Of a DNA stretch of 64,000 bases, positions 1-64,000 are shown in pieces (within the stretch, counting starts at the first letter, position 1; each line of letters opens with the position of its first letter). The position numbers and the translations under genes are program-made. The DNA comes from an uncultured Sulfitobacter sp. (GTDB lineage Bacteria > Pseudomonadota > Alphaproteobacteria > Rhodobacterales > Rhodobacteraceae). Under the pieces are notes generated by a model, which saw only the letters and a program-made list of their open reading frames with translations, was not told where the DNA came from and ran no database searches. The stretch lies in NCBI GenBank assembly GCA_947502265.1, contig CANMZB010000005.1:62001-126000 (forward strand). The letters are read 5' to 3'.

Positions 1-474
1 GCGATGGCGACTGCGGGGCATCAGGTCTTTACCCTCGTGCGCCGCTTGCGCGAGGAATTGGGCGTGAATACCACATGCGGCGCTTCCAACATCAGCTTTG
101 GCCTGCCCAACCGCCACGGCATCAACAACGCGTTCCTGCCGATGGCGATGGGCGCGGGCATGACATCGGCAATCATGAATCCGGTGGCCCTGCCTGTCGG
201 TCCCAAGAAAATCGCCGCGAAAAAAGCAGAGCTTCAGGCGCTGGGCGTCATTTTGCCCGACGAAATGGACGACGAAGTGTTTGTGCAACTTTTCGGGATG
301 GGATCGACCTCCCCGCGTGCGGGCTCTGAAATGGAAGCCATCCGCGCCGCAAACTTTCTGTTTGATCGCGACCCCAACGGCGGCGAATGGATCAGGACGA
401 ACAAAGTCGCGCCAAAAGCAGGACACGAAGGGCGCGGGCGCGAAGGGCGCAGCGGGGGCCGTCGGCGTCGCTGA
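1..474 (+). CDS. Methyltetrahydrofolate:corrinoid methyltransferase (MeTr/pterin-binding family), 3' part
   Basis: Only the C-terminal ~157 residues are in the window; the frame is open to the left edge, so the ATG at 4 is probably internal. The segment GASNISFGLPNR is the late pterin-binding-barrel signature shared by MetH and corrinoid-protein methyltransferases of the DHPS/MeTr superfamily. These enzymes move a methyl group between tetrahydrofolate and a corrinoid protein. The protein ends in an unusual basic Arg/Gly-rich tail (roughly residues 138-156, finishing RRRR) that is not part of the TIM barrel. Partner genes (corrinoid protein, MttB-type methyltransferase) would lie upstream and cannot be seen. 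The family is fairly sure; the substrate is unknown. Confidence 0.8.
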   Translation, partial: AMATAGHQVFTLVRRLREELGVNTTCGASNISFGLPNRHGINNAFLPMAMGAGMTSAIMNPVALPVGPKKIAAKKAELQALGVILPDEMDDEVFVQLFGMGSTSPRAGSEMEAIRAANFLFDRDPNGGEWIRTNKVAPKAGHEGRGREGRSGGRRRR

Positions 475-632
475 GCCTTTGCGCACCGGAAAATCCAAAA
501 ACGACGGGCGGCGCAGCAAGGCTGGGACCGGCCGTTTTTGTTTCCGCGCTGTGCCATCCAAGCGGCTTGCGTTGCAAAACCTTCATGATTGCCGCAACCA
601 CTCCTGACCATACAAAGAGGTGCCCGGATTCC

Positions 633-1463
633 ATGCGCATTCTGGCGATAGACGACGACCCGACGATCCTCGAAATCATCGAGCTATTTCTGGAATCGCT
701 CGGGTACAGCGATATTCACGTCGCCCCCTCCGCCGAACAGGCGATCAGACTGATGTCGCGCAGTGACGCCCCGTTTGATCTGGTGCTGCTTGATATCAAC
801 ATGCCGGGGATGTCGGGTATTTCCCTGATCCGTGAAATCATGCATCATCCGTTACACCGCCACGCGCGAATTGTCATGCTGAGCGCACTGGACGATCCGC
901 ACCATATAGAGGACGCTTTCATCGCCGGTGCCGTTGATTACAGGGTCAAACCGTTCGAACTTTGTGATCTCGAAGCCAGCATCAAGGCGGTGGAGAGGGC
1001 ATGCCAGTCCGATATAGAACCGGGTATCAGGTCCGGAAATGACCTGCGATCCGGCGTGACGGGTATGGTGCCGCCAGAGGCAATCGCGAACTGCATACAG
1101 CGCATCCCCCCCGCCAGTCGCGCGCGCGCAACACTGGCTTTCGTAGAAATCCCATCGCGCCCCGACCCGACCGCAGAAGCGGAATATGTCGTCGCGCTGG
1201 CGCAGGAGCTTTTGTGCGCGCTGGAGGGACGCCGCAGCCTGCTCAGCCATATCGGCAGCCGCAGGTTTGCCATCATGTCCTTTGGAGCAAGCGATACATC
1301 TGCGCCGGATCTGGAGGCCCTCGTCAACGCCGCAGTTGCCGCCACTGACACGGCAACCACGGGCAAGACGACCGGCCCGACCGGTTTCGACTTCGAACGC
1401 CTGGAGATCAAAGCACGCGGCGGCGCAGACCTCCTTGCCGCGTTTGAAAAGCGGCGCGGCTAG
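633..1463 (+). CDS. Response regulator: receiver domain plus degenerate GGDEF-like region
   Basis: This is a 276-residue cytoplasmic protein. Residues 1-120 are a CheY-type receiver, with acidic residues DDD at 7-9, phospho-acceptor Asp54 in VLLDINMPG, and Lys106 in VKPF. No DNA-binding domain follows. The C-terminal ~150 residues contain a stretch (IGSRRFAIMSF, then an alpha-helical segment) that is laid out like the RxGGDEF strand of diguanylate cyclases but lacks the catalytic residues. The ATG at 633 is chosen because the receiver starts exactly there, with AAAGAGG upstream; a longer frame to 387 would add a non-receiver leader overlapping the previous gene. The partner kinase is not visible. 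The receiver is certain; the output is not. Confidence 0.85.
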   Translation: MRILAIDDDPTILEIIELFLESLGYSDIHVAPSAEQAIRLMSRSDAPFDLVLLDINMPGMSGISLIREIMHHPLHRHARIVMLSALDDPHHIEDAFIAGAVDYRVKPFELCDLEASIKAVERACQSDIEPGIRSGNDLRSGVTGMVPPEAIANCIQRIPPASRARATLAFVEIPSRPDPTAEAEYVVALAQELLCALEGRRSLLSHIGSRRFAIMSFGASDTSAPDLEALVNAAVAATDTATTGKTTGPTGFDFERLEIKARGGADLLAAFEKRRG

Positions 1464-1745
1464 CCAGAAGGCTATCTGAAAAAACACATGTCTTTCCATC
1501 GAAAAGCTTGTCGCTCAGAACTGCCGCCGCTGTGCTTCCCGGCAGGCCGCAACGCCCTGCATAGCTGCACGGCATTAGTTTGCTTCAAGCGTTTGAGGTG
1601 CAAGACCTGATGCGGGTCATTCAAACCGGCGCAACCCACTCTTTCAAAGAACCCCGCGTCTGCACAATTCCATCGCCTCCAAAGGGCCAGCGGGCGTATT
1701 CTCTGCATGGGCATCAGCCGACAGTTGCCTAAAAAATTTCTCATA

Positions 1746-1787
1746 TTGACCGAAATCAACATGCGGTCGCGCGCGTTGGGCTATCTG
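1746..1787 (+). promoter_or_regulatory. FNR/FixK-type box and -10 element in the 436-base gap before the fabI-like operon
   Basis: Positions 1746-1759 read TTGACCGAAATCAA, that is TTGAC-N4-ATCAA, matching the FNR/FnrL consensus TTGAT-N4-ATCAA at 9 of 10 fixed positions. A -10-like TATCTG lies at 1782-1787. This puts a predicted start near 1794 and centres the box at about -41.5, the classic class II FNR activator position. The rest of the gap (1464-1899) shows only a weak hairpin after the response regulator (1462-1475) and no convincing gene. FNR-family proteins activate such promoters under low oxygen; regulation here is inferred from the site alone. Confidence 0.65.
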
Positions 1788-1899
1788 ATGTAAACGCTCC
1801 ATCCGCTCGGAAAGGCTCAGGCAATGACGAACATCCCCTTAACGGGCAAATACTCCATGCGATGCATCGGGCAACCATGTATTTCAGGAGTAGCCGAAA

Positions 1900-2670
1900 G
1901 TGATTGAGAACCTTCTAAAAGGCAAACGGGGCCTTATCGTTGGCGTTGCGAACAGGCATTCAATCGCCGCGGGATGCGCCGTGGCCTTTCGCGCGGCGGG
2001 GGCCGAGCTTGCGATGACCTACGTCGACGAGAAATCGAAACCTTTCGTCGCCCCCGTCGCTGCCAACCTTGACCCCGCGCTCTTCCTGCCGCTGGATGTC
2101 GAGGTCGACGGCCAGATGGAAGCTGTTTTCGAGGCGATCGAGCAGAAGTGGGGCAAGCTTGATTTCGTTCTGCATTCGATCGCCTATTGCCGCAAGGATG
2201 ATCTGCACGGCCCTGTCAGCGCCTGCTCGAAAGAAGGCTTTGCGCAGGCGATGGATGTTTCGGTGCATTCCCTGATCCGCATGACTCGCCTTGCGATTCC
2301 GTTGATGAAAGACGGCGGCAGCATCCTGACGATGAGCTATTTTGGCGCGGAAAAGGTCATCGACAATTACAACATCATGGGGCCGGTTAAATCGGCGCTG
2401 GAAGGAACGGTGCGATATCTGGCTGCCGAACTTGGCCCGAAACAGATCCGTGTCAACGCCATCTCGCCCGGACCTTTGCAAACGCGCGCCGCATCGGGCA
2501 TCGCCCATTTTGACGAACTGATCGACGCCGCGCGCAATCGTGCGCCCGGACAGACACTGGTGACGCTCGAAGATGTCGGTCACATGGCAACCGGGCTTGT
2601 CAGCGACCTGTCCCGTAACGTCACCGGCAATATCGCCTATGTCGATGCAGGTTATCATGTGCGAGGCTGA
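1900..2670 (+). CDS. fabI: FabI-like enoyl-ACP/acyl-CoA reductase (SDR family)
   Basis: The 256-residue protein has the FabI layout: N-terminal GVANRHSIAAGCA nucleotide motif, HSIAY at 92-96, and the catalytic Tyr147, Tyr157 and Lys164 in the YNIMGPVK segment, then PGPLQT. FabI reduces trans-2-enoyl thioesters with NADH. It starts with GTG at 1900, placed by CAGGAG at 1885-1890. It differs from housekeeping FabI at conserved spots (Arg where Asp or Lys-Arg follows GVAN; Cys in the HSIAY-C-RKDD loop), which suggests a specialised paralogue. It is followed after 42 bases by a hydratase/phosphotransacylase and a kinase, so CoA-linked enoyl substrates are plausible. The family is certain; the physiological substrate is inferred. 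Confidence 0.85.
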   Translation: MIENLLKGKRGLIVGVANRHSIAAGCAVAFRAAGAELAMTYVDEKSKPFVAPVAANLDPALFLPLDVEVDGQMEAVFEAIEQKWGKLDFVLHSIAYCRKDDLHGPVSACSKEGFAQAMDVSVHSLIRMTRLAIPLMKDGGSILTMSYFGAEKVIDNYNIMGPVKSALEGTVRYLAAELGPKQIRVNAISPGPLQTRAASGIAHFDELIDAARNRAPGQTLVTLEDVGHMATGLVSDLSRNVTGNIAYVDAGYHVRG

Positions 2671-2712
2671 CAGCCGCGCGACCTTTCCCATTCCTTTCAT
2701 AGGGCCAACCAG

Positions 2713-4110
2713 ATGAAATTCATCGAGAACAAGACGTTTGACGAGATCAAAGTAGGCGACAGCGCGGATTTGACCCGCGAGTTGACGCCGAAGGACATCA
2801 AGATGTTTGCCGTCATATCGGGGGATGTTAATCCGGCGCATGTCGATGCGGATTACACCCAATCCGACATGTTTCACAAAATCATCGCGCACGGTATGTG
2901 GGGGGGCGCCCTGATGTCTACGGTTCTGGGGACAGAGCTGCCCGGCCCCGGCACGACCTATGTCAGCCAGAATCTGAACTTTCGCAAAGCTGTTTGTTCG
3001 GGCGATACCGTGACCGTACGGGTGAGCGTGTCGCACAAAGACCCCGAGCATCATCATGTGACGCTGGATTGTCTGTTCGAAAACGAGACCGGCGAAACCG
3101 TAATCGAAGGTCACGCGGTAGTGTGCGCGCCAACCGAAAAGATCCGCCGCCCGCGTGTGGTCCACCCCGAGTTGCCTTTGCAAGAGACCGGTGCACGCTT
3201 TGACCGTCTGATCCACGCGACAGCATCGCTTGATCCTGTGCGCACCGCCGTTGTCCATCCCTGTGATGCCCTCTCCCTTGAGGGGGCGCTTGAGGCCGCT
3301 GCGCGCGGCATCATCGTTCCGGTGCTTGTCGGACCACGGACCAAAATCAAAGCGACCGCCGTAGAATGCGGGCATGATCTGGCGGGGATCGAGATTGTGG
3401 ACGTGCCCCACAGCCATGCCGCCGCCGAAAAGGCCGTGGCACTGGCGCGCGCGGGTCATGTCGGCATGTTGATGAAGGGAAAGCTGCACACGGATGAACT
3501 GCTTGCGGCGGCGGTGAACAAACAAACCGGTCTGCGCACCGAGCGGCGGATGACCCATGTTTTTGCCCTCGATGTGCCGAACTATGCCAAACTGCTGATG
3601 ATCACCGATGCGGCAATCAACCTGTTTCCCGACCTGACCGCCAAACGCGACATTGTGCAGAACGCCATTGATCTGGCGCTGGCTCTTGGTGTTCCTGTGC
3701 CAAAGGTCGCATTGCTGTCGGCAGTCGAGACCGTGACACCAAAGCTGCCCGCTACTCTGGACGCGGCGTCATTGTGCAAAATGGCGGATCGTGGCCAGAT
3801 TACCGGTGGCATTCTGGACGGGCCGCTGGCCTTTGACAACGCGGTGTCCAAGGCCGCCGCCGAGACAAAGGGCCTTCACTCTGCGGTTGCGGGGGATGCC
3901 GATATTTTGCTGGCCCCCGATCTGGAGGCCGGAAATATGATCGCCAAACAGCTGATTTATCTGGCAGGTGCGGATGCTGCCGGCATCGTTCTGGGCGCGC
4001 AGGTTCCGATTGTTCTGACCAGCCGCGCGGATGGTGTGATGGCGCGCCTCGCCTCTGCTGCAATGGCCCAATTGTTCGCGCACCATCAAAAAACGGGGAT
4101 CACGACATGA
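2713..4110 (+). CDS. Bifunctional (R)-enoyl-CoA hydratase / phosphate acetyl- or butyryltransferase
   Basis: This 465-residue fusion has an N-terminal MaoC/PhaJ hot-dog domain (about 1-145). The (R)-hydratase active pair is Asp38 and His43 in SGDVNPAHVD, followed by AHGMWGG. A C-terminal phosphotransacylase domain (PTA/PTB family, about 170-465) follows, with late motifs such as DGPLAFDNAVS and APDLEAGNM. The first domain interconverts (R)-3-hydroxyacyl-CoA and trans-2-enoyl-CoA; the second exchanges CoA for phosphate. The fusion sits between an enoyl reductase and an acyl kinase, whose start overlaps its stop by 4 bases. The C-terminal domain is closer in size to phosphotransbutyrylase than to long Pta proteins, so acyl-chain preference is open. 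Confidence 0.88.
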   Translation: MKFIENKTFDEIKVGDSADLTRELTPKDIKMFAVISGDVNPAHVDADYTQSDMFHKIIAHGMWGGALMSTVLGTELPGPGTTYVSQNLNFRKAVCSGDTVTVRVSVSHKDPEHHHVTLDCLFENETGETVIEGHAVVCAPTEKIRRPRVVHPELPLQETGARFDRLIHATASLDPVRTAVVHPCDALSLEGALEAAARGIIVPVLVGPRTKIKATAVECGHDLAGIEIVDVPHSHAAAEKAVALARAGHVGMLMKGKLHTDELLAAAVNKQTGLRTERRMTHVFALDVPNYAKLLMITDAAINLFPDLTAKRDIVQNAIDLALALGVPVPKVALLSAVETVTPKLPATLDAASLCKMADRGQITGGILDGPLAFDNAVSKAAAETKGLHSAVAGDADILLAPDLEAGNMIAKQLIYLAGADAAGIVLGAQVPIVLTSRADGVMARLASAAMAQLFAHHQKTGITT

Positions 4111-5288
4111 GCGAAGCTCTCCTGACGCTAAACGCCGGATCATCAAGCCTGAAATTTGCGGTCTTTGACGCGGATGCGCCATCCGACACGGCAGAAATCA
4201 GCGGCAAGATCGAAGGTATCGGGCGCGCACCTGTCTTCTCTGCGCGCACCGCAGATGGCACTGCGCTTGATAAATCCGCGCTCGAAACGCTCGATGTTGC
4301 GGCAGGCCATGATCAACTGATCCCGCAACTGCTGACGTGGCTTGACCACCATCTGGCAGAGCGTTCGGTGGTGGGCGTGGGTCACCGCGTGGTTCACGGC
4401 GGGCGCAACTTTAGCACGCCGACACTTGTTGACGACAGTGTCTTGCAACAGCTGGAGGCCCTTACCCCGCTTGCTCCCCTGCACCAGCCGCACAACCTTG
4501 CGGCGATCCGCGCCGTCGCGGCATGGCAGCCGGACCTGCCGCAGATTGCCTGTTTCGACACCAGTTTTCACAGCACACAGGACCGGCTGGCCAAGTTGTT
4601 CGCCCTGCCCCGTGCATTGAGCGATGAAGGCATCATCCGCTATGGCTTTCACGGACTTTCCTATGATTACATCGCCAGCGTCCTGCCACAGCACCTTGGC
4701 GCGCGGTCGCAAGGCCGTGTCGTTGTGGCGCATCTGGGCAACGGCGCCAGCATGTGCGCGATGAAAGACCACAAAAGCGTCGCAACAACCATGGGTTTTA
4801 CCACGCTCGACGGGTTGATGATGGGCCGTCGCAGCGGCACGATTGATCCGGGCGTCATCCTGTACCTGATGCAGTCAAAAGGCATGGATGCGGCCGAAAT
4901 AGAGACACTTCTTTATCGAGAATCCGGTCTTTTGGGCGTGTCGGGGATCAGCAACAACATGCAGGTGCTATCCAGCAGCCCCGAGGCCGGGGCGCAGGAA
5001 GCGATTGATCTGTATTGCCACAAGGCGGCCAGTCACCTTGCCGCCCTCCTGCCTGCCATTGGTGGGCTTGACGCGATCGTGTTCACGGCAGGGATCGGAG
5101 AGAATTCCGCCGCTGTGCGCGCGGCAATCACGAACCGTCTTGCATGGCTTGGCGTTGAATTAGACGCGCGCGCGAACGCGGCAAACGACACAAGGATCAG
5201 CAGCCCCGCGTCAACCGTTGACGTCCTTGTGGTGCCGACGAACGAAGAAGCAATCGTGGCAAAGGCGTGCCGTCAGGTTCTGGCATAA
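4107..5288 (+). CDS. ackA: Acetate/propionate/butyrate kinase family
   Basis: The 393-residue cytoplasmic kinase makes ATP from acyl phosphate and ADP. It shows the ASKHA signatures of acetate kinase: NAGSSSLKFAVF at the N-terminus, GHRVVHGG, HLGNGASMCAMKD, the TTLDGLMMGRRSGTIDPG loop and FTAGIGENS near the C-terminus. The ATG overlaps the phosphotransacylase stop (ATGA), so the two are translationally coupled, and acyl phosphate made by one would feed the other. Length is typical for AckA. Butyrate or propionate are possible substrates given the (R)-hydratase and enoyl reductase in the operon. The next gene is convergent and ends 10 bases after this stop. Confidence 0.92.
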   Translation: MSEALLTLNAGSSSLKFAVFDADAPSDTAEISGKIEGIGRAPVFSARTADGTALDKSALETLDVAAGHDQLIPQLLTWLDHHLAERSVVGVGHRVVHGGRNFSTPTLVDDSVLQQLEALTPLAPLHQPHNLAAIRAVAAWQPDLPQIACFDTSFHSTQDRLAKLFALPRALSDEGIIRYGFHGLSYDYIASVLPQHLGARSQGRVVVAHLGNGASMCAMKDHKSVATTMGFTTLDGLMMGRRSGTIDPGVILYLMQSKGMDAAEIETLLYRESGLLGVSGISNNMQVLSSSPEAGAQEAIDLYCHKAASHLAALLPAIGGLDAIVFTAGIGENSAAVRAAITNRLAWLGVELDARANAANDTRISSPASTVDVLVVPTNEEAIVAKACRQVLA

Positions 5289-5298
5289 ACGCGCCGGA

Positions 5299-5919
5299 TC
5301 AGCCGGAGGCTGATACCACATGATCGCCATCAATCCCGCCCAGCGACTGGAAAAGCGCGCTCGTATTGTTGACCCCGAACTTGCGCAGCAGCTTGGCGCG
5401 GTACACTTCGACCGTGCGGTGCGATATTTCCAGTTTCCGGGCGATTTCCTTGCTGGTCAGCCCGTCCGACAGATAGCTCAGGATTTCACGTTCGCGCCGT
5501 GTCAGCGCAAAATAAGGACGTTCTTCGCTCAGATCGGCAAAGCTCCAGACGGCGCGCGCCAGCGGGGCATCGGGCGTAAAGGAATGGCCCCGCACACGGC
5601 ACCAGAACAACGTGCCGCCCTTGCGCGCCATGATGCGTTCGTCCCAATACCGGTTCGTCTCGCGTAACTGCTTCACGCCACGGTCGCGGATGTTCGAAAA
5701 CTCCTCGTCAGAGGGATACAGGATCGCAAAAATCTCTCCACACAGATCGTCGGGCGCATAGCCGAACATCTGCGCAAAAGCGATATTGCAGGCACGGATC
5801 ACGCGATTTTCGGTCACCACCAACCCGACCGGCGCATAGGTGAAGGCAAGGTCGGCAAAGCGCCCTTCCTCATAGCAATCGTCGATAGGTATTTTCACGA
5901 TCTTGCCACAACTCACCAA
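5299..5919 (-). CDS. PAS domain LuxR-family transcriptional regulator
   Basis: This 206-residue regulator has an N-terminal PAS domain (about 20-130: FTYAPVGLVVTENRVIRACN, AQMFGYAPDDLCG, the conserved FWCRVRG strand) and a C-terminal LuxR/NarL helix-turn-helix (about 138-195: LTRREREILSYLSDGL, SKEIARKLEISHRTVEVYRA). There is no receiver, so a PAS-bound signal is the likely input. It is divergent from the ABC transporter operon starting at 5997 and shares a 77-base promoter gap with it, making it the probable regulator of that transporter. No N-terminal signal or membrane segment is seen. The effector is unknown. Confidence 0.88.
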   Translation of the reverse strand: MVSCGKIVKIPIDDCYEEGRFADLAFTYAPVGLVVTENRVIRACNIAFAQMFGYAPDDLCGEIFAILYPSDEEFSNIRDRGVKQLRETNRYWDERIMARKGGTLFWCRVRGHSFTPDAPLARAVWSFADLSEERPYFALTRREREILSYLSDGLTSKEIARKLEISHRTVEVYRAKLLRKFGVNNTSALFQSLGGIDGDHVVSASG

Positions 5920-5930
5920 CTACTGTCTGC

Positions 5931-5968
5931 TGTTGCACATGTAAACGATGGGTAAGGTGCGCGCAACA
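5931..5968. promoter_or_regulatory. Inverted repeat in the divergent regulator/transporter promoter
   Basis: TGTTGCAC at 5931-5938 and GCGCAACA at 5961-5968 form an inverted repeat with one mismatch over 8 bases, separated by 22 bases. It lies between the PAS-LuxR gene and the transporter's binding-protein gene, where an operator is expected. The pairing is short and could be chance. Confidence 0.35.
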
Positions 5969-5996
5969 GCGCCCCCCGTCGATATGGGAGGATACC

Positions 5997-7199
5997 ATGA
6001 AGATACTTACGCGGCTCATCGCCACACTTGCCACGTCCGTTGCCATCACCGGTGCGGCGTCGGCGCAGGAAACAATCAAGATTGCGCTGGTGCACGGCTT
6101 GTCCGGCTCCAGCTTTGAAGCGTTTTCCAAACAGGCCCAGACCGGTTTCGAGTTGGGGCTGGAATACGCCACCGAAGGCACCAATGAAATCGACGGTCGC
6201 CCCATCGAAGTGATCATCAAGGACACCCAGTTCAAACCCGATGTCGCCCGTGCCGTTCTGGCCGAAGCCTACGGCGACGATGAGGTGCTGCTGGCCGTTG
6301 GTGCAACGTCTTCGGGCGTGACCAAAGCGATGCTGCCCATTGCCGAGGAATACGAGAAGATCCTGATCGTTGAGCCCGCCGTCGCCGACAGCCTCACAGG
6401 CCCCGACAGCAACCGCTATGTGTTCAAGACCTCGCGCAACTCGTCGATGGACATGCAGGCACAGGCGCTCGCGCTCAAGCCCGATGAAAACCTGTTCGTA
6501 GCCACATTGGCCGAGGATTACGCCTTTGGTCGCGACGGCATCACGGCGTTCAAGGCAGCGCTCGAAGGGTCGGGTGCCACTGTTGTTGCCGAAGAATACA
6601 CGCCCCAAGGCAACGCCGATTTCACAGCGGCAACCGAGCGTATGTTCAACGCGTTGAAAGACAAAGAGGGCCGCAAGGTCATTCTGGTCTATATTGCGGG
6701 TGGCGGCGATGCGCCGGGCAAGATTCAGGCGCTCGATCCCGACCGTTACGGCATCGAAATTTCGATGGGCGGTCACATTTTGCCGGTTTTGCCGACCTAC
6801 AAACGCTTTCCAGGTCTCGAAGGGGCGGTTTACTATTACTACGAAGCCTACGACAATCCGGTAAACAACTGGTTGGTCGACGAACACCAGAAGCGTTTCA
6901 ACAGCCCGCCGGACTTTTTCACTGCCGGTGGCATGGCGGCGGCCCTCGCCGTGGTCAAGACGTTGAAAACCGCCGAAAGCTTTGAGACAGAAGATCTGAT
7001 CACCGCGATGGAAGGCATGTCATGGGACACCCCAAAAGGCACGATGACCTTCCGCCCCGAGGACCATCAGGCGCTGCAATCCATGGTGCACTTCAAGATC
7101 CGCGTCGATGAAAACGTCGACTGGGCGATCCCCGATCTGGTGCGCATCATCGAAGCGGACGAGATGGACATCCCCATCGGTCGCGACAACTCCAAGTGA
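5997..7199 (+). CDS. ABC transporter periplasmic binding protein (branched-chain amino acid / amide type)
   Basis: The 400-residue protein has a Sec signal peptide (MKILTRLIATLATSVAITG, probable cut after ASA at about 22) and a mature Leu/Ile/Val-type periplasmic fold (Peripla_BP_6), with IKIALVHGLSGSSFEA at the start of the first lobe and a Gly/Ala-rich VGATSSGVTKAM ligand-loop region. It heads a five-gene operon (binding protein, two ATPases, two permeases). The ligand cannot be read from sequence: family members bind branched-chain amino acids, amides, urea or aromatic acids. GGGAGGA sits just before the ATG and supports the start. Confidence 0.9.
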   Translation: MKILTRLIATLATSVAITGAASAQETIKIALVHGLSGSSFEAFSKQAQTGFELGLEYATEGTNEIDGRPIEVIIKDTQFKPDVARAVLAEAYGDDEVLLAVGATSSGVTKAMLPIAEEYEKILIVEPAVADSLTGPDSNRYVFKTSRNSSMDMQAQALALKPDENLFVATLAEDYAFGRDGITAFKAALEGSGATVVAEEYTPQGNADFTAATERMFNALKDKEGRKVILVYIAGGGDAPGKIQALDPDRYGIEISMGGHILPVLPTYKRFPGLEGAVYYYYEAYDNPVNNWLVDEHQKRFNSPPDFFTAGGMAAALAVVKTLKTAESFETEDLITAMEGMSWDTPKGTMTFRPEDHQALQSMVHFKIRVDENVDWAIPDLVRIIEADEMDIPIGRDNSK

Positions 7200-7261
7200 T
7201 CCCGATCCGGCCCGCCACCTGCGCGGGCCGGACCCTCTCTTTTTGATCTGAAGTACCCCCC

Positions 7262-8029
7262 ATGCCCCAGCCTTCCCTTTCCACCACGGACCTGACGATC
7301 CGTTTCGGCGGCCATGTCGCGGTTAACCGTGTTTCGTGCGATTTCCATCCGGGTGAAACTACCGTGATCGTCGGCCCCAACGGCGCGGGCAAGACGACCT
7401 ATTTCAACCTGATTTCCGGTCAGCTTACCGCAAGCGAGGGCACCGTGCACAAAGGCGGTCTGGACATCACGCGCATGTCGCCCTCGACCCGAGCCAAGCA
7501 TGGTCTGGGACGTGCGTTCCAGTTAACCAACCTGTTTCCACAGCTTTGCGTTCTGGAAAATATCCGCCTCGCTGTTCAGGCGCGCGCGGGCGCGGGTTGG
7601 GGGCTTTTGCGTACTGCGGCAAGTCTGACACATCTTACGGATGCGGCGCAGGGATACCTCGAAGCTGCACATCTGACCGACAAGGCGGATATCCCCGCCG
7701 CCGCCCTGCCCCATGGCGACCAGCGCAAGCTGGAGGTCGCCCTTTTGATGGCGATGGAGCCCGACATCTATATGTTCGACGAACCGACCGCCGGCATGTC
7801 GCTGGACCAGGCGCCCGCCGTACTTGACCTGATTGCAACAATCAAATCCGACCCGACCAAGACGGTGCTGCTGGTGGAACACAAGATGGACGTGGTGCGC
7901 GCGCTGGCCGATCGCATCATCGTCCTGCACAACGGCGAACTATTGGCCGATGGCGCACCCGACGAGGTGATGTCCAGCCAGATCGTGCGCGACGTCTACC
8001 TTGGCACCGCAACGGAGGAGACCGCATGA
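7262..8029 (+). CDS. livG: ABC transporter ATPase, LivG type
   Basis: This 255-residue nucleotide-binding subunit drives uptake with the ATPase and permeases downstream. It has Walker A GPNGAGKTT, a LivG-type signature region LPHGDQRKLEVA in place of canonical LSGGQ, Walker B IYMFDEPTAGM and the switch His in LLVEHKMD. A LivG-specific helical insertion (LENIRLAVQARAGAG) follows the Q-loop region. It overlaps the next ATPase gene by 4 bases (ATGA). The gene follows the binding protein by 62 bases. Confidence 0.9.
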   Translation: MPQPSLSTTDLTIRFGGHVAVNRVSCDFHPGETTVIVGPNGAGKTTYFNLISGQLTASEGTVHKGGLDITRMSPSTRAKHGLGRAFQLTNLFPQLCVLENIRLAVQARAGAGWGLLRTAASLTHLTDAAQGYLEAAHLTDKADIPAAALPHGDQRKLEVALLMAMEPDIYMFDEPTAGMSLDQAPAVLDLIATIKSDPTKTVLLVEHKMDVVRALADRIIVLHNGELLADGAPDEVMSSQIVRDVYLGTATEETA

Positions 8030-8730
8030 CGATCCTTTCGGTGCGTGACATGAAAACCGATATTGGCCAATATGCCGTGCTGCACGGCGTCACCTTTGAT
8101 GTGCCCGAGGGCGGTGTTTTTGTGCTGCTGGGCCGCAATGGGGCGGGCAAAACGACGACGCTGCGCTCTATCATGGGGCTGTGGCAACCTTCACCGGGGT
8201 CGGTGCATTTTCAGGGACAGGATATTTCGGGCCGGCCCACCGCCGACATCGCCCGTTTGGGAATTGCCTATGTCCCCGAAAACATGGGTATCTTCGGCGG
8301 GTTGACCGTTGCAGAAAACCTGATCCTCGCGACCGCGAAGGGCAAATTTGACCAGACCCGCCTGCGCCGCATCTATGATCTGTTTCCCGCGCTTGAACAA
8401 TTCTGGAACAAACAGGCGTGGAGCCTGTCGGGCGGACAAAAACAGATGCTCGCCGTTGCACGCGCCATCATCGAACCGCGCGCCCTGATCCTGATCGACG
8501 AACCGACAAAGGGGTTGGCCCCGTCCATCGTCGCGGCCATGGGCGAGGCATTCCGCGAGATCGCACAAAGCACCACAATCCTGCTGGTCGAGCAGAACTT
8601 TAACTTCGCGCGCTCTTTGGGGCGTGACATGGCGGTGATCGACGATGGCCGCGTGGTGCATTGTGGCACCATGGCCGATTTCGCCGCCGACACAGAATTG
8701 CAGGGCCAGTTGCTGGGCCTGTCCGTATGA
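8026..8730 (+). CDS. livF: ABC transporter ATPase, LivF type
   Basis: This 234-residue second nucleotide-binding subunit of the same importer has Walker A GRNGAGKTT, signature LSGGQKQMLAVARA, Walker B LILIDEPTKGLAPS and switch LLVEQNF, all in the compact LivF arrangement with YVPENMGIF after the Q-loop. The start overlaps livG's stop. It is expected to pair with LivG on the cytoplasmic face of LivH/LivM. Confidence 0.9.
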   Translation: MTILSVRDMKTDIGQYAVLHGVTFDVPEGGVFVLLGRNGAGKTTTLRSIMGLWQPSPGSVHFQGQDISGRPTADIARLGIAYVPENMGIFGGLTVAENLILATAKGKFDQTRLRRIYDLFPALEQFWNKQAWSLSGGQKQMLAVARAIIEPRALILIDEPTKGLAPSIVAAMGEAFREIAQSTTILLVEQNFNFARSLGRDMAVIDDGRVVHCGTMADFAADTELQGQLLGLSV

Positions 8731-8738
8731 GGGCTGTC

Positions 8739-9728
8739 ATGGACAAACTTTCCGATACGCTGGGCCGCTTTGGTGGCGTCAACCTGTTGCCGCTCGCGCT
8801 GGCGGCAGTCGCGTTTGTTTTGATTGGCGCGCCTTCGTCCTGGGTGACGCTGACCATTGCAGGGCTGTCGATGGGGATGATGGTGTTCCTGATGGCTTCG
8901 GGGCTGTCGCTTGTCTTTGGCCTGATGGACGTTCTCAATTTCGGGCATTCCGCCTTTATCAGCTTCGGCGCGTTCGTTGCGGCCTCGGTGCTGGCGGCGC
9001 TGGGTGGTTGGCTGGATGGCGGCCCGATGCTCGCCGCCGCCGCGCTGGCTCTTGCGCTGATCGCGGCCATCGCTTTTGGCCTTGCTGCGGGTCTGTTTTT
9101 TGAAACGGTGATCATCCGCCCGGTTTACCGTGACCACCTGCGCCAGATCCTGATCACCATGGGCGCGTTGATCGTGTCCGAGCAGATCATCCTTGCCGTT
9201 TGGGGCGGCACCCCCATCACCGTCCCGCGCCCCCCTTTCCTTGAGGGCGCATGGATTATCGGTGACGTCAGCATTGAAATTTACCGCCTGTTCGCGTTCG
9301 GTCTCGGGGCTGCGGTGTTTGTCGGTCTGATGGTGCTTCTCAACCGGACCCGCATCGGCCTGCTGATCCGCGCAGGTGTCGAGAACCGCGAGATGGTCGA
9401 GGCGTTGGGGTTCAAGATTGACCGCCTGTTCATCGGTGTCTTCATGTTGGGCAGCGCGTTGGCTGCATTGGGCGGTGCCATGTGGGCCGGATACGAGACG
9501 CTGATCACGCCCGCGTTGGGCGGCGAGATGATGATTGTCGTGTTCATCGTTGTCATCATCGGCGGTTTGGGTTCCATCGAAGGAACGCTTTTGGGCGCTA
9601 TCATCGTTGGGCTGACGGCGAATTATGTGGGCTACCTTGCCCCGAAACTGGCGCTTGCATCGAATATGATCCTGATGATGACGATCCTGATGTGGCGACC
9701 CAGCGGCCTGCGCCCGGCGGTCAAGTGA
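8739..9728 (+). CDS. livH: ABC transporter permease, LivH type
   Basis: The inner-membrane permease of about 329 residues has around eight hydrophobic segments and the BPD_transp_2 pattern: GLSLVFGLMDVLNFGHSAF near the N-terminus and the FIVVIIGGLGSIEGTLLGA loop near the C-terminus that contacts the ATPase. The ATG at 8739 (MDKLSDT) is chosen because GAGG lies six bases upstream. An in-frame ATG at 8727, overlapping the livF stop as ATGA, is equally consistent with tight coupling. Confidence 0.88.
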   Translation: MDKLSDTLGRFGGVNLLPLALAAVAFVLIGAPSSWVTLTIAGLSMGMMVFLMASGLSLVFGLMDVLNFGHSAFISFGAFVAASVLAALGGWLDGGPMLAAAALALALIAAIAFGLAAGLFFETVIIRPVYRDHLRQILITMGALIVSEQIILAVWGGTPITVPRPPFLEGAWIIGDVSIEIYRLFAFGLGAAVFVGLMVLLNRTRIGLLIRAGVENREMVEALGFKIDRLFIGVFMLGSALAALGGAMWAGYETLITPALGGEMMIVVFIVVIIGGLGSIEGTLLGAIIVGLTANYVGYLAPKLALASNMILMMTILMWRPSGLRPAVK

Positions 9729-9735
9729 GGCACCC

Positions 9736-10803
9736 ATGAAACAGACTTTCGGCACCCTGACCGTGAAAACCGCGATGTTGGTAATTTTTGCCCTACTTTT
9801 GTTCGCGCCGTTCCTGTTTCAGGATATCCGCGCGTTGGAAGTGGCGGCGCGCATCTGCATCTTTATCGTGCTGGTGGCAAGCTATGACTTGCTGATCGGC
9901 TATACCGGCATCGTGAGTTTCGCCCATACGATGTTCTTTGGCTTTGGCGCTTACGGATCGGCAATCGCGCTAAAACAGATGGGCCCCGGCTGGGATGCGG
10001 TGGCGCTTGGCACGGCTGCGGGCGTGTTGGTATCATTGGTTGTCGCCACGGCAATCGGGCTGGTCAGCCTGCGGGTGAAGGCGATCTTTTTCGCCATGAT
10101 CACGTTGGCGGCTGCGTCTGTCGTGCTGGTGCTGGCATCACAATTGAGCCAGATCACCGGCGGCGAGGACGGAATGACTTACCGCACGCCCGATCTGTTC
10201 AAGACTGCAACCAAGCTGTTGGTAGCTGATGACGGCAAGGTGGTGCGCTGGTTCGGGGTCAAGTTGAACGGCAAGTTGGCGGCCTATTATTTCGTGTTCT
10301 TCACATCGCTGGTCCTGTTTCTGGTCATGTTGCGCATCACCGTATCGCCGCTCGGGACTGTTTTGAAAGCGATCCGCGAGAACGAGGCCCGCGCCGAGGC
10401 CATCGGATATCGTGTGGTTGCGTATCGCACTTTCGTTTTCTGCCTGTCTGCCGTGGTCGCATCGCTGGCGGGATCGATCTATGCCTTGTGGTTGAAATAT
10501 ACCGGGCCGGATACTGCGCTTTCTTTTGCGATCATGATCGACATTCTGTTGATGGTCGTGATTGGTGGCATGGGAACGATGTGGGGGGCCGTGATCGGTG
10601 CGGTGCTGATGGTGATGGCGCAATACTACCTGCGTGACCTGATGGGCGCGGCATCAGAGGCGGTGGCAGGTATCCCGCTTCTACCCGAATTGCTGGCTCC
10701 TGATCGTTGGTTGTTCTGGCTTGGCATCATCTTTATCCTGTTGGTCTATTTCTTTCCCAAGGGAATCGTCGGCACATTGAACACGAAAGGCGTGCGTTCG
10801 TAA
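9736..10803 (+). CDS. livM: ABC transporter permease, LivM type
   Basis: This 355-residue inner-membrane permease is the last gene of the transporter operon. It has LivM hallmarks: YDLLIGYTGIVSFAHTMFFG, an extended loop with an EDGMTYRTPDLF segment, KAIRENEARAEAIGY on the cytoplasmic side and MVVIGGMGTMWGAVIGA near the end. It follows livH by 7 bases. A divergence from textbook LivM is the long periplasmic loop at about residues 137-180, which includes TGGEDG, as in many Rhodobacteraceae homologues. Confidence 0.9.
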   Translation: MKQTFGTLTVKTAMLVIFALLLFAPFLFQDIRALEVAARICIFIVLVASYDLLIGYTGIVSFAHTMFFGFGAYGSAIALKQMGPGWDAVALGTAAGVLVSLVVATAIGLVSLRVKAIFFAMITLAAASVVLVLASQLSQITGGEDGMTYRTPDLFKTATKLLVADDGKVVRWFGVKLNGKLAAYYFVFFTSLVLFLVMLRITVSPLGTVLKAIRENEARAEAIGYRVVAYRTFVFCLSAVVASLAGSIYALWLKYTGPDTALSFAIMIDILLMVVIGGMGTMWGAVIGAVLMVMAQYYLRDLMGAASEAVAGIPLLPELLAPDRWLFWLGIIFILLVYFFPKGIVGTLNTKGVRS

Positions 10804-10863
10804 TCATCGCGCTGTGGCGGATGGATTGGGCTGGCCGTTGGGGTTTCGCGGGCGTCAGATAAC

Positions 10864-10880
10864 CGTAAGGTTGGCGTAAG
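10864..10880 (+). promoter_or_regulatory. PmrA-box-like direct repeat upstream of eptA
   Basis: CGTAAG (10864-10869), spacer GTTGG, CGTAAG (10875-10880): a perfect hexamer direct repeat with a five-base spacer. OmpR/PmrA-family regulators bind repeats of this geometry (PmrA itself uses a CTTAA-type hexamer, N5, hexamer). It lies directly before the phosphoethanolamine-transferase operon, which encodes its own OmpR-type regulator. A possible -10 (AAATAA, 10903-10908) sits about 22 bases downstream, which would favour the later eptA start at 10926. Confidence 0.55.
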
Positions 10881-10925
10881 GTAGACGTGGTGAACAGCGC
10901 TGAAATAACAGCGAAGATTTGCCCG

Positions 10926-12590
10926 ATGCCCCCTTTCCCAACCTGCTCCGCGCGTTTTGCCAATTGGCGCAACGGCGCGGCTGTCTCGCCTTTGATGCTG
11001 CTTGTCCTGACGATCATCTTTCTCTTTGCCGCGGATAACGCGACATTCTGGTCCATCGGTAGCAAGATTTTCGCAGGGCATCCCCTGTCTTTCGTAGGGT
11101 ATATGTTGGCGGTCCTCTTCCTGACGCTCGCTGCTTTCAGCCTGTTCGGGTTCCCCTGGATCGTAAAGCCGTTTCTGATCTTTATCGTGACGCTGAGCGC
11201 GATCACGTCGTACTATATGGATCGTCTGGGCGTGATCATCGACCGCGACATGATCCAGAATGTCATGGTAACCACATTTGCGGAATCCAGACATCTGATC
11301 ACCTTGGGCTTTGCCACGCATGTATTGCTGTACGCCATATTGCCCGCAATCCTGATCCTGTCGGTCAGGATCAAGCGCCAAAGCATGACCAGAACCGTCG
11401 CCCTACCGGTACTCACCTTCGGTCTCAGCCTCGCACTCGCCACAGGGTTGTTGATGACGGACCTGAAATCCTATGCATCGATCCTGCGCGAGCGCAAAGA
11501 CTTTATGAGCAGCTTTCAACCCGGTGCGCCTCTCGTGGGGGTCATCCGCTATGCCAGAATGATGTCACGCACCGTTAACGTCACCGTTGCAGCAATTGGC
11601 GAGGATGCGCAAAAGGGGCCGTCCTACCATGCAGGCGGCAAGCCTGTCCTGACCATCATCGTTGCAGGCGAAACGGCACGCGCACAAAACTTTAGCCTCA
11701 ATGGCTACGGCGTTGAAACCAATCCGAAACTTGCAAAGCTTCCCGTGGTGAGTTTTGATCAGACAAGCTCTTGCGGGACAGCCACTGCGGTATCTTTGCC
11801 TTGCATGTTCTCCAATTTCGATCGGAACGGCTATACTTACGAAAAGGGGATCTCGCACGAAAACCTGCTGGATGTTCTAAGCCACGCGGGCCTTCATGTG
11901 GAATGGTGGGATAACAACACGGGCGACAAGGGGCTTGCCGACCGCGTTGTCTCGCTCGCGTTTACGGATACGCAAGGTGCGGAATTCTGTACCGCCGGTG
12001 AGTGCACAGACGGTATCTTTCTGGAGGCGCTGAAAGAGTACGCCGATACGATCACCGAGGATACCGTTCTGGTGCTGCATCAGATCGGCAGCCACGGGCC
12101 AACGTATTATCTGCGCTATCCCGAAACGTTCGAGCGGTTTTCCCCTGCCTGCCGCACAGCGGAGTTCAAGAACTGCACGCCTGCGGAAATCACCAACGCC
12201 TACGACAACACCATTGCCTATACCGACGAAAATCTGGCGCAGATCATAGCGCTGCTGCAATCACAAAACCGGCTGTCCACCGCATTGCTCTATGTCTCGG
12301 ATCATGGGGAATCTCTGGGCGAAAGCGGGCTGTACCTGCACGGAGCGCCCTATTTTATGGCACCCGCGTATCAAACCAACGTTCCGATGATCCTGTGGAT
12401 GTCCGGGACATTCAAAAACCAGTTCGGCATTGATCACGAATGCCTTGCCGCCAAGAAAAGCAGCGCGCTGTCGCATGATAACCTGTTCCATTCTGTTCTC
12501 GGGATGCTGGATATTCGAACAGATGAACACCGCCCGTCAATGGATGTGTTCACGCCCTGCAAGGGGCAACAGAAGGTTGCAAGCAATTGA
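10926..12590 (+). CDS. eptA: Phosphoethanolamine transferase (EptA/MCR family)
   Basis: The protein of about 554 residues has five N-terminal membrane segments (to about residue 190) followed by a periplasmic alkaline-phosphatase-fold domain. The nucleophile is the Thr codon at 11673 in [16 protein letters not shown], with the preceding Glu as a zinc ligand; Asp-His of SDHGESLGE (codon 12300) are further ligands. Paired cysteines ([26 protein letters not shown]) match the family disulphides. These enzymes move phosphoethanolamine from phosphatidylethanolamine to lipid A and release diacylglycerol. GTG codons at 10887/10890 are alternative starts, but they lie only 6-9 bases after the direct repeat. 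It is the first gene of a six-gene operon. Confidence 0.92.
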
Positions 12591-12988
12591 AACACGACAC
12601 TTCCGCCCGCCGTGCCAAACCTGCGCGGATCACTGGCCCCGCTCATGTTATTGCTGCGGCTGGCTATTCCATCAGCGGTGTACAAAGACTGTGGCAAGAG
12701 ACGGCGTTCCGGCATATTACACTGGCAATTCCCGTCTGCGTTGCCGTTCTGGCTGTCGTTGGTGCCGGATTTGTCGATTACTGCACCTTGTTTATCCTGA
12801 TCTCGTGCCTTGTTGCGGTAGAGGCGTTGAACACGGCCATCGAGTGTATTGTCGACCATCTGGCACCGGACTGGGAAGAATTCGCGCGCGATGCAAAGGA
12901 TCTGGGATCACTTGCGACGATGTGTTTGCTATGTGCCAATGGTGTTTTCATGGGCACTGTTCTATATCGTGCCTTTGCTCTGACCTGA
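12587..12988 (+). CDS. dgkA: Diacylglycerol kinase (DgkA)
   Basis: This 133-residue small integral membrane kinase phosphorylates diacylglycerol to phosphatidic acid. It has the DgkA signature: [14 protein letters not shown] followed by AKDLGSLA, matching the E. coli EILNSAIEAVVDR and AKDMGSAA catalytic segments, and three hydrophobic helices. Its TTG start overlaps the eptA stop (TTGA), so translation is coupled. EptA releases diacylglycerol as by-product, so this kinase is the natural scavenger. DgkA next to phosphoethanolamine transferases is known from mcr-3 and related loci. Confidence 0.92.
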
Positions 12989-13002
12989 AAGAAAGTAAAC
13001 CG

Positions 13003-13695
13003 ATGAACATGATCAAGATCGTTGCGGTGCCCATGCACAATGAGGGGCGCAAGTTCGTTGCGATCTTTGCGGGCATAACCGTTTTGCTTTCCTTCTTGTG
13101 GGAACCGCTTTTCTGGCTTGGGCTGGGTGCCACTGTCTGGTGCTACTATTTCTTTCGCGATCCGGTGCGCGTCATTCCCCAGCAAAAAGGGCTGGTTCTG
13201 TCGCCCGCCGACGGGATCGTTTCCCTGATCGAAGATGTCGTTCCCTCCGCCGAGCTGGATCTTGGCAACGCGCCGCTGACGCGCGTGTCGGTGTTTATGA
13301 ACGTCTTCAACTGCCATGTGAACCGCGCGCCGCTTGCGGGTAAAATCATTGCCGTCAACTATCGCCATGGCAAGTTCGTGAATGCGTCGCTGGACAAAGC
13401 CAGCGAACACAACGAACGCAACAGCATCACAATCGAGGCCGAAGACGGCGCGCGGATCGGGGTGGTCCAGATTGCGGGCCTTGTTGCGCGCCGGATCGTC
13501 TGCTTTGTAGGAGTGGGCGATGGCGTGGGTGTTGGACACCGCTTTGGCCTTATTCGTTTTGGCAGCCGTCTGGATGTCTATCTGCCCAAAGGGGTCTCGC
13601 CACTGGTTGCCGTTGGGCAAACAGCTGTCGCAGGTGAAACTGTCCTCGCCGATCTGGCTGATCCGACCCGGCAGCGCACGGGCATCGCTGAATGA
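13003..13695 (+). CDS. psd: Phosphatidylserine decarboxylase proenzyme
   Basis: This 230-residue protein is the short (archaeal/alphaproteobacterial) type of Psd. It makes phosphatidylethanolamine from phosphatidylserine. Self-cleavage is expected at Gly187-Ser188 in [11 protein letters not shown], making the pyruvoyl group on the alpha chain. Other family segments are FRDPVR, SPADGIV and [13 protein letters not shown]. One or two N-terminal hydrophobic segments (about 18-47) anchor it. The ATG at 13003 begins just before the family N-terminus, 14 bases after dgkA. The stop overlaps the next gene's start. Confidence 0.93.
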
Positions 13696-14432
13696 CGGCT
13701 CCGTCGCACATCAAGCTGAGGCACATTGTGCCCAGCGTGGTCACCGTGTTCGCGATCTGCGCCGGAATGACCTCTGTCCGGATGAGCCTTGAGGGCCGCC
13801 TTGAAACCGCGCTTTATTTCATCCTGCTGGCTGTGTTTCTGGATGCCGCTGATGGCAAGCTGGCCCGTTTTCTGGACACCGCCAGCCCCTTCGGGGCCGA
13901 ACTTGACACGCTTGCCGATTTCTTCAACTTTGGCATCGCGCCGGGCCTGTTGCTTTACAACACGCTGTATCTCGGCACCGCCCATGCCAGTCTGGGATGG
14001 TTGGCAACGTTGGTCCTCGCGGTGTGCTGTGCGCTCCGGCTGGCAAGGTTCAACCTGTCGGTAAAGTCACCTGACATTACGTTAAAAAAGGACGATCATT
14101 TCGTCGGCGTTCCCGCACCTGCGCTTGCCTGTCTCGCCTTGATGCCGGTCTACATGCATCTTCAAGGGTGGCAGACCACCGATCTTCCGGTTCTGCGCGC
14201 GTTCTATATTATCGGCATCGGGATGTTGGCGGTCAGCACGATCCCAACAATTTCCATCAAGCACGCCAAGATCCGCCGCGCCCATCTGCCATTCGTCATC
14301 GTAGCGGCTGTCGTTCTTGTTGTTTGCCTTATGGTTTATCCATGGCCCACGCTTATCGTCGGAAACTTTCTTTATCTGCTATCCATGCCGTTCTCCTATT
14401 TTTCCCATCAAAAGCGGATAAAGGCATTATAG
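13692..14432 (+). CDS. pssA: CDP-diacylglycerol--serine O-phosphatidyltransferase
   Basis: This 246-residue membrane enzyme makes phosphatidylserine from CDP-diacylglycerol and serine. The complete CDP-alcohol phosphotransferase motif is present: Asp54-Gly55, Ala58-Arg59, Gly68, Asp72 and Asp76. Six to eight hydrophobic segments follow. The ATG overlaps the psd stop by 4 bases. The psd-pssA order is common; what is unusual is their placement between dgkA and a two-component system in an eptA operon. A TCS gene follows after 7 bases. Confidence 0.93.
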
Positions 14433-14439
14433 GGTAATC

Positions 14440-15096
14440 ATGCGCATTCTCCTGATTGAAGACGAGGCGGCGCTGGCGCGCCCTTTGGCGGAACATCTTG
14501 AGGCCGATCTTCATATCGTGGAATGGTTCGCCACCCTTGACGAGGCGGACAGCGCCATTCGCGCGCTGGAGTATGATGTTGTGCTGCTTGATCTACAGTT
14601 GCCCGATGGTGACGGCCTGTCCTTTCTGAGCAGGATTCGTGACCGCAACATCCGCACCCCCATCATCATCCTGACCGCGCGCGACAAGGTGTCGGACAGG
14701 ATTGACGGGCTTAACCGCGGCGCGGATGATTATGTCATCAAACCTTTCGACCTCGACGAGGTCAAGGCGCGCATTCACACGGTTTGTCGTCGCAGTGCGG
14801 ACCAGTTAACCCAGACCATCCTTATTCGCGATCTATGCGTCTGCCTGTCCGATCACAGCGTTTCGCGCGCCGGACAGCCCATACGGCTGACTGCAAAAGA
14901 ATGGGGTGTTCTGGAGGTGCTGCTGCGGCGCAAATCAAAGATCGTGCCAAAAGAAAGCCTTGAGGCCGCGATCTATGCTTATGGCGAAGAGGTGGAAAGC
15001 AACGCGCTGGAGGCGCATATCAGCCGGTTACGCAGCAAGTTGGGAAAAGACCTTATCGTCACCCATCGCGGCATGGGGTACACGTTGCAGCCATGA
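14440..15096 (+). CDS. OmpR/PmrA-type response regulator
   Basis: The 218-residue regulator has a receiver with Asp51 (VVLLDLQLPDGDG), Thr in ILTAR and Lys101 (VIKPFDLDE), and a C-terminal winged helix (about 128-218: RLTAKEWGVLEVLLRR, NALEAHISRLRSKLG, VTHRGMGYTL). It is closest in architecture to PmrA/QseB/BasR. It lies 7 bases after pssA and overlaps the kinase gene by 4 bases. It probably binds the direct repeat before eptA, making the operon autoregulated; that link is inferred. Confidence 0.9.
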   Translation: MRILLIEDEAALARPLAEHLEADLHIVEWFATLDEADSAIRALEYDVVLLDLQLPDGDGLSFLSRIRDRNIRTPIIILTARDKVSDRIDGLNRGADDYVIKPFDLDEVKARIHTVCRRSADQLTQTILIRDLCVCLSDHSVSRAGQPIRLTAKEWGVLEVLLRRKSKIVPKESLEAAIYAYGEEVESNALEAHISRLRSKLGKDLIVTHRGMGYTLQP

Positions 15097-16457
15097 CATT
15101 TCGCCGCAAAAGCTTGCTTGGCACATTGTTCAAATCACTGCTTTTCCCCGGTGCGGCGGCTGTTATTGCGGGCATTTTCATCGTCTATGTTCTGGTGAAA
15201 GAAGAATATGACGAATTACAGGACATCAGCCTAACGGGCAAAGCGCATCTTCTGCTGAACATATTCGAGACGTCGCGCGATGCAGGTGCGCCGCTTGATG
15301 CTTCGGATCTTGCGACGCTGTTGGCATTCGAACAAACCACGTTCGAGCCGGACGAGCGGACGGTTTTCTGGTTTCTCGATGCCGAAGGCCGGATTATCGC
15401 GCAGTCCGATGGCATGAACCCGGCTCTCCGGCCCGACATTACAGCGGACGGTCCAAGCACCGCCCAAGGCCACCGTTTTGCCGTTGTCTCGTCAGGCGGC
15501 ACCGATGCAACAACCGTGATCGTCGGCATCCCGATGAAAGAGCGTAACGAAGCCATCACCGACATCCTGCTCGGCGTGATCCTCGGCTTTGCGCTGCTTG
15601 GCATTTTGTCTGTCGCCGCCGCGTATTGGTCGGTGCGCAGGTCTGCCGAGGTTATTGCCGGTCTCAGCAACAACATTGCCGAAAAGAACGAACATAACCT
15701 GTCGCCCATCGATCGGCGCAACGCGTTTACCGAAATCGAGCCGGCAATTGACACGCTGGACATGTTGATGGTCCGGCTCGACTCTGCGCTCAGCGCCGAG
15801 CGCGCCTTTGCCACCAATGCTGCGCACGAGCTGCGCACGCCGGTCGCGATCTGTCTGGCCCATGTGCAGCGGCTCAAGGCAAAGGTCAAAGATCCGGCAA
15901 CGTTGAGCAGCGCCGCAGAAATCGAGCAGGGTCTGAAGCGGCTGGTCCGGCTAATCGAACGCCTTTTGCAGATGTCGCGGGCGCAGTCGGGTCTGGGCAT
16001 CAATCCGGTGGAGACGGACATCGCTCCGGTCATAATCCTGTTGCTGAAAGAATTACGCGACCGCGAGGCATCACCCGAACAGCTTTGCATAAAAGGACCA
16101 ACCGGAGCGTGGACCGGCAGGGTCGATCCGGACGCAATCGGCATCATTCTCACCAATCTGTTCGAAAATGCGCTGAAATACGCCTCGGGGCCGATGCCGG
16201 TCTGTGTTGATGCCAGCAAGCCGGGCCAGATCGAGATTTCAAACGATTGTGAGCCGCTGCCCCCTGCTGACCTTGACGCGATCAAACGCCGGTTTGTCCG
16301 GAAAACACCTGTGCCTGTCGGCTTCGGCTTGGGTCTGTCGATTGTTCAGGCGCTATGCGAACAGTCCGGCTGCACCCTCACGCTAACCTCCCCGCAACAT
16401 GGCAAAAGACGCGGCTTTACTGCGAGCGTGTCGCTGCCGCTATCATTGCACACCTAA
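15093..16457 (+). CDS. Sensor histidine kinase, PmrB/QseC-like
   Basis: The 454-residue inner-membrane kinase has TM1 at about 13-36, a periplasmic loop at about 37-157, TM2 at about 158-178, then a linker, a HisKA box with His245 (ATNAAHELRTPVAIC), an N box NLFENALKYAS and a G box GFGLGLSIVQALC. It is predicted to phosphorylate the regulator encoded immediately upstream. The ~120-residue sensor loop has no obvious acidic ExxE iron motif as in PmrB, so the signal is unknown. It is the last gene of the eptA operon. Confidence 0.9.
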   Translation: MTFRRKSLLGTLFKSLLFPGAAAVIAGIFIVYVLVKEEYDELQDISLTGKAHLLLNIFETSRDAGAPLDASDLATLLAFEQTTFEPDERTVFWFLDAEGRIIAQSDGMNPALRPDITADGPSTAQGHRFAVVSSGGTDATTVIVGIPMKERNEAITDILLGVILGFALLGILSVAAAYWSVRRSAEVIAGLSNNIAEKNEHNLSPIDRRNAFTEIEPAIDTLDMLMVRLDSALSAERAFATNAAHELRTPVAICLAHVQRLKAKVKDPATLSSAAEIEQGLKRLVRLIERLLQMSRAQSGLGINPVETDIAPVIILLLKELRDREASPEQLCIKGPTGAWTGRVDPDAIGIILTNLFENALKYASGPMPVCVDASKPGQIEISNDCEPLPPADLDAIKRRFVRKTPVPVGFGLGLSIVQALCEQSGCTLTLTSPQHGKRRGFTASVSLPLSLHT

Positions 16458-16518
16458 AGGGGCGCAAACGTCCTGATCCTGCCCTTGAAGCGATCGCAGG
16501 CTGCCCCATCTGTTCAGG

Positions 16519-16896
16519 ATGATCAATGAACCTGACCCTCTCGACACAGCCGCGCTGCGCAAGATTGCCAACAGAATGGACCGCGCCTTCCGCCTGCCTT
16601 TCATCGGCACACGGATCGGTCTGGATGCGATTATTGGACTTGTGCCGGGCGTGGGAGATTTTCTGACATTGCTGCCTGCGATTTACATCGTGAAATCGGC
16701 CCATGCCAAAGGGGCGCCGCCTGCCGTTCTGGGCCGCATGGGGCTGAACCTTGGGATTGATGTGTTGATCGGTTCCGTTCCGCTGATCGGGGACATCTTC
16801 GATGTTGGCTGGAAGGCGAACACCCGCAATGTGGATCTCCTGGATCGCCATCTCCTGCGTATGAACGAAAAAGGGCGACCCGAAGGCCGCCCGTAA
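16519..16896 (+). CDS. DUF4112 family small membrane protein
   Basis: This 125-residue protein has a hydrophobic core around FIGTRIGLDAIIGLVPGVGDF and a second copy-like segment GLNLGIDVLIGSVPLIGDIFD. These two GLVPGVGD/GSVPLIGD repeats are the DUF4112 signature. Function is unknown. It lies 61 bases after the sensor kinase on the same strand and may be read through from it. It faces ndk, which is convergent and ends 24 bases away. Confidence 0.75.
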   Translation: MINEPDPLDTAALRKIANRMDRAFRLPFIGTRIGLDAIIGLVPGVGDFLTLLPAIYIVKSAHAKGAPPAVLGRMGLNLGIDVLIGSVPLIGDIFDVGWKANTRNVDLLDRHLLRMNEKGRPEGRP

Positions 16897-16920
16897 TCCT
16901 GTTTCCGCGGTGCGGTAGGC

Positions 16921-17343
16921 TTAGCCCACCAGTTCCAGACCGGAGAAGAAATATGCGATTTCGACAGCTGCGGTTTCGGGTGCATCGGAGCCGTGAACCG
17001 AGTTTTCGCCAACAGATTCGGCAAAGTCCGCGCGGATCGTGCCGGGAGCGGCGTCCGCAGGGTTGGTCGCGCCCATGACTTCGCGGTTTTTGGTGATGGC
17101 GCCTTCGCCTTCCAGAACCTGTGCAACGATTGGCGCGGAGGCCATGAATTCGCACAGCTCGTCATAAAAAGGACGCTCGGCGTGAACTTCGTAGAACTTG
17201 CCAGCTTGGGCTTTTGTCAGGTGAATGCGCTTTTGCGCAACAATGCGCAGGCCGGCATCTTCGAATTTTTTGTTGATCGCGCCGGTCAGATTGCGGCGTG
17301 TCGCGTCAGGTTTGATGATCGAGAAAGTACGCTCAAGCGTCAT
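16921..17343 (-). CDS. ndk: Nucleoside diphosphate kinase
   Basis: This 140-residue enzyme equilibrates nucleoside triphosphates using ATP through a phospho-histidine. It starts [14 protein letters not shown] and carries the active-site His117 in NSVHGSD. The start at 17343 is chosen over an upstream in-frame ATG (17379) because the family begins here and AAGGAAAAG precedes it. Length is typical. It is a single-gene unit, convergent with the DUF4112 gene. Confidence 0.96.
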
Positions 17344-17539
17344 TGGGCTTTTCCTTGGATGAATCGATTTGTGGCGCATCTAGCATGAGGGTCGTGGCGG
17401 GGAAAGCGGATAGTGCCAGATTATCTCCGACTTGAATTACCATCGCATATTGCAAACCTGACTATTTTAGTCTGATTAGATGCAGGGTGGCCTTTGAAAC
17501 CTCCCGAACCACCTGATGATATTATAAAGGACGACCTCC

Positions 17540-17830
17540 ATGCGCTATCTCTCCCCCCTTGCCGCCCTCCTCATCCTCGGCTTTTCGACAACAGGCGCGC
17601 GCGCCGGTGACGCGGCCCCTCTCGCGTTGAATTACGCCGCGTTCGAAGCGGCGGTGCCCCATATTGATCTTAAAAGCTGCCCTGCCGGTGTCACCCTCGG
17701 GGATGTGTTTTGCCGCGCGACGCTGGCAAATGAGCAGATCCACGTCTTTGTCTTTTCACAGACGGGTGAAAGCCCGCTTGTCGCCTTTTCCAGTTTTGAC
17801 GCCGAAGCGCTGACAACCTTGCTAAACTAA
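17540..17830 (+). CDS. Small secreted protein of unknown function
   Basis: The 96-residue protein has a clear Sec signal (MRYLSPLAALLILGFST, cut after ARA at about 23). The mature part is about 73 residues, with a Cys pair (KSCPAG and VFCRAT) able to form one periplasmic disulphide. I do not recognise the family. It lies 48 bases upstream of the ABC-F gene on the same strand. The RBS is within GGACGACC just before the ATG. Confidence 0.65.
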   Translation: MRYLSPLAALLILGFSTTGARAGDAAPLALNYAAFEAAVPHIDLKSCPAGVTLGDVFCRATLANEQIHVFVFSQTGESPLVAFSSFDAEALTTLLN

Positions 17831-17878
17831 GCGGCTGCGGCATTGACATGGGCGGGACGCTGCTGCACAGCCTCGCCC

Positions 17879-19738
17879 ATGTTACGCATTTCAGAAATCA
17901 ACTACTCCGTCGAAGGCCGCCCTCTTTTCGAAGAGGCAAGCGCCGTCATTCCCGAAGGTCACAAGGTGGGCCTTGTCGGCCGCAACGGTGCGGGCAAAAC
18001 CACGCTGTTCCGCATCATTCGCGGAGAGCTGGGGCTGGATGCCGGTGCCATCTCACTGCCCTCGCGCGCCAAGATCGGCGGCGTGGCGCAGGAAGTGCCC
18101 TCCTCCGACGTGTCGCTGATCGACACGGTGTTGGCCGCCGATACCGAGCGCGCAAGCCTGATGGAGGAAGCCGAGACCGCCACCGATCCGGGACGCATCG
18201 CTGATATTCAGGCACGTCTGGCCGACATCGACGCATGGTCCGCCGAAGGGCGCGCGTCCTCGATCCTCAAGGGGCTGGGCTTCGACGATTACGACCAGAC
18301 GCAGCCCTGTTCGGCCTATTCAGGCGGTTGGCGGATGCGTGTCGCCCTTGCGGGCGTTCTGTTTGCGCAGCCCGATCTTCTGCTACTTGATGAACCGACC
18401 AACTATCTCGATCTGGAAGGCGCGCTGTGGCTGGAAAACTATCTGGCGAAGTATCCCCACACCGTTATCATCATCAGCCACGACCGTGGCCTATTGAACC
18501 GCGCGGTGGGCGGTATCCTGCACCTCGAAGATAAAAAGCTCACCTACTACCAAGGTTCCTACGATCAATTCGCCCGCCAGCGCGCCGAAAAACGCGCGCA
18601 GCTGACAGCGATGGCCAAGAAACAACAAGCCCGCAAAGATCACATGCAATCCTTTGTGGATCGTTTCAAGGCCAAGGCCTCCAAGGCGAAACAGGCCCAA
18701 TCACGCCTGAAGATGATCGAAAAGATGGACATGATCACGCCGCCCGAAGAAGCCGCGCGCAAGGTGTTCACCTTCCCGCAGCCCGACGAGCTGTCGCCGC
18801 CGATTATCAGCATCGAAGGCGGCTCGACCGGTTATACCGAAGGCCAGCCGGTGTTGTCGCGCCTCAATCTGCGCATTGATCAGGACGACCGTATCGCGCT
18901 TCTGGGCCGTAACGGTCAGGGTAAATCGACTCTGTCCAAGCTGCTCAGCAACCGTCTTGTTCTGTTCGAAGGCAAGGCGGTCAATTCCAACAAGCTGCGC
19001 ATCGGCTTTTTCGCACAGCATCAGGTTGACGAGCTGCTTATCGACGAAACACCGCTGCAACACATGATCGCGGCGCGTCCCGGCGTGTTGCAATCAAAGC
19101 TGCGCGCGCAACTGGCCGGTTTCGGCCTTGGCCCCGATCAGGCGGATACCGCTGTCGGTCGTTTGTCGGGGGGGCAAAAGGCGCGTCTGTCGCTGCTTCT
19201 GGCGACGCTTGACGCGCCGCATCTGCTGATCCTCGACGAGCCGACAAACCACCTTGATATCGAGAGCCGCGAAGCGCTGGTGGAAGCGCTCACGCGCTAT
19301 TCCGGTGCTGTGATCCTTGTGAGCCACGATATGCACCTTTTGTCGATGGTGGCAGACCGCCTCTGGCTGGTGGCAGACGGCACGGTCAAGCCCTACGAGG
19401 ACGACCTCGAAGCGTACCGCAAGATGCTGTTGACGGTGGAAAAACCCGTCAGCAAGAACGCCAGACCGAAAGAAGTATCCAAGCCCAAGCGCGCCAACCG
19501 CGACGATATCCTTGCGCTACGCTCGGAGGTGCGCACCTCCGAGGCGCGCGTGACCAAGATCAACGAGATGCGCGACAAGCTTGCCAAAAAACTCGCTGAT
19601 CCGGCGCTTTACGAGAAAGACAAAGTCGGCGAACTAGAGGTCTGGAACAAAAAATACGCCGAGGTGATGGGCGCGTTGGAACGTGCCGAGTCGCTTTGGA
19701 TGGGGGCGCTTGAAAAGCTGGAGACAGCCCAAGCATGA
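17879..19738 (+). CDS. ABC-F family ATPase
   Basis: The protein of about 619 residues has two fused ABC domains and no membrane segment: Walker A GRNGAGKTT with Walker B LLLLDEPTNYLDL, then Walker A GRNGQGKST with LSGGQKARLSLLLA and LLILDEPTNHLDI. A basic linker rich in Lys/Arg/Ala (about 230-290) joins them and a C-terminal coiled coil (about 540-619) follows. ABC-F proteins act on the ribosome; the arrangement resembles Uup/YheS types. The start at 17879 (MLRISEINY) fits the family; an upstream ATG at 17843 would add 12 non-family residues. The stop overlaps the marC start. Confidence 0.9.
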   Translation: MLRISEINYSVEGRPLFEEASAVIPEGHKVGLVGRNGAGKTTLFRIIRGELGLDAGAISLPSRAKIGGVAQEVPSSDVSLIDTVLAADTERASLMEEAETATDPGRIADIQARLADIDAWSAEGRASSILKGLGFDDYDQTQPCSAYSGGWRMRVALAGVLFAQPDLLLLDEPTNYLDLEGALWLENYLAKYPHTVIIISHDRGLLNRAVGGILHLEDKKLTYYQGSYDQFARQRAEKRAQLTAMAKKQQARKDHMQSFVDRFKAKASKAKQAQSRLKMIEKMDMITPPEEAARKVFTFPQPDELSPPIISIEGGSTGYTEGQPVLSRLNLRIDQDDRIALLGRNGQGKSTLSKLLSNRLVLFEGKAVNSNKLRIGFFAQHQVDELLIDETPLQHMIAARPGVLQSKLRAQLAGFGLGPDQADTAVGRLSGGQKARLSLLLATLDAPHLLILDEPTNHLDIESREALVEALTRYSGAVILVSHDMHLLSMVADRLWLVADGTVKPYEDDLEAYRKMLLTVEKPVSKNARPKEVSKPKRANRDDILALRSEVRTSEARVTKINEMRDKLAKKLADPALYEKDKVGELEVWNKKYAEVMGALERAESLWMGALEKLETAQA

Positions 19739-20376
19739 TCTTTGATTCCGCCTATATGATCACCGCGTTTGTCACCCTTCTGGTGGTGATCGACCCGATC
19801 GCGATTTTGCCTATTTTTCTGGCACTTACGCCCGGAATGACGGCAGAGCGGCGCGCGCGCGTTGCGCGGCACGCGGTTCTGGTGGCGGGGCTGATCCTTG
19901 CCCTCTTCGCCTTCTTTGGCGAGGCCGTTCTGGGTTTTGTGGGTATTTCAATGGCGGCTTTCCGCGTTGCGGGTGGCATTCTGCTGTTCCTTACTGCGCT
20001 CGATATGTTGTTCGAGCGGCGTACAAAACGGCGCGAAGACCAATCCGCCGAACAGGATTCCGCCCATGCGGATGATCCGTCGGTTTTTCCCCTCGCGATC
20101 CCGCTTATTGCGGGGCCGGGTGCGATTGCCTCTGTTATCCTGCTGGTGGGCGAAAGACCGGGTGCCGAGGGTCTTTTGACGATTGTGCCGATTACCGCTG
20201 TGATCCTGTTGATCATGTATTTGATGCTTCGCGTTAGCAACTATCTGGAACGTGGTCTGGGTAAGGTCGGCATCAATGTCATCACGCGGGTGCTGGGTAT
20301 GTTGCTGGCGGCGCTCTCGGTACAATTCGTGCTGGACGGTTTGTCCGCATTCGGTTTTGGCCCTGCGGTTGGCTGA
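19735..20376 (+). CDS. MarC family integral membrane protein
   Basis: The 213-residue protein has six predicted membrane segments and the MarC/UPF0056 features: LVVIDPIAILPIFLALTPGM near the N-terminus and PLAIPLIAGPGAIASVI in the middle. The family's function is unsettled; the historical multiple antibiotic resistance link is not supported for MarC itself. A short charged cytoplasmic loop (FERRTKRREDQSAEQD) separates the two halves. It overlaps the ABC-F gene by 4 bases. Confidence 0.88.
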   Translation: MIFDSAYMITAFVTLLVVIDPIAILPIFLALTPGMTAERRARVARHAVLVAGLILALFAFFGEAVLGFVGISMAAFRVAGGILLFLTALDMLFERRTKRREDQSAEQDSAHADDPSVFPLAIPLIAGPGAIASVILLVGERPGAEGLLTIVPITAVILLIMYLMLRVSNYLERGLGKVGINVITRVLGMLLAALSVQFVLDGLSAFGFGPAVG

Positions 20377-20429
20377 TCACCTTTGCCTGCCTATATGAAG
20401 GGTACGCAACCGACCGGAGCCTGAATTCG

Positions 20430-21011
20430 ATGTCCTCAGATAACATTGCCAGCCTGATCTATCTTTCCCTTCTGGGCGCGGCCATCGGGGGCTGGTTTCT
20501 GCTGCAAGGCCGCAAGAAGCTGGGCAAATATCTGCAATTCGCGATGATCTGGGGGTTTCTGTTTCTGGGTGTGGTTGCGGGATACGGGCTGTGGAACGAT
20601 GTGCAACGCTCCACCATGCGCAATCAGATGGTCCAGACCGGCAGTGGCCAGATCGCGGTGCCACAACAGCGTGACGGGCATTATTACCTGACGCTCGATA
20701 TCAACGGGACGCCGATCCGCTTTGTCGTGGACACCGGTGCGACGGACATGGTGCTGACGCGCGCGGATGCGCGCCGCGCGGGCCTTGATCCCGACAGCTT
20801 GAATTACACCGGTACTGCGCACACCGCCAACGGCACCGTGCGCACAGCACCTGTGCGGCTGGATCGTGTGCGCCTTGGTGATGTGACTGACACGAACGTG
20901 CGCGCCACGGTCAATGGCGGCAAGATGCAAGGATCGCTTTTGGGGATGGGCTATTTGCAACGCTGGGGCCGGATCGAGATCACCGGCGGAGAGCTGATCC
21001 TCACGCGCTAG
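20430..21011 (+). CDS. TIGR02281-type membrane-anchored aspartic protease
   Basis: The 193-residue protein has two N-terminal hydrophobic segments (about 9-25 and 35-52) and a retropepsin-like periplasmic domain with the active-site motif FVVDTGATDMVLT, followed by a hydrophobic LLGMGYLQRW strand. One DTG motif per chain implies a homodimer. Substrates are unknown. The gene end overlaps the convergent holC end by 11 bases. Confidence 0.85.
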   Translation: MSSDNIASLIYLSLLGAAIGGWFLLQGRKKLGKYLQFAMIWGFLFLGVVAGYGLWNDVQRSTMRNQMVQTGSGQIAVPQQRDGHYYLTLDINGTPIRFVVDTGATDMVLTRADARRAGLDPDSLNYTGTAHTANGTVRTAPVRLDRVRLGDVTDTNVRATVNGGKMQGSLLGMGYLQRWGRIEITGGELILTR

Positions 21012-21474
21012 GCTGGCCGCTTTGCGCCTTCATTTCCCAACGGCCCGACTCTTCGGACCAGTATTGGGCCATGACACCCGCCCCCTTCAATGCCGTCCAC
21101 TGGCCGCGCGCATGGGCCAGCGCCGCCGCATCGTGGCCATCGAACAGGATGCAAACCCGCTCCATTCCCGAAACCTCCGCTGCCGTCACATCCGCCGAAT
21201 GAACAGCCATCAGACATTGCGGCTGATTGGGGGATGTATCGCTTGTTGTCAAAAGAACCGGCTGCGCGGCATCTTGCGCGCCGCCCGCAACCCCGTGCGG
21301 CAGGAAGCTGTCCTGCGGGCCAAGCCACAGCGCACGGTCAAGCGCCTCAAGCCGCGAGGAATCCGTTCCGCGCACTGCCACGCGCCAGCCCGCGGCCAGA
21401 GATTTCTCCAGCAGCAGGCGCAGCGTGTCTTCCAGCGGGCGCTGCGTCAGATGGTAGAACATGGCAGCGCCCAT
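21001..21474 (-). CDS. holC: DNA polymerase III chi subunit
   Basis: This 157-residue clamp-loader accessory protein would link the polymerase to SSB. It shows the HolC pattern FYHLTQRPLEDTLRLLLEKS at the N-terminus, then RALW, SFLPHG and a C-terminal half ending in a WEMKAQSGQ tail. It is 5 bases downstream of pepA on the same strand; pepA-holC is a conserved pair in proteobacteria. It overlaps the aspartic protease end. Confidence 0.9.
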   Translation of the reverse strand: MGAAMFYHLTQRPLEDTLRLLLEKSLAAGWRVAVRGTDSSRLEALDRALWLGPQDSFLPHGVAGGAQDAAQPVLLTTSDTSPNQPQCLMAVHSADVTAAEVSGMERVCILFDGHDAAALAHARGQWTALKGAGVMAQYWSEESGRWEMKAQSGQPSA

Positions 21475-21479
21475 GGTGG

Positions 21480-22955
21480 TTACTCCGCCTCGTAATGGTC
21501 TGCGATCAAACGATTAAGCGCGGCAACGCCCCATCCTGTCGCACCCACAGGCGCCAGCGTGGTCTCGGACTTCACCGACGCAACCCCCGCGATATCAAGG
21601 TGAATCCACGGGCAGCCGTCTTTCACGAACCGCTGCAAGAACTGCGCAGCGGTGATTGAACCGGCAGGCCGCCCGCCGACGTTCTTCATGTCCGCGATGC
21701 GGCTTTTGAGCTGGTCATCGTAGGCTTGACCAAGCGGCATGCGCCATGCGCCTTCGCCTTCGGCTGTCGCCGCCTTGAGAAAGGCGTTACAGAAGTCATC
21801 ATCGTTTGAGAAAACTCCTGCGTTTTCATGGCCCAGCCCGATGATAATTGCCCCTGTCAGTGTCGCAAGATCGACCATCGCGGCGGGTTTGTAGTGTTCC
21901 TGCGCATACCACATCACGTCACACAGTACCAAACGCCCCTCGGCGTCCGTGTTGATAATCTCTACCGTATCGCCCTTCATCGAGGTGATTACATCACCGG
22001 GGCGCGTGGCATTGCCTGACGGCATGTTTTCCACCAGCCCGACAAGGCCCACCACGTTGGCGCGCGCTCCACGCAGCGCCAGTGTGCGCATCACGCCTGC
22101 AACCACGGCAGAGCCGCCCATGTCCATCGTCATGTCTTCCATGCCGCCTGCGGGCTTGATCGAAATGCCGCCGGTATCAAACACAACCCCTTTGCCGACC
22201 AACGCCAGCGGCGCTTCACCTTCGGTGCCACCGTTCCAATGCATCGCCACCACATAAGACGGGCTATCGGATCCCTGCCCTACAGACAAAAGCGTTCGCA
22301 TTCCAAGCTTTGCAAGCGCTTCTTCATCCAAAACCTCAACCTTCAAACCAAGGCTTTCCATTTCTTTCAGACGCTCGGCATAGGTGGTCGTGCTCAGCAC
22401 ATTGGCAGGCTCGTTGACCAGATCGCGACACATATGCGCGCCTTCTGCCACCGCCAGCAGAGCGGCACTCTGCGCTTTCAACGTGTCCGGCTTGCCGCTC
22501 ATCACCGCCACGGCACCACTGCGGCTGCTTTCGGCGGTTTTATGCGCCTCGAACGCGTAATCGCGCATCGCAAAGCCGTAAATCATCTCTTCGGCGCGCC
22601 GTACGGGGCCGGTCAACAGCAACAGATCGCCCTTGCCACCGCGCGCCTTGGCCAGCGCCGCACCCGCTTTGCGCGCCTGCGCCGCTTTGGCGGCGCGTTC
22701 GATCCGCACAACATCAACCGCATCCGCCTGCATCCCTTGAGGATAGGCAAGGCTCACTAGTTCGGCGTCTTTCATCTTGCTCCAGCGGTCGCTCTCCACC
22801 AGCCGTGCAACAGCCCCCTTGGTCAGCTTGTTAACCCGGCGCGCTGCCGGATCCAACTTGCCCTCGGCGTCCACAAAGACCGCGACGCGGCCGGGCTGTG
22901 CGGCAATAGCGTCAAGATCGGTTTCGGAAAATGTCATCGGGGTCAGCAGGGTCAT
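21480..22955 (-). CDS. pepA: Leucyl aminopeptidase (M17)
   Basis: This 491-residue cytosolic di-metal aminopeptidase has the family signature NTDAEGRLVLCD, and GKGVVFDTGGISIKPAGGM carries metal ligands and the catalytic lysine region. The N-terminal domain (about 1-160) is the usual non-catalytic one. The start at 22955 (MTLLTPMTF) is chosen; a longer frame reaches 23072 but lacks family similarity. It is divergent from lptF, an arrangement seen in many proteobacteria. Confidence 0.94.
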   Translation of the reverse strand: MTLLTPMTFSETDLDAIAAQPGRVAVFVDAEGKLDPAARRVNKLTKGAVARLVESDRWSKMKDAELVSLAYPQGMQADAVDVVRIERAAKAAQARKAGAALAKARGGKGDLLLLTGPVRRAEEMIYGFAMRDYAFEAHKTAESSRSGAVAVMSGKPDTLKAQSAALLAVAEGAHMCRDLVNEPANVLSTTTYAERLKEMESLGLKVEVLDEEALAKLGMRTLLSVGQGSDSPSYVVAMHWNGGTEGEAPLALVGKGVVFDTGGISIKPAGGMEDMTMDMGGSAVVAGVMRTLALRGARANVVGLVGLVENMPSGNATRPGDVITSMKGDTVEIINTDAEGRLVLCDVMWYAQEHYKPAAMVDLATLTGAIIIGLGHENAGVFSNDDDFCNAFLKAATAEGEGAWRMPLGQAYDDQLKSRIADMKNVGGRPAGSITAAQFLQRFVKDGCPWIHLDIAGVASVKSETTLAPVGATGWGVAALNRLIADHYEAE

Positions 22956-23095
22956 GTTTCGCGCCTTTGTCCTTGGATTTGCCCCAAGACCTAGCGTGCG
23001 AAGCCGCCCAACACCAGATAGGAGTTTTCCGCCCTGATGCTTTGGTCTATTGTCCGGCGAAATCACCGCCACGAGCCGGAAAGAGGAGGAATCGA

Positions 23096-24226
23096 GTGCC
23101 CCATGTCGACCGCTACATGCTGTCGCAGCTTATGGTGCTGTTCGGCTTTTTTGCGCTTGTTCTGGTGGCGATTTTCTGGATCAACCGTGCGGTGATCCTG
23201 TTTGACACGTTGATCGGGGATGGCCAGACCGCATTGGTGTTTCTTGAATTCACCGCCCTCGGCCTGCCGCGCCTTATTGCAACGGTTCTGCCCATCGCCA
23301 CATTTGCCGCCGCTGTCTATGTCACCAACCGGATGACCTCCGAGAGCGAGCTTGTGGTGCTGCGCGCCACCGGCGCCAGCCCGTGGCGATTGGCACGCCC
23401 GATTTTGACCTTTGGTCTGTGCGTTGCGCTGGGGATGAGCATCCTCACCCATTTTCTGGTGCCGATGGCCCAATCCGAGCTGAAACAGCGCGAGCACGAA
23501 ATTGCGCGCAACGTCACCGCAAGGCTGCTGACCGAGGGTACATTTTTGCATCCAACCCCCAAAGTCACCTTTTACACCCGCCTCATCGACGCCGAAGGGG
23601 TGCTGCGCGATGTGTTTCTGTCCGACCGGCGCAACCAGGAACAAGGGGTGATTTATACCGCCGCCGAAGCGTATCTTGTGCGCAACGATGACGCGACGAC
23701 GCTGATCATGGTTGACGGCCTGGCCCAGCGTCTGAACCGCGACGGGATGCGGTTGGCGACCGCGAAATTTGCCGATTTCTCGTTTGATATCTCTGCTCTG
23801 GTGCGCATCGACACGGTGCGCGAGATGAGCATCGCAAACACGGTGACACCTGCGCTGTTGTCCGATTGGGACATGATCAGCGAGCGGTCGGGCAAGACCC
23901 GCGGCGACATCGCTGAAGAGATCAACGCCCGTTTCGCGCAACCGCTGTTTTGCATGGTCGCCGCCATGATCGGATTTTCCACGCTGCTGATCGGCGGGTT
24001 TTCACGTTTTGGCGTCTGGCGCGAGATCGTGTTTGCATTTGGCCTGTTGCTGGCACTCGACGGGATGCGCGGCACGTTGGTGCCGCCGGTTCGCGAAACA
24101 GCAAGCCTATGGCCGCTCCTTTATCTGCCTGCGCTCATCGGAGCGATCCTATCGAGTTTGATGCTGTTGCATGCAGCACATCCGGGATGGCGCGCACGGC
24201 TACACCGGCGCAGGTCTGCCGCATGA
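23096..24226 (+). CDS. lptF: LPS export permease LptF
   Basis: This 376-residue inner-membrane subunit of the LptB2FGC LPS extractor has paired N-terminal membrane helices, a periplasmic beta-jellyroll (about 120-265) and three to four C-terminal helices; RYMLSQLMVLFGFFALVLVA and ELVVLRATGASPWRLARP are YjgP/YjgQ signatures. It starts with GTG at 23096, five bases after AAGAGGAGGA. The stop overlaps lptG (ATGA). Partners LptB and LptC are outside the window. Confidence 0.93.
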   Translation: MPHVDRYMLSQLMVLFGFFALVLVAIFWINRAVILFDTLIGDGQTALVFLEFTALGLPRLIATVLPIATFAAAVYVTNRMTSESELVVLRATGASPWRLARPILTFGLCVALGMSILTHFLVPMAQSELKQREHEIARNVTARLLTEGTFLHPTPKVTFYTRLIDAEGVLRDVFLSDRRNQEQGVIYTAAEAYLVRNDDATTLIMVDGLAQRLNRDGMRLATAKFADFSFDISALVRIDTVREMSIANTVTPALLSDWDMISERSGKTRGDIAEEINARFAQPLFCMVAAMIGFSTLLIGGFSRFGVWREIVFAFGLLLALDGMRGTLVPPVRETASLWPLLYLPALIGAILSSLMLLHAAHPGWRARLHRRRSAA

Positions 24227-25320
24227 CGCTCTATCTCTATTTCGCACGCCGGTTCGCGATGAGCTTTCTCTTCATCACGGCAATCCTGTCGACGCTCATC
24301 TTCATCACCGACCTGATTGATCAGGCGCAGCAAAGCTATGCCGACAGCGTCACCTTCGGAGTGATCATCCGGCTCACGCTGCTGCGGCTGCCGCAGACGA
24401 TCAACGTCATCCTGCCGCTGAACATGCTGCTGGCCACGGTCGTTATGTTTTTGTCGTTCGCGCGCTCTTCCGAGCTGGTCGTGACGCGCGCGGCGGGACG
24501 TTCTGCATTGAAGTCGCTGAAGTCTCCTGTTGCGGTGGCCTTTATCATCGGTCTGATGGTGGTCGGCATGTTCAATCCGATCGTGGCGGCAACATCGAAA
24601 CGTTATGTCCAGATGTCCGAAGGTTTTCGCGCAGGCGGTGCCTCGGCGCTGTCCATCTCCGAGGAAGGGCTTTGGCTGCGTCAGGGCACGAAAGACGGGC
24701 AGTCGGTCATCCGCGCGTGGCGCTCCAACAACGACGGCTCGGTCCTGTATGATGTGACCTTCATCTCCTACGCGCGCGAGGGCGGGCCGGTCCGGCGGAT
24801 CGAGGCGGAAAGTGCAGCTCTCAAAGACGACGGCTGGCATCTGAGAAACGCGAAATCATGGTCTCTGGAGGCAGGCGTCAATTCCGAAGGCACTTCCACT
24901 CTCCATGAAACCCTGACGATTCCGTCTTCGCTAACCCTTGAGCGCATCCGCGACAGCTTTGGCAATGCCGGCAGCATTTCGATCTATGATTTGCCAGCCT
25001 ATATCCGCCAGCTCGAACTTTCTGGTTTCAGCCCGCGCCGACACAAGGTCTGGCTGCAATCAGAGTTGGCGCGACCGCTGTTTCTGGTGGCCATGGTTCT
25101 TGTTGCGAGCGCGTTCACCATGCGCCATACCAGATCGGGGGGCACCGGAATTGCGGTGTTGTCGGCAGTTTTGTTGGGATTCGGTTTGTATTTTATCCGC
25201 AGTTTTTCGCAGATCCTGGGCGAGAACGGCCAAATTCCGGTCATCTTGTCTGCATGGGCGCCCCCGGTGGCGGCTGTCCTGCTGGCGCTGGGGATTTTGC
25301 TGCACAAGGAGGACGGCTGA
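24223..25320 (+). CDS. lptG: LPS export permease LptG
   Basis: This 365-residue partner of LptF has the same topology. Family motifs are YFARRFAMSFLFITAILSTL, ELVVTRAAGRSALKSLKSP and the late SQILGENGQIP segment. The ATG at 24223 overlaps the lptF stop and sets the start; a longer open frame back to 23950 is the lptF shadow. AAGGAGG near its end serves lptD. Confidence 0.93.
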   Translation: MTLYLYFARRFAMSFLFITAILSTLIFITDLIDQAQQSYADSVTFGVIIRLTLLRLPQTINVILPLNMLLATVVMFLSFARSSELVVTRAAGRSALKSLKSPVAVAFIIGLMVVGMFNPIVAATSKRYVQMSEGFRAGGASALSISEEGLWLRQGTKDGQSVIRAWRSNNDGSVLYDVTFISYAREGGPVRRIEAESAALKDDGWHLRNAKSWSLEAGVNSEGTSTLHETLTIPSSLTLERIRDSFGNAGSISIYDLPAYIRQLELSGFSPRRHKVWLQSELARPLFLVAMVLVASAFTMRHTRSGGTGIAVLSAVLLGFGLYFIRSFSQILGENGQIPVILSAWAPPVAAVLLALGILLHKEDG

Positions 25321-25321
25321 G

Positions 25322-27463
25322 ATGCGCCGGTTTCTTCTTTTTTTGTTGCTGTTGGTGCCGGGCATGCTGGCTGCGCAACAAGACAGCAATGCCGCCCTTC
25401 TGGTCGCCGATCAGCTTTACATCACGCGCGACCGTGTGCTTGTTGCCTCCGGCAATGTCGAAGCGTTTCAAAACGGCATCCGGCTGCGCGCGCGCGCCAT
25501 CCGTTATAACCAAACCAGCGGCGGGTTGGAGATTGATGGCCCCATCACGCTGACCGAAGGTGACGAAACGCTTATTATCGCGGATGCGGCGGCGCTTGAC
25601 GCGGATTTGCGCAACGGCATCCTGCGCGGCGCGCGGCTGGTTCTCAATCAACAACTGCAACTGGCCGCCGCGCAGATCAACCGCGTCGATGGCCGCTATA
25701 GCCAGTTGTACAAAACCACGGTTACGTCCTGCCGGGTTTGTAATGACGGACGTCCGCCGCTGTGGCAGATCCGTGCCAAACGCGTGATCCATGACGAAGT
25801 GGAAAACCAGCTTTATTTCGACGAGGCGCAATTTCGCATCGGCAATCTGCCGGTGTTCTGGCTGCCGCGCCTGCGCTTGCCCGACCCCACCGTGCGCCGC
25901 GCGACCGGCTTTCTGGTGCCGTCGGTGCGCAGCACTTCGCAACTCGGTATCGGGCTGAAAATCCCCTATTTCATTAAACTGAGCGAGAAGCGAGACCTGA
26001 CGCTGACGCCCTATTTCTCCTCATCTACAAAAACACTTCAACTGCGCTACCGGCAGGCCTATAAAAACGGGCGCATCCAGTTCGACGCAGCAATCACCCG
26101 TGACGATCTGCGGCCCACCGAAACACGCGGCTATCTGTTCGGGCGCGGGCAATTCGCCCTGCCCGCGGATTTCAACCTGCGCTTCGATATCGAAACCGTC
26201 AGCGACGATGCCTATCTTAAGGACTACGGATATTCGGATGCCGACCGGCTGCGCTCGGAACTCAGGATCAGCCGTGCGCGGCGCGACGAATATATCAGCG
26301 CGAGCCTGATCAACTTCAAGACGCTGCGCGACGGCGAAGAAAACTCGACCCTGCCGACGCTGGTGCTGGATGGCGAATACGAGCGGCGCTTCTTTCCGCG
26401 CGTCTTGGGCGGAGAGGTCCGCGCGCGGCTTCTTGCGCACAGCCACCGCCGCAGCTCGACCCTGTCAAGTGACAGCGACGATGCCGACGATGTGGTGGAC
26501 GGGCGCGATGTGGCCCGCCTGAACGGGCAATTGGACTGGCTGCGCTCGGTTGTTTTTTCCAGCGGCCTGCGCGCCGATACCCGCCTTGGTGCCTCTTTCA
26601 ACACCTTCCGCATCAGCCAGGATGACACAACGCCCGAAAGCCCAACCGAACTCACCCCGCACGCGACGCTTACCCTGCGCTATCCCCTCGCGAAACAATC
26701 GCCAAACGGTGTCCGTCAGGTATTGGAACCCATCGCGCAGATCAGCTTGACCGGCGGGACACGGCTTGCCATTCCGAACGAGGAAAGCACCCGCGTCGAA
26801 TTTGATCAGGGCAATCTGATCAGCCTGTCGCGTTTCCCGCGCCCCGACCGGCGCGAGCGTGGGGCGATGGCGGCGATCGGTGTTGGATGGTCGCGCTTCT
26901 CCCCGGAAGGGTGGAACGCGCATCTGACAATGGGTCAGGTTTTTCGCGAGGATAGCGACAGCTCTTTTTCGGCCACCTCAGGGCTTGATTCGCTGTCCTC
27001 CGATATTCTGATTGCGGGTCAGATCGATACCGGAAGCACGCTTTTCCTCACCGGTCGCAGCCTGTTTGCCGATGATTTCGACCTGACCAAAGCAGAGTTG
27101 CGGGGAGACATCGCCTTTCGTCGCGGCAGCATCGGCGGCAGCTATGTCTGGCTGGACGCCGATGCAGATGAAGACCGCGCGAGCAAAGTTTCCGAATTCG
27201 CGCTTGAGGGCAGCTACCGGATCAACAACTACTGGACCGCAAGCGCTGACTGGCGGTTCGATGTTGCATCCGAACGTGCGGCAACCGCAGGCGTCGGATT
27301 AAGCTATGAAAACGAATGTGTAACCCTCGATCTCACGGTCAAGCGGCGCTATACGACCTCAACAAGTGTTGAGCCCTCTACCGATTTCGGATTTAACATC
27401 GGTCTGCGCGGGTTTGCCGCTGACACTGGAACAGAAAGATACGTCCGCTCATGTTCAAATTGA
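25322..27463 (+). CDS. lptD: LPS assembly outer-membrane protein LptD
   Basis: This 713-residue protein has a signal peptide (MRRFLLFLLLLVPGMLAAQQ), an N-terminal OstA/LptA-like beta-jellyroll (about 30-150, VASGNVEAFQNG) and a long C-terminal beta-barrel. It inserts LPS into the outer leaflet with LptE. It is somewhat shorter than E. coli LptD (784), as usual for alphaproteobacteria. Cysteines occur early (TSCRVCND) and late (ECVTL, SCSN), compatible with inter-domain disulphides. The RBS lies in the end of lptG; the end overlaps surA by 13 bases. Confidence 0.93.
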   Translation: MRRFLLFLLLLVPGMLAAQQDSNAALLVADQLYITRDRVLVASGNVEAFQNGIRLRARAIRYNQTSGGLEIDGPITLTEGDETLIIADAAALDADLRNGILRGARLVLNQQLQLAAAQINRVDGRYSQLYKTTVTSCRVCNDGRPPLWQIRAKRVIHDEVENQLYFDEAQFRIGNLPVFWLPRLRLPDPTVRRATGFLVPSVRSTSQLGIGLKIPYFIKLSEKRDLTLTPYFSSSTKTLQLRYRQAYKNGRIQFDAAITRDDLRPTETRGYLFGRGQFALPADFNLRFDIETVSDDAYLKDYGYSDADRLRSELRISRARRDEYISASLINFKTLRDGEENSTLPTLVLDGEYERRFFPRVLGGEVRARLLAHSHRRSSTLSSDSDDADDVVDGRDVARLNGQLDWLRSVVFSSGLRADTRLGASFNTFRISQDDTTPESPTELTPHATLTLRYPLAKQSPNGVRQVLEPIAQISLTGGTRLAIPNEESTRVEFDQGNLISLSRFPRPDRRERGAMAAIGVGWSRFSPEGWNAHLTMGQVFREDSDSSFSATSGLDSLSSDILIAGQIDTGSTLFLTGRSLFADDFDLTKAELRGDIAFRRGSIGGSYVWLDADADEDRASKVSEFALEGSYRINNYWTASADWRFDVASERAATAGVGLSYENECVTLDLTVKRRYTTSTSVEPSTDFGFNIGLRGFAADTGTERYVRSCSN

Positions 27464-28674
27464 TTCTCGCCCCCTTGCTTGCCGCTGCAACGTTGATCGC
27501 CCCCGTTGCGTCCCCCGCCGCCGCGCAAAATCTCTTTGCGCCGGTCGCAACCGTGGACAGCAGCGTTGTCACCGAATTCGAAGTGCAGCAACGGGTGCGG
27601 TTTCTGCAAGTGCTCAACGCGTCTGGTGCCACCCGCGAGGCAGCGATCAAAAGCCTCATCGACGAGCGACTGCGCGCACAGGCGATCCGCGACGCGGGTC
27701 TGCAACTGGGTGAGGACAGCATAAACACCGCCCTTGAAGAGTTCGCCGGTCGCGCCAACCTGAGCCGCGCCGAGTTTGTGAAGGCGCTAGGTCAGGCAGG
27801 CGTTGCCGAAGAGACATACCGTGATTTCGTACTTAACGGCGTGGCATGGCGCGACCTGATCCGCGCGCGCTATGGCAACCGTGTGCAGGTCACCGAGGCC
27901 GAAATTGACCGCGCGCTCTCCACGCAGGGCAGTGGTGGCTCCAACATCCGTGTGCTGGTGTCCGAAATTATCATCCCCGCGCCCCCGCCACAGGCCGAAC
28001 GTGTCGCCGCATTGGCCGAACAAATCGCGAAAAGCACCTCCGTCGCCGAATTCTCGTCTTATGCGAGCCGCTATTCCGCAACCGCCACACGCGGTGCGGG
28101 CGGGCGTCTGCCGTGGCAGTCGCTTGGTAATCTGCCCCCCTCCTTGCAGCCGCTGATCCTGTCGCTGGCACCCGGCGAAGTGACCCAGCCCCTGAACATT
28201 CCCAATGCCGTCGCCCTGTTCCAGCTGCGCGACATCGAAGAAACGGGCGTGCCGCAAAAAGAATACGCCGCGATTGAATATGCGGCTTATTACATGGCGG
28301 GTGGCCGCTCTGACGCAACTTTGCAGCAGGCCGCCCGTCTTAAGGCGCAGGTGGACGTCTGTGACGATCTCTACGCGTTTGCCAAAGGCCAGCCCGAATC
28401 TGTGCTGGACCGCGAGGTCCGCACCCCCGCCGAATTGCCCCGCGATTTCGCTATTGAGCTCGGCAAACTTGATCCCGGTGAAGTCTCGACCGCGCTCACC
28501 CGCTCGGATGGGCAGGCGCTGGTGTTCCTCATGATGTGCGGACGCACAGCGGCCCAGAACGCCGAAGTCAGCCGCGAGGAAGTCGCCGCCTCCATCCGCC
28601 AGCGCCGTCTTTCGGGCTTTGCCGACAGCCTGCTGGCCGAATTGCACGCCGACGCCCGCATCAGTCGGAAATGA
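27451..28674 (+). CDS. surA: SurA-like periplasmic peptidyl-prolyl isomerase
   Basis: This 407-residue outer-membrane protein chaperone has a signal peptide (MFKLILAPLLAAATLIAPVA, cut near AAAQ at about 27), a SurA N-terminal domain (about 30-150: ATVDSSVVTEFEVQQRVRFL, IDERLRAQAIRDAG) and one PpiC-like rotamase domain (about 165-265). A second, weaker C-terminal domain follows. The position after lptD and before pdxA-rsmA is the conserved surA context; LptD is a known SurA client. Confidence 0.9.
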   Translation: MFKLILAPLLAAATLIAPVASPAAAQNLFAPVATVDSSVVTEFEVQQRVRFLQVLNASGATREAAIKSLIDERLRAQAIRDAGLQLGEDSINTALEEFAGRANLSRAEFVKALGQAGVAEETYRDFVLNGVAWRDLIRARYGNRVQVTEAEIDRALSTQGSGGSNIRVLVSEIIIPAPPPQAERVAALAEQIAKSTSVAEFSSYASRYSATATRGAGGRLPWQSLGNLPPSLQPLILSLAPGEVTQPLNIPNAVALFQLRDIEETGVPQKEYAAIEYAAYYMAGGRSDATLQQAARLKAQVDVCDDLYAFAKGQPESVLDREVRTPAELPRDFAIELGKLDPGEVSTALTRSDGQALVFLMMCGRTAAQNAEVSREEVAASIRQRRLSGFADSLLAELHADARISRK

Positions 28675-29633
28675 GCCTGCCCGTCGTCCTGACCTGCGGG
28701 GAACCGGCTGGCATCGGGCCCGAGATCGCCGCGCGCGCGTGGGCCGCGCTGGCGGATCGTGTGCCGATGATGTGGCTCGGTGATCCGCGCCATCTGCCAA
28801 CGGACATTCCACATCAGGTGATCGCAACCCCCGCACAGGCAGCAGAGATCTGCACCCGCGCCCTGCCGGTTCTTGCCCATCCTTTCACAAGCAAGGCCAC
28901 CCCCGGCACGCCCGACCCCGCAAATGCCCAAGGTGTTATTGACGTAATCGCCCGCGCGGTCGATCTGGTCAGCACCGGACAAGCCGCCGCGATTTGCACG
29001 GCGCCGATCCACAAGAAAGCTCTGAAAGACGGTGCCAGTTTCGCCTATCCGGGGCATACGGAATACCTTGCCGCTTTGGCGGGCGGCTGTGACGTGGTGA
29101 TGATGCTCGCCTCCGAGCAGTTGCGCGTGGTGCCGACGACGATTCACATCCCGCTAGAGGACGTCCCACACGCCCTGACGCCCGCATTGCTGCGGCGCAC
29201 AATCGAGATCACCCACAATGGCCTGCGCGACCGGTTCGGCGTCGATGCGCCGCGCCTCGCGATCAGCGGTCTCAACCCCCACGCGGGCGAAGGCGGTGCA
29301 ATGGGGCGGCAAGAGCTTGACTGGATCGCCCCGCTTGTCGTTGAAATGCAGGCTCAAGGTTTCAATCTGCGTGGCCCCCTGTCCGCCGATACAATGTTCC
29401 ACGCGGCTGCGCGCGAAACATATGACGCCGCCATCTGCATGTACCACGATCAAGCATTGATCCCGATCAAAACGCTGGACTTCGATCGTGGCGTAAACAT
29501 CACGCTGGGCTTGCCTTTTATCCGCACCTCGCCCGATCACGGCACGGCCTTCGATATTGCGGGCAAAGGCATCGCCACCCCCTCGAGCATGATCGAGGCC
29601 ATTCGCATCGCCCACAGGATGGCCGCAGCATGA
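28671..29633 (+). CDS. pdxA: 4-hydroxythreonine-4-phosphate dehydrogenase
   Basis: The 320-residue enzyme belongs to the DXP-dependent pyridoxal phosphate pathway. The family motifs are [55 protein letters not shown] and [16 protein letters not shown]. The metal-binding His residues lie in GHTEY, NPHAGE and SPDHG. The ATG at 28671 overlaps the surA stop (28672-28674). The rsmA start overlaps its stop. Confidence 0.95.
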
Positions 29634-30472
29634 GCGCGATTGACACATTGCCCCCTCTGCGACAGGTGATCGCCGATCACGGGCTCAGCGCGCGCAAATC
29701 TCTTGGCCAGAACTTCCTGCTGGATCTCAACCTCACCGCGAAAATCGCACGACAAGCGGGTGATCTGAGCCAATGCGATGTGCTTGAAATCGGCCCCGGT
29801 CCCGGCGGTTTGACTCGTGGCCTTCTGTCCGAGGGCGCGCGCCGTGTGCTGGCCATCGAAAAAGACGCCCGCTGCCTGCCCGCCCTCGAAGACATCGCTG
29901 CCGTTTATCCCGGTCGTTTGCAGATCATCGAAGGGGACGCGCTTGAGGTTGATCCGCTGGCGCATCTGACACCGCCAATTCGCGTGGCGGCGAATCTGCC
30001 CTACAATATCGGTACCGAACTGCTGGTGCGCTGGCTCACGCCGCCGCAATGGCCGCCGTTCTGGCAAAGCCTGACACTCATGTTCCAGCGCGAAGTTGCA
30101 GAGCGGATCGTGGCAAAGCCCGGCTCCAAAGCCTACGGGCGCCTTGCGATCCTCGCCCAATGGCGCGCGGACGCCAGAATCGTCATGTCCCTGCCCCCCG
30201 AAGCCTTCACGCCTGCGCCAAAAGTCTCAAGCGCAGTGGTTCATCTGACAGCATTGGAAAAGCCGCGCTACGAGGCGGATGCCGCAATCCTCAGCCGCGT
30301 GGTCGCCGCCGCTTTCAACCAGCGCCGCAAAATGCTGCGCGCGGCCCTCAAATCCACCGCGCCAGATATCGAAGACCGCCTGCGCGCGGCCGGGATCAAA
30401 CCGACCGACCGCGCAGAACAAATCCCGCTCGAAGGTTTCTGCGCACTCGCCCGCGAAATCGCCAGAACCTGA
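29630..30472 (+). CDS. rsmA: 16S rRNA (adenine1518/1519-N6)-dimethyltransferase
   Basis: This 280-residue enzyme (KsgA) dimethylates the two adenosines of the helix-45 loop of 16S rRNA. It shows [10 protein letters not shown], the SAM motif [17 protein letters not shown] at the acidic loop, [11 protein letters not shown] (catalytic NLPY) and the C-terminal [13 protein letters not shown]. It ends the lpt-surA-pdxA operon. The 135 bases after it hold no clear terminator before the insertion-sequence scar. Confidence 0.95.
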
Positions 30473-30607
30473 AACACAGGCACCTCTTTGCCATATCTTT
30501 TGGCGAAGTATAGTCGAGCTTTTTAAACTCAACAGGTTACGGCTTGAATTCGGGACACTCCGCCATACGGCGGCCTCAAGTCACGGTAAGATTATGAAGC
30601 CCACACA

Positions 30608-31210
30608 CTTAGGGTCAGGCCTCATATCCAGAACATGACGACGACTGCGAGGGCTCAGGCGGACAGGAAGATCTTCGGGCATCGGTCATAACGTGTTGCG
30701 ACGCCTCGCCAGTCTTTGAGGCGGGGGAGGCTGCTCTCAATTTTGTGGCGATGTTGGTAGAGTTTCGCGTCATGCAAGATCGCCATCTTACGACCGCGTC
30801 GCGCGGGTAATCCCCATGTCCACAAGGGCTTCCCGCAACCAATCCGCATCATAGCCTCGATCTGCTAACAGGTGCCGGACTTTCGTCAAGCTGCTGACCA
30901 ACGGCCTCGCGCCGATGTAATCGCTGGGCTGGCCGGCGCTTAGGAACATGCGGATCGGGCGACCAACAGCGCCCGTCACCACATGCAACTCCGAATTCAG
31001 GTCTCCTTTCGTGCGCCCGATTAGCCGCCCGCGCCCTCCTTCTTCAGCCCCAGGCGGTTCGCCTTGAGGTGGGTCGCGTCGATCACCAGCGTGCCGGTTT
31101 CGCGTCCCTGACTGGACAGTTCCAGCAGCATTCAGGCGAACACACCTTTATCGCTCTACCGCTTCCACCGGTTGTAGAGGGTCTTGGGCGGATCATATGC
31201 AGCCGGGGCA
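30608..31210 (-). pseudogene. Decayed IS5-family (IS427-like) transposase fragment
   Basis: Read on the minus strand with corrections, this gives an IS5-type transposase from YDPPKTLYNRWKR through TLVIDATHLKANRLGLKK, GRLIGRTKGDLNSELHVV, LLADRGYDADWLREAL and LYQHRHKIESSLPRLKDW to RYDRCPKIFLSA. The frame is broken by an in-frame TAG after YNRWKR (about 31158), a TGA in the VFAWM segment, at least two frameshifts (about 31020 and 30830) and a premature TGA at 30655; the original stop is probably 30622-30624. The N-terminal part is missing. CTTAGGGTCAGGCC (30608-30621) looks like a terminal inverted repeat; the other end is lost. The fragment is inactive. Confidence 0.8.
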
Positions 31211-31615
31211 TCGCAGCACGGAACTGTCGTTCACATGGTCCATTGGACAATGGCAGGGCCTTGTCCGGCCATATTGGCTTGACCTTTTTGCCGCGCCGGA
31301 CACCTTCGATCCCGATTTCACGCATCAATTTTTCAACAGTGCAACGCGCCAGATCAAAGCCGTCACGGCGCATGGCATGCCACATTTTCCGCGCACCATA
31401 AACCGACCTGATATCGTCCCAGCCCGGCGCACGCAGCGTATCAGGCCCGTAATCGATATGATCGCAGCTGACTGGCTCTCAAATTCACCCTGATGTTCGA
31501 ACACCATCCGCACAGCTCGCATCCGCACTTCAGGTGAATATCTGTTTCCACATTTGTCCTTTTCCATAACCCTGTATCCTTACTTCTGGCTCTCCGGCAA
31601 ACAAGTGTCGGTCCA
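31211..31615 (-). pseudogene. Decayed IS3-family element (orfA start fused to part of orfB)
   Basis: On the minus strand an orfA-like start at 31567 ([19 protein letters not shown]) is followed within ~40 codons by an orfB-like stretch in another frame ([39 protein letters not shown]), then a degraded DKA...DHVN...QFRA segment. This is an internal deletion that joined the beginning of orfA to the orfB DDE-domain lead-in. The sequence then runs directly into the IS5 fragment at about 31206-31222. A possible IS3 end TGGACC (minus strand) starts at 31615. Two different elements therefore abut, each missing its adjoining end. Confidence 0.75.
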
Positions 31616-31623
31616 GAACGGGA

Positions 31624-31653
31624 TTGCACCCTATATGCCCTTCAGGCTATACA
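31624..31653 (+). promoter_or_regulatory. Probable gyrA promoter
   Basis: TTGCAC (31624-31629), 18 bases, TATACA (31648-31653) resembles a sigma-70 promoter and would start transcription about 35-40 bases before gyrA. It lies just outside the inferred IS3 end at 31615. No other promoter-like pair is as good in this gap. Confidence 0.45.
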
Positions 31654-31696
31654 TTAACGCAATATATAGAACACATCAGCCAAGCTGGGACAGACT

Positions 31697-34459
31697 TTGA
31701 ACGACACGCCGGAACCTCCTGTAAACGAAGACGAAAACAGCCCCGAGCGGCCCATCTTCGATGGCCCCTCCGTGACGATCGAACACGAGATGCGCACAAG
31801 CTATCTCGACTATGCGATGAGCGTGATCGTATCGCGCGCAATCCCCGATCTGCGCGACGGGTTGAAGCCGGTACACCGGCGCATTCTTTTTGCCATGCAT
31901 GAAGGTGGCAACACCCATGACAAACCCTACCGCAAATCGGCGCGGGGTGTCGGCGATGTTATGGGTAAATATCATCCGCACGGTGATAGCGCGATCTATG
32001 ATGCGCTTGTGCGGATGGCGCAGGATTTCTCCATGTCCCTGCCGCTTTTGGACGGTCAGGGCAACTTTGGCTCGATGGACGGCGATAACGCTGCTGCGAT
32101 GCGCTATACCGAGGTGCGCATGGACAAGCCGGCGGCGTTTTTGCTGGCCGACATCGACAAAGACACCGTCGATTTTCAGGATAACTATGACGGCAAAGAC
32201 CGCGAGCCTACCGTGCTCCCTGCCCGCTATCCGAATATGCTGGTCAATGGCGCAGGCGGTATCGCCGTGGGCATGGCCACCAACATTCCGCCACATAACC
32301 TTGGCGAAGTGATTGATGCCTGCCTTGCACTGATCGTTGACCCCGATCTGACGTCCGAACAGTTGATTGATTATGTTCCCGGTCCCGACTTCCCGACCGG
32401 CGGTATCATGCTGGGCCGGTCCGGCGCACGCAAGGCGTACCTCGAAGGGCGCGGCAGCGTTATCATCCGGTCCAAATGCCGCGTTGAGGAGATCCGCAAG
32501 GACCGGTGGGCCATTGTCATCGACGAGATCCCCTATCAGGTCAACAAATCCACCATGATCGAACGCATCGCCGAACAGGCGCGCGACAAAAAGATCGACG
32601 GCATCGCACATGTGCAGGACGAATCCGACCGCAACGGCGTGCGCGTGGTTGTCGAGCTGAAGCGCGACGCGACAGCCGAAGTAGTGATGAACCAGCTTTT
32701 CCGTTTTACGCCGATGCAGACCTATTTCGGCTGTAACATGCTGGCGCTCAACGGCGGGCGTCCCGAGACGCTGACCCTGCGCCGGTTCCTCACGTCGTTC
32801 ATCGACTTCCGCGAAGATGTCGTGGCACGCCGCACCGCCTATCTGCTGCGCAAAGCCCGCGAGCGGAGCCATATCCTGTGTGGTCTGGCCGTGGCTGTCA
32901 CCAACATCGACGAAGTGGTGGCAACCATTCGCGCCTCTGCCGATGCGGCGCAAGCACGCGAGAAACTGATGACGCGGCGCTGGCCTGCGGGACCGATCCT
33001 CGAATATATCGCGTTGATCGACGATCCGACCCACACCGCCAATGACGACGGCACCTATAACCTCTCCGAGGCACAGGCGCGCGCGATTCTGGAGCTACGC
33101 TTGCAGCGCCTGACCCAGATCGGCGTAAAAGAAGTCACCGACGAATTGGAAGAGCTTGCCTCCAAGATCAAGGAATACCTTGAAATTCTGGGATCGCGGG
33201 ACCGGATTATGGGCATTATCGCCAATGAGTTGCAGGAGGTACGTGACCTGTTTGCCGTGTCACGCCGCACCGAGATCGTTGACTGGTCGGGCGATATGGA
33301 CGACGAGGACCTGATCGCGCGCGAAGACATGGTTGTGACCGTGACCTCCGGCGGCTACATCAAACGCACACCTCTGATTGATTTTCGCAGCCAGAAGCGC
33401 GGCGGCAAAGGTGTGTCGGGCGGAACATTGAAAGAAGACGATGTGGTCACCACTCTGTTTGTGGCCAACACCCACACGCAGCTGTTGTTTTTCACAACCG
33501 ATGGCATGGTTTACAAGCTCAAGACATGGCGTCTGCCGCAGGGGGGGCGCACGTCCAAAGGCAAGGCGATCGTCAACATCCTGCCGATCCCGACGGGTGT
33601 TTCGATTGCAGCCATCATGCCGGTCGACCGCGACGAAGCGGAGTGGGACGATCTACAGGTTGTCTTTGCCACCTCCGCAGGCACCGTGCGCCGTAACAAG
33701 CTGTCTGATTTCACCAACGTCATGCGCAACGGCAAGATCGCAATGAAATTCGAGGATGATCACGCCGAAACGACGCTGATCAACGCGCGCATTGCCTCCA
33801 ATGACGACGATGTGATGCTGACCACGAACTCGGGCCGCGCGATCCGTTTCCGCGCCACGGACGTGCGGGTGTTCAACTCGCGCAACTCGGTGGGTGTGCG
33901 CGGTATCAGGCTGGGTGGCGATGACAAGGTCGTGTCCATGTCGATCATCCGTCATTTTGATGCCACGTCGGAAGAGCGTACGGCCTATCTCAAGATGCGC
34001 CGTGCCATGGCCGGTCTTGTGGATGAGGAGCTTGACGAGGAAGAGGCACCCGCCGATCCGAACTTCTCGAACGAGCGCTACGTCGAGATGTCAGCGGCAG
34101 AGAACCTCATTCTCACCATCACCTCCGGTGGTGCGGGCAAGCTGAGCTCAAGCCACGACTATCCGCTGCGCGGACGCGGCGGGATGGGTGTGGCGGCCAT
34201 GGACAAGGCAATGCGCGGTGGCGAAATCGTCGCCTCCTTCCCTGTCGAGATGGACGATCAGATCATGCTTGCCACATCCAGAGGCCAGTCGATCCGTGTG
34301 CCGGTCGAGGGGATTTCGTTCCGATCGCGCAGCGCGGGCGGGGTGAAGGTCTTTAACACCGGCAAGAACGAAGTTGTCGTCAGCGTGGCGTGGATTGCCG
34401 ATCAGGGCGAAGACGCGGCAGACGGTGACATCATCGAGGGTGAGGCAACCGAAGAATAA
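31697..34459 (+). CDS. gyrA: DNA gyrase subunit A
   Basis: This 920-residue protein is the breakage-reunion subunit of gyrase. The catalytic tyrosine region is [11 protein letters not shown]. The quinolone-determining segment [19 protein letters not shown] has the Ser and Asp typical of susceptible enzymes (E. coli Ser83, Asp87 equivalents). The C-terminal domain has the gyrase-specific box QKRGGKG, which separates it from ParC. An acidic insertion ([13 protein letters not shown], about 776-788) sits in the C-terminal domain. It starts with TTG at 31697, needed to include the conserved N-terminus. It is monocistronic, ending at a strong terminator. Confidence 0.95.
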
Positions 34460-34489
34460 ATCGGCACCCTCACGCACCGCACAAACAAA

Positions 34490-34528
34490 AAGAGCCACTT
34501 CGATCTGAAGTGGCTCTTCCTTTTGTTT
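34490..34528 (+). terminator. Rho-independent terminator after gyrA
   Basis: A perfect 12-base stem: AAGAGCCACTTC (34490-34501) pairs with GAAGTGGCTCTT (34507-34518) around a five-base loop, followed by CCTTTTGTTT. It lies 30 bases after the gyrA stop. No genes are seen from here to 34660. Confidence 0.92.
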
Positions 34529-34659
34529 GGGTTGTTTCGAACTTTGGTGTCGTTTTAAAGCGTCCAGCCTTTAATCTGAGGCATCTCTTATCGCCAATGT
34601 CCCGAAAGCGCCGACGGGTATTGGTGATGCGAGTTTAAGGCGGGCCGCTCTAAAATGGA

Positions 34660-35022
34660 TTAGTTGTCTGTCCCGGTCGTTGCTCCGGTTGAATCGCCAC
34701 TGCCACCGCTTGCGATGGCAACCGCAACTAGAACGCCGGCAACCGCAGGTGCCGCATTACCGATACCCGTGCCGGAATCAAACATTGCGCCGCCGGAATC
34801 CTCTTCGCGGATACAGGCGCGTGCCGGTGTGCCGTCGGGCGTAGTCGTCAGTTCGGGTTTGCAATTATACAAGACGCCGTTCTGACCTTCGACGCGGACA
34901 GAGTAGACAGCATTGGAAGATGCGCCAAGAACGGCCTGCTCTGTCGTGGCTTGGGCAGTTGCTGCGGTTGTTGTCATGGCGATAATGCCTGCAACACCCA
35001 GAATTGCGAGAATATTTTTCAT
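34660..35022 (-). CDS. Small secreted Ala/Gly/Ser-rich protein
   Basis: The 120-residue protein has a Sec signal (MKNILAILGVAGIIAMTTTA, cut near ATAQA). The mature part has one Cys pair (YNCKPEL and RACIREED), then a low-complexity tail with a hydrophobic stretch (AAPAVAGVLVAVAIASGG) ending in STGATTGTDN. I do not recognise the family. A -10-like TATAGT lies at 35039-35044 (minus strand) and GGGGGAAA precedes the ATG. It is isolated between the gyrA terminator and the carboxypeptidase gene. Confidence 0.65.
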   Translation of the reverse strand: MKNILAILGVAGIIAMTTTAATAQATTEQAVLGASSNAVYSVRVEGQNGVLYNCKPELTTTPDGTPARACIREEDSGGAMFDSGTGIGNAAPAVAGVLVAVAIASGGSGDSTGATTGTDN

Positions 35023-35181
35023 GGTTTCCCCCTTAGGTACTATACGTTATTCAATGACTCTCCCCGCTTCGGGCAGGTAAACGAGCGTGCGTACGCCCGT
35101 TGTCAGTTCAAAAACGTTTGGGAATGATTAAAGTTTCGAAAAAGAAGCCGGAAATCACAAGATAAGCCGTATATTGCCGAC

Positions 35182-36657
35182 CTAAACACCATAAAGCGTA
35201 GAGAACTTGGTGCAAAGATAGTCCAGCAACGGCTTTTCGCTTATCTTTTGTCCACTCGCCCGCTCGATCACCTCTTTCGGTTCGTACAGCCCGCCATGGA
35301 CCTGCACGTTTTCGCGCAGCCATGTTGTCGCGGGGGCGGTGTCACCTTGCGCCAGCGCACTGTCGAGATCGGGCAGCGCTTTGCGCATCGCATCGTTAAG
35401 GCACCCTGCGTAGACGTTGCCAAGGCTGTAGGTCGGGAAATACCCGAACAACCCGACCGACCAATGCACATCCTGCAATACACCGTTCGAGGATTTATCA
35501 ACCGGATAGCCGAAATCAGCCTCGAAACGGTCGTTCCACGCCGTCTCGAGATCGCTCACCTGTAGGTCATTGCCCATCAGCGCACGTTCGAGATCATAGC
35601 GCAGCAAAACATGCAGATTATATTGCAGCTCGTCCGCCTCGGTCCGGATGAAACCGTCGTTCACACGATTCACAGCCCCGTAAAACGCATCCTCATCGGG
35701 AATCCCAAAGTCACCGAAGGCATCCTTCATCTGTCCGAAAAGCCAGCCGGTGAACGCCCGGCTGCGCCCGATCTGGTTCTCGTAGATGCGGCTTTGGCTT
35801 TCGTGAACCCCCATCGACGCGCCGCTGCCCAGCGGTGTCAACAGATAGGTGTCGTCGATGTTCTGCTCATAGGTGGCGTGGCCTGTTTCGTGGATGGTGG
35901 AATAGAAACAGTTGAACGGATCCGCGGGATTGGTGCGGGTGGTGATCCGCACATCAAGGCCGGACCCCGATGAAAACGGATGCACGGCCTTGTCCACACG
36001 TCCACGTGCCATGTCATAGCCGAATGTCTTGGCCAACAGGCGCGTCAGCTTCATTTGCGCGCCCTCGTCAAACGTCCCTTCAAGGCGCGCAGGGCCTGTT
36101 GCGTCACGCACAGCGGCGCGCAAATCGGACAGGACCGGACGCAATGCGCCAAACATCGCGTCAAGATCGGCAGCGGTGGTTCCCGGCTCGTAATCGGCAA
36201 GCATGGCGTCATAGACATCTTTGCCCGCGGCCAGCGCCTGCCCTTCCTCGCGCTTGAGCATAATTACTTCGGCCAATGTGGGCGCGAAGGATTTAAAATC
36301 ATCGGCGGCGCGCGCCTCTGCCCAGATGCCCTGCGCCTGCGAGGTCACGCGCGCGATCCGCGCGGCCAGTTGCGCAGGCACCTTGCTGGCGCGCTCAAAG
36401 CTGCGCCGGATATGGCGCAGATTGGCCTGCCCCACGGCATCAAGGCTGCCCGCGTCGATTTCCTCAAGCCACGCGCCGATATGCGGATCAAGGCGTCGCG
36501 CATGCAGCACGCTTTCCATCGCGGCCATTTCCTCGGCGCGCTGCGGGGCAGCAGCGCGCGGCATCATGGTTTCCTGATCCCACCCCAGCCGTCCGGCAAC
36601 TTCTGACAAGGCTTGGGTTTCGCGGACGTGGGACATCAAATCATCATAGGCGGTCAT
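35182..36657 (-). CDS. M32 family metallocarboxypeptidase
   Basis: This 491-residue carboxypeptidase Taq-type enzyme releases C-terminal residues. Zinc motif HETGHATYEQN (HExxH with Thr-Gly inside), GVHESQSRIYENQIGRSR with the third ligand Glu, and LQYNLHVLLRYDLERAL are family blocks. No signal peptide, so cytosolic. The start overlaps the ctaA stop by 4 bases, so the two genes are co-transcribed on the minus strand. Length matches the family (~490-500). Confidence 0.92.
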   Translation of the reverse strand: MTAYDDLMSHVRETQALSEVAGRLGWDQETMMPRAAAPQRAEEMAAMESVLHARRLDPHIGAWLEEIDAGSLDAVGQANLRHIRRSFERASKVPAQLAARIARVTSQAQGIWAEARAADDFKSFAPTLAEVIMLKREEGQALAAGKDVYDAMLADYEPGTTAADLDAMFGALRPVLSDLRAAVRDATGPARLEGTFDEGAQMKLTRLLAKTFGYDMARGRVDKAVHPFSSGSGLDVRITTRTNPADPFNCFYSTIHETGHATYEQNIDDTYLLTPLGSGASMGVHESQSRIYENQIGRSRAFTGWLFGQMKDAFGDFGIPDEDAFYGAVNRVNDGFIRTEADELQYNLHVLLRYDLERALMGNDLQVSDLETAWNDRFEADFGYPVDKSSNGVLQDVHWSVGLFGYFPTYSLGNVYAGCLNDAMRKALPDLDSALAQGDTAPATTWLRENVQVHGGLYEPKEVIERASGQKISEKPLLDYLCTKFSTLYGV

Positions 36658-37808
36658 GTGCGGGCTCCTCTGAGCGATGTAGCGACAGGATAAAGAGACA
36701 GATGGCGCGCGCGCAGGATCAACACAAAGACCAACACGGCAAGCGCCTGATGGGCCAGAGCGACCGGCAGTAATGCCTCATACAGTACAGTCGTGATACC
36801 CAGCACAACCTGTAACGACAACGCAGCAAAGACAGCGTTGAAGGCAAAGCGCGTATGCGGATGCGCCGATTTGCGGCCCCGCAGCCAGACGACCACGGCG
36901 AAGGCGAACAGCAGATACCCCGTCATGCGGTGGATAAACTGCACCAGACCGGGGTTCTCGATAAAGTTTTTCCACATCGGCTCCAGCACAAAAGCTTGCG
37001 GCGGGAAAAACTGCCCCGCCATTAGCGGCCAGTCGGTGTAGGTGCGCCCGGCGTCGATCCCGGCCACCAGCGCGCCGATGAGGATTTGCAGGAAGGTGAA
37101 ATGCAGCAATCCGGTGGACAGGCCGAAAAGCTTGCTCTCCTTGGCGCGGCGCGCCTGCATCAGGTCGCGTTCAGTGCGCCCGAGACTGAGCGCGTACCAT
37201 GTGATGAACCCCATAATAACAAACGCAAGGCCCAGATGCGTGGCAAGGCGTGTGCTGGCCACCGTGGTGATTGCAGTGCCGGAGGTAACGCCGGATGACA
37301 CCATCCACCAGCCGATGGCCCCTTGAAACCCGCCAAGCGCGCCCAGAAACAGCAACCGCGGTGTCCAGCCCGTAGGAATTTTGCGAAACAGCAAAAAGCC
37401 GAAAAAGCCCAACGCCCAGACAAGGCCGATCACACGGCCAAGTTGGCGGTGGCCCCATTCCCACCAGTAAATCTGTTTGAAATCGGCCAGCGTCATCCAC
37501 TGATGTTGCAGGCGGAACTGGTCAATCGCCTGATATTTGGCGAATTCCGAGGCCCAGTCGGCCGCGTTCATCGGCGGCAACGCACCCGTCAGGGGCCGCC
37601 ATTCCGTGATGCTTAATCCCGAATCCGTTAGCCGCGTGGCCCCCCCGACAATGATCATCGCGAAGACCAGCGCAAACAGCACCATCAACCAGACGCGGAT
37701 CGCCCCGCGCGCGCCCTTGCGGCCTGCGTCGATCACGCCTGTCGTGGTCGCGGGACGTGTTGTCCCTGCGTCGCCCACATCTTCGAAAAGCTTGCGTTTG
37801 GTGGCCAT
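36654..37808 (-). CDS. ctaA: Heme A synthase (COX15/CtaA)
   Basis: This protein of about 384 residues with eight membrane segments oxidises the heme O methyl group to formyl, making heme A for aa3-type cytochrome oxidase. The features are GGATRLTDSGLSITEW, WWEWGHRQLGRVIGLVWA, RLATHLGLAF, QFIHRMTGYLL and VALAHQALAVLV, with His ligands in each half. The start MATKRK at 37808 is preferred for its GGAGGG five to ten bases upstream; MTEGT at 37823 is an alternative. The alphaproteobacterial (type 2) length fits. Confidence 0.93.
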   Translation of the reverse strand: MATKRKLFEDVGDAGTTRPATTTGVIDAGRKGARGAIRVWLMVLFALVFAMIIVGGATRLTDSGLSITEWRPLTGALPPMNAADWASEFAKYQAIDQFRLQHQWMTLADFKQIYWWEWGHRQLGRVIGLVWALGFFGFLLFRKIPTGWTPRLLFLGALGGFQGAIGWWMVSSGVTSGTAITTVASTRLATHLGLAFVIMGFITWYALSLGRTERDLMQARRAKESKLFGLSTGLLHFTFLQILIGALVAGIDAGRTYTDWPLMAGQFFPPQAFVLEPMWKNFIENPGLVQFIHRMTGYLLFAFAVVVWLRGRKSAHPHTRFAFNAVFAALSLQVVLGITTVLYEALLPVALAHQALAVLVFVLILRARHLSLYPVATSLRGART

Positions 37809-37862
37809 TGTGCCCTCCGTCATTGCGCTTTGTGGCTTGGTATTCCTTTGTGGCGCGGGGGT

Positions 37863-38615
37863 CTAGCCGCGTTCCTTCCAGCGGACCATCTGCCGCAAGG
37901 TGCCATGCAGCATTTGCACGTCCGCGCGGGTCAGCGGCAGGCGGCTCCACATGTTGCGCAGATTGACTTTCATCGACTGCGCCTTGTGTTCGGGATAGAA
38001 GAAACCGGCCTCTTCCATGCGGTCCTCGTAGTGGCGTGCCAGATGCTCGATTTCGGAATTCTGCGCCCAGTCGGTGCCGGCCATCTCGTGCACAACGCCC
38101 GCTCGGGTTTGTTGAAGGCGCATCCACTCATACCCCATCAACAGCACGCATTGCGCAAGGTTCAGCGAGGCAAACTGTGGATTGACCGGCACCGAGATAA
38201 TCGCATTGGCGCGCGAGATGTCGTCATTCTCAAGCCCTGCCCGTTCGGGTCCGAACAACACGGCAACCCGCTGCCCACCCGCGATTTTTTCCGCCGCCAG
38301 CTGCATCGCGGCCTCCGGCGTGTAGACCGGTTTGGTCATGTCGCGTTCGCGCGCGGTTGTGGCAAAGACAAAGCTGGCATCAGCCAGCGCACCCGGCAAA
38401 TCTGGCGACACAAGTGCCGCGTCCAGCACCCTGCCCGCGCCCGACGCCATTGCCACTGCCGCCGGATTGGGCCAGCCGTCCCGCGGCGCCACAATACGCA
38501 TGTGATCAAGGCCGAAATTCAGCATGGCGCGCGCGGCGGCACCGATGTTTTCGCCCATCTGCGGGCGAACCAGGACGAAGGCGGGGATTTGGGGGGGCTC
38601 GGTGCTCATCTGCAT
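37863..38615 (-). CDS. trmJ: TrmJ-type tRNA/rRNA 2'-O-methyltransferase (SPOUT)
   Basis: This 250-residue SPOUT (trefoil-knot) methyltransferase has the family pieces FVLVRPQMGENIGAAARAM (motif 1), VAVLFGPERAGLENDDI (motif 2) and ISVPVNPQFASLNLAQCV (motif 3), with a C-terminal helical extension. TrmJ modifies position 32 of tRNAs. It starts at 38615 or at an internal ATG two codons later. Whether the target is tRNA or rRNA is not decidable here. It lies 54 bases upstream of ctaA on the same strand. Confidence 0.85.
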   Translation of the reverse strand: MQMSTEPPQIPAFVLVRPQMGENIGAAARAMLNFGLDHMRIVAPRDGWPNPAAVAMASGAGRVLDAALVSPDLPGALADASFVFATTARERDMTKPVYTPEAAMQLAAEKIAGGQRVAVLFGPERAGLENDDISRANAIISVPVNPQFASLNLAQCVLLMGYEWMRLQQTRAGVVHEMAGTDWAQNSEIEHLARHYEDRMEEAGFFYPEHKAQSMKVNLRNMWSRLPLTRADVQMLHGTLRQMVRWKERG

Positions 38616-38744
38616 CGTTTAACGGCTCACCCTGCCCTTGCCAATATCGTGCGCTCTGATAGCGCAATATGATGTGCATAAAAGTTTCCTTCCCCGCCGC
38701 GATCCGTTAGGGACAAGCACAAAGCCCCGCAAAGGACGAGCCCC

Positions 38745-39368
38745 ATGCCCGACACCCCCGAACAGCCACAACTCTACCTCATCACGCCGCCGCAGTTTGA
38801 ACTGGACAGCTTTGCCGACACGCTGGCGCGCGTTCTGGATGCGCAGCCGACCGCCTGTGTGCGGCTGGCGCTGGCCACGCGCGACGAAGATACGCTGGCA
38901 CGTGCCGCCGATACCCTGCGAACGGTGACGGACGCACGCGAAGTCGCGTTGGTCATCGCCGATCATACGCTTCTGGCCGAACGGCTCGGGCTTGACGGTG
39001 TCCACCTGAGCGATGCGGCAAGGTCGGTTCGCCACGCCCGTAAGACATTGGGCGAAGATGCGATAATCGGCAGTTTTTGTGCCGGTTCACGCCACGACGG
39101 CATGAGCGCGGGCGAAGCGGGTGCGGATTATGTGGCGTTTGGTCCGGTACAACCCTCCGCGCTGGATGATGGCAGCCACGCCGAAATGGACTTGTTCCAG
39201 TGGTGGTCAGAAGTGATTGAAGTGCCTTGTGTCGCCGAGGGCCAGCTTGACGCGGAAATGATCCGTAAACTGGCCCCCATGACCGATTTTTTCGGCATCG
39301 GAGAGGAAATCTGGCACCACGACGATCCTGTCGCGGCGCTCAAAACGCTTTGGGCCGAAATCGGCTGA
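38745..39368 (+). CDS. ThiE/TenI-like protein, divergent
   Basis: The 207-residue barrel protein resembles thiamine phosphate synthase: YLITPP at the start, GLDGVHLSDAARSVRHARKTLG, DAIIGSFCAGSRHDGMSAGE, AGADYVAFGPVQPS. The QxRxK diphosphate-binding motif of true ThiE is absent from the N-terminal third (it reads VRLALATRDED), so catalytic thiamine synthesis is doubtful. The C-terminus ends DPVAALKTLWAEI, like ThiE. No thi genes are adjacent. The gap before it (38616-38744) contains a loose inverted repeat only. Confidence 0.7.
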   Translation: MPDTPEQPQLYLITPPQFELDSFADTLARVLDAQPTACVRLALATRDEDTLARAADTLRTVTDAREVALVIADHTLLAERLGLDGVHLSDAARSVRHARKTLGEDAIIGSFCAGSRHDGMSAGEAGADYVAFGPVQPSALDDGSHAEMDLFQWWSEVIEVPCVAEGQLDAEMIRKLAPMTDFFGIGEEIWHHDDPVAALKTLWAEIG

Positions 39369-39384
39369 ACTTCGGCGGCGCACG

Positions 39385-40503
39385 CTACAGCAGCGTGCGC
39401 TCGATCACCCAATACGCCCCGATCGCTGCAATGATGCAGGACGCCGGAATCGCGATCACGGCGCGATACCATTTTTTGCGGATCGCCCGGAATACCAGCG
39501 CAAAGGCGATGACGATCACCGTTAACTGGCCCAGCTCGACCCCCACGTTGAAACCCAGAAGTGCGGCGATGAACTGATCCTGCGGCAATCCGAATTCGCC
39601 CAGCACCGAGGCGAAGCCAAGGCCGTGCAGCAATCCGAAACCGAAAATCACCACCGGTCGCCATGGATTAAACCCGTGCGCAAAGATGTTTTCGACCGCC
39701 ACAAAAACGATGGAAGCGGCGATCAGCGGTTCGACGACGCTTGCAGGGATGCTCACCCATCCCAGCGCCCCGAGCGCCAGCGTCACCGTATGGGCCAGCG
39801 TAAAGGCAGACACCTGCCAGATCAGCGGGCGCAAGTGGCTGGAGAGAAAGAAAAGCCCGAGCACAAATAAAATATGATCCAGCCCTTTTGGCAGGATGTG
39901 ATCAAACCCGACGGGAACGTAGCGTGCGAAAGCCTGCCAGCCGGTTTGCGCATCCCCGCCCGCCAGCGTGATTTCGCCCGTACCACCGCCGCTGATCAGG
40001 CCGGTATAAGGCGCATCGACGCCCTGTTGGCGCACCACCAGATCACCGCCGCCGTCGGGCCACGCCACCCGCAGGGTATCACCCGCAACCATCGGCGCAT
40101 CCAGCGTCCACTGCGCGATACGCGGCAGCGCGGGGTCCACATCCTCGGGCACAGCCAGCACACCGCTTTGCAGCATCAGTGGCACGCCATTCACGCTGAG
40201 CACCGGCAGCGCATTCCAGCCCGCCAGCAATTGCGGCGCGCGCGCAGCGATCTCGTCGGGCGAAAGCGCGCGCAGCAGATCGTAATCTTGCGCAACGGGT
40301 GACTCGTTGGTGTTTTCGGTGATGTCCATATCGACCCCCGCCAGAAAGGCTTCGAGGTTGATCTGCAGGGACAGTTCGGCAGTACCCTGCGCCACGGTCA
40401 GATCCGCAATTGTCGGCACAACCTCGTGAGCGCGGGCAAGCGTGCTTGACAACACCAGCACCAACGCCAGCTTGCAAAGCAGTATATAGGAAAAACGTCT
40501 CAT
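39385..40503 (-). CDS. HupE/UreJ_2 family membrane protein
   Basis: The protein of about 372 residues has a signal peptide (MRRFSYILLCKLALVLVL, cut near ARA-HE), a periplasmic domain of about 150 residues and a C-terminal bundle of about seven helices with GFDHILPKGLDHILFVLGLF and GFGLLHGLGFASVLGEFGLP, the HupE/UreJ signature. Family members are nickel/cobalt permeases by analogy. The start ATG (minus, 40501-40503) shares the CATG with the start of the divergent DUF4198 gene. Upstream in-frame ATGs at 40530 and 40560 would put the start inside that gene, without signal-peptide benefit. Confidence 0.8.
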   Translation of the reverse strand: MRRFSYILLCKLALVLVLSSTLARAHEVVPTIADLTVAQGTAELSLQINLEAFLAGVDMDITENTNESPVAQDYDLLRALSPDEIAARAPQLLAGWNALPVLSVNGVPLMLQSGVLAVPEDVDPALPRIAQWTLDAPMVAGDTLRVAWPDGGGDLVVRQQGVDAPYTGLISGGGTGEITLAGGDAQTGWQAFARYVPVGFDHILPKGLDHILFVLGLFFLSSHLRPLIWQVSAFTLAHTVTLALGALGWVSIPASVVEPLIAASIVFVAVENIFAHGFNPWRPVVIFGFGLLHGLGFASVLGEFGLPQDQFIAALLGFNVGVELGQLTVIVIAFALVFRAIRKKWYRAVIAIPASCIIAAIGAYWVIERTLL

Positions 40504-41320
40504 GAAACTTGTACACCCTTTGTCGTTCATTTGCGCAACACTTGCCGGAACGCAGGTCATTGCCCATGAATTCTGGATTGAACCGCTGAAGTTTCAAGTG
40601 GAAAAGGAAGAGAGCATTCAGGCAGACCTGCGCAACGGCCAGTTGTTCAGCGGCAGCGCACAGCCGTTTTTCCCACAGCGCAACACCCGCTTTGACGCCG
40701 TGACGGGCGACAAAGCGGTCGAAGTGACAGGCCGCATGGGTGACCGGCCCGCGATCCAGCTGCCCGCACCGCAAAACGAGGGCCTTTTGATCCTTGTGCA
40801 CGAGGCCGCACCTTCGATCGTGACCTACCGCGAATGGCCGAAATTTGTGGCCTTCACCGAGCACAAGGATTTTACAACCGCGCTCGCCGACCATGAGACG
40901 CGCCGATGGGATAAGGAAAGCTTCAAAGAATCCTACACCCGCCACTCCAAAGCGCTGGTTGCCGTGGGAAGCGGCGCGGGGGCGGATCGCGCGCTGGGTC
41001 TTGCAACTGAATTTGTCGCCCTCGACAATCCTTATGCGGCGGATTTTGACGGTACGCTGGACGTGGCGCTTTTTTACGATGGCGCGCCGCGCGCAGATGC
41101 GCAGATCGAAATTTATGCGAAAACACCCGATAACATAGTGACAGTAACCAAAACGCGCACCGACAGCGAAGGCCACGCCGCCCTCCCTGTAGAGCCGGGA
41201 CTGACCTATCTGCTTGATGCTGTGGTTCTGCGCCCGTTTGCGCAGACGACACCAGCGGCGCAAGGTCCGGTTTGGGAAACGCTCTGGGCGTCGCTTACTT
41301 TCGCGGTGCCTGCTAAATAA
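40502..41320 (+). CDS. DUF4198 (CbiK/NikK-type) periplasmic protein
   Basis: This 272-residue secreted protein has a signal peptide (MKLVHPLSFICATLAGTQV, cut after VIA-HEFWIE). The mature protein starts with HEFWIEP, the DUF4198/COG5266 hallmark, where an N-terminal His is thought to bind metal after signal cleavage; the C-terminal part is a beta-sandwich (IYAKTPDNIVTV, DSEGHAALPV). COG5266 is annotated as a cobalt/nickel uptake component. Its ATG at 40502 overlaps the divergent HupE-like start. AGGA about ten bases upstream is the likely RBS. Confidence 0.8.
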   Translation: MKLVHPLSFICATLAGTQVIAHEFWIEPLKFQVEKEESIQADLRNGQLFSGSAQPFFPQRNTRFDAVTGDKAVEVTGRMGDRPAIQLPAPQNEGLLILVHEAAPSIVTYREWPKFVAFTEHKDFTTALADHETRRWDKESFKESYTRHSKALVAVGSGAGADRALGLATEFVALDNPYAADFDGTLDVALFYDGAPRADAQIEIYAKTPDNIVTVTKTRTDSEGHAALPVEPGLTYLLDAVVLRPFAQTTPAAQGPVWETLWASLTFAVPAK

Positions 41321-41365
41321 TTTGCCCCCTTGCGCGGCGGCGTCTGGCCCTCCAAAAGACAGGGC

Positions 41366-42250
41366 ATGACGCAAAGCCCTGATATCCTCTGCATTGGCTC
41401 CGTTCTGTGGGACGTGATCGGGCGTTGCCCCATGCCGATGCGCCAGGGTTCGGACATGCCCGGCCGGATTACCCGCCTGCCCGGCGGCGTGGCGCTGAAC
41501 ATCGCGATGGCGCTGAAACGCTTTGGCCTGAACCCTGCATTGCTCAGCGCGGTGGGCCGCGATGTTGAGGGGGACGAATTGATCGTCGCCTGCAAAGCGC
41601 GCGGGCTGATGACCGACCTGATCTACCGTTCCGATGATTTGCCGACGGATCAATATATGGCGGTTGAGGGCAGTAACGGTCTGATCGCGGCCATTGCGGA
41701 TGCCCATTCGCTGGAAGCCGCAGGCGACAAAATCCTGCGCCCGCTTGAAAACAGCGCATTGGCGCAGCCCTTTACCCACGCTGTGGCGCTGGACGGCAAT
41801 CTGACGGTTGATCTTTTGTCGGTGATGGCCCGCAGCCCGCTTTTGGCACAGGCCGATCTGCGCGTAGCCCCCGCATCGCCCGGCAAGGCAATGCGGCTCA
41901 GCCCGTTTTTGCAGACCGGACGCGGCACGCTTTATGTCAATCTCGAAGAGGCGGGGTTGTTGTGTCAGACCCATTTCAGCACTACGCCAGAGGCGGCGCG
42001 CACATTACTGACACGCGGGGCACACCGCGCCGTGGTGACGGACGGCGGCAATCCCGCCACGGCTGCCGACCAAAACATCCTGCGCACGCAAACGCCGCCG
42101 CCGGTATCGGTGGCGCGTGTGACCGGCGCGGGTGACACTTTCATGGCCGCGCATATCGCCGCCGAACTGCGCGGCCTGTCTATTGACGCGGCCCTTCTTG
42201 AGGCGCTTGATGCCGCCGCCCTTTATGTATCCGGAGAGACGAAAATATGA
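41366..42250 (+). CDS. psuK: PfkB-family kinase, probable pseudouridine kinase
   Basis: The 294-residue ribokinase-fold sugar/nucleoside kinase has an N-terminal LCIGSVLWDVIGRCP and LPGGVALNIAMALKRFGL, and the C-terminal signature VTGAGDTFMAAHIAAEL with the catalytic Asp in GAGD. The pseudouridine assignment rests on the overlap with psuG downstream (ATGA); together they turn pseudouridine into uracil and ribose 5-phosphate. The start at 41366 follows AAGACAGGG; a longer frame from 41330 is not family-like. No nucleoside transporter is adjacent. Confidence 0.85.
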   Translation: MTQSPDILCIGSVLWDVIGRCPMPMRQGSDMPGRITRLPGGVALNIAMALKRFGLNPALLSAVGRDVEGDELIVACKARGLMTDLIYRSDDLPTDQYMAVEGSNGLIAAIADAHSLEAAGDKILRPLENSALAQPFTHAVALDGNLTVDLLSVMARSPLLAQADLRVAPASPGKAMRLSPFLQTGRGTLYVNLEEAGLLCQTHFSTTPEAARTLLTRGAHRAVVTDGGNPATAADQNILRTQTPPPVSVARVTGAGDTFMAAHIAAELRGLSIDAALLEALDAAALYVSGETKI

Positions 42251-43155
42251 GCCTGCCCCTGATCCTGTCCGCCGAAGTCACCCGCGCCCGTGAAAGCGGC
42301 GGTGCCATTGTGGCGCTTGAAAGCACCATCATCACCCACGGTATGCCCTATCCGCAGAACCTTGAAGTTGCCCGCACCGTCGAGGCGGATATTCGCGCCG
42401 CCGGTGCCGTACCCGCCACCATCGCGGTGATCAACGGCGCGCTGCACATCGGGCTTGAGGATGACGAGCTGAGCAGTCTGGCGCAATCCAAGGGCGTGGC
42501 AAAGCTGAGCCGGGCGGATATGGCCGCCTGCATGGCCACGGGCGGTACAGGGGCCACAACAGTCGCCGCGACAATGATCGCAGCGCACCTTGCGGGCATC
42601 CACGTTTTTGCCACCGGCGGTATCGGCGGTGTCCACAAAGGCGCCGAAGACAGCTTTGACATCTCGGCCGATCTGATGGAGCTGGCGCAGACGCCCGTCA
42701 CTGTCATAGCCGCGGGGGCGAAGGCCATTCTGGATGTGGCCAAAACCCTCGAAGTGCTGGAGACCCAGGGCGTGCCGGTCATCGTCTACGGGCAGGATGC
42801 GTTTCCGGCATTCTGGTCGCGCGGCTCGAAATTGAAAGCGCCGTTGCGGATGGATGATCCCGCACAGATCGCTGCCGCCCATCGGATGCGCGCGCAGTTG
42901 GGCCTGCCCGGCGGGCAGCTTATCGCCAATCCGATTCCCCACTCCGCCGAAATTCCGATGCAGGAACTGGCCCCCATCATTGCAACCGCACAGGCCGATG
43001 CGGTGCGCGCAGGTATCACCGGCAAAGCCGTAACACCTTATTTGCTGCAACGTATTTTCGAGTTGACCGACGGGCGTTCTCTTGAGGCTAATATCGCCCT
43101 TGTGCGCAATAATGCGGCACTTGCTGCCCGAATAGCGCTGAATTTGGTCGGATAA
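42247..43155 (+). CDS. psuG: Pseudouridine-5'-phosphate glycosidase
   Basis: This 302-residue cytosolic enzyme cleaves the C-C bond of pseudouridine 5'-phosphate. It shows ALESTIITHGMPYPQN, NGALHIGLEDDEL, GGTGATTVAATM, ATGGIGGVHKGAE (Schiff-base Lys region) and QNLEV-type conserved turns. The start overlaps psuK by 4 bases. Length (302) is typical for PsuG/YeiN. Confidence 0.93.
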   Translation: MSLPLILSAEVTRARESGGAIVALESTIITHGMPYPQNLEVARTVEADIRAAGAVPATIAVINGALHIGLEDDELSSLAQSKGVAKLSRADMAACMATGGTGATTVAATMIAAHLAGIHVFATGGIGGVHKGAEDSFDISADLMELAQTPVTVIAAGAKAILDVAKTLEVLETQGVPVIVYGQDAFPAFWSRGSKLKAPLRMDDPAQIAAAHRMRAQLGLPGGQLIANPIPHSAEIPMQELAPIIATAQADAVRAGITGKAVTPYLLQRIFELTDGRSLEANIALVRNNAALAARIALNLVG

Positions 43156-43243
43156 TCCAAAAAGCGGCGGCGCAAACCATTGTGACCGCCGCAACCAGCG
43201 CTTAGCTATAAATTTCAATATAGCCGGTTGGATTTTTGCAGAT

Positions 43244-43984
43244 ATGAACACACCTTTTGATCCGGACCCCCCAACACCGCACAAACGCGGTCTGATCGGT
43301 GGCTTTCGCGCCAGCTTTCTGACCGGTCTTGTGGTGATCGCACCTGTCGGGCTGACGATGTGGCTGATCTGGTCTGTTGTGGGATGGATCGACGGCCTTG
43401 TTCTGCCGCTTGTGCCACTGGCGTATCATCCCGACCGGCTTATCCAGAATTATTTCGGCCTCGACCCGGAGATCCAGTTCAATGTGCGCGGCGTCGGGTT
43501 GATCATTTTTCTGCTGTTCACCATTCTGATCGGCTGGCTTGCCAAAGGTCTCATCGGCCGCTCGATGATCCGCTTCGCAGAAAGCCTTGTTGAGCGGACG
43601 CCGGTTGTCCGCTCGATCTATTCCGGCATTAAACAAATCTCCGAGACGATCTTTGCCCAATCCGATCGCAGCTTTGAAAAAGCCTGCCTGATCCAGTACC
43701 CGCGCCCCGGCGTCTGGGCCATCGGCTTTGTCTCGACCAAGGCCAGAGGCGAGATCGCAGCCAAAACCGACACATCAGGCGATATGCTGTCGATCTTTGT
43801 GCCAACCACACCAAACCCCACATCGGGATTTCTGCTGTTCCTGCCCGCGCGCGATGTGATCGAATTGGACATGTCGGTCGAGGATACAGCAAAGCTGGTG
43901 ATCTCGGCGGGGCTTGTCTATCCCAACGCCAAGGATTTGGAAGAGGGCAAGCCGCCGATCGCGGATCTGCGCGACCGCTCCTGA
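43244..43984 (+). CDS. DUF502 family membrane protein
   Basis: The 246-residue inner-membrane protein has two long hydrophobic segments (about 23-50 and 83-103). It shows LVVIAPVGLTMWLIW and an extramembrane domain with VRSIYSGIKQISETIF, FVSTKARGEI and VPTTPNPTSGFLLFLP, the DUF502 signature. Function is not established; plant homologues are COV proteins. It is convergent with the patatin gene, 2 bases away. Confidence 0.85.
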   Translation: MNTPFDPDPPTPHKRGLIGGFRASFLTGLVVIAPVGLTMWLIWSVVGWIDGLVLPLVPLAYHPDRLIQNYFGLDPEIQFNVRGVGLIIFLLFTILIGWLAKGLIGRSMIRFAESLVERTPVVRSIYSGIKQISETIFAQSDRSFEKACLIQYPRPGVWAIGFVSTKARGEIAAKTDTSGDMLSIFVPTTPNPTSGFLLFLPARDVIELDMSVEDTAKLVISAGLVYPNAKDLEEGKPPIADLRDRS

Positions 43985-43986
43985 AA

Positions 43987-45021
43987 TCAATCGAACATTT
44001 CGCGCAGATCAACACTGCTTTGCTTGCCGATATTATCCACGTCATCGCGCAGAAAGCGTTCCGCGGCGGCGCGCCCCGCATCTTTCAACGCAGAGATTAC
44101 AGCGATGTTGGGCACCATTTTGGTGGCTGCGGACAGCTTTTCCATCAGCGCGTCATCGGCAATCATATGAATGCGCACAGGGCTCATCCGGCTCGTGGAA
44201 ATGGTGCCTTCCTCGATCAAGCGTTGCACAAAATCTATTGCACGCAGCTCGCGCAGCAGGCTTGAGTTAAAGCTGATCTCGTTAATCCGGTTCTGGATCT
44301 GCTGCGGCGTCCTCGGCACGTCGCTGCGTTCCAGCGGGTTGATGTTGATAATCACGATATCGTCCGGCAGACCTTTGGCAAAAAGCGGGTACAGCGCCGG
44401 ATTGCCGGAATATCCGCCATCCCAGAACGCCTCGATCCGGCCGGTGGTTTCATCAAACATCTCGACCGCCTGAAACACCGTTGGCAGGCAGGCCGAGGCC
44501 ATCAGCGCTTCCGGCCCGATTTCATCCCCCTCGAACACCCTGATCTTGCCATTACGCACGCGGGTTGCTCCCACGAAAAATGCAGGTGCTGCATCTGCAC
44601 AAACCTTGTCATAGTCAAAGCGCGCCACAATATCGCTCAGCGGATTTTTGTAGAACGGCCCGTAAGAATAAGGCGAGGTCGCCCGGCTGACGGCATCGAC
44701 CATTGCGAACGGCCAGCTGTGTTCGAGCTGGCTGCTCAACACGCCCACGCCGAAGGGGGCCAGCCACCCGGCCATACGCAAATCGCTGATGCCCGCCACC
44801 TGCCCCCAAAGCCAGTCGAGATTCTCGCGCGCGCCGTCACGCCCGCCCGTGGCCATTCCGGCCTTGAGTGCCGCACCGTTCAACGCGCCCGCCGAGGTGC
44901 CGGACATGCCGCAGATTTCGATCTCCTTCTCCTCCAGCAGCCGGTCCAGAACCCCCCATGTGAACGCGCCATGCACGCCTCCCCCTTGCAACGCGAGATT
45001 GATCTTCTTGGTACGGGCCAT
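43987..45021 (-). CDS. Patatin-like phospholipase
   Basis: The 344-residue lipid acyl hydrolase has an oxyanion loop LQGGGVHGAFTWGVL, nucleophile elbow GTSAG with Ser43, and the catalytic Asp in FWDGGYSGNPAL, the full patatin Ser-Asp dyad. No signal peptide is visible, so it probably acts on the inner membrane from the cytosol. It is divergent from the flavoprotein gene; the shared 156-base gap holds a perfect palindrome. RIHMIADDALMEKL in the C-terminal part is typical for bacterial homologues. Confidence 0.9.
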   Translation of the reverse strand: MARTKKINLALQGGGVHGAFTWGVLDRLLEEKEIEICGMSGTSAGALNGAALKAGMATGGRDGARENLDWLWGQVAGISDLRMAGWLAPFGVGVLSSQLEHSWPFAMVDAVSRATSPYSYGPFYKNPLSDIVARFDYDKVCADAAPAFFVGATRVRNGKIRVFEGDEIGPEALMASACLPTVFQAVEMFDETTGRIEAFWDGGYSGNPALYPLFAKGLPDDIVIININPLERSDVPRTPQQIQNRINEISFNSSLLRELRAIDFVQRLIEEGTISTSRMSPVRIHMIADDALMEKLSAATKMVPNIAVISALKDAGRAAAERFLRDDVDNIGKQSSVDLREMFD

Positions 45022-45090
45022 TCAAAGCGCCTTTCTGTGGTACAGTGAGTTGTTTACACTGGCAAATTTGCGACAACTTCCTCATCAATA

Positions 45091-45138
45091 CGGGAATATT
45101 CCCGCCAAGGTTGACGCGCGCAAAACACAGCGTGTCAA
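45091..45138. promoter_or_regulatory. Perfect 14-base palindrome and 9-base inverted repeat between divergent genes
   Basis: CGGGAATATTCCCG (45091-45104) is a perfect palindrome. Just downstream TTGACGCGC (45111-45119) and GCGTGTCAA (45130-45138) form an inverted repeat with one mismatch. A third pair, AGTTGT (45048-45053) and ACAACT (45073-45078), lies to the left. They sit in the 156-base intergenic region between the patatin (minus) and flavoprotein (plus) starts, where a shared operator is expected. The binding protein is unknown. Confidence 0.5.
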
Positions 45139-45177
45139 TTCATTTGGTGCGTTAGCAGCACAAGTGAAGGGGACGCA

Positions 45178-46806
45178 ATGTCTCAAGACCAAACCATTCT
45201 GGACTGTTGTATCGTCGGGGCCGGACCCGCCGGGCTTCAGGCGGCATATCTTTTGCGCAAAAAGGGTCTGACTGTGCGCCTGCTGGAACGCGGCGCAGGT
45301 GTAAGCGGCTTTTTCCGCAAATTTCCACGGCATCGCAACTTCATCTCGATTAACAAGGTGCATACGGGGCTTGCGGATGCGCGTCTGCGGTATGATTGGA
45401 ACAGCCTGTTGAACGATGAGGGGCTTAGCGTCGGTGACTTTACCACGCGCTATTTCCCCAAGGCGGATGAATTCGTCAGCTATCTGGAAAACTTCGCCGG
45501 GCTGCTGGGCGATGATGTGGAATTGAATGCGGACGTGCGGCGCATTTTCAAGGATAACGGTATTTTCACAGTCAAAACAGCAGACGGGCGTCATTTTCAA
45601 GCGCGCCATGTCGTTGTCTCCAGCGGTGTGACCCAACCGTGGTTGCCCGATGTCGAGGGCATCGCGCTGACCGAAAATTACATGGATTTCGACGCCACGC
45701 GAGAGCGTTTCAACAACAAGCGCGTGCTGATCCTTGGCAAGGGAAATGCCGCCTTCGAGACAGCGCAAAAGATGCTCGAACATGCGGCGGCCATCCATGT
45801 GATGAGCCCCAATCCGCTCAAATTCGCGTGGGACACCCATTTTGTCGGTCATGTGCGTGCAGTGAATATGGAGTTCATCGACACCTATCAGCTCAAATCG
45901 CAGAATGCTGTTGTGGATGCCCATCCACTGCGCATCGAAAAGGACGGCGATACCTATATCGTTCACGCCCGCATGACCGCCGCCGAAGATCACGAGATCG
46001 TCTTGCGCTATGATCATGTGATCTGTTGCACCGGCTTTCGCTGGGATCCGGTCATTCTGGACGCGGACATCCGCCCTGCCTTGCACCATTTCGACAAGTT
46101 TCCGGTGATGAGCGCGCAATGGGAGGCGACCGATACGCCGAACCTGTGGTTCGCGGGCACCATCATGCAAAGCCGAGATTTCAAAAAAACGATGTCGGGT
46201 TTTGTGCATGGATTTCGCCACAACATCGAAGCGCTTGCGCATTTCATCGCACATCGCGTAACCGGAGAGGCGCTGCCGAGCGCCAAAATTGACATCTCGG
46301 CCGCGCCGCTGACCGATACAATCATTGACCGCATCAGCCTGTCTTCGGCGATGTTCCTGCAACCGGGGTTTCTGGGCGATGTGATCCGCATGGCGGGGAC
46401 AGAGGCGGGCCAACATTACCGCGATCTGCCGGTTCAATGGCTGGATGAAAACCGCGCGATGTTCGGTGAAGACAGCCTTTTGGTAACGCTTGAGTTCGGG
46501 AATTTCGGTGCCACGCCGACCCACGTCAAACGGACGCACACGGCCCATGGCGCAGAGCCGGATCCGTTCATCCACCCTGTCATCCGGCACTACCGCGCCG
46601 GTGAGATGGTGGGCAAAGTCCACCTGTCCGATCATCTTGATTCCGATTGGCGCCGGATCGAGGACAAGGAAGAGGGCGCATGCACCGTCACCGCGATGAC
46701 TTTTGCCGATCTGGGCCAGACGCTGCCGATTGCCGAAGTTGTGCGCGATCAGATCGCCGGCTTCCTTGACGCGCAAGGATTGTCCGCGCGCATGGCCGCC
46801 GAATAA
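45178..46806 (+). CDS. FAD-dependent oxidoreductase (flavin monooxygenase / FOXRED2-like)
   Basis: This 542-residue flavoprotein has an N-terminal FAD motif CCIVGAGPAGLQAAYLLRK, a second dinucleotide site LILGKGNAAFETAQ (about 184-197) and a late WFAGTIMQSRDF region, with a C-terminal extension of about 170 residues. It resembles flavin-containing monooxygenases/FOXRED2 more than thioredoxin reductase, as no CxxC pair is present. Substrate unknown. The ATG at 45178 follows AAGGGGACGCA. It ends at a strong hairpin shared with bdhA. Confidence 0.8.
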   Translation: MSQDQTILDCCIVGAGPAGLQAAYLLRKKGLTVRLLERGAGVSGFFRKFPRHRNFISINKVHTGLADARLRYDWNSLLNDEGLSVGDFTTRYFPKADEFVSYLENFAGLLGDDVELNADVRRIFKDNGIFTVKTADGRHFQARHVVVSSGVTQPWLPDVEGIALTENYMDFDATRERFNNKRVLILGKGNAAFETAQKMLEHAAAIHVMSPNPLKFAWDTHFVGHVRAVNMEFIDTYQLKSQNAVVDAHPLRIEKDGDTYIVHARMTAAEDHEIVLRYDHVICCTGFRWDPVILDADIRPALHHFDKFPVMSAQWEATDTPNLWFAGTIMQSRDFKKTMSGFVHGFRHNIEALAHFIAHRVTGEALPSAKIDISAAPLTDTIIDRISLSSAMFLQPGFLGDVIRMAGTEAGQHYRDLPVQWLDENRAMFGEDSLLVTLEFGNFGATPTHVKRTHTAHGAEPDPFIHPVIRHYRAGEMVGKVHLSDHLDSDWRRIEDKEEGACTVTAMTFADLGQTLPIAEVVRDQIAGFLDAQGLSARMAAE

Positions 46807-46810
46807 GATG

Positions 46811-46841
46811 ACAGCCCCGCCCGTACGAAGGGCGGGGCTGT
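46811..46841. terminator. Bidirectional hairpin between the flavoprotein and bdhA ends
   Basis: A perfect 12-base stem, ACAGCCCCGCCC (46811-46822) and GGGCGGGGCTGT (46830-46841), with a seven-base loop. It lies between two convergent stops (46806 and 46847) and can serve both directions. The tail lacks a long T-run on either strand. Confidence 0.75.
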
Positions 46842-46846
46842 ATCAG

Positions 46847-47632
46847 TTAAAGGGCGGTCCAGCCGCCATCGACGCTTACGGTGGTACCGGTGATCTGGTC
46901 TGCCGCAGCCGAACACAGGAAGGTCGCCGTACCACCCAACTGTTCTACCGTGGCAAACTCTTTTGACGGCTGGCGCGTGAGCATCACATTCTCGATCACC
47001 TCTTCGCGGGTCATGTTGTACTCTTTCATCGTATCGGGAATCTGTTTCTCGACGATGGGAGTCAGCACGTAGCCCGGACAAATGGCATTGGCGGTGATCG
47101 GTTCCTGCGCCGTCTCAAGCGCCGTTGTTTTCGTCAGCCCGACAATCCCGTGCTTGGCCGCGATATAAGCCGACTTGAACGGTGATGCCGTCAACCCGTG
47201 CGCCGACGAGATGTTGATCACCCGACCCCACCCCGCGCGGCGCATCATCGGCAGCGCGACAGCAGTGGTATGAAAAGCAGAGCTGAGATTGATCGCAATG
47301 ATCGCGTCCCACTTTTCGACCGGAAAATCGGGAATCGCGGCAACGTGCTGGATACCGGCGTTGTTGACCAGAATATCGCAAACGCCGGCCTGTTCGATCA
47401 GCTTGCGGCATTCATCGCCTTTGGACATGTCCGCTTTGATATAGCGCGCTGTTACACCTGTCGCGTCGGCGATTTCTTTGGCCAAAGCGTGGTCTTCGTC
47501 ATTGTCGGTAAAGGAGTTCAGAACGATGTTCGCCCCCGCCTGCGCCAGCGTGCGCGCAATGCCAAGACCGATTCCGGAGTTTGATCCCGTGATAACAGCA
47601 GTTTTTCCGGACAGATCGATAGTAAAGGCCAT
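46847..47632 (-). CDS. bdhA: 3-hydroxybutyrate dehydrogenase
   Basis: This 261-residue SDR enzyme interconverts (R)-3-hydroxybutyrate and acetoacetate with NAD. It has GSNSGIGLGIARTLA, NNAGIQHV, Ser142/Ser143 and the catalytic Tyr156-xxx-Lys160 in SAYIAAKHG, plus NAICPGYVLTPIVEKQIPD. BdhA-type features are IQHVAAIPDFP and a C-terminal DGGWTAL. The start at 47632 has a strong AGGAGG just upstream; a longer frame to 47722 lacks one. It connects to PHB/ketone-body metabolism. Confidence 0.93.
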   Translation of the reverse strand: MAFTIDLSGKTAVITGSNSGIGLGIARTLAQAGANIVLNSFTDNDEDHALAKEIADATGVTARYIKADMSKGDECRKLIEQAGVCDILVNNAGIQHVAAIPDFPVEKWDAIIAINLSSAFHTTAVALPMMRRAGWGRVINISSAHGLTASPFKSAYIAAKHGIVGLTKTTALETAQEPITANAICPGYVLTPIVEKQIPDTMKEYNMTREEVIENVMLTRQPSKEFATVEQLGGTATFLCSAAADQITGTTVSVDGGWTAL

Positions 47633-47748
47633 GACGGCGCCTCCTGATTGTGGGTAATACGCCGCTACTTTATGCCGCGACGCTGCCAGGATGGGAATGC
47701 ACAAAGCCGCGCGCATACGCATGCAAGAAGCCGCAAAATGCTCGTGCC

Positions 47749-47777
47749 AAAAAAAAACGCCCGCACAAGGCGGGCGT
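47749..47777 (-). terminator. Rho-independent terminator of the candidate sRNA
   Basis: GC-rich 8-base perfect stem with a five-base loop, followed on the minus strand by nine T residues. On the plus strand there is no T-run, so the direction is clear. No protein gene on the minus strand ends here, so it must stop a non-coding transcript or leader. Confidence 0.85.
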
Positions 47778-47826
47778 CAAGTTATTGAGGCAGGTTTCAT
47801 ACAGGCAAGAAACCTATCGAGCAGTA
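47749..47826 (-). ncRNA. Candidate small RNA, about 78 nt
   Basis: On the minus strand a predicted promoter (47832-47860) fires into a short region with two stems and a rho-independent terminator, and no coding frame of note. Hairpin 1: AGGTTTC and GAAACCT (47815-47809 pairing with 47798-47792) with a ten-base loop. A single-stranded GCCTCAATAACTT linker follows. The terminator stem is ACGCCCGC/GCGGGCGT (47757-47764 and 47770-47777) with nine T residues on the minus strand (47757-47749). It reads away from the YejA-type gene and towards bdhA. The 307-base gap also contains the bdhA RBS. The transcript is inferred, not shown. Confidence 0.6.
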
Positions 47827-47831
47827 AGTTC

Positions 47832-47860
47832 TTTATAAAGAATTCCCACCCTGAATCCAA
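47832..47860 (-). promoter_or_regulatory. Predicted sigma-70 promoter for the candidate sRNA
   Basis: On the minus strand TTGGAT (47860-47855), 17 bases, TATAAA (47837-47832). The -10 matches consensus at 5 of 6, the -35 at 3 of 6, and the spacing is ideal. A start near 47826 would give a transcript of about 78 nt to the terminator. Confidence 0.5.
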
Positions 47861-47939
47861 GCATTAAGTTTGCGCCTGCCGCCGGACAGAGATAAGCGTT
47901 TAGGTAATAAAATAAGGGCAGAGCAGGATTGTTTCGAAA

Positions 47940-49760
47940 ATGAGTTGGGATTTTTTCCAGATCGGGCGGGGCTTTGCAGCCGTTTCTTCAGTGATTCTTC
48001 TGGGCTTTGCCGCCTCTGCGGAGCCTGTGCATGGCATTTCGATGTATGGCGCACCCGCGCTGCCCGAGAATTTTGCGCATCTGCCCTATGCCAACCCCGA
48101 CGCACCGGTCGGGGGCGCGATTACGTTGGGCAATACGGGCGGTTTCGACAGCCTCAATCCATTTGTGCGCAAGGGAACCGCCCCGTGGCAGCTCGCTTCC
48201 TTTACCCATGAAACACTCATGGGTAGATCGTGGGACGAACCTTTCTCGCTATACGGGTTGCTTGCCGAATCAGTAGAGACAGACGAGAGCCGCCAATGGG
48301 TCGAATTCACCCTGCGTGAAGGCACCACATTCTCTGACGGCAGCCCGCTGACCGTAGAGGACGTGATTTTCTCCTACGAGCTACTGGGAGAACAGGGCCA
48401 TCCAAAATATCACAACCTGCTTGGCCAGATCGAAACGATCGAACAGACCGGCCCGCGCAAGGTAAAATTCACCTTCAATACGGCGAATCGCGAATTGCCA
48501 CTGTTGGCCGGTATGCGTCCGATTCTCAGCAAGGCCCAATGGGAAGGTCGCGATTTTGCCAACGCGCCCCTTCAGGATATTCCGCTTGGCTCCGGCCCCT
48601 ATCGCGTCACAGGGTACGAAGCAGGCCGCTTTGTCACGCTTGAACGCAACCCGGCGTATTGGGGCGCGCAAATTCCGTTCCGCAAAGGCACGCAAAACTT
48701 CGCATCCATCAAGCTTGATTTTTATGCCGATGCCAATGTGCTTTTCGAGGCGTTCAAGGTGGGTGAAATTTCTGCGGTGCGTGAATTCAACGCGGAAAGC
48801 TGGCAGAGCCAGTATAATTTTCCCGCAATCGAGCGCGGGGATGTGATCAAATCTGTTATACCCCATCAAAGGCCGTCGGGCATGACGGGGTTCGTGATGA
48901 ACACCCGCCGTGCGCCGTTCGATGACTGGCGGGTGCGCGACGCGCTGATACAGGCGTTCAACTTTGAATATATCAACGACACGCTGACCGGGGGCGCGCA
49001 GCCGCGCATCACCTCCTATTTCTCCAATTCCGTTTTGGGCAAGGCGGATAGCCCCGCGTCGGGCCGCGTGGCCGAGTTGCTGCTGCCCTATCAGGACACC
49101 CTGCCCCCCGGCACAATCGAGGGGTACAGCCTGCCGGTTTCTGATGGCTCGGCGCGCAACCGTGCCGGCATTCGTGCGGCCACAGCACAGCTTGAGGCCG
49201 CAGGATATAACGTCACCGACGGGCTTTTGCGGCGCAGCGATGGCACGCCGCTGGGCTTTACCATTCTGCTGGCCAAGGGCAGCCGGGAAAACATCGCCAT
49301 TGCCGGGATGTATGTAAAGGCGCTGGAACGCCTCGGCATCACGGCGAGCGTAGAGACGGTGGATGACGCGCAGTTCTTTTCACGCACGAACGAGTTCGAC
49401 TTCGATATGACGGTGTTCCGCCGCGCGCTGTCCCTTAGCCCCGGCACCGAACAGCGGTTCTATTGGGGGGCCGAAGCCGCAGACCAGCCCGGATCGCGCA
49501 ACCTTATGGGGGCACGCAATCCGGCCATCGGAGCGATGATCGACGCCATGCTCGAAGCGCGCGACAGCGCCGATTTCGTCGCCGCCACCCGTGCGCTTGA
49601 CCGTGTGCTGACAGCGGGGCGCTTCGTGATCCCATTCTGGTCCTATACCGAAGGGCGAATCGCACATGTGCGGCAGATGAAATATCCCGACACCTTGCCG
49701 ATTTACGGCGATGGCTCCGAATGGATGCCCGAAGTGTGGTGGTGGGACGAAAACGGTTAG
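47940..49760 (+). CDS. YejA-type extracellular solute-binding protein (family 5)
   Basis: This 606-residue periplasmic binding protein of the peptide/opine type has a signal peptide (RGFAAVSSVILLGFAASA, cut near residue 27), SBP_bac_5 features such as WVEFTLREGTTFSDGSPLT and GSGPYRVTGYEAGRFV, and mature start HGISMYGAPALPENF typical of YejA-like proteins. No permease or ATPase gene is adjacent, so it would serve a transporter encoded elsewhere. It is the divergent neighbour of the candidate sRNA. The start is uncertain within a few codons, since no strong RBS precedes it. Confidence 0.85.
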   Translation: MSWDFFQIGRGFAAVSSVILLGFAASAEPVHGISMYGAPALPENFAHLPYANPDAPVGGAITLGNTGGFDSLNPFVRKGTAPWQLASFTHETLMGRSWDEPFSLYGLLAESVETDESRQWVEFTLREGTTFSDGSPLTVEDVIFSYELLGEQGHPKYHNLLGQIETIEQTGPRKVKFTFNTANRELPLLAGMRPILSKAQWEGRDFANAPLQDIPLGSGPYRVTGYEAGRFVTLERNPAYWGAQIPFRKGTQNFASIKLDFYADANVLFEAFKVGEISAVREFNAESWQSQYNFPAIERGDVIKSVIPHQRPSGMTGFVMNTRRAPFDDWRVRDALIQAFNFEYINDTLTGGAQPRITSYFSNSVLGKADSPASGRVAELLLPYQDTLPPGTIEGYSLPVSDGSARNRAGIRAATAQLEAAGYNVTDGLLRRSDGTPLGFTILLAKGSRENIAIAGMYVKALERLGITASVETVDDAQFFSRTNEFDFDMTVFRRALSLSPGTEQRFYWGAEAADQPGSRNLMGARNPAIGAMIDAMLEARDSADFVAATRALDRVLTAGRFVIPFWSYTEGRIAHVRQMKYPDTLPIYGDGSEWMPEVWWWDENG

Positions 49761-49810
49761 GTTTTTACGGGTTTGCCGGAACCGGATATTTTATCCGCAT
49801 CGCCGGACCG

Positions 49811-50434
49811 TTAAACCAGCGATGTGACCCACAGTATCGTGGCATCATCGGAGCTGACCGAGATCACGTTATGCCCCATCGCCGCGTCATAATAGGCGCT
49901 GTCGCCACGCCGCATCTCGATGGGTTCGTAAAACTCGGTAAACAGCTGGATCACGCCGGTAAGTACAAACAGGAATTCCTCGCCGTCGTGACGCACCCAA
50001 CCGTCGAACTCGTCCATGCTGCGCGCGCGGATACGGGCGCGGTAGGGCAGCATGTTCTTTTTGCGCAGGCTGTCGGCCAGCAATTCATGCTCGTAGGTGG
50101 TGGTGGCCTGCGCCTTGCCTGCACCCGATTTCGTGACCGCCATGCGCCCGTTGATCTGACCCGATGCGGGCGGCGTGAAAAGTTGCGGCACCGAAATTTC
50201 CAACCCCACGGCCAGCTTTTTCAACGCGTCATAGGTCGGCGACATCTGCGCGTTCTCGATCTTTGACAGGGTCGAACGGGCCAGCCCTGCCTGCGTTGCA
50301 GCCTGCTCCAGCGTCCAGCCGCGCGCCTTGCGCAGCTCGCGCACACGCGCACCCAGATCGACAGGCGGCACCGTTTGCGTGGCACCGTCCTCGCGGGCGA
50401 TCTGGATCATGGATTTTGCGGCATCTGATGTCAT
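49811..50434 (-). CDS. XRE-cupin transcriptional regulator
   Basis: The protein of about 207 residues has an XRE helix-turn-helix (about 25-85: RVRELRKARGWTLEQAATQA, STLSKIENAQMSPTYDALKK) and a C-terminal cupin (about 125-205: HDGEEFLFVLTGVIQLF, MRRGDSAYYDAAMGHNV). Such regulators sense small metabolites through the cupin. ATGs at 50434 and 50470 are both possible. It is divergent from the acyl-CoA ligase at 50501, the likely target along with itself. Confidence 0.88.
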   Translation of the reverse strand: MTSDAAKSMIQIAREDGATQTVPPVDLGARVRELRKARGWTLEQAATQAGLARSTLSKIENAQMSPTYDALKKLAVGLEISVPQLFTPPASGQINGRMAVTKSGAGKAQATTTYEHELLADSLRKKNMLPYRARIRARSMDEFDGWVRHDGEEFLFVLTGVIQLFTEFYEPIEMRRGDSAYYDAAMGHNVISVSSDDATILWVTSLV

Positions 50435-50500
50435 GCGCTCTTCTATACGGTCTCGCCAAGTGCCTTGCAACGCTGCGCACGGCGGGGTAGCGATTTGACC

Positions 50501-52009
50501 ATGCTTTCACTTTTTGATCATGGCGCCCCGCGCCCCTGTCCCGCCCCGTTCAACATGGCAGCCCATGTTCTGTCGCGCGCCGACCAGACCCCCGACAAGA
50601 TCGCGTTACAGATCCTTGACGCGCAAGACAGCGAAGACTGGACCTTCCGCGAGATCAGGCAGGCGGTTCTGGGGACAGCGGCAGGCCTGTTGGCGCGTGG
50701 GTGTGTACCTGGCGACCGCGTGCTGATGCGTTTGGGCAATACGGTGGATTTCCCGTTGGCCTATCTGGGCGCGCTGGCGGCTGGTCTGGTGCCGGTGCCT
50801 ACGTCATCGTCGCTTACGCAGGGCGAAGTTGCCCCGATGATCGACACACTACACCCTGCCCTGATCCTGCGCGGGGATGGTGTGGCCTGCCCCGAGCATC
50901 CGCGCATTGTGCCGCTGGACGATCTGCGCGCCATGCGGGATCTGCCGCCTGCGCCGTTCCATTTGGGCGATCCCGGTCGGGCGGGATACATCATCTATAC
51001 CTCAGGCACCTCCGGCATCCCGCGCGCCGTGGTACATGCGCACCGCGCCATCTGGGCGCGTCAGATGATGTTTGACGGCTGGTACGGGCTGACCGCCGAC
51101 GATCGTGTTTTGCATGCGGGTTCGTTCAACTGGACCTATACACTTGGCACCGGTCTGATGGATCCATGGACGACAGGGGCCACGGCGCTGATCCCGCGCC
51201 AAGGCACGGCTGCGACCGATTTGCCCGATCTTCTGGCCCGCGCGCAGGCCACAATCTTTGCTGCCGCTCCGGGCGTTTACCGGCAAATGCTGCACAAGGC
51301 AGAGATGCCACAGCTCCCCGCTTTGCGTCATGGCCTTAGCGCCGGAGAAAAGCTGCCCGCCGCAACCCGCGCGCATTGGACAGAGATAACCGGCACACCG
51401 ATCCTCGAAGCTTACGGCATGTCGGAATGCTCTACTTTTATCTCCTCAAGCCCCGCGCACCCCGGCGATGGCCACGCGTTGGGCCGCCCGCAAACGGGCC
51501 GCCGCATTGCCATTCTGGGCGCGGACGGGCCTGTACCCTTGGGCGCGGAGGGCACCATCGCCGTGCATCGCACCGATCCGGGTTTGATGCTGGAATACCT
51601 TGGCGCGCCCGATGAAACGGCCGCGAAGTTTCAGGGCGACTGGTTCGTCACCGGCGATCAGGGGATGATGGAGGCCGACGGCCAAATCACCTATCTGGGC
51701 CGCAGCGACGATATGATGAACGCGGGCGGCTTTCGCGTCTCCCCGATCGAAGTCGAACAATGCTTTGCCCGCCTGCCCGGCATCACAGCCGTCGGCGTGG
51801 CCGAGGTAATGGTGAAGAACGACGTGAGCGTGATTGCCGCCTTTTACACCGGCCCCGCCGCACTGGACGAAGCCGGGCTACACAGCTATGCCCAAAGCAA
51901 CCTCGCGCGATACAAACAACCGCGCGTCTATGTCCATCTGGACCAGCTCCCCATGGGGGCCAACGGCAAAATCCTGCGCCGCGCATTGCGCCAGAAATAC
52001 AAGGCTTAA
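50501..52009 (+). CDS. AMP-forming acyl-CoA synthetase/ligase
   Basis: This 502-residue ANL-family enzyme activates a carboxylate to acyl-AMP and then acyl-CoA. It has the P-loop YTSGTSGIPRAVVH, YGMSECS (A5-like) and TGDQGMMEADGQITYLGRSDD (A7), and the catalytic Lys in GANGKILRRAL (A10). Substrate is unknown; the substrate-pocket segments resemble benzoate/medium-chain ligases. The ATG at 50501 fits the family start (MLSLFDHG). It is followed by a 2-base gap and a FrnE-type gene, so the two form an operon divergent from the XRE-cupin regulator. Confidence 0.85.
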   Translation: MLSLFDHGAPRPCPAPFNMAAHVLSRADQTPDKIALQILDAQDSEDWTFREIRQAVLGTAAGLLARGCVPGDRVLMRLGNTVDFPLAYLGALAAGLVPVPTSSSLTQGEVAPMIDTLHPALILRGDGVACPEHPRIVPLDDLRAMRDLPPAPFHLGDPGRAGYIIYTSGTSGIPRAVVHAHRAIWARQMMFDGWYGLTADDRVLHAGSFNWTYTLGTGLMDPWTTGATALIPRQGTAATDLPDLLARAQATIFAAAPGVYRQMLHKAEMPQLPALRHGLSAGEKLPAATRAHWTEITGTPILEAYGMSECSTFISSSPAHPGDGHALGRPQTGRRIAILGADGPVPLGAEGTIAVHRTDPGLMLEYLGAPDETAAKFQGDWFVTGDQGMMEADGQITYLGRSDDMMNAGGFRVSPIEVEQCFARLPGITAVGVAEVMVKNDVSVIAAFYTGPAALDEAGLHSYAQSNLARYKQPRVYVHLDQLPMGANGKILRRALRQKYKA

Positions 52010-52011
52010 CC

Positions 52012-52650
52012 ATGACCGATCCTGTCAAGCTCGACATCATGTCCGATCCGATCTGCCCGTGGTGCTATATCGGCAAGGCGCATCTCGACCGCGCATTGGC
52101 CGCCCATCCCGATCATCCTTTCGTGATTGAATGGCATCCGTTCCAGTTGAACCCCGACATGCCCAAAGGCGGCATGGACAGGCGTGACTATCTTGAGGGG
52201 AAATTCGGCGGCAAAGAGGGCGCGGTAAAAGCCTATGCACCCGTTGTCGAGCATGCCGAAAAAGCGGGGCTGAAGATCAATTTCGAAGCGATGGCGCGCA
52301 CGCCGAACACGCTTGATGCGCACCGCCTGATTCATTGGGCCGGTATCGAGGGACGCCAGAACGCAGCAGTGTCCGCCCTGTTCAAAGCCTATTTCGTAGA
52401 TGCGCGCGACATCGGTGCGGCGGAGGTGCTGGCGGATATTGCCGATGCCATCGAAATGGATGCCTCGGTTGTGACGCGGCTGTTGGAGACAGATTCCGAC
52501 CTTGCCGAGATCGCAGAGCGCGACGCACACAGCCGCGCGATGGGAATTTCCTCGGTGCCGACCTTTATCGTCGGCGGACGCCACGCCGTTCCGGGCGCGC
52601 AACCGCCCGGGTTATGGGCGCAGGTCATCGCCGAGATGAGCGAAAGCTGA
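52012..52650 (+). CDS. FrnE-type DsbA-family oxidoreductase
   Basis: The 212-residue thioredoxin-fold protein has the active-site CPWC (Cys15 and Cys18 in DPICPWCYIGK), LDAHRLIHWA and SSVPTFIVGG with the cis-Pro loop, and a DsbA-like helical insertion. It lacks a signal peptide, so it works in the cytosol, as FrnE does. A 2-hydroxychromene-2-carboxylate isomerase is a close relative, but the CPWC favours FrnE. The start codon follows the ligase stop by 2 bases. Confidence 0.88.
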   Translation: MTDPVKLDIMSDPICPWCYIGKAHLDRALAAHPDHPFVIEWHPFQLNPDMPKGGMDRRDYLEGKFGGKEGAVKAYAPVVEHAEKAGLKINFEAMARTPNTLDAHRLIHWAGIEGRQNAAVSALFKAYFVDARDIGAAEVLADIADAIEMDASVVTRLLETDSDLAEIAERDAHSRAMGISSVPTFIVGGRHAVPGAQPPGLWAQVIAEMSES

Positions 52651-52971
52651 AAGAGCACGTCCCTGTTGCAGATTGGCAGCATCACACGCAGCTTGGACCA
52701 TTTTCGTCTTTGCGATCGTGAAAAGCTCGCGTAAGATTCCCGATAAGGGGCAAAAAGCCTCAGCTAAAAACGTTACCTTTGAGCGGGTGTGCAGGCAGTG
52801 GACAGGTTTTGCCTTTTTCGGGCAATTTCCATCTCCTTTGTTAAATTTCTGATGACAGTGCGCAGGCGCGTGCGCTGTATTGTCAGACGATTTTCTGCGA
52901 AACAGTGCAGGCCGGTTATGGCGTGTCCGACATCCCGACGCGGGTTTCGTTTTCAACGAAAGGTGTGTCTG
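52651..52971 (+). other. 321-base gap with no recognisable gene
   Basis: This stretch is more AT-rich than its flanks and contains no coding pattern or clear terminator. It probably carries the promoter of the cytidylyltransferase gene that begins at 52972. GAAAGG at about 52958 is the likely RBS. Confidence 0.4.
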
Positions 52972-53403
52972 ATGCTTACCCCCCTGTCCGCGCGTGTTGT
53001 TCTGACTTACGGCGCATTTGATCTGTTTCATCAGGGGCATGCGCGCCTGTTGCACAGGCTGTCGGCCATGGGAACGGAGCTGATCGTGGGCTGTTCTACC
53101 GATGCGTATAATGACGAAAGGGGTGTGCCGTCGGTCATGCCCTATGCGCAGCGGCGCTTGCTACTGGAAAGCTGCCGGTTCGTCGACCGTGTGATCGCCG
53201 AGCAGGATTGGGACCAGAAATACACCGATATCATCAACTATAACGTGTCCGTCTTTGCAATGGGAGACGACTGGACGGGGCAGTTCGACCATCTCGGGGA
53301 CATTACGCAGGTTCTTTACGTTCCGCGCACAGATATCATCGGCGTCCGCGAGCCCTTGAACCAGTTGCCGCAGCAACCAAATCGCAGCGTCGCCGGCTTT
53401 TAA
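52972..53403 (+). CDS. Cytidylyltransferase-like protein (TagD/RfaE-N family)
   Basis: The 143-residue nucleotidyltransferase has the HxGH motif FDLFHQGH (His20, His23) and YAQRRLLLESCRFVD, and is close in size to glycerol-3-phosphate cytidylyltransferases (~130). The C-terminal RTDIIG is a weak version of the ISTT-type motif (usually RTEGISTT). It has no linked cell-wall or teichoic-acid genes, and Gram-negative cells lack teichoic acid, so the true substrate is uncertain. Alternative starts lie upstream in the same frame. Confidence 0.8.
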   Translation: MLTPLSARVVLTYGAFDLFHQGHARLLHRLSAMGTELIVGCSTDAYNDERGVPSVMPYAQRRLLLESCRFVDRVIAEQDWDQKYTDIINYNVSVFAMGDDWTGQFDHLGDITQVLYVPRTDIIGVREPLNQLPQQPNRSVAGF

Positions 53404-53506
53404 AGCATCAATAAAACTGACCTTTCTTGTTGTACGGGTCTCAACCACAGGTTAACACGTTCAGGATCAAACCTCACCTATCCCATCCGCCTGTATCGGA
53501 GACCTC

Positions 53507-54733
53507 TTGGCCCGCGCCCCAGACCAGTTCCGCATGAGCCGCACCGAATTTGTCGCGCTCATCGCGATGATGTTTGCCAGTATTGCGTTTTCCATCGATG
53601 CCATGCTGCCCGCCCTTCCCGACATGGCGGTCGAGCTGTCACCCGATGCGCCCGAGAAAATCCCCCTGATCCTCAGCACGTTTTTGTTGGGTATGGGGCT
53701 TGGCACCTTTTTTACCGGTCCGCTGTCTGACGCCTTCGGGCGCAAATCAATCATCTTTGCAGGATCCGCGCTGTATATTGTCGCGGCTGCGGTGGCTTGG
53801 TTAAGCCAGTCTCTCGAAGTGATGCTGGTGGCGCGGCTGGTTCAGGGCTTGGGTGCGGCGGGGCCGCGAATCGTTGCGATGGCTGTAATCCGTGACCGCT
53901 TTTCGGGCCGCCAGATGGCCAAGATCGCGTCAATCGTGATGATGATCTTTACGCTGGTGCCTGCTGTGGCACCGATGCTGGGTGTGTTTATCATCGCACA
54001 TGTCGGCTGGCGCGGCATTTTTCTGGCCTTCATCCTGTTTGCGTTGACGTTCACGATATGGATGGCATTGCGCTTGCCCGAAACCCTCCCGGTCGAGGAC
54101 CGGCGCCCGCTGCGCCTGCGCCTGATGGGCAAGGCCGTGGCAGAGATGATGGCCCATCCCGTTGTGCGCCTATCGATCTTTGTGCAGATGTTGACGATGT
54201 CGATGTTGTTTCTCACGCTGATGCTGGTGCAGCCGATCTATGATCTGGTCTATCAACGCAGCGACGAGTTTCCCTACTGGTTCTTCATGATCGCCATCAT
54301 CTCGGGGGCCGCGAACCTACTCAATGCGCTGCTTGTCGTGCGGTACGGGATGGTGCGGCTGGTGGCTTTTGCCCTCGGGGCGCAGATTGTCCTTTCAGGG
54401 GGGCTGAGCCTGTTTGACCTTGGCAGCGGCACCAACGGCTTCGTGTTTTTCCTGATCTGGCAAACCTGCATGTTCTTTCAGGCCGGTCTGACCCTTGGCA
54501 ATCTCAACGCCGTCGCGATGGAGCCGATGGGCCATATCGCAGGCATGGCGGCGTCTGTCACCGGTGCCATTGCCACCGTGGGCGCTGCGGTTATCTCGGC
54601 GACTGTCGGCACTTTGGTGGGGAGCGACGAACGCGGATTGTTCATGGCCGCGTTTTTGCTGGCGCTTTCCGGCTTCATCGGAACGATGATGATGGCCCGC
54701 GCGGCGCGCAGAATGGGCGAAGGGGCGGCTTAG
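53507..54733 (+). CDS. Bcr/CflA-type MFS drug efflux transporter
   Basis: The 408-residue, 12-helix MFS drug/H+ antiporter shows motif A GPLSDAFGRKS between helices 2 and 3, and the helix 4-5 pattern GLGAAGPRIVAMAVIRDRF, as in Bcr/CflA proteins. It begins with TTG at 53507. The stop overlaps the end of mfd by 4 bases (convergent genes). Substrates are not predictable. Confidence 0.85.
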   Translation: MARAPDQFRMSRTEFVALIAMMFASIAFSIDAMLPALPDMAVELSPDAPEKIPLILSTFLLGMGLGTFFTGPLSDAFGRKSIIFAGSALYIVAAAVAWLSQSLEVMLVARLVQGLGAAGPRIVAMAVIRDRFSGRQMAKIASIVMMIFTLVPAVAPMLGVFIIAHVGWRGIFLAFILFALTFTIWMALRLPETLPVEDRRPLRLRLMGKAVAEMMAHPVVRLSIFVQMLTMSMLFLTLMLVQPIYDLVYQRSDEFPYWFFMIAIISGAANLLNALLVVRYGMVRLVAFALGAQIVLSGGLSLFDLGSGTNGFVFFLIWQTCMFFQAGLTLGNLNAVAMEPMGHIAGMAASVTGAIATVGAAVISATVGTLVGSDERGLFMAAFLLALSGFIGTMMMARAARRMGEGAA

Positions 54734-57700
54734 GCTTTCACCTTCTTCGCCGCCTTCTCCTTTGCAATCACCTGTTCTGCCAGATCACGCGCAATGGCAA
54801 AGGCGCCTTTGATCTTGTCCGTATCCGATTTCCAGTCGCGCCGCACAACGATCTTGTTGTCCTTTACCTTGGCCAATCCTCGCTGGTCCTGAATGAATTT
54901 GACCAGCCCTTCGGGAGACGCGAATTTGTCGTTGTGAAACTGGATTGTCGCCCCCTTCGGGCCGCCGTCAAGCTTGGCAATACCTGCGCGTTTGCACATC
55001 GCCTTGATCCGGATCACCAGCATCAGCGTATTCACTTCGCGCGGAAGCTTGCCGAAACGGTCGATCAACTCGGCGGCAAAACCCTCCAGCTCGACCTTGG
55101 TCGTCAGCTCGGACAGGCGGCGGTACAGGCCAAGACGCACATCAAGATCCGGCACATAATCTTCGGGGATGAGGACAGGCACGCCAAGGTTGATCTGCGG
55201 CGCCCATTGGCCGTCATCATCCACAACCCCTTCCAGTTCGCCCGACCTGATTTTGGCAATCGCCTCCTCCAGCATGGACTGGTACAATTCAAAGCCCACA
55301 TCGCGCATCTGTCCGGACTGTTCCTCGCCCAGAAGGTTCCCTGCCCCTCGAATATCCAGATCCTGTGACGCCAGCGTAAAGCCCGCGCCCAGCGTGTCGA
55401 GACTGCCCAAAACGCGCAGGCGTTTTTCAGCGAGCGGTGTAAGTTTGGCGCGCGGTTTCGTCGTCAGATAAGCGTAGGCGCGGGTTTTTGAGCGGCCCAC
55501 ACGGCCCCTAATCTGGTACAGTTGCGCAAGGCCGAACATGTCCGCGCGATGGATGATCATTGTGTTGGCTGTCGGAATATCCAGACCGGATTCAACAATC
55601 GTTGTGGCCAGCAGGATGTCATATTTGCCATCGTAGAACGCGTTCATCCGGTCATCAAGCTCCCCCGCTGCCATCTGCCCGTGCGCCACAACATAGGAAA
55701 GCTCGGGCAGTTGGTCCTTCAGGAACGCTTCGATCTCCGGCAGATCGCTGATGCGGGGCACCACATAAAAGGATTGCCCGCCACGATAGTGTTCGCGCAG
55801 CAACGCCTCGCGCAGGGTGATCGTATCAAATTCGCTCACATAGGTGCGGATCGACAGGCGGTCGACCGGCGGCGTGCCGATGATTGACAGATCGCGCACG
55901 CCTGTGAGAGACAGTTGCAACGTGCGCGGGATCGGCGTTGCGGTCAACGTGAGGACGTGAATGTCCGTGCGCATCGCTTTGAGCCGCTCCTTGTGGCTCA
56001 CTCCGAAATGCTGCTCCTCGTCGATCACAAGCAGGCCGAGGTTGTTGAATTTGACGGTTTTCGCCAACAGCGCATGGGTGCCGATCACGATATCGACCGT
56101 GCCTTTGGTGATCCCGTCGCGCGTCAGGCTGGCGTCTTTTTGCGACACGAACCGGCTTAACTGGCGCACTTCGATAGGAAAGCCGCGAAACCGCTCGGCA
56201 AAGCTTTTGTAGTGCTGCCGTGCGAGCAAGGTTGTCGGCGCGATCACGGCCACTTGAACGCCGGACATCGCCGCCACAAACGCCGCGCGCATCGCGACTT
56301 CGGTTTTGCCAAAGCCGACATCGCCGCAAATCAGCCGGTCCATCGGATTGCCGGAGGTCAGATCGTCGATCACATCCCCGATGGCGCGCAGCTGGTCATC
56401 TGTTTCCTGATAGGGAAAGCGCGCCGAAAACGCGTCCCACATGCCCGGCGGCGGCTCCAGAACAGGCGCGCGGCGCAAGGCGCGCTCTGCTGCGATGCGA
56501 ATAAGCTTGTCCGCCATCTCGCGGATGCGCTCTTTGAGTTTGGCTTTCTTTGATTGCCACGCGCCCCCGCCCAACTTGTCCAGCAAACCTTCGTCGTGGC
56601 CGTATTTGCTGAGCAGTTCGATGTTTTCAACGGGCAGATACAGCTTTGCCTTCTCGGCGTATTCCAGAACCAGACACTCGTGCGCGGCCCCCAGCGCGGT
56701 GATGACCTCCATGCCCAGATAGCGGCCAACGCCGTGATCCACATGCACAACCAGATCATTCGGCGTAAGGCTTCGTGCTTCACTCAGGAAGTTCTCGGCC
56801 CGGCGTTTGCGCTTGGGCCGCCGGATCAAACGGTCGCCCAGCACGTCCTGCTCGGAAATCACCGTCAGGTCCGGCGTCACAAAGCCGTGCTCCAAAGCCC
56901 AGACAGCCATATGCAGGCCCCGCTTGCCGATGCGGGTGGCGTTCGGCACGGGGATCGCTTCGCTTAGGCCTTCATCTTCGATGAGACCCGTCAGACGTTC
57001 GCGCGCACCTTCGGAATAGCTGGCGATCACGACCGGTCCGTCTTCAAGCTTATGTTTAAGATGATCCGCCAAAGCACCGAAAAGGCTAACAGATTCCTGC
57101 TGTCGCTCTGGCGAGAAATTGCGCCCGATGCGGCCCGACGCATCCACCACACCCGGCCCGATGGGCTGCGGCAATGCGCGAAAATCAATCACGCGGCGGC
57201 CCTCGATGGCGTCCTCCCACGCGGCATCGGTCAGATACAGCCCCTCTGCGGGCGCGGGTTTATAGACGCTGTCCATCTTCGAACGGTTGGACATCGCAAT
57301 TTTACGCGTCTCGTATTGATCAGCGACACTGTCCCAACGCGCCAGCCGCATCGGCGTCAGTGCATCGTCAAGCATAATCGTGGCATCGGGCAGATAGTCG
57401 AACAGGGTTTCAAGCCGGTCATGAAAAAACGCAAGCCAGTGTTCGGCCCCTTGGTGCTTGCGCCCCGCGCTGATCGCCTCATACAGCGGATCATCGGTGC
57501 CCGCCGCGCCAAATTCGATGCGGTAGTTCTGCCGGAACCGCGTGATCGCCGCCTCGTCCAGAATAACTTCGCTAACGGGGGCAAGCTCGATGACTTCCAG
57601 CTTCTCGGTGGTGCGCTGTGTCGCCGCATCAAAGCGGCGCGCCCCGTCCAGAACATCGCCAAACAGATCAAGCCGCACAGGCCCCAGATCACCGGGCGGG

Positions 57701-58194
57701 TAAATGTCAATGATGCCACCGCGCACGGCGTAATCGCCTGGTTCCATCACCGTAGGGCTTTGCGAAAACCCCATACGGACCAGAAACGCGCGCAGCGCTT
57801 TTTCGTCGATCCTGTCGCCCACCCGCGCGCTGAAGGCTGCATCGCGCAGCGTCTCGCGCGCCGGAATACGTTGGGTGGCCGCACCCAGCGTTGTCAGCAG
57901 AACAAAGCGCTCCGGCATCCCGTGCACCAACCCTGCCAGCGTCGCCATGCGCTGCGCCGAAACATCGGCGTTAGGCGACACACGATCATAAGGCAGGCAG
58001 TCCCAGCTTGGAAAGATAATAACAGGCATGTCGGGCGCGAAAAACCGCAGGGCGGCGCGCATTGCATCCATCCGCTTGTCATCGCGCGCCACATGCAGGA
58101 CAGGGCCGCCTGATTTTTCAACTTCGCCAAGCAACAGCTTTGCGTCAAACCCCTCGGGCGCGCCGGAGATCACGATATGGGAAGACTGTTTCAT
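54730..58194 (-). CDS. mfd: Transcription-repair coupling factor Mfd
   Basis: This 1154-residue protein removes stalled RNA polymerase and recruits UvrA. Architecture: N-terminal UvrB-like domains (about 1-340, [17 protein letters not shown]), RNAP-interacting domain (about 460-530, [16 protein letters not shown]), helicase with Walker [18 protein letters not shown] and DEEQ (VIDEEQHFG), RecG-like translocation motif ([37 protein letters not shown]) and a C-terminal UvrA-masking domain. The start at 58194 (MKQSSH) is chosen over 58224. It lies 33 bases downstream of the next minus-strand gene. Confidence 0.95.
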
Positions 58195-58227
58195 GCCTCG
58201 CGTCATGTGGCGCAAGGTGGCCAAGTG

Positions 58228-58755
58228 TCAACCGCCAAACGGTCCCACGCTCAGGTTCTGATACATCCCCCAAAGCGCTGTGACGAAAATCGCAACCATC
58301 CCGATGATCTGGGTATAAAGACGGTGGCGTGTCAGGCGCTTGCGCAAAAGCTCACCGCGCGCGTCTTCTTCCTGAATAAGACGGGCTGTTGAAAGGCTTA
58401 ACAGCCCTACCAACGACAACGGCACCGCCAACAACACCAGCGCCTGCGCGAATTCGTTGCCGTACCAAAAGCCCAGAAGCGTAAACATCGTCAAGAAAAA
58501 GCAGCCGAACCCCAGTATCCACAGGCCCGACATTCGGGCGATAAACAGGATGCGGTTGGTGTTGATCCGCACAAGATCTTCCAGATCGGTTTCCGTCTGG
58601 CCCTCATGGCGGCGCGCGCGCAGCACCATGTCAAACGGCACGCCAAGGCCATAATGACTGGTCGTGGACCAGACAACCGCCAGAACGATCCAGAACCAGA
58701 GATTCGAGAACGAGCGCATGTCGATGATTTCGAATAGGGTCTGATACCAGTCCAA
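58228..58755 (-). CDS. Integral membrane protein of unknown function
   Basis: This 175-residue protein has four hydrophobic segments (about 16-35, 74-95, 103-125 and 150-165). A conserved-looking cytoplasmic loop RARRHEGQTETDLEDLVRIN follows the first segment. I do not recognise a characterised family. It lies upstream of mfd on the same strand and is divergent from hemB. Confidence 0.7.
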   Translation of the reverse strand: MDWYQTLFEIIDMRSFSNLWFWIVLAVVWSTTSHYGLGVPFDMVLRARRHEGQTETDLEDLVRINTNRILFIARMSGLWILGFGCFFLTMFTLLGFWYGNEFAQALVLLAVPLSLVGLLSLSTARLIQEEDARGELLRKRLTRHRLYTQIIGMVAIFVTALWGMYQNLSVGPFGG

Positions 58756-58874
58756 AGCGATACTCTTGATCTTGTTTGGGGTGTCATAGCGGGGCTGGCA
58801 GGCAATTCCTACCCTTGAGGCGTGGGAAAATACATGTCACCAGATGAGCAGACCCCGAGTGAGGACTTTTTGCC

Positions 58875-59876
58875 ATGAACCCAATCCAAGCCCCCTACCC
58901 CGCCACCCGCCTGCGCCGCGTCCGCCAGAATGGCTCCGTCCGTGCGCTGGTACGCGAAAACACGCTGACGGCAGGTGATCTTATCTGGCCGGTCTTCGTG
59001 CGCGCGGGTGAAGGGATCGTGGAAGAGATCCCCGCCATGCCGGGCGTTATGCGCCGGTCGGTGGACAAGATTGTGGAGGTGGCAGAAGAAGCCGCAGCGC
59101 TTGGCATTGGCGCGATCTGTCTGTTTCCCTACACCGGCATCGAAGAGCGAACCGATGATTGCGCAGGCGCGTGGAATCCCGACAACCACACCAACCGCGC
59201 GATCCGCGCGATCAAGGCGGCGGTTCCGGATCTGGTGGTAATGACCGATGTGGCGCTGGATACCTATAACATCAACGGGCACGACGGCTTTGTGGTGGAC
59301 GGTGAAATCGTCAACGACACAACTGTTGCGGCTCTGGTAAAGATGGCGCTTGAACAGGCGCGCGCGGGCGCGGACATCATCGGCCCGTCAGATATGATGG
59401 ACGGGCGCATCGGCGCGATCCGCACCGCACTTGAGGACGAGGGTCATCAGAACGTGATGATCCTGAGCTACGCTGCGAAATATGCTTCCGCCTTCTATGG
59501 TCCGTTCCGCGATGCGGTTGGTGCCTCGGGCGCTCTGACGGGGGACAAGAAAACCTATCAGATGGACCCCGCCAACAGCGACGAGGCCCTGCGGCTGGTG
59601 GCGCGTGATCTGGCAGAGGGCGCGGATATGGTGATGGTCAAGCCGGGCTTGCCCTATCTCGACGTTTGCCGCCGTGTGAAAGACACGTTTGGTGCGCCAA
59701 CCTTTGCCTATCAGGTATCGGGTGAATACAGCATGATCAAAGCGGCAGCTGCGGCAGGCATGATCGACGAGGAACGCGCGATGATGGAAAGCCTGATGGC
59801 GTTCAAACGGGCGGGCTGTAACGGCATCCTCACCTATTTCGCACCGGCCGCCGCGCGGTATTTGAATGATCTTTGA
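58875..59876 (+). CDS. hemB: Delta-aminolevulinic acid dehydratase (porphobilinogen synthase)
   Basis: The 333-residue enzyme condenses two 5-aminolevulinate molecules for heme, siroheme, cobalamin and bacteriochlorophyll synthesis. The active-site lysines are Lys202 (SYAAKYASAFYGP) and Lys256 (MVMVKPGLP). The loop DVALDTYNINGHDG lacks the three zinc-binding cysteines of the classic enzyme, so it is the Mg/metal-independent type common in alphaproteobacteria. No FNR-type box is seen in the 119-base leader. Confidence 0.95.
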   Translation: MNPIQAPYPATRLRRVRQNGSVRALVRENTLTAGDLIWPVFVRAGEGIVEEIPAMPGVMRRSVDKIVEVAEEAAALGIGAICLFPYTGIEERTDDCAGAWNPDNHTNRAIRAIKAAVPDLVVMTDVALDTYNINGHDGFVVDGEIVNDTTVAALVKMALEQARAGADIIGPSDMMDGRIGAIRTALEDEGHQNVMILSYAAKYASAFYGPFRDAVGASGALTGDKKTYQMDPANSDEALRLVARDLAEGADMVMVKPGLPYLDVCRRVKDTFGAPTFAYQVSGEYSMIKAAAAAGMIDEERAMMESLMAFKRAGCNGILTYFAPAAARYLNDL

Positions 59877-60039
59877 CACCGGATCGGACGCGGGGTGACC
59901 GCCTGCGCGTTACAATAACGGCAAAAAGCTGCCCAAGCGCGTATTAACGCTTACAGCAGGCGGCTTTTTGCGTATGGTTGCTGTAAGCTGGACAATACCG
60001 GCACCAAAAGCAGTGCAACAAACAATACAGGCAGATCTG

Positions 60040-60606
60040 ATGACAAACTCTATTCTTTCGCGCCGCGCTTTTGCGCTGGGTGCGGTGGCCGGTACTGGCG
60101 TTCTGGCCGCATGTGGTAACGGCGTGGGCAGCAGTGGCGCGGGTCTTATTGACGCGCGCGTCAATGCTACGGTAGCAGAAATGTACCGCCTTTACCCCAA
60201 CACACAAGCGCTGGCGTCGAAATCCAACGGCATGCTGGTGATGCCGCTGGTGACCGAAGCGGGGCTTGGTTTTGGCGGCGCGTACGGGCGCGGCGCGCTG
60301 CGGGTGAATGACATATCTGTGGATTACTATTCGGTGACCAAGGCCACGGGCGGCTTGCAGATCGGTGCACAGCAATACGCCCATGTGCTGTTCTTCATGA
60401 CCGAAGATGCGCTGTTGAATTTTCGCCGCTCTCCGGGCTGGGCGGCGGGTGCCGATCTGGAGTATGTGATCTCTGATCGCGGAGACAGCGTCAACGCCGA
60501 CACCACAACCGCGCTTGCCCCTGTTCTGGCAGCGGTCTTTGGCCGTGCCGGATTGCGGATCGGGGCAACGCTGGAAGGCACCAAATACACCCGGATCATC
60601 CCCTGA
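60040..60606 (+). CDS. YSC84/SYLF-family lipoprotein
   Basis: The 188-residue protein has a Tat-like twin-arginine lipoprotein signal: SRRAFALGAVAGTGVLAACG, with a lipobox LAAC (Cys about 29). The mature protein is a SYLF/YSC84 domain, with AGLGFGGAYGRGAL and a C-terminal LAAVFGRAGLRIGATLEGTKYT. SYLF domains bind lipid. The ATG at 60040 places the twin arginine close to the N-terminus; a longer frame from 59968 does not. Function in bacteria is unclear. Confidence 0.82.
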   Translation: MTNSILSRRAFALGAVAGTGVLAACGNGVGSSGAGLIDARVNATVAEMYRLYPNTQALASKSNGMLVMPLVTEAGLGFGGAYGRGALRVNDISVDYYSVTKATGGLQIGAQQYAHVLFFMTEDALLNFRRSPGWAAGADLEYVISDRGDSVNADTTTALAPVLAAVFGRAGLRIGATLEGTKYTRIIP

Positions 60607-60618
60607 TAGGACGCTGCA

Positions 60619-60652
60619 AAAACACGCGCAAACAGTATGTTGCGCGTGTTTT
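60619..60652. terminator. Bidirectional hairpin terminator
   Basis: AAAACACGCGCAA (60619-60631) pairs with TTGCGCGTGTTTT (60640-60652): a 13-base perfect stem with an eight-base loop, with A and T runs at the base giving a U-tract on each strand. It lies between the convergent YSC84 and dehydrogenase genes. Confidence 0.85.
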
Positions 60653-60675
60653 CTCATGTGACGCGTGAAGCTGGC

Positions 60676-61548
60676 TCAGCCCATCTTGCGCAAACGCTGG
60701 ATCAGGCTTGAGGTGTCCCAACGTCCACCGCCAAGCTTTTGCACATCCTTGTAAAACTGGTCGACCAGCGCCGTGAGCGGCAGGCTCGCGCCTGTTTCGT
60801 CTGCGGTATCAAGGCAAATGCCCAGATCCTTGCGCATCCAGTCCACCGCAAAGCCGTGTTCGAATTCATCGTCAAGCATCGTCTCGTAGCGGTTGGCCAT
60901 CTGCCAACTGCCCGCCGCACCCTGACTGATGACCTCGACCACCGCGCGCCCGTCAAGACCCGCCTTTTCCGCAAAGTGCAGCGCCTCTGACAGACCTTGC
61001 ACAACCCCCGCAATCGCGATCTGGTTGCACATCTTGGTCATCTGGCCCGCGCCGCTGTCTCCGATACGGCGGCAGATTTTGGAATAAACCTCCATAACAG
61101 GCAGCGCGCGATCAAACGCGCCCTGATCACCACCGCACATGATCGACAACTGGCCATTCTCGGCACCCGCCTGACCGCCCGAAATGGGCGCGTCGATAAA
61201 GCTGATCTGCGCGGCATCCGCTGCGGCATAAAGCGCGCGTGTGACGGCGGCGGATACCGTGGTATGATCCACAAAGACAGCCCCTGATTGCATTCCCGCA
61301 AAAGCGCCCTCATCGCCCAGACAGACCGCGCGCAGATCGTCATCATTACCCACACAGGCCATGACGAAATCGGCGTCCTCAACAGCGGCGCGCGGGGTCG
61401 CGGCCTGTGCGCCGCCATGGATTTGCACCCAATCCGCAGCTTTCGTTGCCGTCCGGTTGTACACCGTCACATCATGGCCGGCCTTTTGCAGATGACCCGC
61501 CATCGGGGCTCCCATCACACCCAGACCTAAAAATGCCAGCTTTGCCAT
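60676..61548 (-). CDS. 3-hydroxyisobutyrate/beta-hydroxyacid dehydrogenase family
   Basis: This 290-residue NAD(P)-dependent enzyme has the Rossmann LGLGVMGAPMAGHLQKAGHDV, substrate loop DAPISGGQAGAENGQLSIMCGG and the catalytic Lys in GAGQMTKMCNQIAI. The family includes 3-hydroxyisobutyrate dehydrogenase, tartronate semialdehyde reductase and GLYR. The substrate is not readable. It is a single-gene unit ending at a strong hairpin, divergent from the acylase gene. Confidence 0.88.
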   Translation of the reverse strand: MAKLAFLGLGVMGAPMAGHLQKAGHDVTVYNRTATKAADWVQIHGGAQAATPRAAVEDADFVMACVGNDDDLRAVCLGDEGAFAGMQSGAVFVDHTTVSAAVTRALYAAADAAQISFIDAPISGGQAGAENGQLSIMCGGDQGAFDRALPVMEVYSKICRRIGDSGAGQMTKMCNQIAIAGVVQGLSEALHFAEKAGLDGRAVVEVISQGAAGSWQMANRYETMLDDEFEHGFAVDWMRKDLGICLDTADETGASLPLTALVDQFYKDVQKLGGGRWDTSSLIQRLRKMG

Positions 61549-61643
61549 TTGCTTTTCCTTGCTTTGATGTTGCGCTATTACTCTGCAATACCTAACACCG
61601 TGGCCTGCGGGGTCAATTCCGGTGCGTCGCTCGAAAGGTTCTG

Positions 61644-64000
61644 ATGGCTTTGGTTTTCCGCTGGCTCGTTCGTGTGGCCGCCGCCCTTATTGTGCTGAGC
61701 GTGATCACGATCAGCCTTGTCTACTGGCTCGCCTCGCGCTCGCTGCCCCAGTATAATGCCCAAATCACGGTGCCTAACCTTTCGCAGCCGGTCGAGATTG
61801 TGCGTGATAACGCCAACGTGCCGCATATCTTCGGACAAAATGACGAAGACGTGTTTTTCGGCCTTGGTTTTGCCCACGCCCAAGACCGGCTGTGGCAGAT
61901 GACCACCTTGCGGCGCACCGCACAAGGGCGCCTGTCGGAGGTGTTTGGCGCCTCGACGCTGGATGTGGACAAGCTCTTGCGCCGGTTCGATATTTACTCA
62001 TTATCAGTGGCCTCGGTCGAGGCGCTGGACGCGTCCACGCGCAGCGCGCTTACGGCCTATGCCGCAGGTGTGAACGCGCGGCTGGACCAGATCAACGCGC
62101 AGGCGCTGGGACGCGGCGCGCCCGAAATGTTCCTGTTTAACGCCCCGATGGCGCCATGGCGCCCCGCCGACAGCATCGCCATAATCAAACTGATGGGCCT
62201 GCAACTTTCCGGCCATCTGGACGCAGAAGTACTGCGCGCGCGGGTTTCGCTGGCCTTGCCCGATGACCAGCGCCTGCGCGATATTCTGCCTGATGTGCCG
62301 GGGCCGGGTGTGGCTGCCCTGCCCGCCTATGCAAGCCTGTTTCCCACCGTTCCGCGCCATGCGGCCAACATCCCGCTTGATCCGCATCCGCTGTCGCCGT
62401 TCCGGCACACGGCATTGGCAGGCGCTTCGAACGCGTGGGCCGCCGCCCCTTCGCGCTCCGCTTCCGGCGGAACGTTGCTCGCCAATGATCCGCATCTGGG
62501 CTTTACCGCGCCCGCAGTCTGGTATCTTGCGCGGCTCGAATTACAAGACGGAGGGGTGATAGGGGCCACGATTCCGGGCATCCCCGTCGTGCTGACCGGT
62601 CGCTCTGCCGATCTGGGCTGGGGGCTTACGTCCTCCTACATGGACGATCAGGACGTTTTCATCGAAGAGCTGAACCCCGCCAACCGCGAAGAATACCGCA
62701 CGCCCGACGGCTTCAAAAAGTTCCTGACCCGCGCGTCGATCATCACGGTCAAGGACCGTGATCCCGTCACCCTTACCCTGCGCTGGTCTGACAACGGCCC
62801 GGTCCTGCCCGGCTCCCACTACAACCTTGCCAGCATCACACCACCCGGCCATGTGGCAGCCCTGTCATGGACGGTGCTAAGCCAGCGCGACACCACAATG
62901 CAGGCCGCAATGCAGCTGATGCGCTCAAAGACGGTGGCCGAGGGGATCGAAGCGGCAAGCCTTTTTGTTGCGCCGTCGCAAAACCTGATGCTGGTGGATC
63001 GCGATACGGTCGCCATGAAAACCATCGGAGCCGCCCCCAAGCGCGATCCAGACCACCAAAGCCAGGGCCGCCTGCCCAGTCCCGGCTGGATCGCGGCAAA
63101 CCGCTGGCAGGGGATTGCGCCTTATGCGTCCAACCCCGGCTTTGTGGCACCCGAGGGTGGTATTCTTGGCAATACCAATAACAAGATGATCGACCGCGCC
63201 TTTCCCAACCATATTTCGTTTTTGTGGGGCGACACCCAACGGATAAAACGCTGGCAGCGGCTGATGCAGGGCCGTCAGGTTCACACCCGTGACAGCTTTA
63301 TCGAGGCGCAGCTTGATACGGTCAGCTATACCGCCCGTTCGCTTTTGCCGCTCATCGGCGCGGAATTGTGGTTTACCGGCGAGGCGGCCCCCGAGCGTTC
63401 CCCTGAACGTCTGCGCCAGCGCGCACTGGCGTTGCTGGCGGAATGGTCAGGCGAAATGAACGAGCATCTGCCCGAGCCGCTTATCTATGCCACATGGCTG
63501 CGCGCACTTCAGGACCGTCTGATCCGCGATGAACTTGGCCCGCTGGCCGAAGAATTCGACCACGTCGAACCTCTCTTCATCGAACGTGTCTTTCGCGATG
63601 TGGAAGGGGCAAGCGCGTGGTGCGATGTGTTCCAGTCCGCCCCGGTGGAAACATGTGCCGATATGGCGCGACTGGCGCTGGATGACGCGCTTGTCGAGAT
63701 CGACGAGAAATACGGCACAGCGCTTGAATCCCTGCGCTGGGGCGATGCGCATCAGGCCACCCATGATCATCCGGTTCTGGGCAACGTTCCGGTGCTGCGA
63801 TACTTCGTCAACATCCGGCAAAGCACGTCAGGTGGCGACAACACCCTGATGCGCGGTCGCACCAAAGGCACCGACCCCGACCCGTTCCAGAACGTACATG
63901 GCGCGGGCTATCGCGGGGTTTATGATTTCGCCGATCCGGACAGTTCGGTTTTTGTCACCTCCACTGGGCAGTCGGGTCACCCGCTGTCACGGCACTATGA
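61644..64000 (+). CDS. Penicillin-acylase-type Ntn hydrolase (3' end outside window)
   Basis: The frame stays open to the right edge, so only the first ~785 codons are present. It begins after GAAAGG with a membrane-anchor segment (residues ~6-30, RWLVRVAAALIVLSVITISL) and then an alpha chain (LAFAHAQDRLWQ-type GFAHAQDRLWQMTT at about 74-87). The autocatalytic junction and nucleophile are Ser262 in AGASNAW. Downstream are LLANDPHLGF, GWGLTSSYMDDQD and GNTNNKM, as in the penicillin G/AHL acylase family. Substrates may be beta-lactam side-chain amides or acyl-homoserine lactones. It is divergent from the dehydrogenase gene. The start is a good ATG; the C-terminus is unknown. Confidence 0.9.
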   Translation, partial: MALVFRWLVRVAAALIVLSVITISLVYWLASRSLPQYNAQITVPNLSQPVEIVRDNANVPHIFGQNDEDVFFGLGFAHAQDRLWQMTTLRRTAQGRLSEVFGASTLDVDKLLRRFDIYSLSVASVEALDASTRSALTAYAAGVNARLDQINAQALGRGAPEMFLFNAPMAPWRPADSIAIIKLMGLQLSGHLDAEVLRARVSLALPDDQRLRDILPDVPGPGVAALPAYASLFPTVPRHAANIPLDPHPLSPFRHTALAGASNAWAAAPSRSASGGTLLANDPHLGFTAPAVWYLARLELQDGGVIGATIPGIPVVLTGRSADLGWGLTSSYMDDQDVFIEELNPANREEYRTPDGFKKFLTRASIITVKDRDPVTLTLRWSDNGPVLPGSHYNLASITPPGHVAALSWTVLSQRDTTMQAAMQLMRSKTVAEGIEAASLFVAPSQNLMLVDRDTVAMKTIGAAPKRDPDHQSQGRLPSPGWIAANRWQGIAPYASNPGFVAPEGGILGNTNNKMIDRAFPNHISFLWGDTQRIKRWQRLMQGRQVHTRDSFIEAQLDTVSYTARSLLPLIGAELWFTGEAAPERSPERLRQRALALLAEWSGEMNEHLPEPLIYATWLRALQDRLIRDELGPLAEEFDHVEPLFIERVFRDVEGASAWCDVFQSAPVETCADMARLALDDALVEIDEKYGTALESLRWGDAHQATHDHPVLGNVPVLRYFVNIRQSTSGGDNTLMRGRTKGTDPDPFQNVHGAGYRGVYDFADPDSSVFVTSTGQSGHPLSRHY

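Follow-up and report, generated by a model that had tools for sequence, protein, structure and literature searches.

A three-gene operon in the 64 kb window (the whole stretch of DNA analysed) encodes a FabI-type enoyl reductase, a fusion of an (R)-enoyl-CoA hydratase to a phosphotransacylase, and an acetate/propionate-family kinase, preceded by a perfect FNR box. It probably drains storage-polymer building blocks into a short-chain acid, making ATP and consuming NADH. The reading that we favour, with about as much confidence as doubt, is a low-oxygen branch leading from (R)-3-hydroxybutyryl-CoA to butyrate and ATP.

As oxygen falls, FnrL would turn on the operon through the box at 1746–1759. 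The hydratase domain would then convert (R)-3-hydroxybutyryl-CoA, a precursor or breakdown product of PHB, to crotonyl-CoA, which the accessory FabI would reduce to butyryl-CoA with NADH. The transacylase domain would replace CoA on the butyryl group with phosphate, and the kinase would pass this phosphate to ADP, yielding butyrate and ATP. The net result would be a small fermentative branch from the PHB pool, in which NADH is re-oxidised and one ATP is made. The genes, with the families and clades to which they are assigned, were observed, as were fnrL, the box, the PHA-synthase linkage in relatives and the loss of a presumed ACP contact; we infer all substrates, the cofactor, the physiological role and the direction in which the pathway runs.

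The operon and its FNR box

The features are as follows:

1746–1759, + strand: FNR/FnrL box TTGACCGAAATCAA, a perfect TTGA-N6-TCAA, 140 bp before the FabI start codon
1782–1787, + strand: weak minus-10-like element TATCTG, at a box-to-element spacing common to related operons
1900–2670, + strand: fabI-type accessory enoyl reductase, GTG start (NF005717, 415.5 bits); proposed NADH-dependent crotonyl-CoA reductase
2713–4110, + strand: fusion of an (R)-enoyl-CoA hydratase (MaoC/PhaJ type) and a butyryltransferase-like phosphotransacylase (NF006045, 734.6 bits)
2722–3147, + strand: hydratase domain (residues 4–145 match 5cpg), D-x-N-P-x-H motif intact as GDVNPAH
3187–4095, + strand: phosphotransacylase domain (residues 159–461 match NF008852)
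4107–5288, + strand: acetate/propionate-family kinase (TIGR00016, 370.5 bits)

All three open reading frames are intact at these coordinates, with 42 bp between fabI and the fusion gene and a 4 bp overlap of the fusion gene with the kinase gene. The operon described in the original prediction (FNR box, fabI, MaoC-phosphotransacylase fusion and kinase) is confirmed, and its three genes score above the curated profile cut-offs. No Rfam family matched at the gathering threshold across the 64 kb window.

Two perfect TTGA-N6-TCAA sites are present in the window, the box at 1746 and a second site (29457) that falls within pdxA. With one mismatch allowed, the pattern is not enriched (22 sites in the window versus 20.9 expected). 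The stricter box TTGAYNNNNRTCAA was found at 38 sites genome-wide versus 3 for the reversed control, with copies at hemN/fnrL, at ccoN and at one gene further along the cco region; this excess, together with these locations, points to a genuine motif in this genome. FnrL is itself encoded in the genome (NF045989, 386.1 bits; cut-off 300), so that both elements of an FnrL regulon, the fnrL gene and an upstream box, are present, the regulation itself being predicted.

Related operons were compared in a set of 99 loci picked by nearness to the window protein (∼55% identity or more), which may contain near-duplicates; the collection scan gave at least 80 matches, of which 80 were kept. In 12 of 40 phaC/fabI-type operons and 1 of 59 other loci, the 350 nt upstream contain an exact box (0 of 99 for a control pattern); at 15 of the 40, no box was found even with one mismatch allowed. 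Of 19 boxes, 14 are followed by a TA that starts 21 or 22 nt further on; pairs of offsets elsewhere reach at most 4. A generic promoter scan reported nothing at the 1746 box or the minus-10-like element. The low-oxygen control proposed originally is supported by fnrL, the box at 1746 and the promoter spacing common to related operons, and an oxygen sensor probably regulates the operon. Published work places phaC2 of H. seropedicae in an operon with pta-ackA (PMC8222739) and reports it as 100-fold lower when fnr is mutated in triplicate, in a triple mutant (PMC5862806); in B. diazoefficiens, phaC2 is a FixK2 target (PMC10888616).

A FabI paralogue with an altered position 204

The window FabI is a member of NF005717 (the PRK07533 group), scoring above its cut-off of 337 bits. 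FabI chemistry is an NADH-type enoyl reduction toward the saturated acyl product. The original prediction called for a check on a second fabI elsewhere in the genome and named a sole, ACP-only FabI as the first part of its refuting condition; the genome encodes three FabIs, the other two being 47% and 45% identical to the window copy, and the sole-FabI idea is rejected. In a tree of 44 rows, obtained after dropping 21 of 32 housekeeping FabIs, the operon FabIs form a separate clade (split 100/98 from the housekeeping FabIs); six members of this clade are unlinked to other operon genes within the stretches read. Across 98 genomes, the fusion/transacylase family exceeds its cut-off in 10 of the 16 in which the FabI family of the window copy does so, compared to 10 of the remaining 82 (Fisher p = 5e-5).

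The catalytic residues Tyr156, Met159 and Lys163 are present in the window FabI and are retained in 32 of 32 aligned operon FabIs (one of 33, L066, with 64 residues, was left out). Position 204 is an arginine in 32 of 32 housekeeping FabIs, which are not an independent sample since 30 of them (the genome's own C1 copy and 29 relatives) were collected with one gene. The operon FabIs have a basic residue here in none of 32 cases and an acidic one in 29; the window copy has an aspartate, and thus does not have the basic residue of a housekeeping, ACP-linked FabI. From the E. coli literature, we take Arg204 to be an ACP contact. Its absence across the clade lends support to the original suggestion of a CoA-linked paralogue, although the HSIAY loop, also put forward as a sign of this, is not diagnostic: an alanine at the Gly93 position is found in ordinary FabIs too, and the loop is rejected as a CoA marker. 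The informative difference is at position 204.

Relatives of the protein are annotated as enoyl-ACP reductase FabI which, with its intact catalytic residues, would suit an ordinary enoyl-ACP reductase serving as a low-oxygen isozyme of fatty-acid synthesis and co-transcribed here by chance. We consider this very improbable, as two housekeeping FabIs are already present and the presumed ACP-contact position is acidic in nearly all operon copies.

The proposed acid product and the link to PHB

The fusion protein matches NF006045 over residues 2–462 (cut-off 282) and contains the Pfam domains MaoC and PTA_PTB. The closest solved relatives are PhaJ (5cpg) for the hydratase half and a phosphate butyryltransferase (7vg9) for the transacylase half. 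The latter scores 304.2 bits against TIGR02706 (phosphate butyryltransferase), below the cut-off of 410.5, compared to 59.5 bits against TIGR00651 (pta). The kinase, in turn, is a member of the acetate/propionate kinases (TIGR00016, cut-off 293.4) and not of the butyrate kinases (TIGR02707, 38.6 bits; cut-off 289.1). Val93, which we take to limit substrate size, is kept in the window kinase and in 87 of 87 aligned relatives, this count covering 87 of 88 linked kinases after one of 300 residues or fewer was dropped. Position 232 is a proline in five of five alignments to solved kinases and Ala, Thr or Ser in 86 of 87 operon kinases; as alanine is also found in Azospirillum, Ruegeria and S. meliloti kinases, this change is a clade trait and was rejected as a C4 marker.

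The last two steps may use the C4 substrate originally proposed: the butyryltransferase-like half favours it, and the family of the kinase and the occurrence of some relatives beside pflB or phosphoketolase genes speak against it. Both transacylase and kinase probably take acetyl groups too. They could simply form acetate and ATP from acetyl-CoA at low oxygen, with the hydratase and reductase only tuning the crotonyl/PHB pool. Consistent with such a route are the kinase family with its Val93 and the finding, in a profile search, that the window kinase is the only acetate/propionate-family kinase of the genome. The fusion and kinase genes lie near pflB or formate-transporter genes in three Azospirillum species, where the hydratase Asp is replaced by Asn in 3 of 3 loci, and a phosphoketolase gene is a neighbour in Shinella; these neighbours point to acetate as the likely product there. 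The S. meliloti relative is also described in print as a phosphotransacetylase/acetate kinase. This route gives no reason why an intact (R)-hydratase should be fused to the transacylase, why phaC and fabI are linked, or why the transacylase is butyryltransferase-like, and we regard it as doubtful.

Of the 99 loci, 34 have a linked phaC, on the strand of the fusion gene and near it, and 33 a linked fabI; in 50, the fusion and the kinase are the only members of the cluster. All 34 phaC-linked loci keep the hydratase dyad intact, but so do 54 of the 59 loci that lack fabI as well as phaC, and this retention is therefore weak evidence. Clustering of neighbours identified phaC and fabI as partners, followed by a presumably nrdJ-like gene and genes of the local chromosomal surroundings; several of the clusters were artefacts that arose from picking antisense ORFs. 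A conserved PhaB partner was rejected, with PhaB-like matches in 5 of 99 loci, one being the query itself and two only ∼34–35% identical; a second query, from Legionella anisa, matched itself. The window cluster contains no phaC, a gene that often precedes such clusters; the nearest PHA synthases of this genome are on contigs C13, C6 and C11, and two related phaC genes are found elsewhere in the genome. The original prediction cited bdhA as its link to PHB. This gene is indeed in the window (46847–47722; TIGR01963, 357.8 bits, cut-off 307), but is ∼42 kb from the operon, and the phaC linkage in relatives is better evidence.

The presence of bdhA and the many loci without linked fabI would also be compatible with direct release, in which the transacylase uses (R)-3-hydroxybutyryl-CoA itself, giving 3-hydroxybutyrate and ATP without reduction; clostridial Ptb-Buk acts on 3-hydroxybutyryl-CoA in engineered E. 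coli. We find this decidedly unlikely, as no role would be left for the linked FabI in this genome. Flow in the opposite direction, with kinase and transacylase spending ATP to activate acetate, propionate or butyrate and the hydratase passing the product to PHA synthesis, would also account for the phaC linkage. This seems unlikely to us because an NADH-type enoyl reductase works toward saturated acyl-CoA, counter to butyrate-to-PHA flow, and an ATP expense at low oxygen fits poorly with FNR control. It is, however, the published reading for Burkholderia (PMC8231600) and for the kinase route of Cobetia (PMC8686332).

Comparison with known systems

The cluster is of a known kind, phaC-fabI-(phaJ/pta)-ackA, found in many Proteobacteria, and its anatomy is already in print. 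The papers that describe the arrangement associate it with making PHA from acetate or propionate (PMC8231600, PMC8686332). Burkholderia sensu lato groups D1/D2 have a phaC-(phaJ/pta fusion)-ackA-fabI cluster, read as acetate metabolism supplying PHA, whose fusion is called unusual; the window has the same fusion, kinase and fabI, adjacent to one another, but lacks the phaC (PMC8231600). The phaC1-fabI-bi-pta-ackA clusters of Cobetia marina and Halomonas sp. SF2003 match the window in gene content and order, and H. bluephagenesis TD01, with fabI-bi-pta-ackA and phaC1 elsewhere, has the same split layout; the portion of that paper available mentions neither FNR control nor butyrate for the Cobetia/Halomonas clusters (PMC8686332). 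Sinorhizobium meliloti ORF-pta-ackA-fabI2, reportedly induced through PhoB upon phosphate starvation (PMC8231600), shares the transacylase and kinase. Its FabI is of the same clade, with Asp at 204, whereas its transacylase is unfused. A proposal of butyrate production by this cluster was not found in the literature searched, from which most subscription journals were absent.

Annotated clusters of this kind are labelled enoyl-ACP reductase and phosphate acetyltransferase, and these labels may be wrong about the substrate. PHB is usually viewed as a reserve burned in the presence of oxygen. The favoured branch to butyrate, if true, would bear on how respiring bacteria survive oxygen gaps, and would provide a gene for the conversion of crotonyl-CoA to butyryl-CoA in microaerobic R. 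eutropha, a step reported as unidentified (PMC10788006). We tentatively extend this to a joint reading. The FabI clade, without the ACP docking residue, may be a dedicated NADH-dependent crotonyl-CoA reductase and a candidate for that of microaerobic Ralstonia eutropha; together with the kinase, the PhaJ-transacylase fusion and a synthase of the PhaC2 type that cleaves the polymer by CoA rather than building it, it might constitute an FNR-controlled PHB-to-butyrate fermentation across respiring Proteobacteria.

The clostridial butyrate pathway consists of Hbd-Crt-Bcd/Etf-Ptb-Buk. The proposed branch would resemble it in leading from 3-hydroxybutyryl-CoA to butyrate and ATP. It would differ in using the (R)-isomer and a MaoC hydratase rather than the (S)-isomer and a crotonase, with FabI in place of Bcd/Etf and an AckA-family kinase in place of Buk.

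Operon layout and probable FNR control

The window copy consists of three genes read in one direction behind an FNR box, with a regulator gene converging on them:

1746–1759, + strand: perfect FNR box, preceding fabI
1782–1787, + strand: minus-10-like element TATCTG, a weak match, at the TA spacing after the box
1900–2670, + strand: fabI, first operon gene
2713–4110, + strand: MaoC–phosphotransacylase fusion, second operon gene
4107–5288, + strand: acetate/propionate-family kinase, third operon gene
5299–5919, − strand: regulator of the LuxR type that has a PAS domain but no receiver domain, the next gene, convergent to the operon

The gap between fabI and the fusion gene is 42 bp, and the fusion and kinase genes overlap by 4 bp. 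The draft genome measures 4.55 Mb, and most of the closest named organisms by fusion protein, among the matches listed, are Rhodobacterales. Judging from sequence, we see an even chance that the operon is a low-oxygen branch from (R)-3-hydroxybutyryl-CoA to butyrate and ATP. At low oxygen, (R)-3-hydroxybutyryl-CoA would be dehydrated, the product would then be reduced with NADH, and the reduced acyl-CoA would finally be converted to butyrate, yielding ATP.

An fnrL gene lies between hemN and ccoN, both of which have FNR boxes; its product scores 386 bits (cut-off 300). We compared 99 loci, comprising the window, 80 loci from GTDB genomes (among the matches listed), 11 from other genomes and 7 from plasmids. 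Exact boxes lie within 350 nt upstream of 12 of the 40 phaC/fabI-type operons versus 1 of the 59 others (Fisher p 6e-5); the same search with a control pattern found 0 of 99. With one mismatch allowed, the counts are 25/40 and 14/59 (control, 5 and 2). The remaining 15 phaC/fabI-type operons have no box within 350 nt even at this relaxed setting, which makes FNR control a frequent but not a general feature. When boxes with T or C as first base were counted (19 boxes in 18 operons), in 14 of the 19 a TA follows the box at offset 21 or 22, and other offset pairs away from there reach at most 4. This spacing is consistent with an FNR site centred at −41.5, a known FNR geometry. The promoter spacing common to related operons is new here; a relative in S. 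meliloti is described, in the part of PMC8231600 available, as under PhoB control.

A second perfect FNR box (29457–29470) falls within pdxA, shortly before ksgA, and is probably a chance occurrence. Elsewhere in the window, a methyltetrahydrofolate:corrinoid methyltransferase-like gene is cut at the edge, with only its tail present (4–474), and an EptA-type phosphoethanolamine transferase adjoins phosphatidylserine decarboxylase and a PssA-like synthase (10887–14432), as if lipid A decoration and phospholipid supply were linked there.

The FabI reductase

The original prediction named another fabI elsewhere in the genome as a check, and two are indeed present, 47% and 45% identical to the operon FabI. 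One sits just behind the end of another gene, which we take to be a ketoacyl synthase. That the operon FabI is a fatty-acid isozyme seems very improbable. In a tree of 44 rows, for which the program gave a long-branch warning, the operon FabIs and S. meliloti FabI2 separate from 11 housekeeping FabIs with split support of 100/98. Tyr156, Met159 and Lys163 (E. coli K-12 FabI numbering) are retained in all 32 operon FabIs. At position 204, 27 of these carry Asp, 2 Glu, 2 Asn and 1 Gly, versus Arg in 32/32 housekeeping FabIs, most of which were found with one query gene. In a second set (n=25), this residue is non-basic in 14/14 clade FabIs, three of which repeat the first set, and basic in 10 of the 11 others. 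We assume that Lys201, Arg204 and Lys205 of E. coli FabI contact ACP; a literature search for these residues as ACP contacts found no such statement. A presumed ACP contact thus appears to be lost throughout the FabI clade, which is new here. Because six clade FabIs are unlinked to the other genes within the stretches read, this loss tracks the clade and not operon membership as such. In engineered reverse beta-oxidation, E. coli FabI can itself catalyse the enoyl-CoA reduction (PMC9118988, in part), so a CoA-specialised paralogue would be chemically easy.

Among 98 genomes, the FabI family exceeds its cut-off in 16 (two of these FabIs, in genomes G059 and G092, are housekeeping-like at position 204), the fusion/transacylase family in 20, and both in 10 (Fisher p 5e-5). 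On one 4.62-Mb contig (G084, C1), a clade FabI lies near both ends (14101 and 4607437) with equal scores, perhaps an assembly overlap.

The fusion protein and the kinase

As a phosphate butyryltransferase, the transacylase half reaches 304 bits (under the cut-off of 410.5), versus 59.5 as a phosphate acetyltransferase, and solved relatives rank likewise (7vg9, 230 bits; 1td9, 55). The hydratase dyad is intact at 34/34 phaC-linked loci, 4/6 fabI-only loci and 54/59 loci with neither; given the last figure, its retention is weakly informative. Direct release of 3-hydroxybutyrate is a decidedly improbable role. Crotonyl-CoA has further uses in this genome, since a crotonyl-CoA carboxylase/reductase is present (624 bits).

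An acetate role for the operon is possible but rather unlikely. It draws on Azospirillum, where the hydratase Asp is Asn in 3/3 species read and the fusion lies next to pflB (two species) or else to genes for a formate transporter and enolase, and on Shinella, where phosphoketolase adjoins a fusion with an intact dyad; these neighbourhoods point to acetate. Of the acetate-pocket residues known from M. thermophila, the operon kinase retains Val93, Leu122 and Phe179, with Thr replacing Pro232 (pocket roles that we assume); it is the sole acetokinase-family gene in the genome. The butyrate reading is therefore least secure at the kinase step, and this enzyme may serve acetate too. The genome has a single stand-alone Pta, located next to sulfoacetaldehyde acetyltransferase; two additional Pta matches fall within open frames that are 766 and 778 codons long.

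Related clusters and known systems

The order phaC–fabI–fusion–ackA occurs on annotated plasmids of Sulfitobacter SK012, Aestuarium (with a small additional gene between fabI and the fusion), Paroceanicella and Tateyamaria. A Paracoccus seriniphilus plasmid cluster, with PHA synthase first, is without the kinase; Salinivibrio has fabI, fusion and ackA without phaC, as in the window; and fabI lies 3′ of ackA in Sphingobium, Legionella anisa and Paracoccus yeei. Across the 99 loci, phaC is nearby on the same strand at 34, fabI at 33 and both at 27, while 50 have fusion and ackA with neither linked. The active-site box GYCLG was seen in 33 of the 34 linked phaC, and four cluster-linked synthases score 540–556 bits for class I PHA synthase, under the curated cut-off of 622.65. 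The window's genome carries two phaC of this type away from the operon, on contigs C13 (542 bits) and C6 (534 bits), and a canonical phaC on C11 (728.6 bits). The window copy is thus a known arrangement with its first gene, phaC, missing. Acid assimilation into PHA is an improbable role for the operon.

In SK012, a second F0F1-ATPase operon diverges from the cluster (stretch L138, 1–3855). On contig C6 (stretch L164, 7483–18460), a PhaC2-type synthase is grouped with arginine deiminase (arcA), which has upstream FNR boxes, and a presumably atpD-like frame; these possibly form another energy cluster for low oxygen.

This gene arrangement has precedent, as the cluster is in print, in the parts of the sources available, for Burkholderia sensu lato (PMC8231600) and Cobetia/Halomonas (PMC8686332), and H. 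seropedicae phaC2 together with pta-ackA (PMC8222739). In microaerobic R. eutropha, crotonyl-CoA is converted to butyryl-CoA by an enzyme reported as unidentified, and the pathway still runs in a mutant additionally without phaB2-phaC2 (PMC10788006, in part). The butyrate reading of the operon could matter for this unassigned reduction, as that portion of the source describes it.
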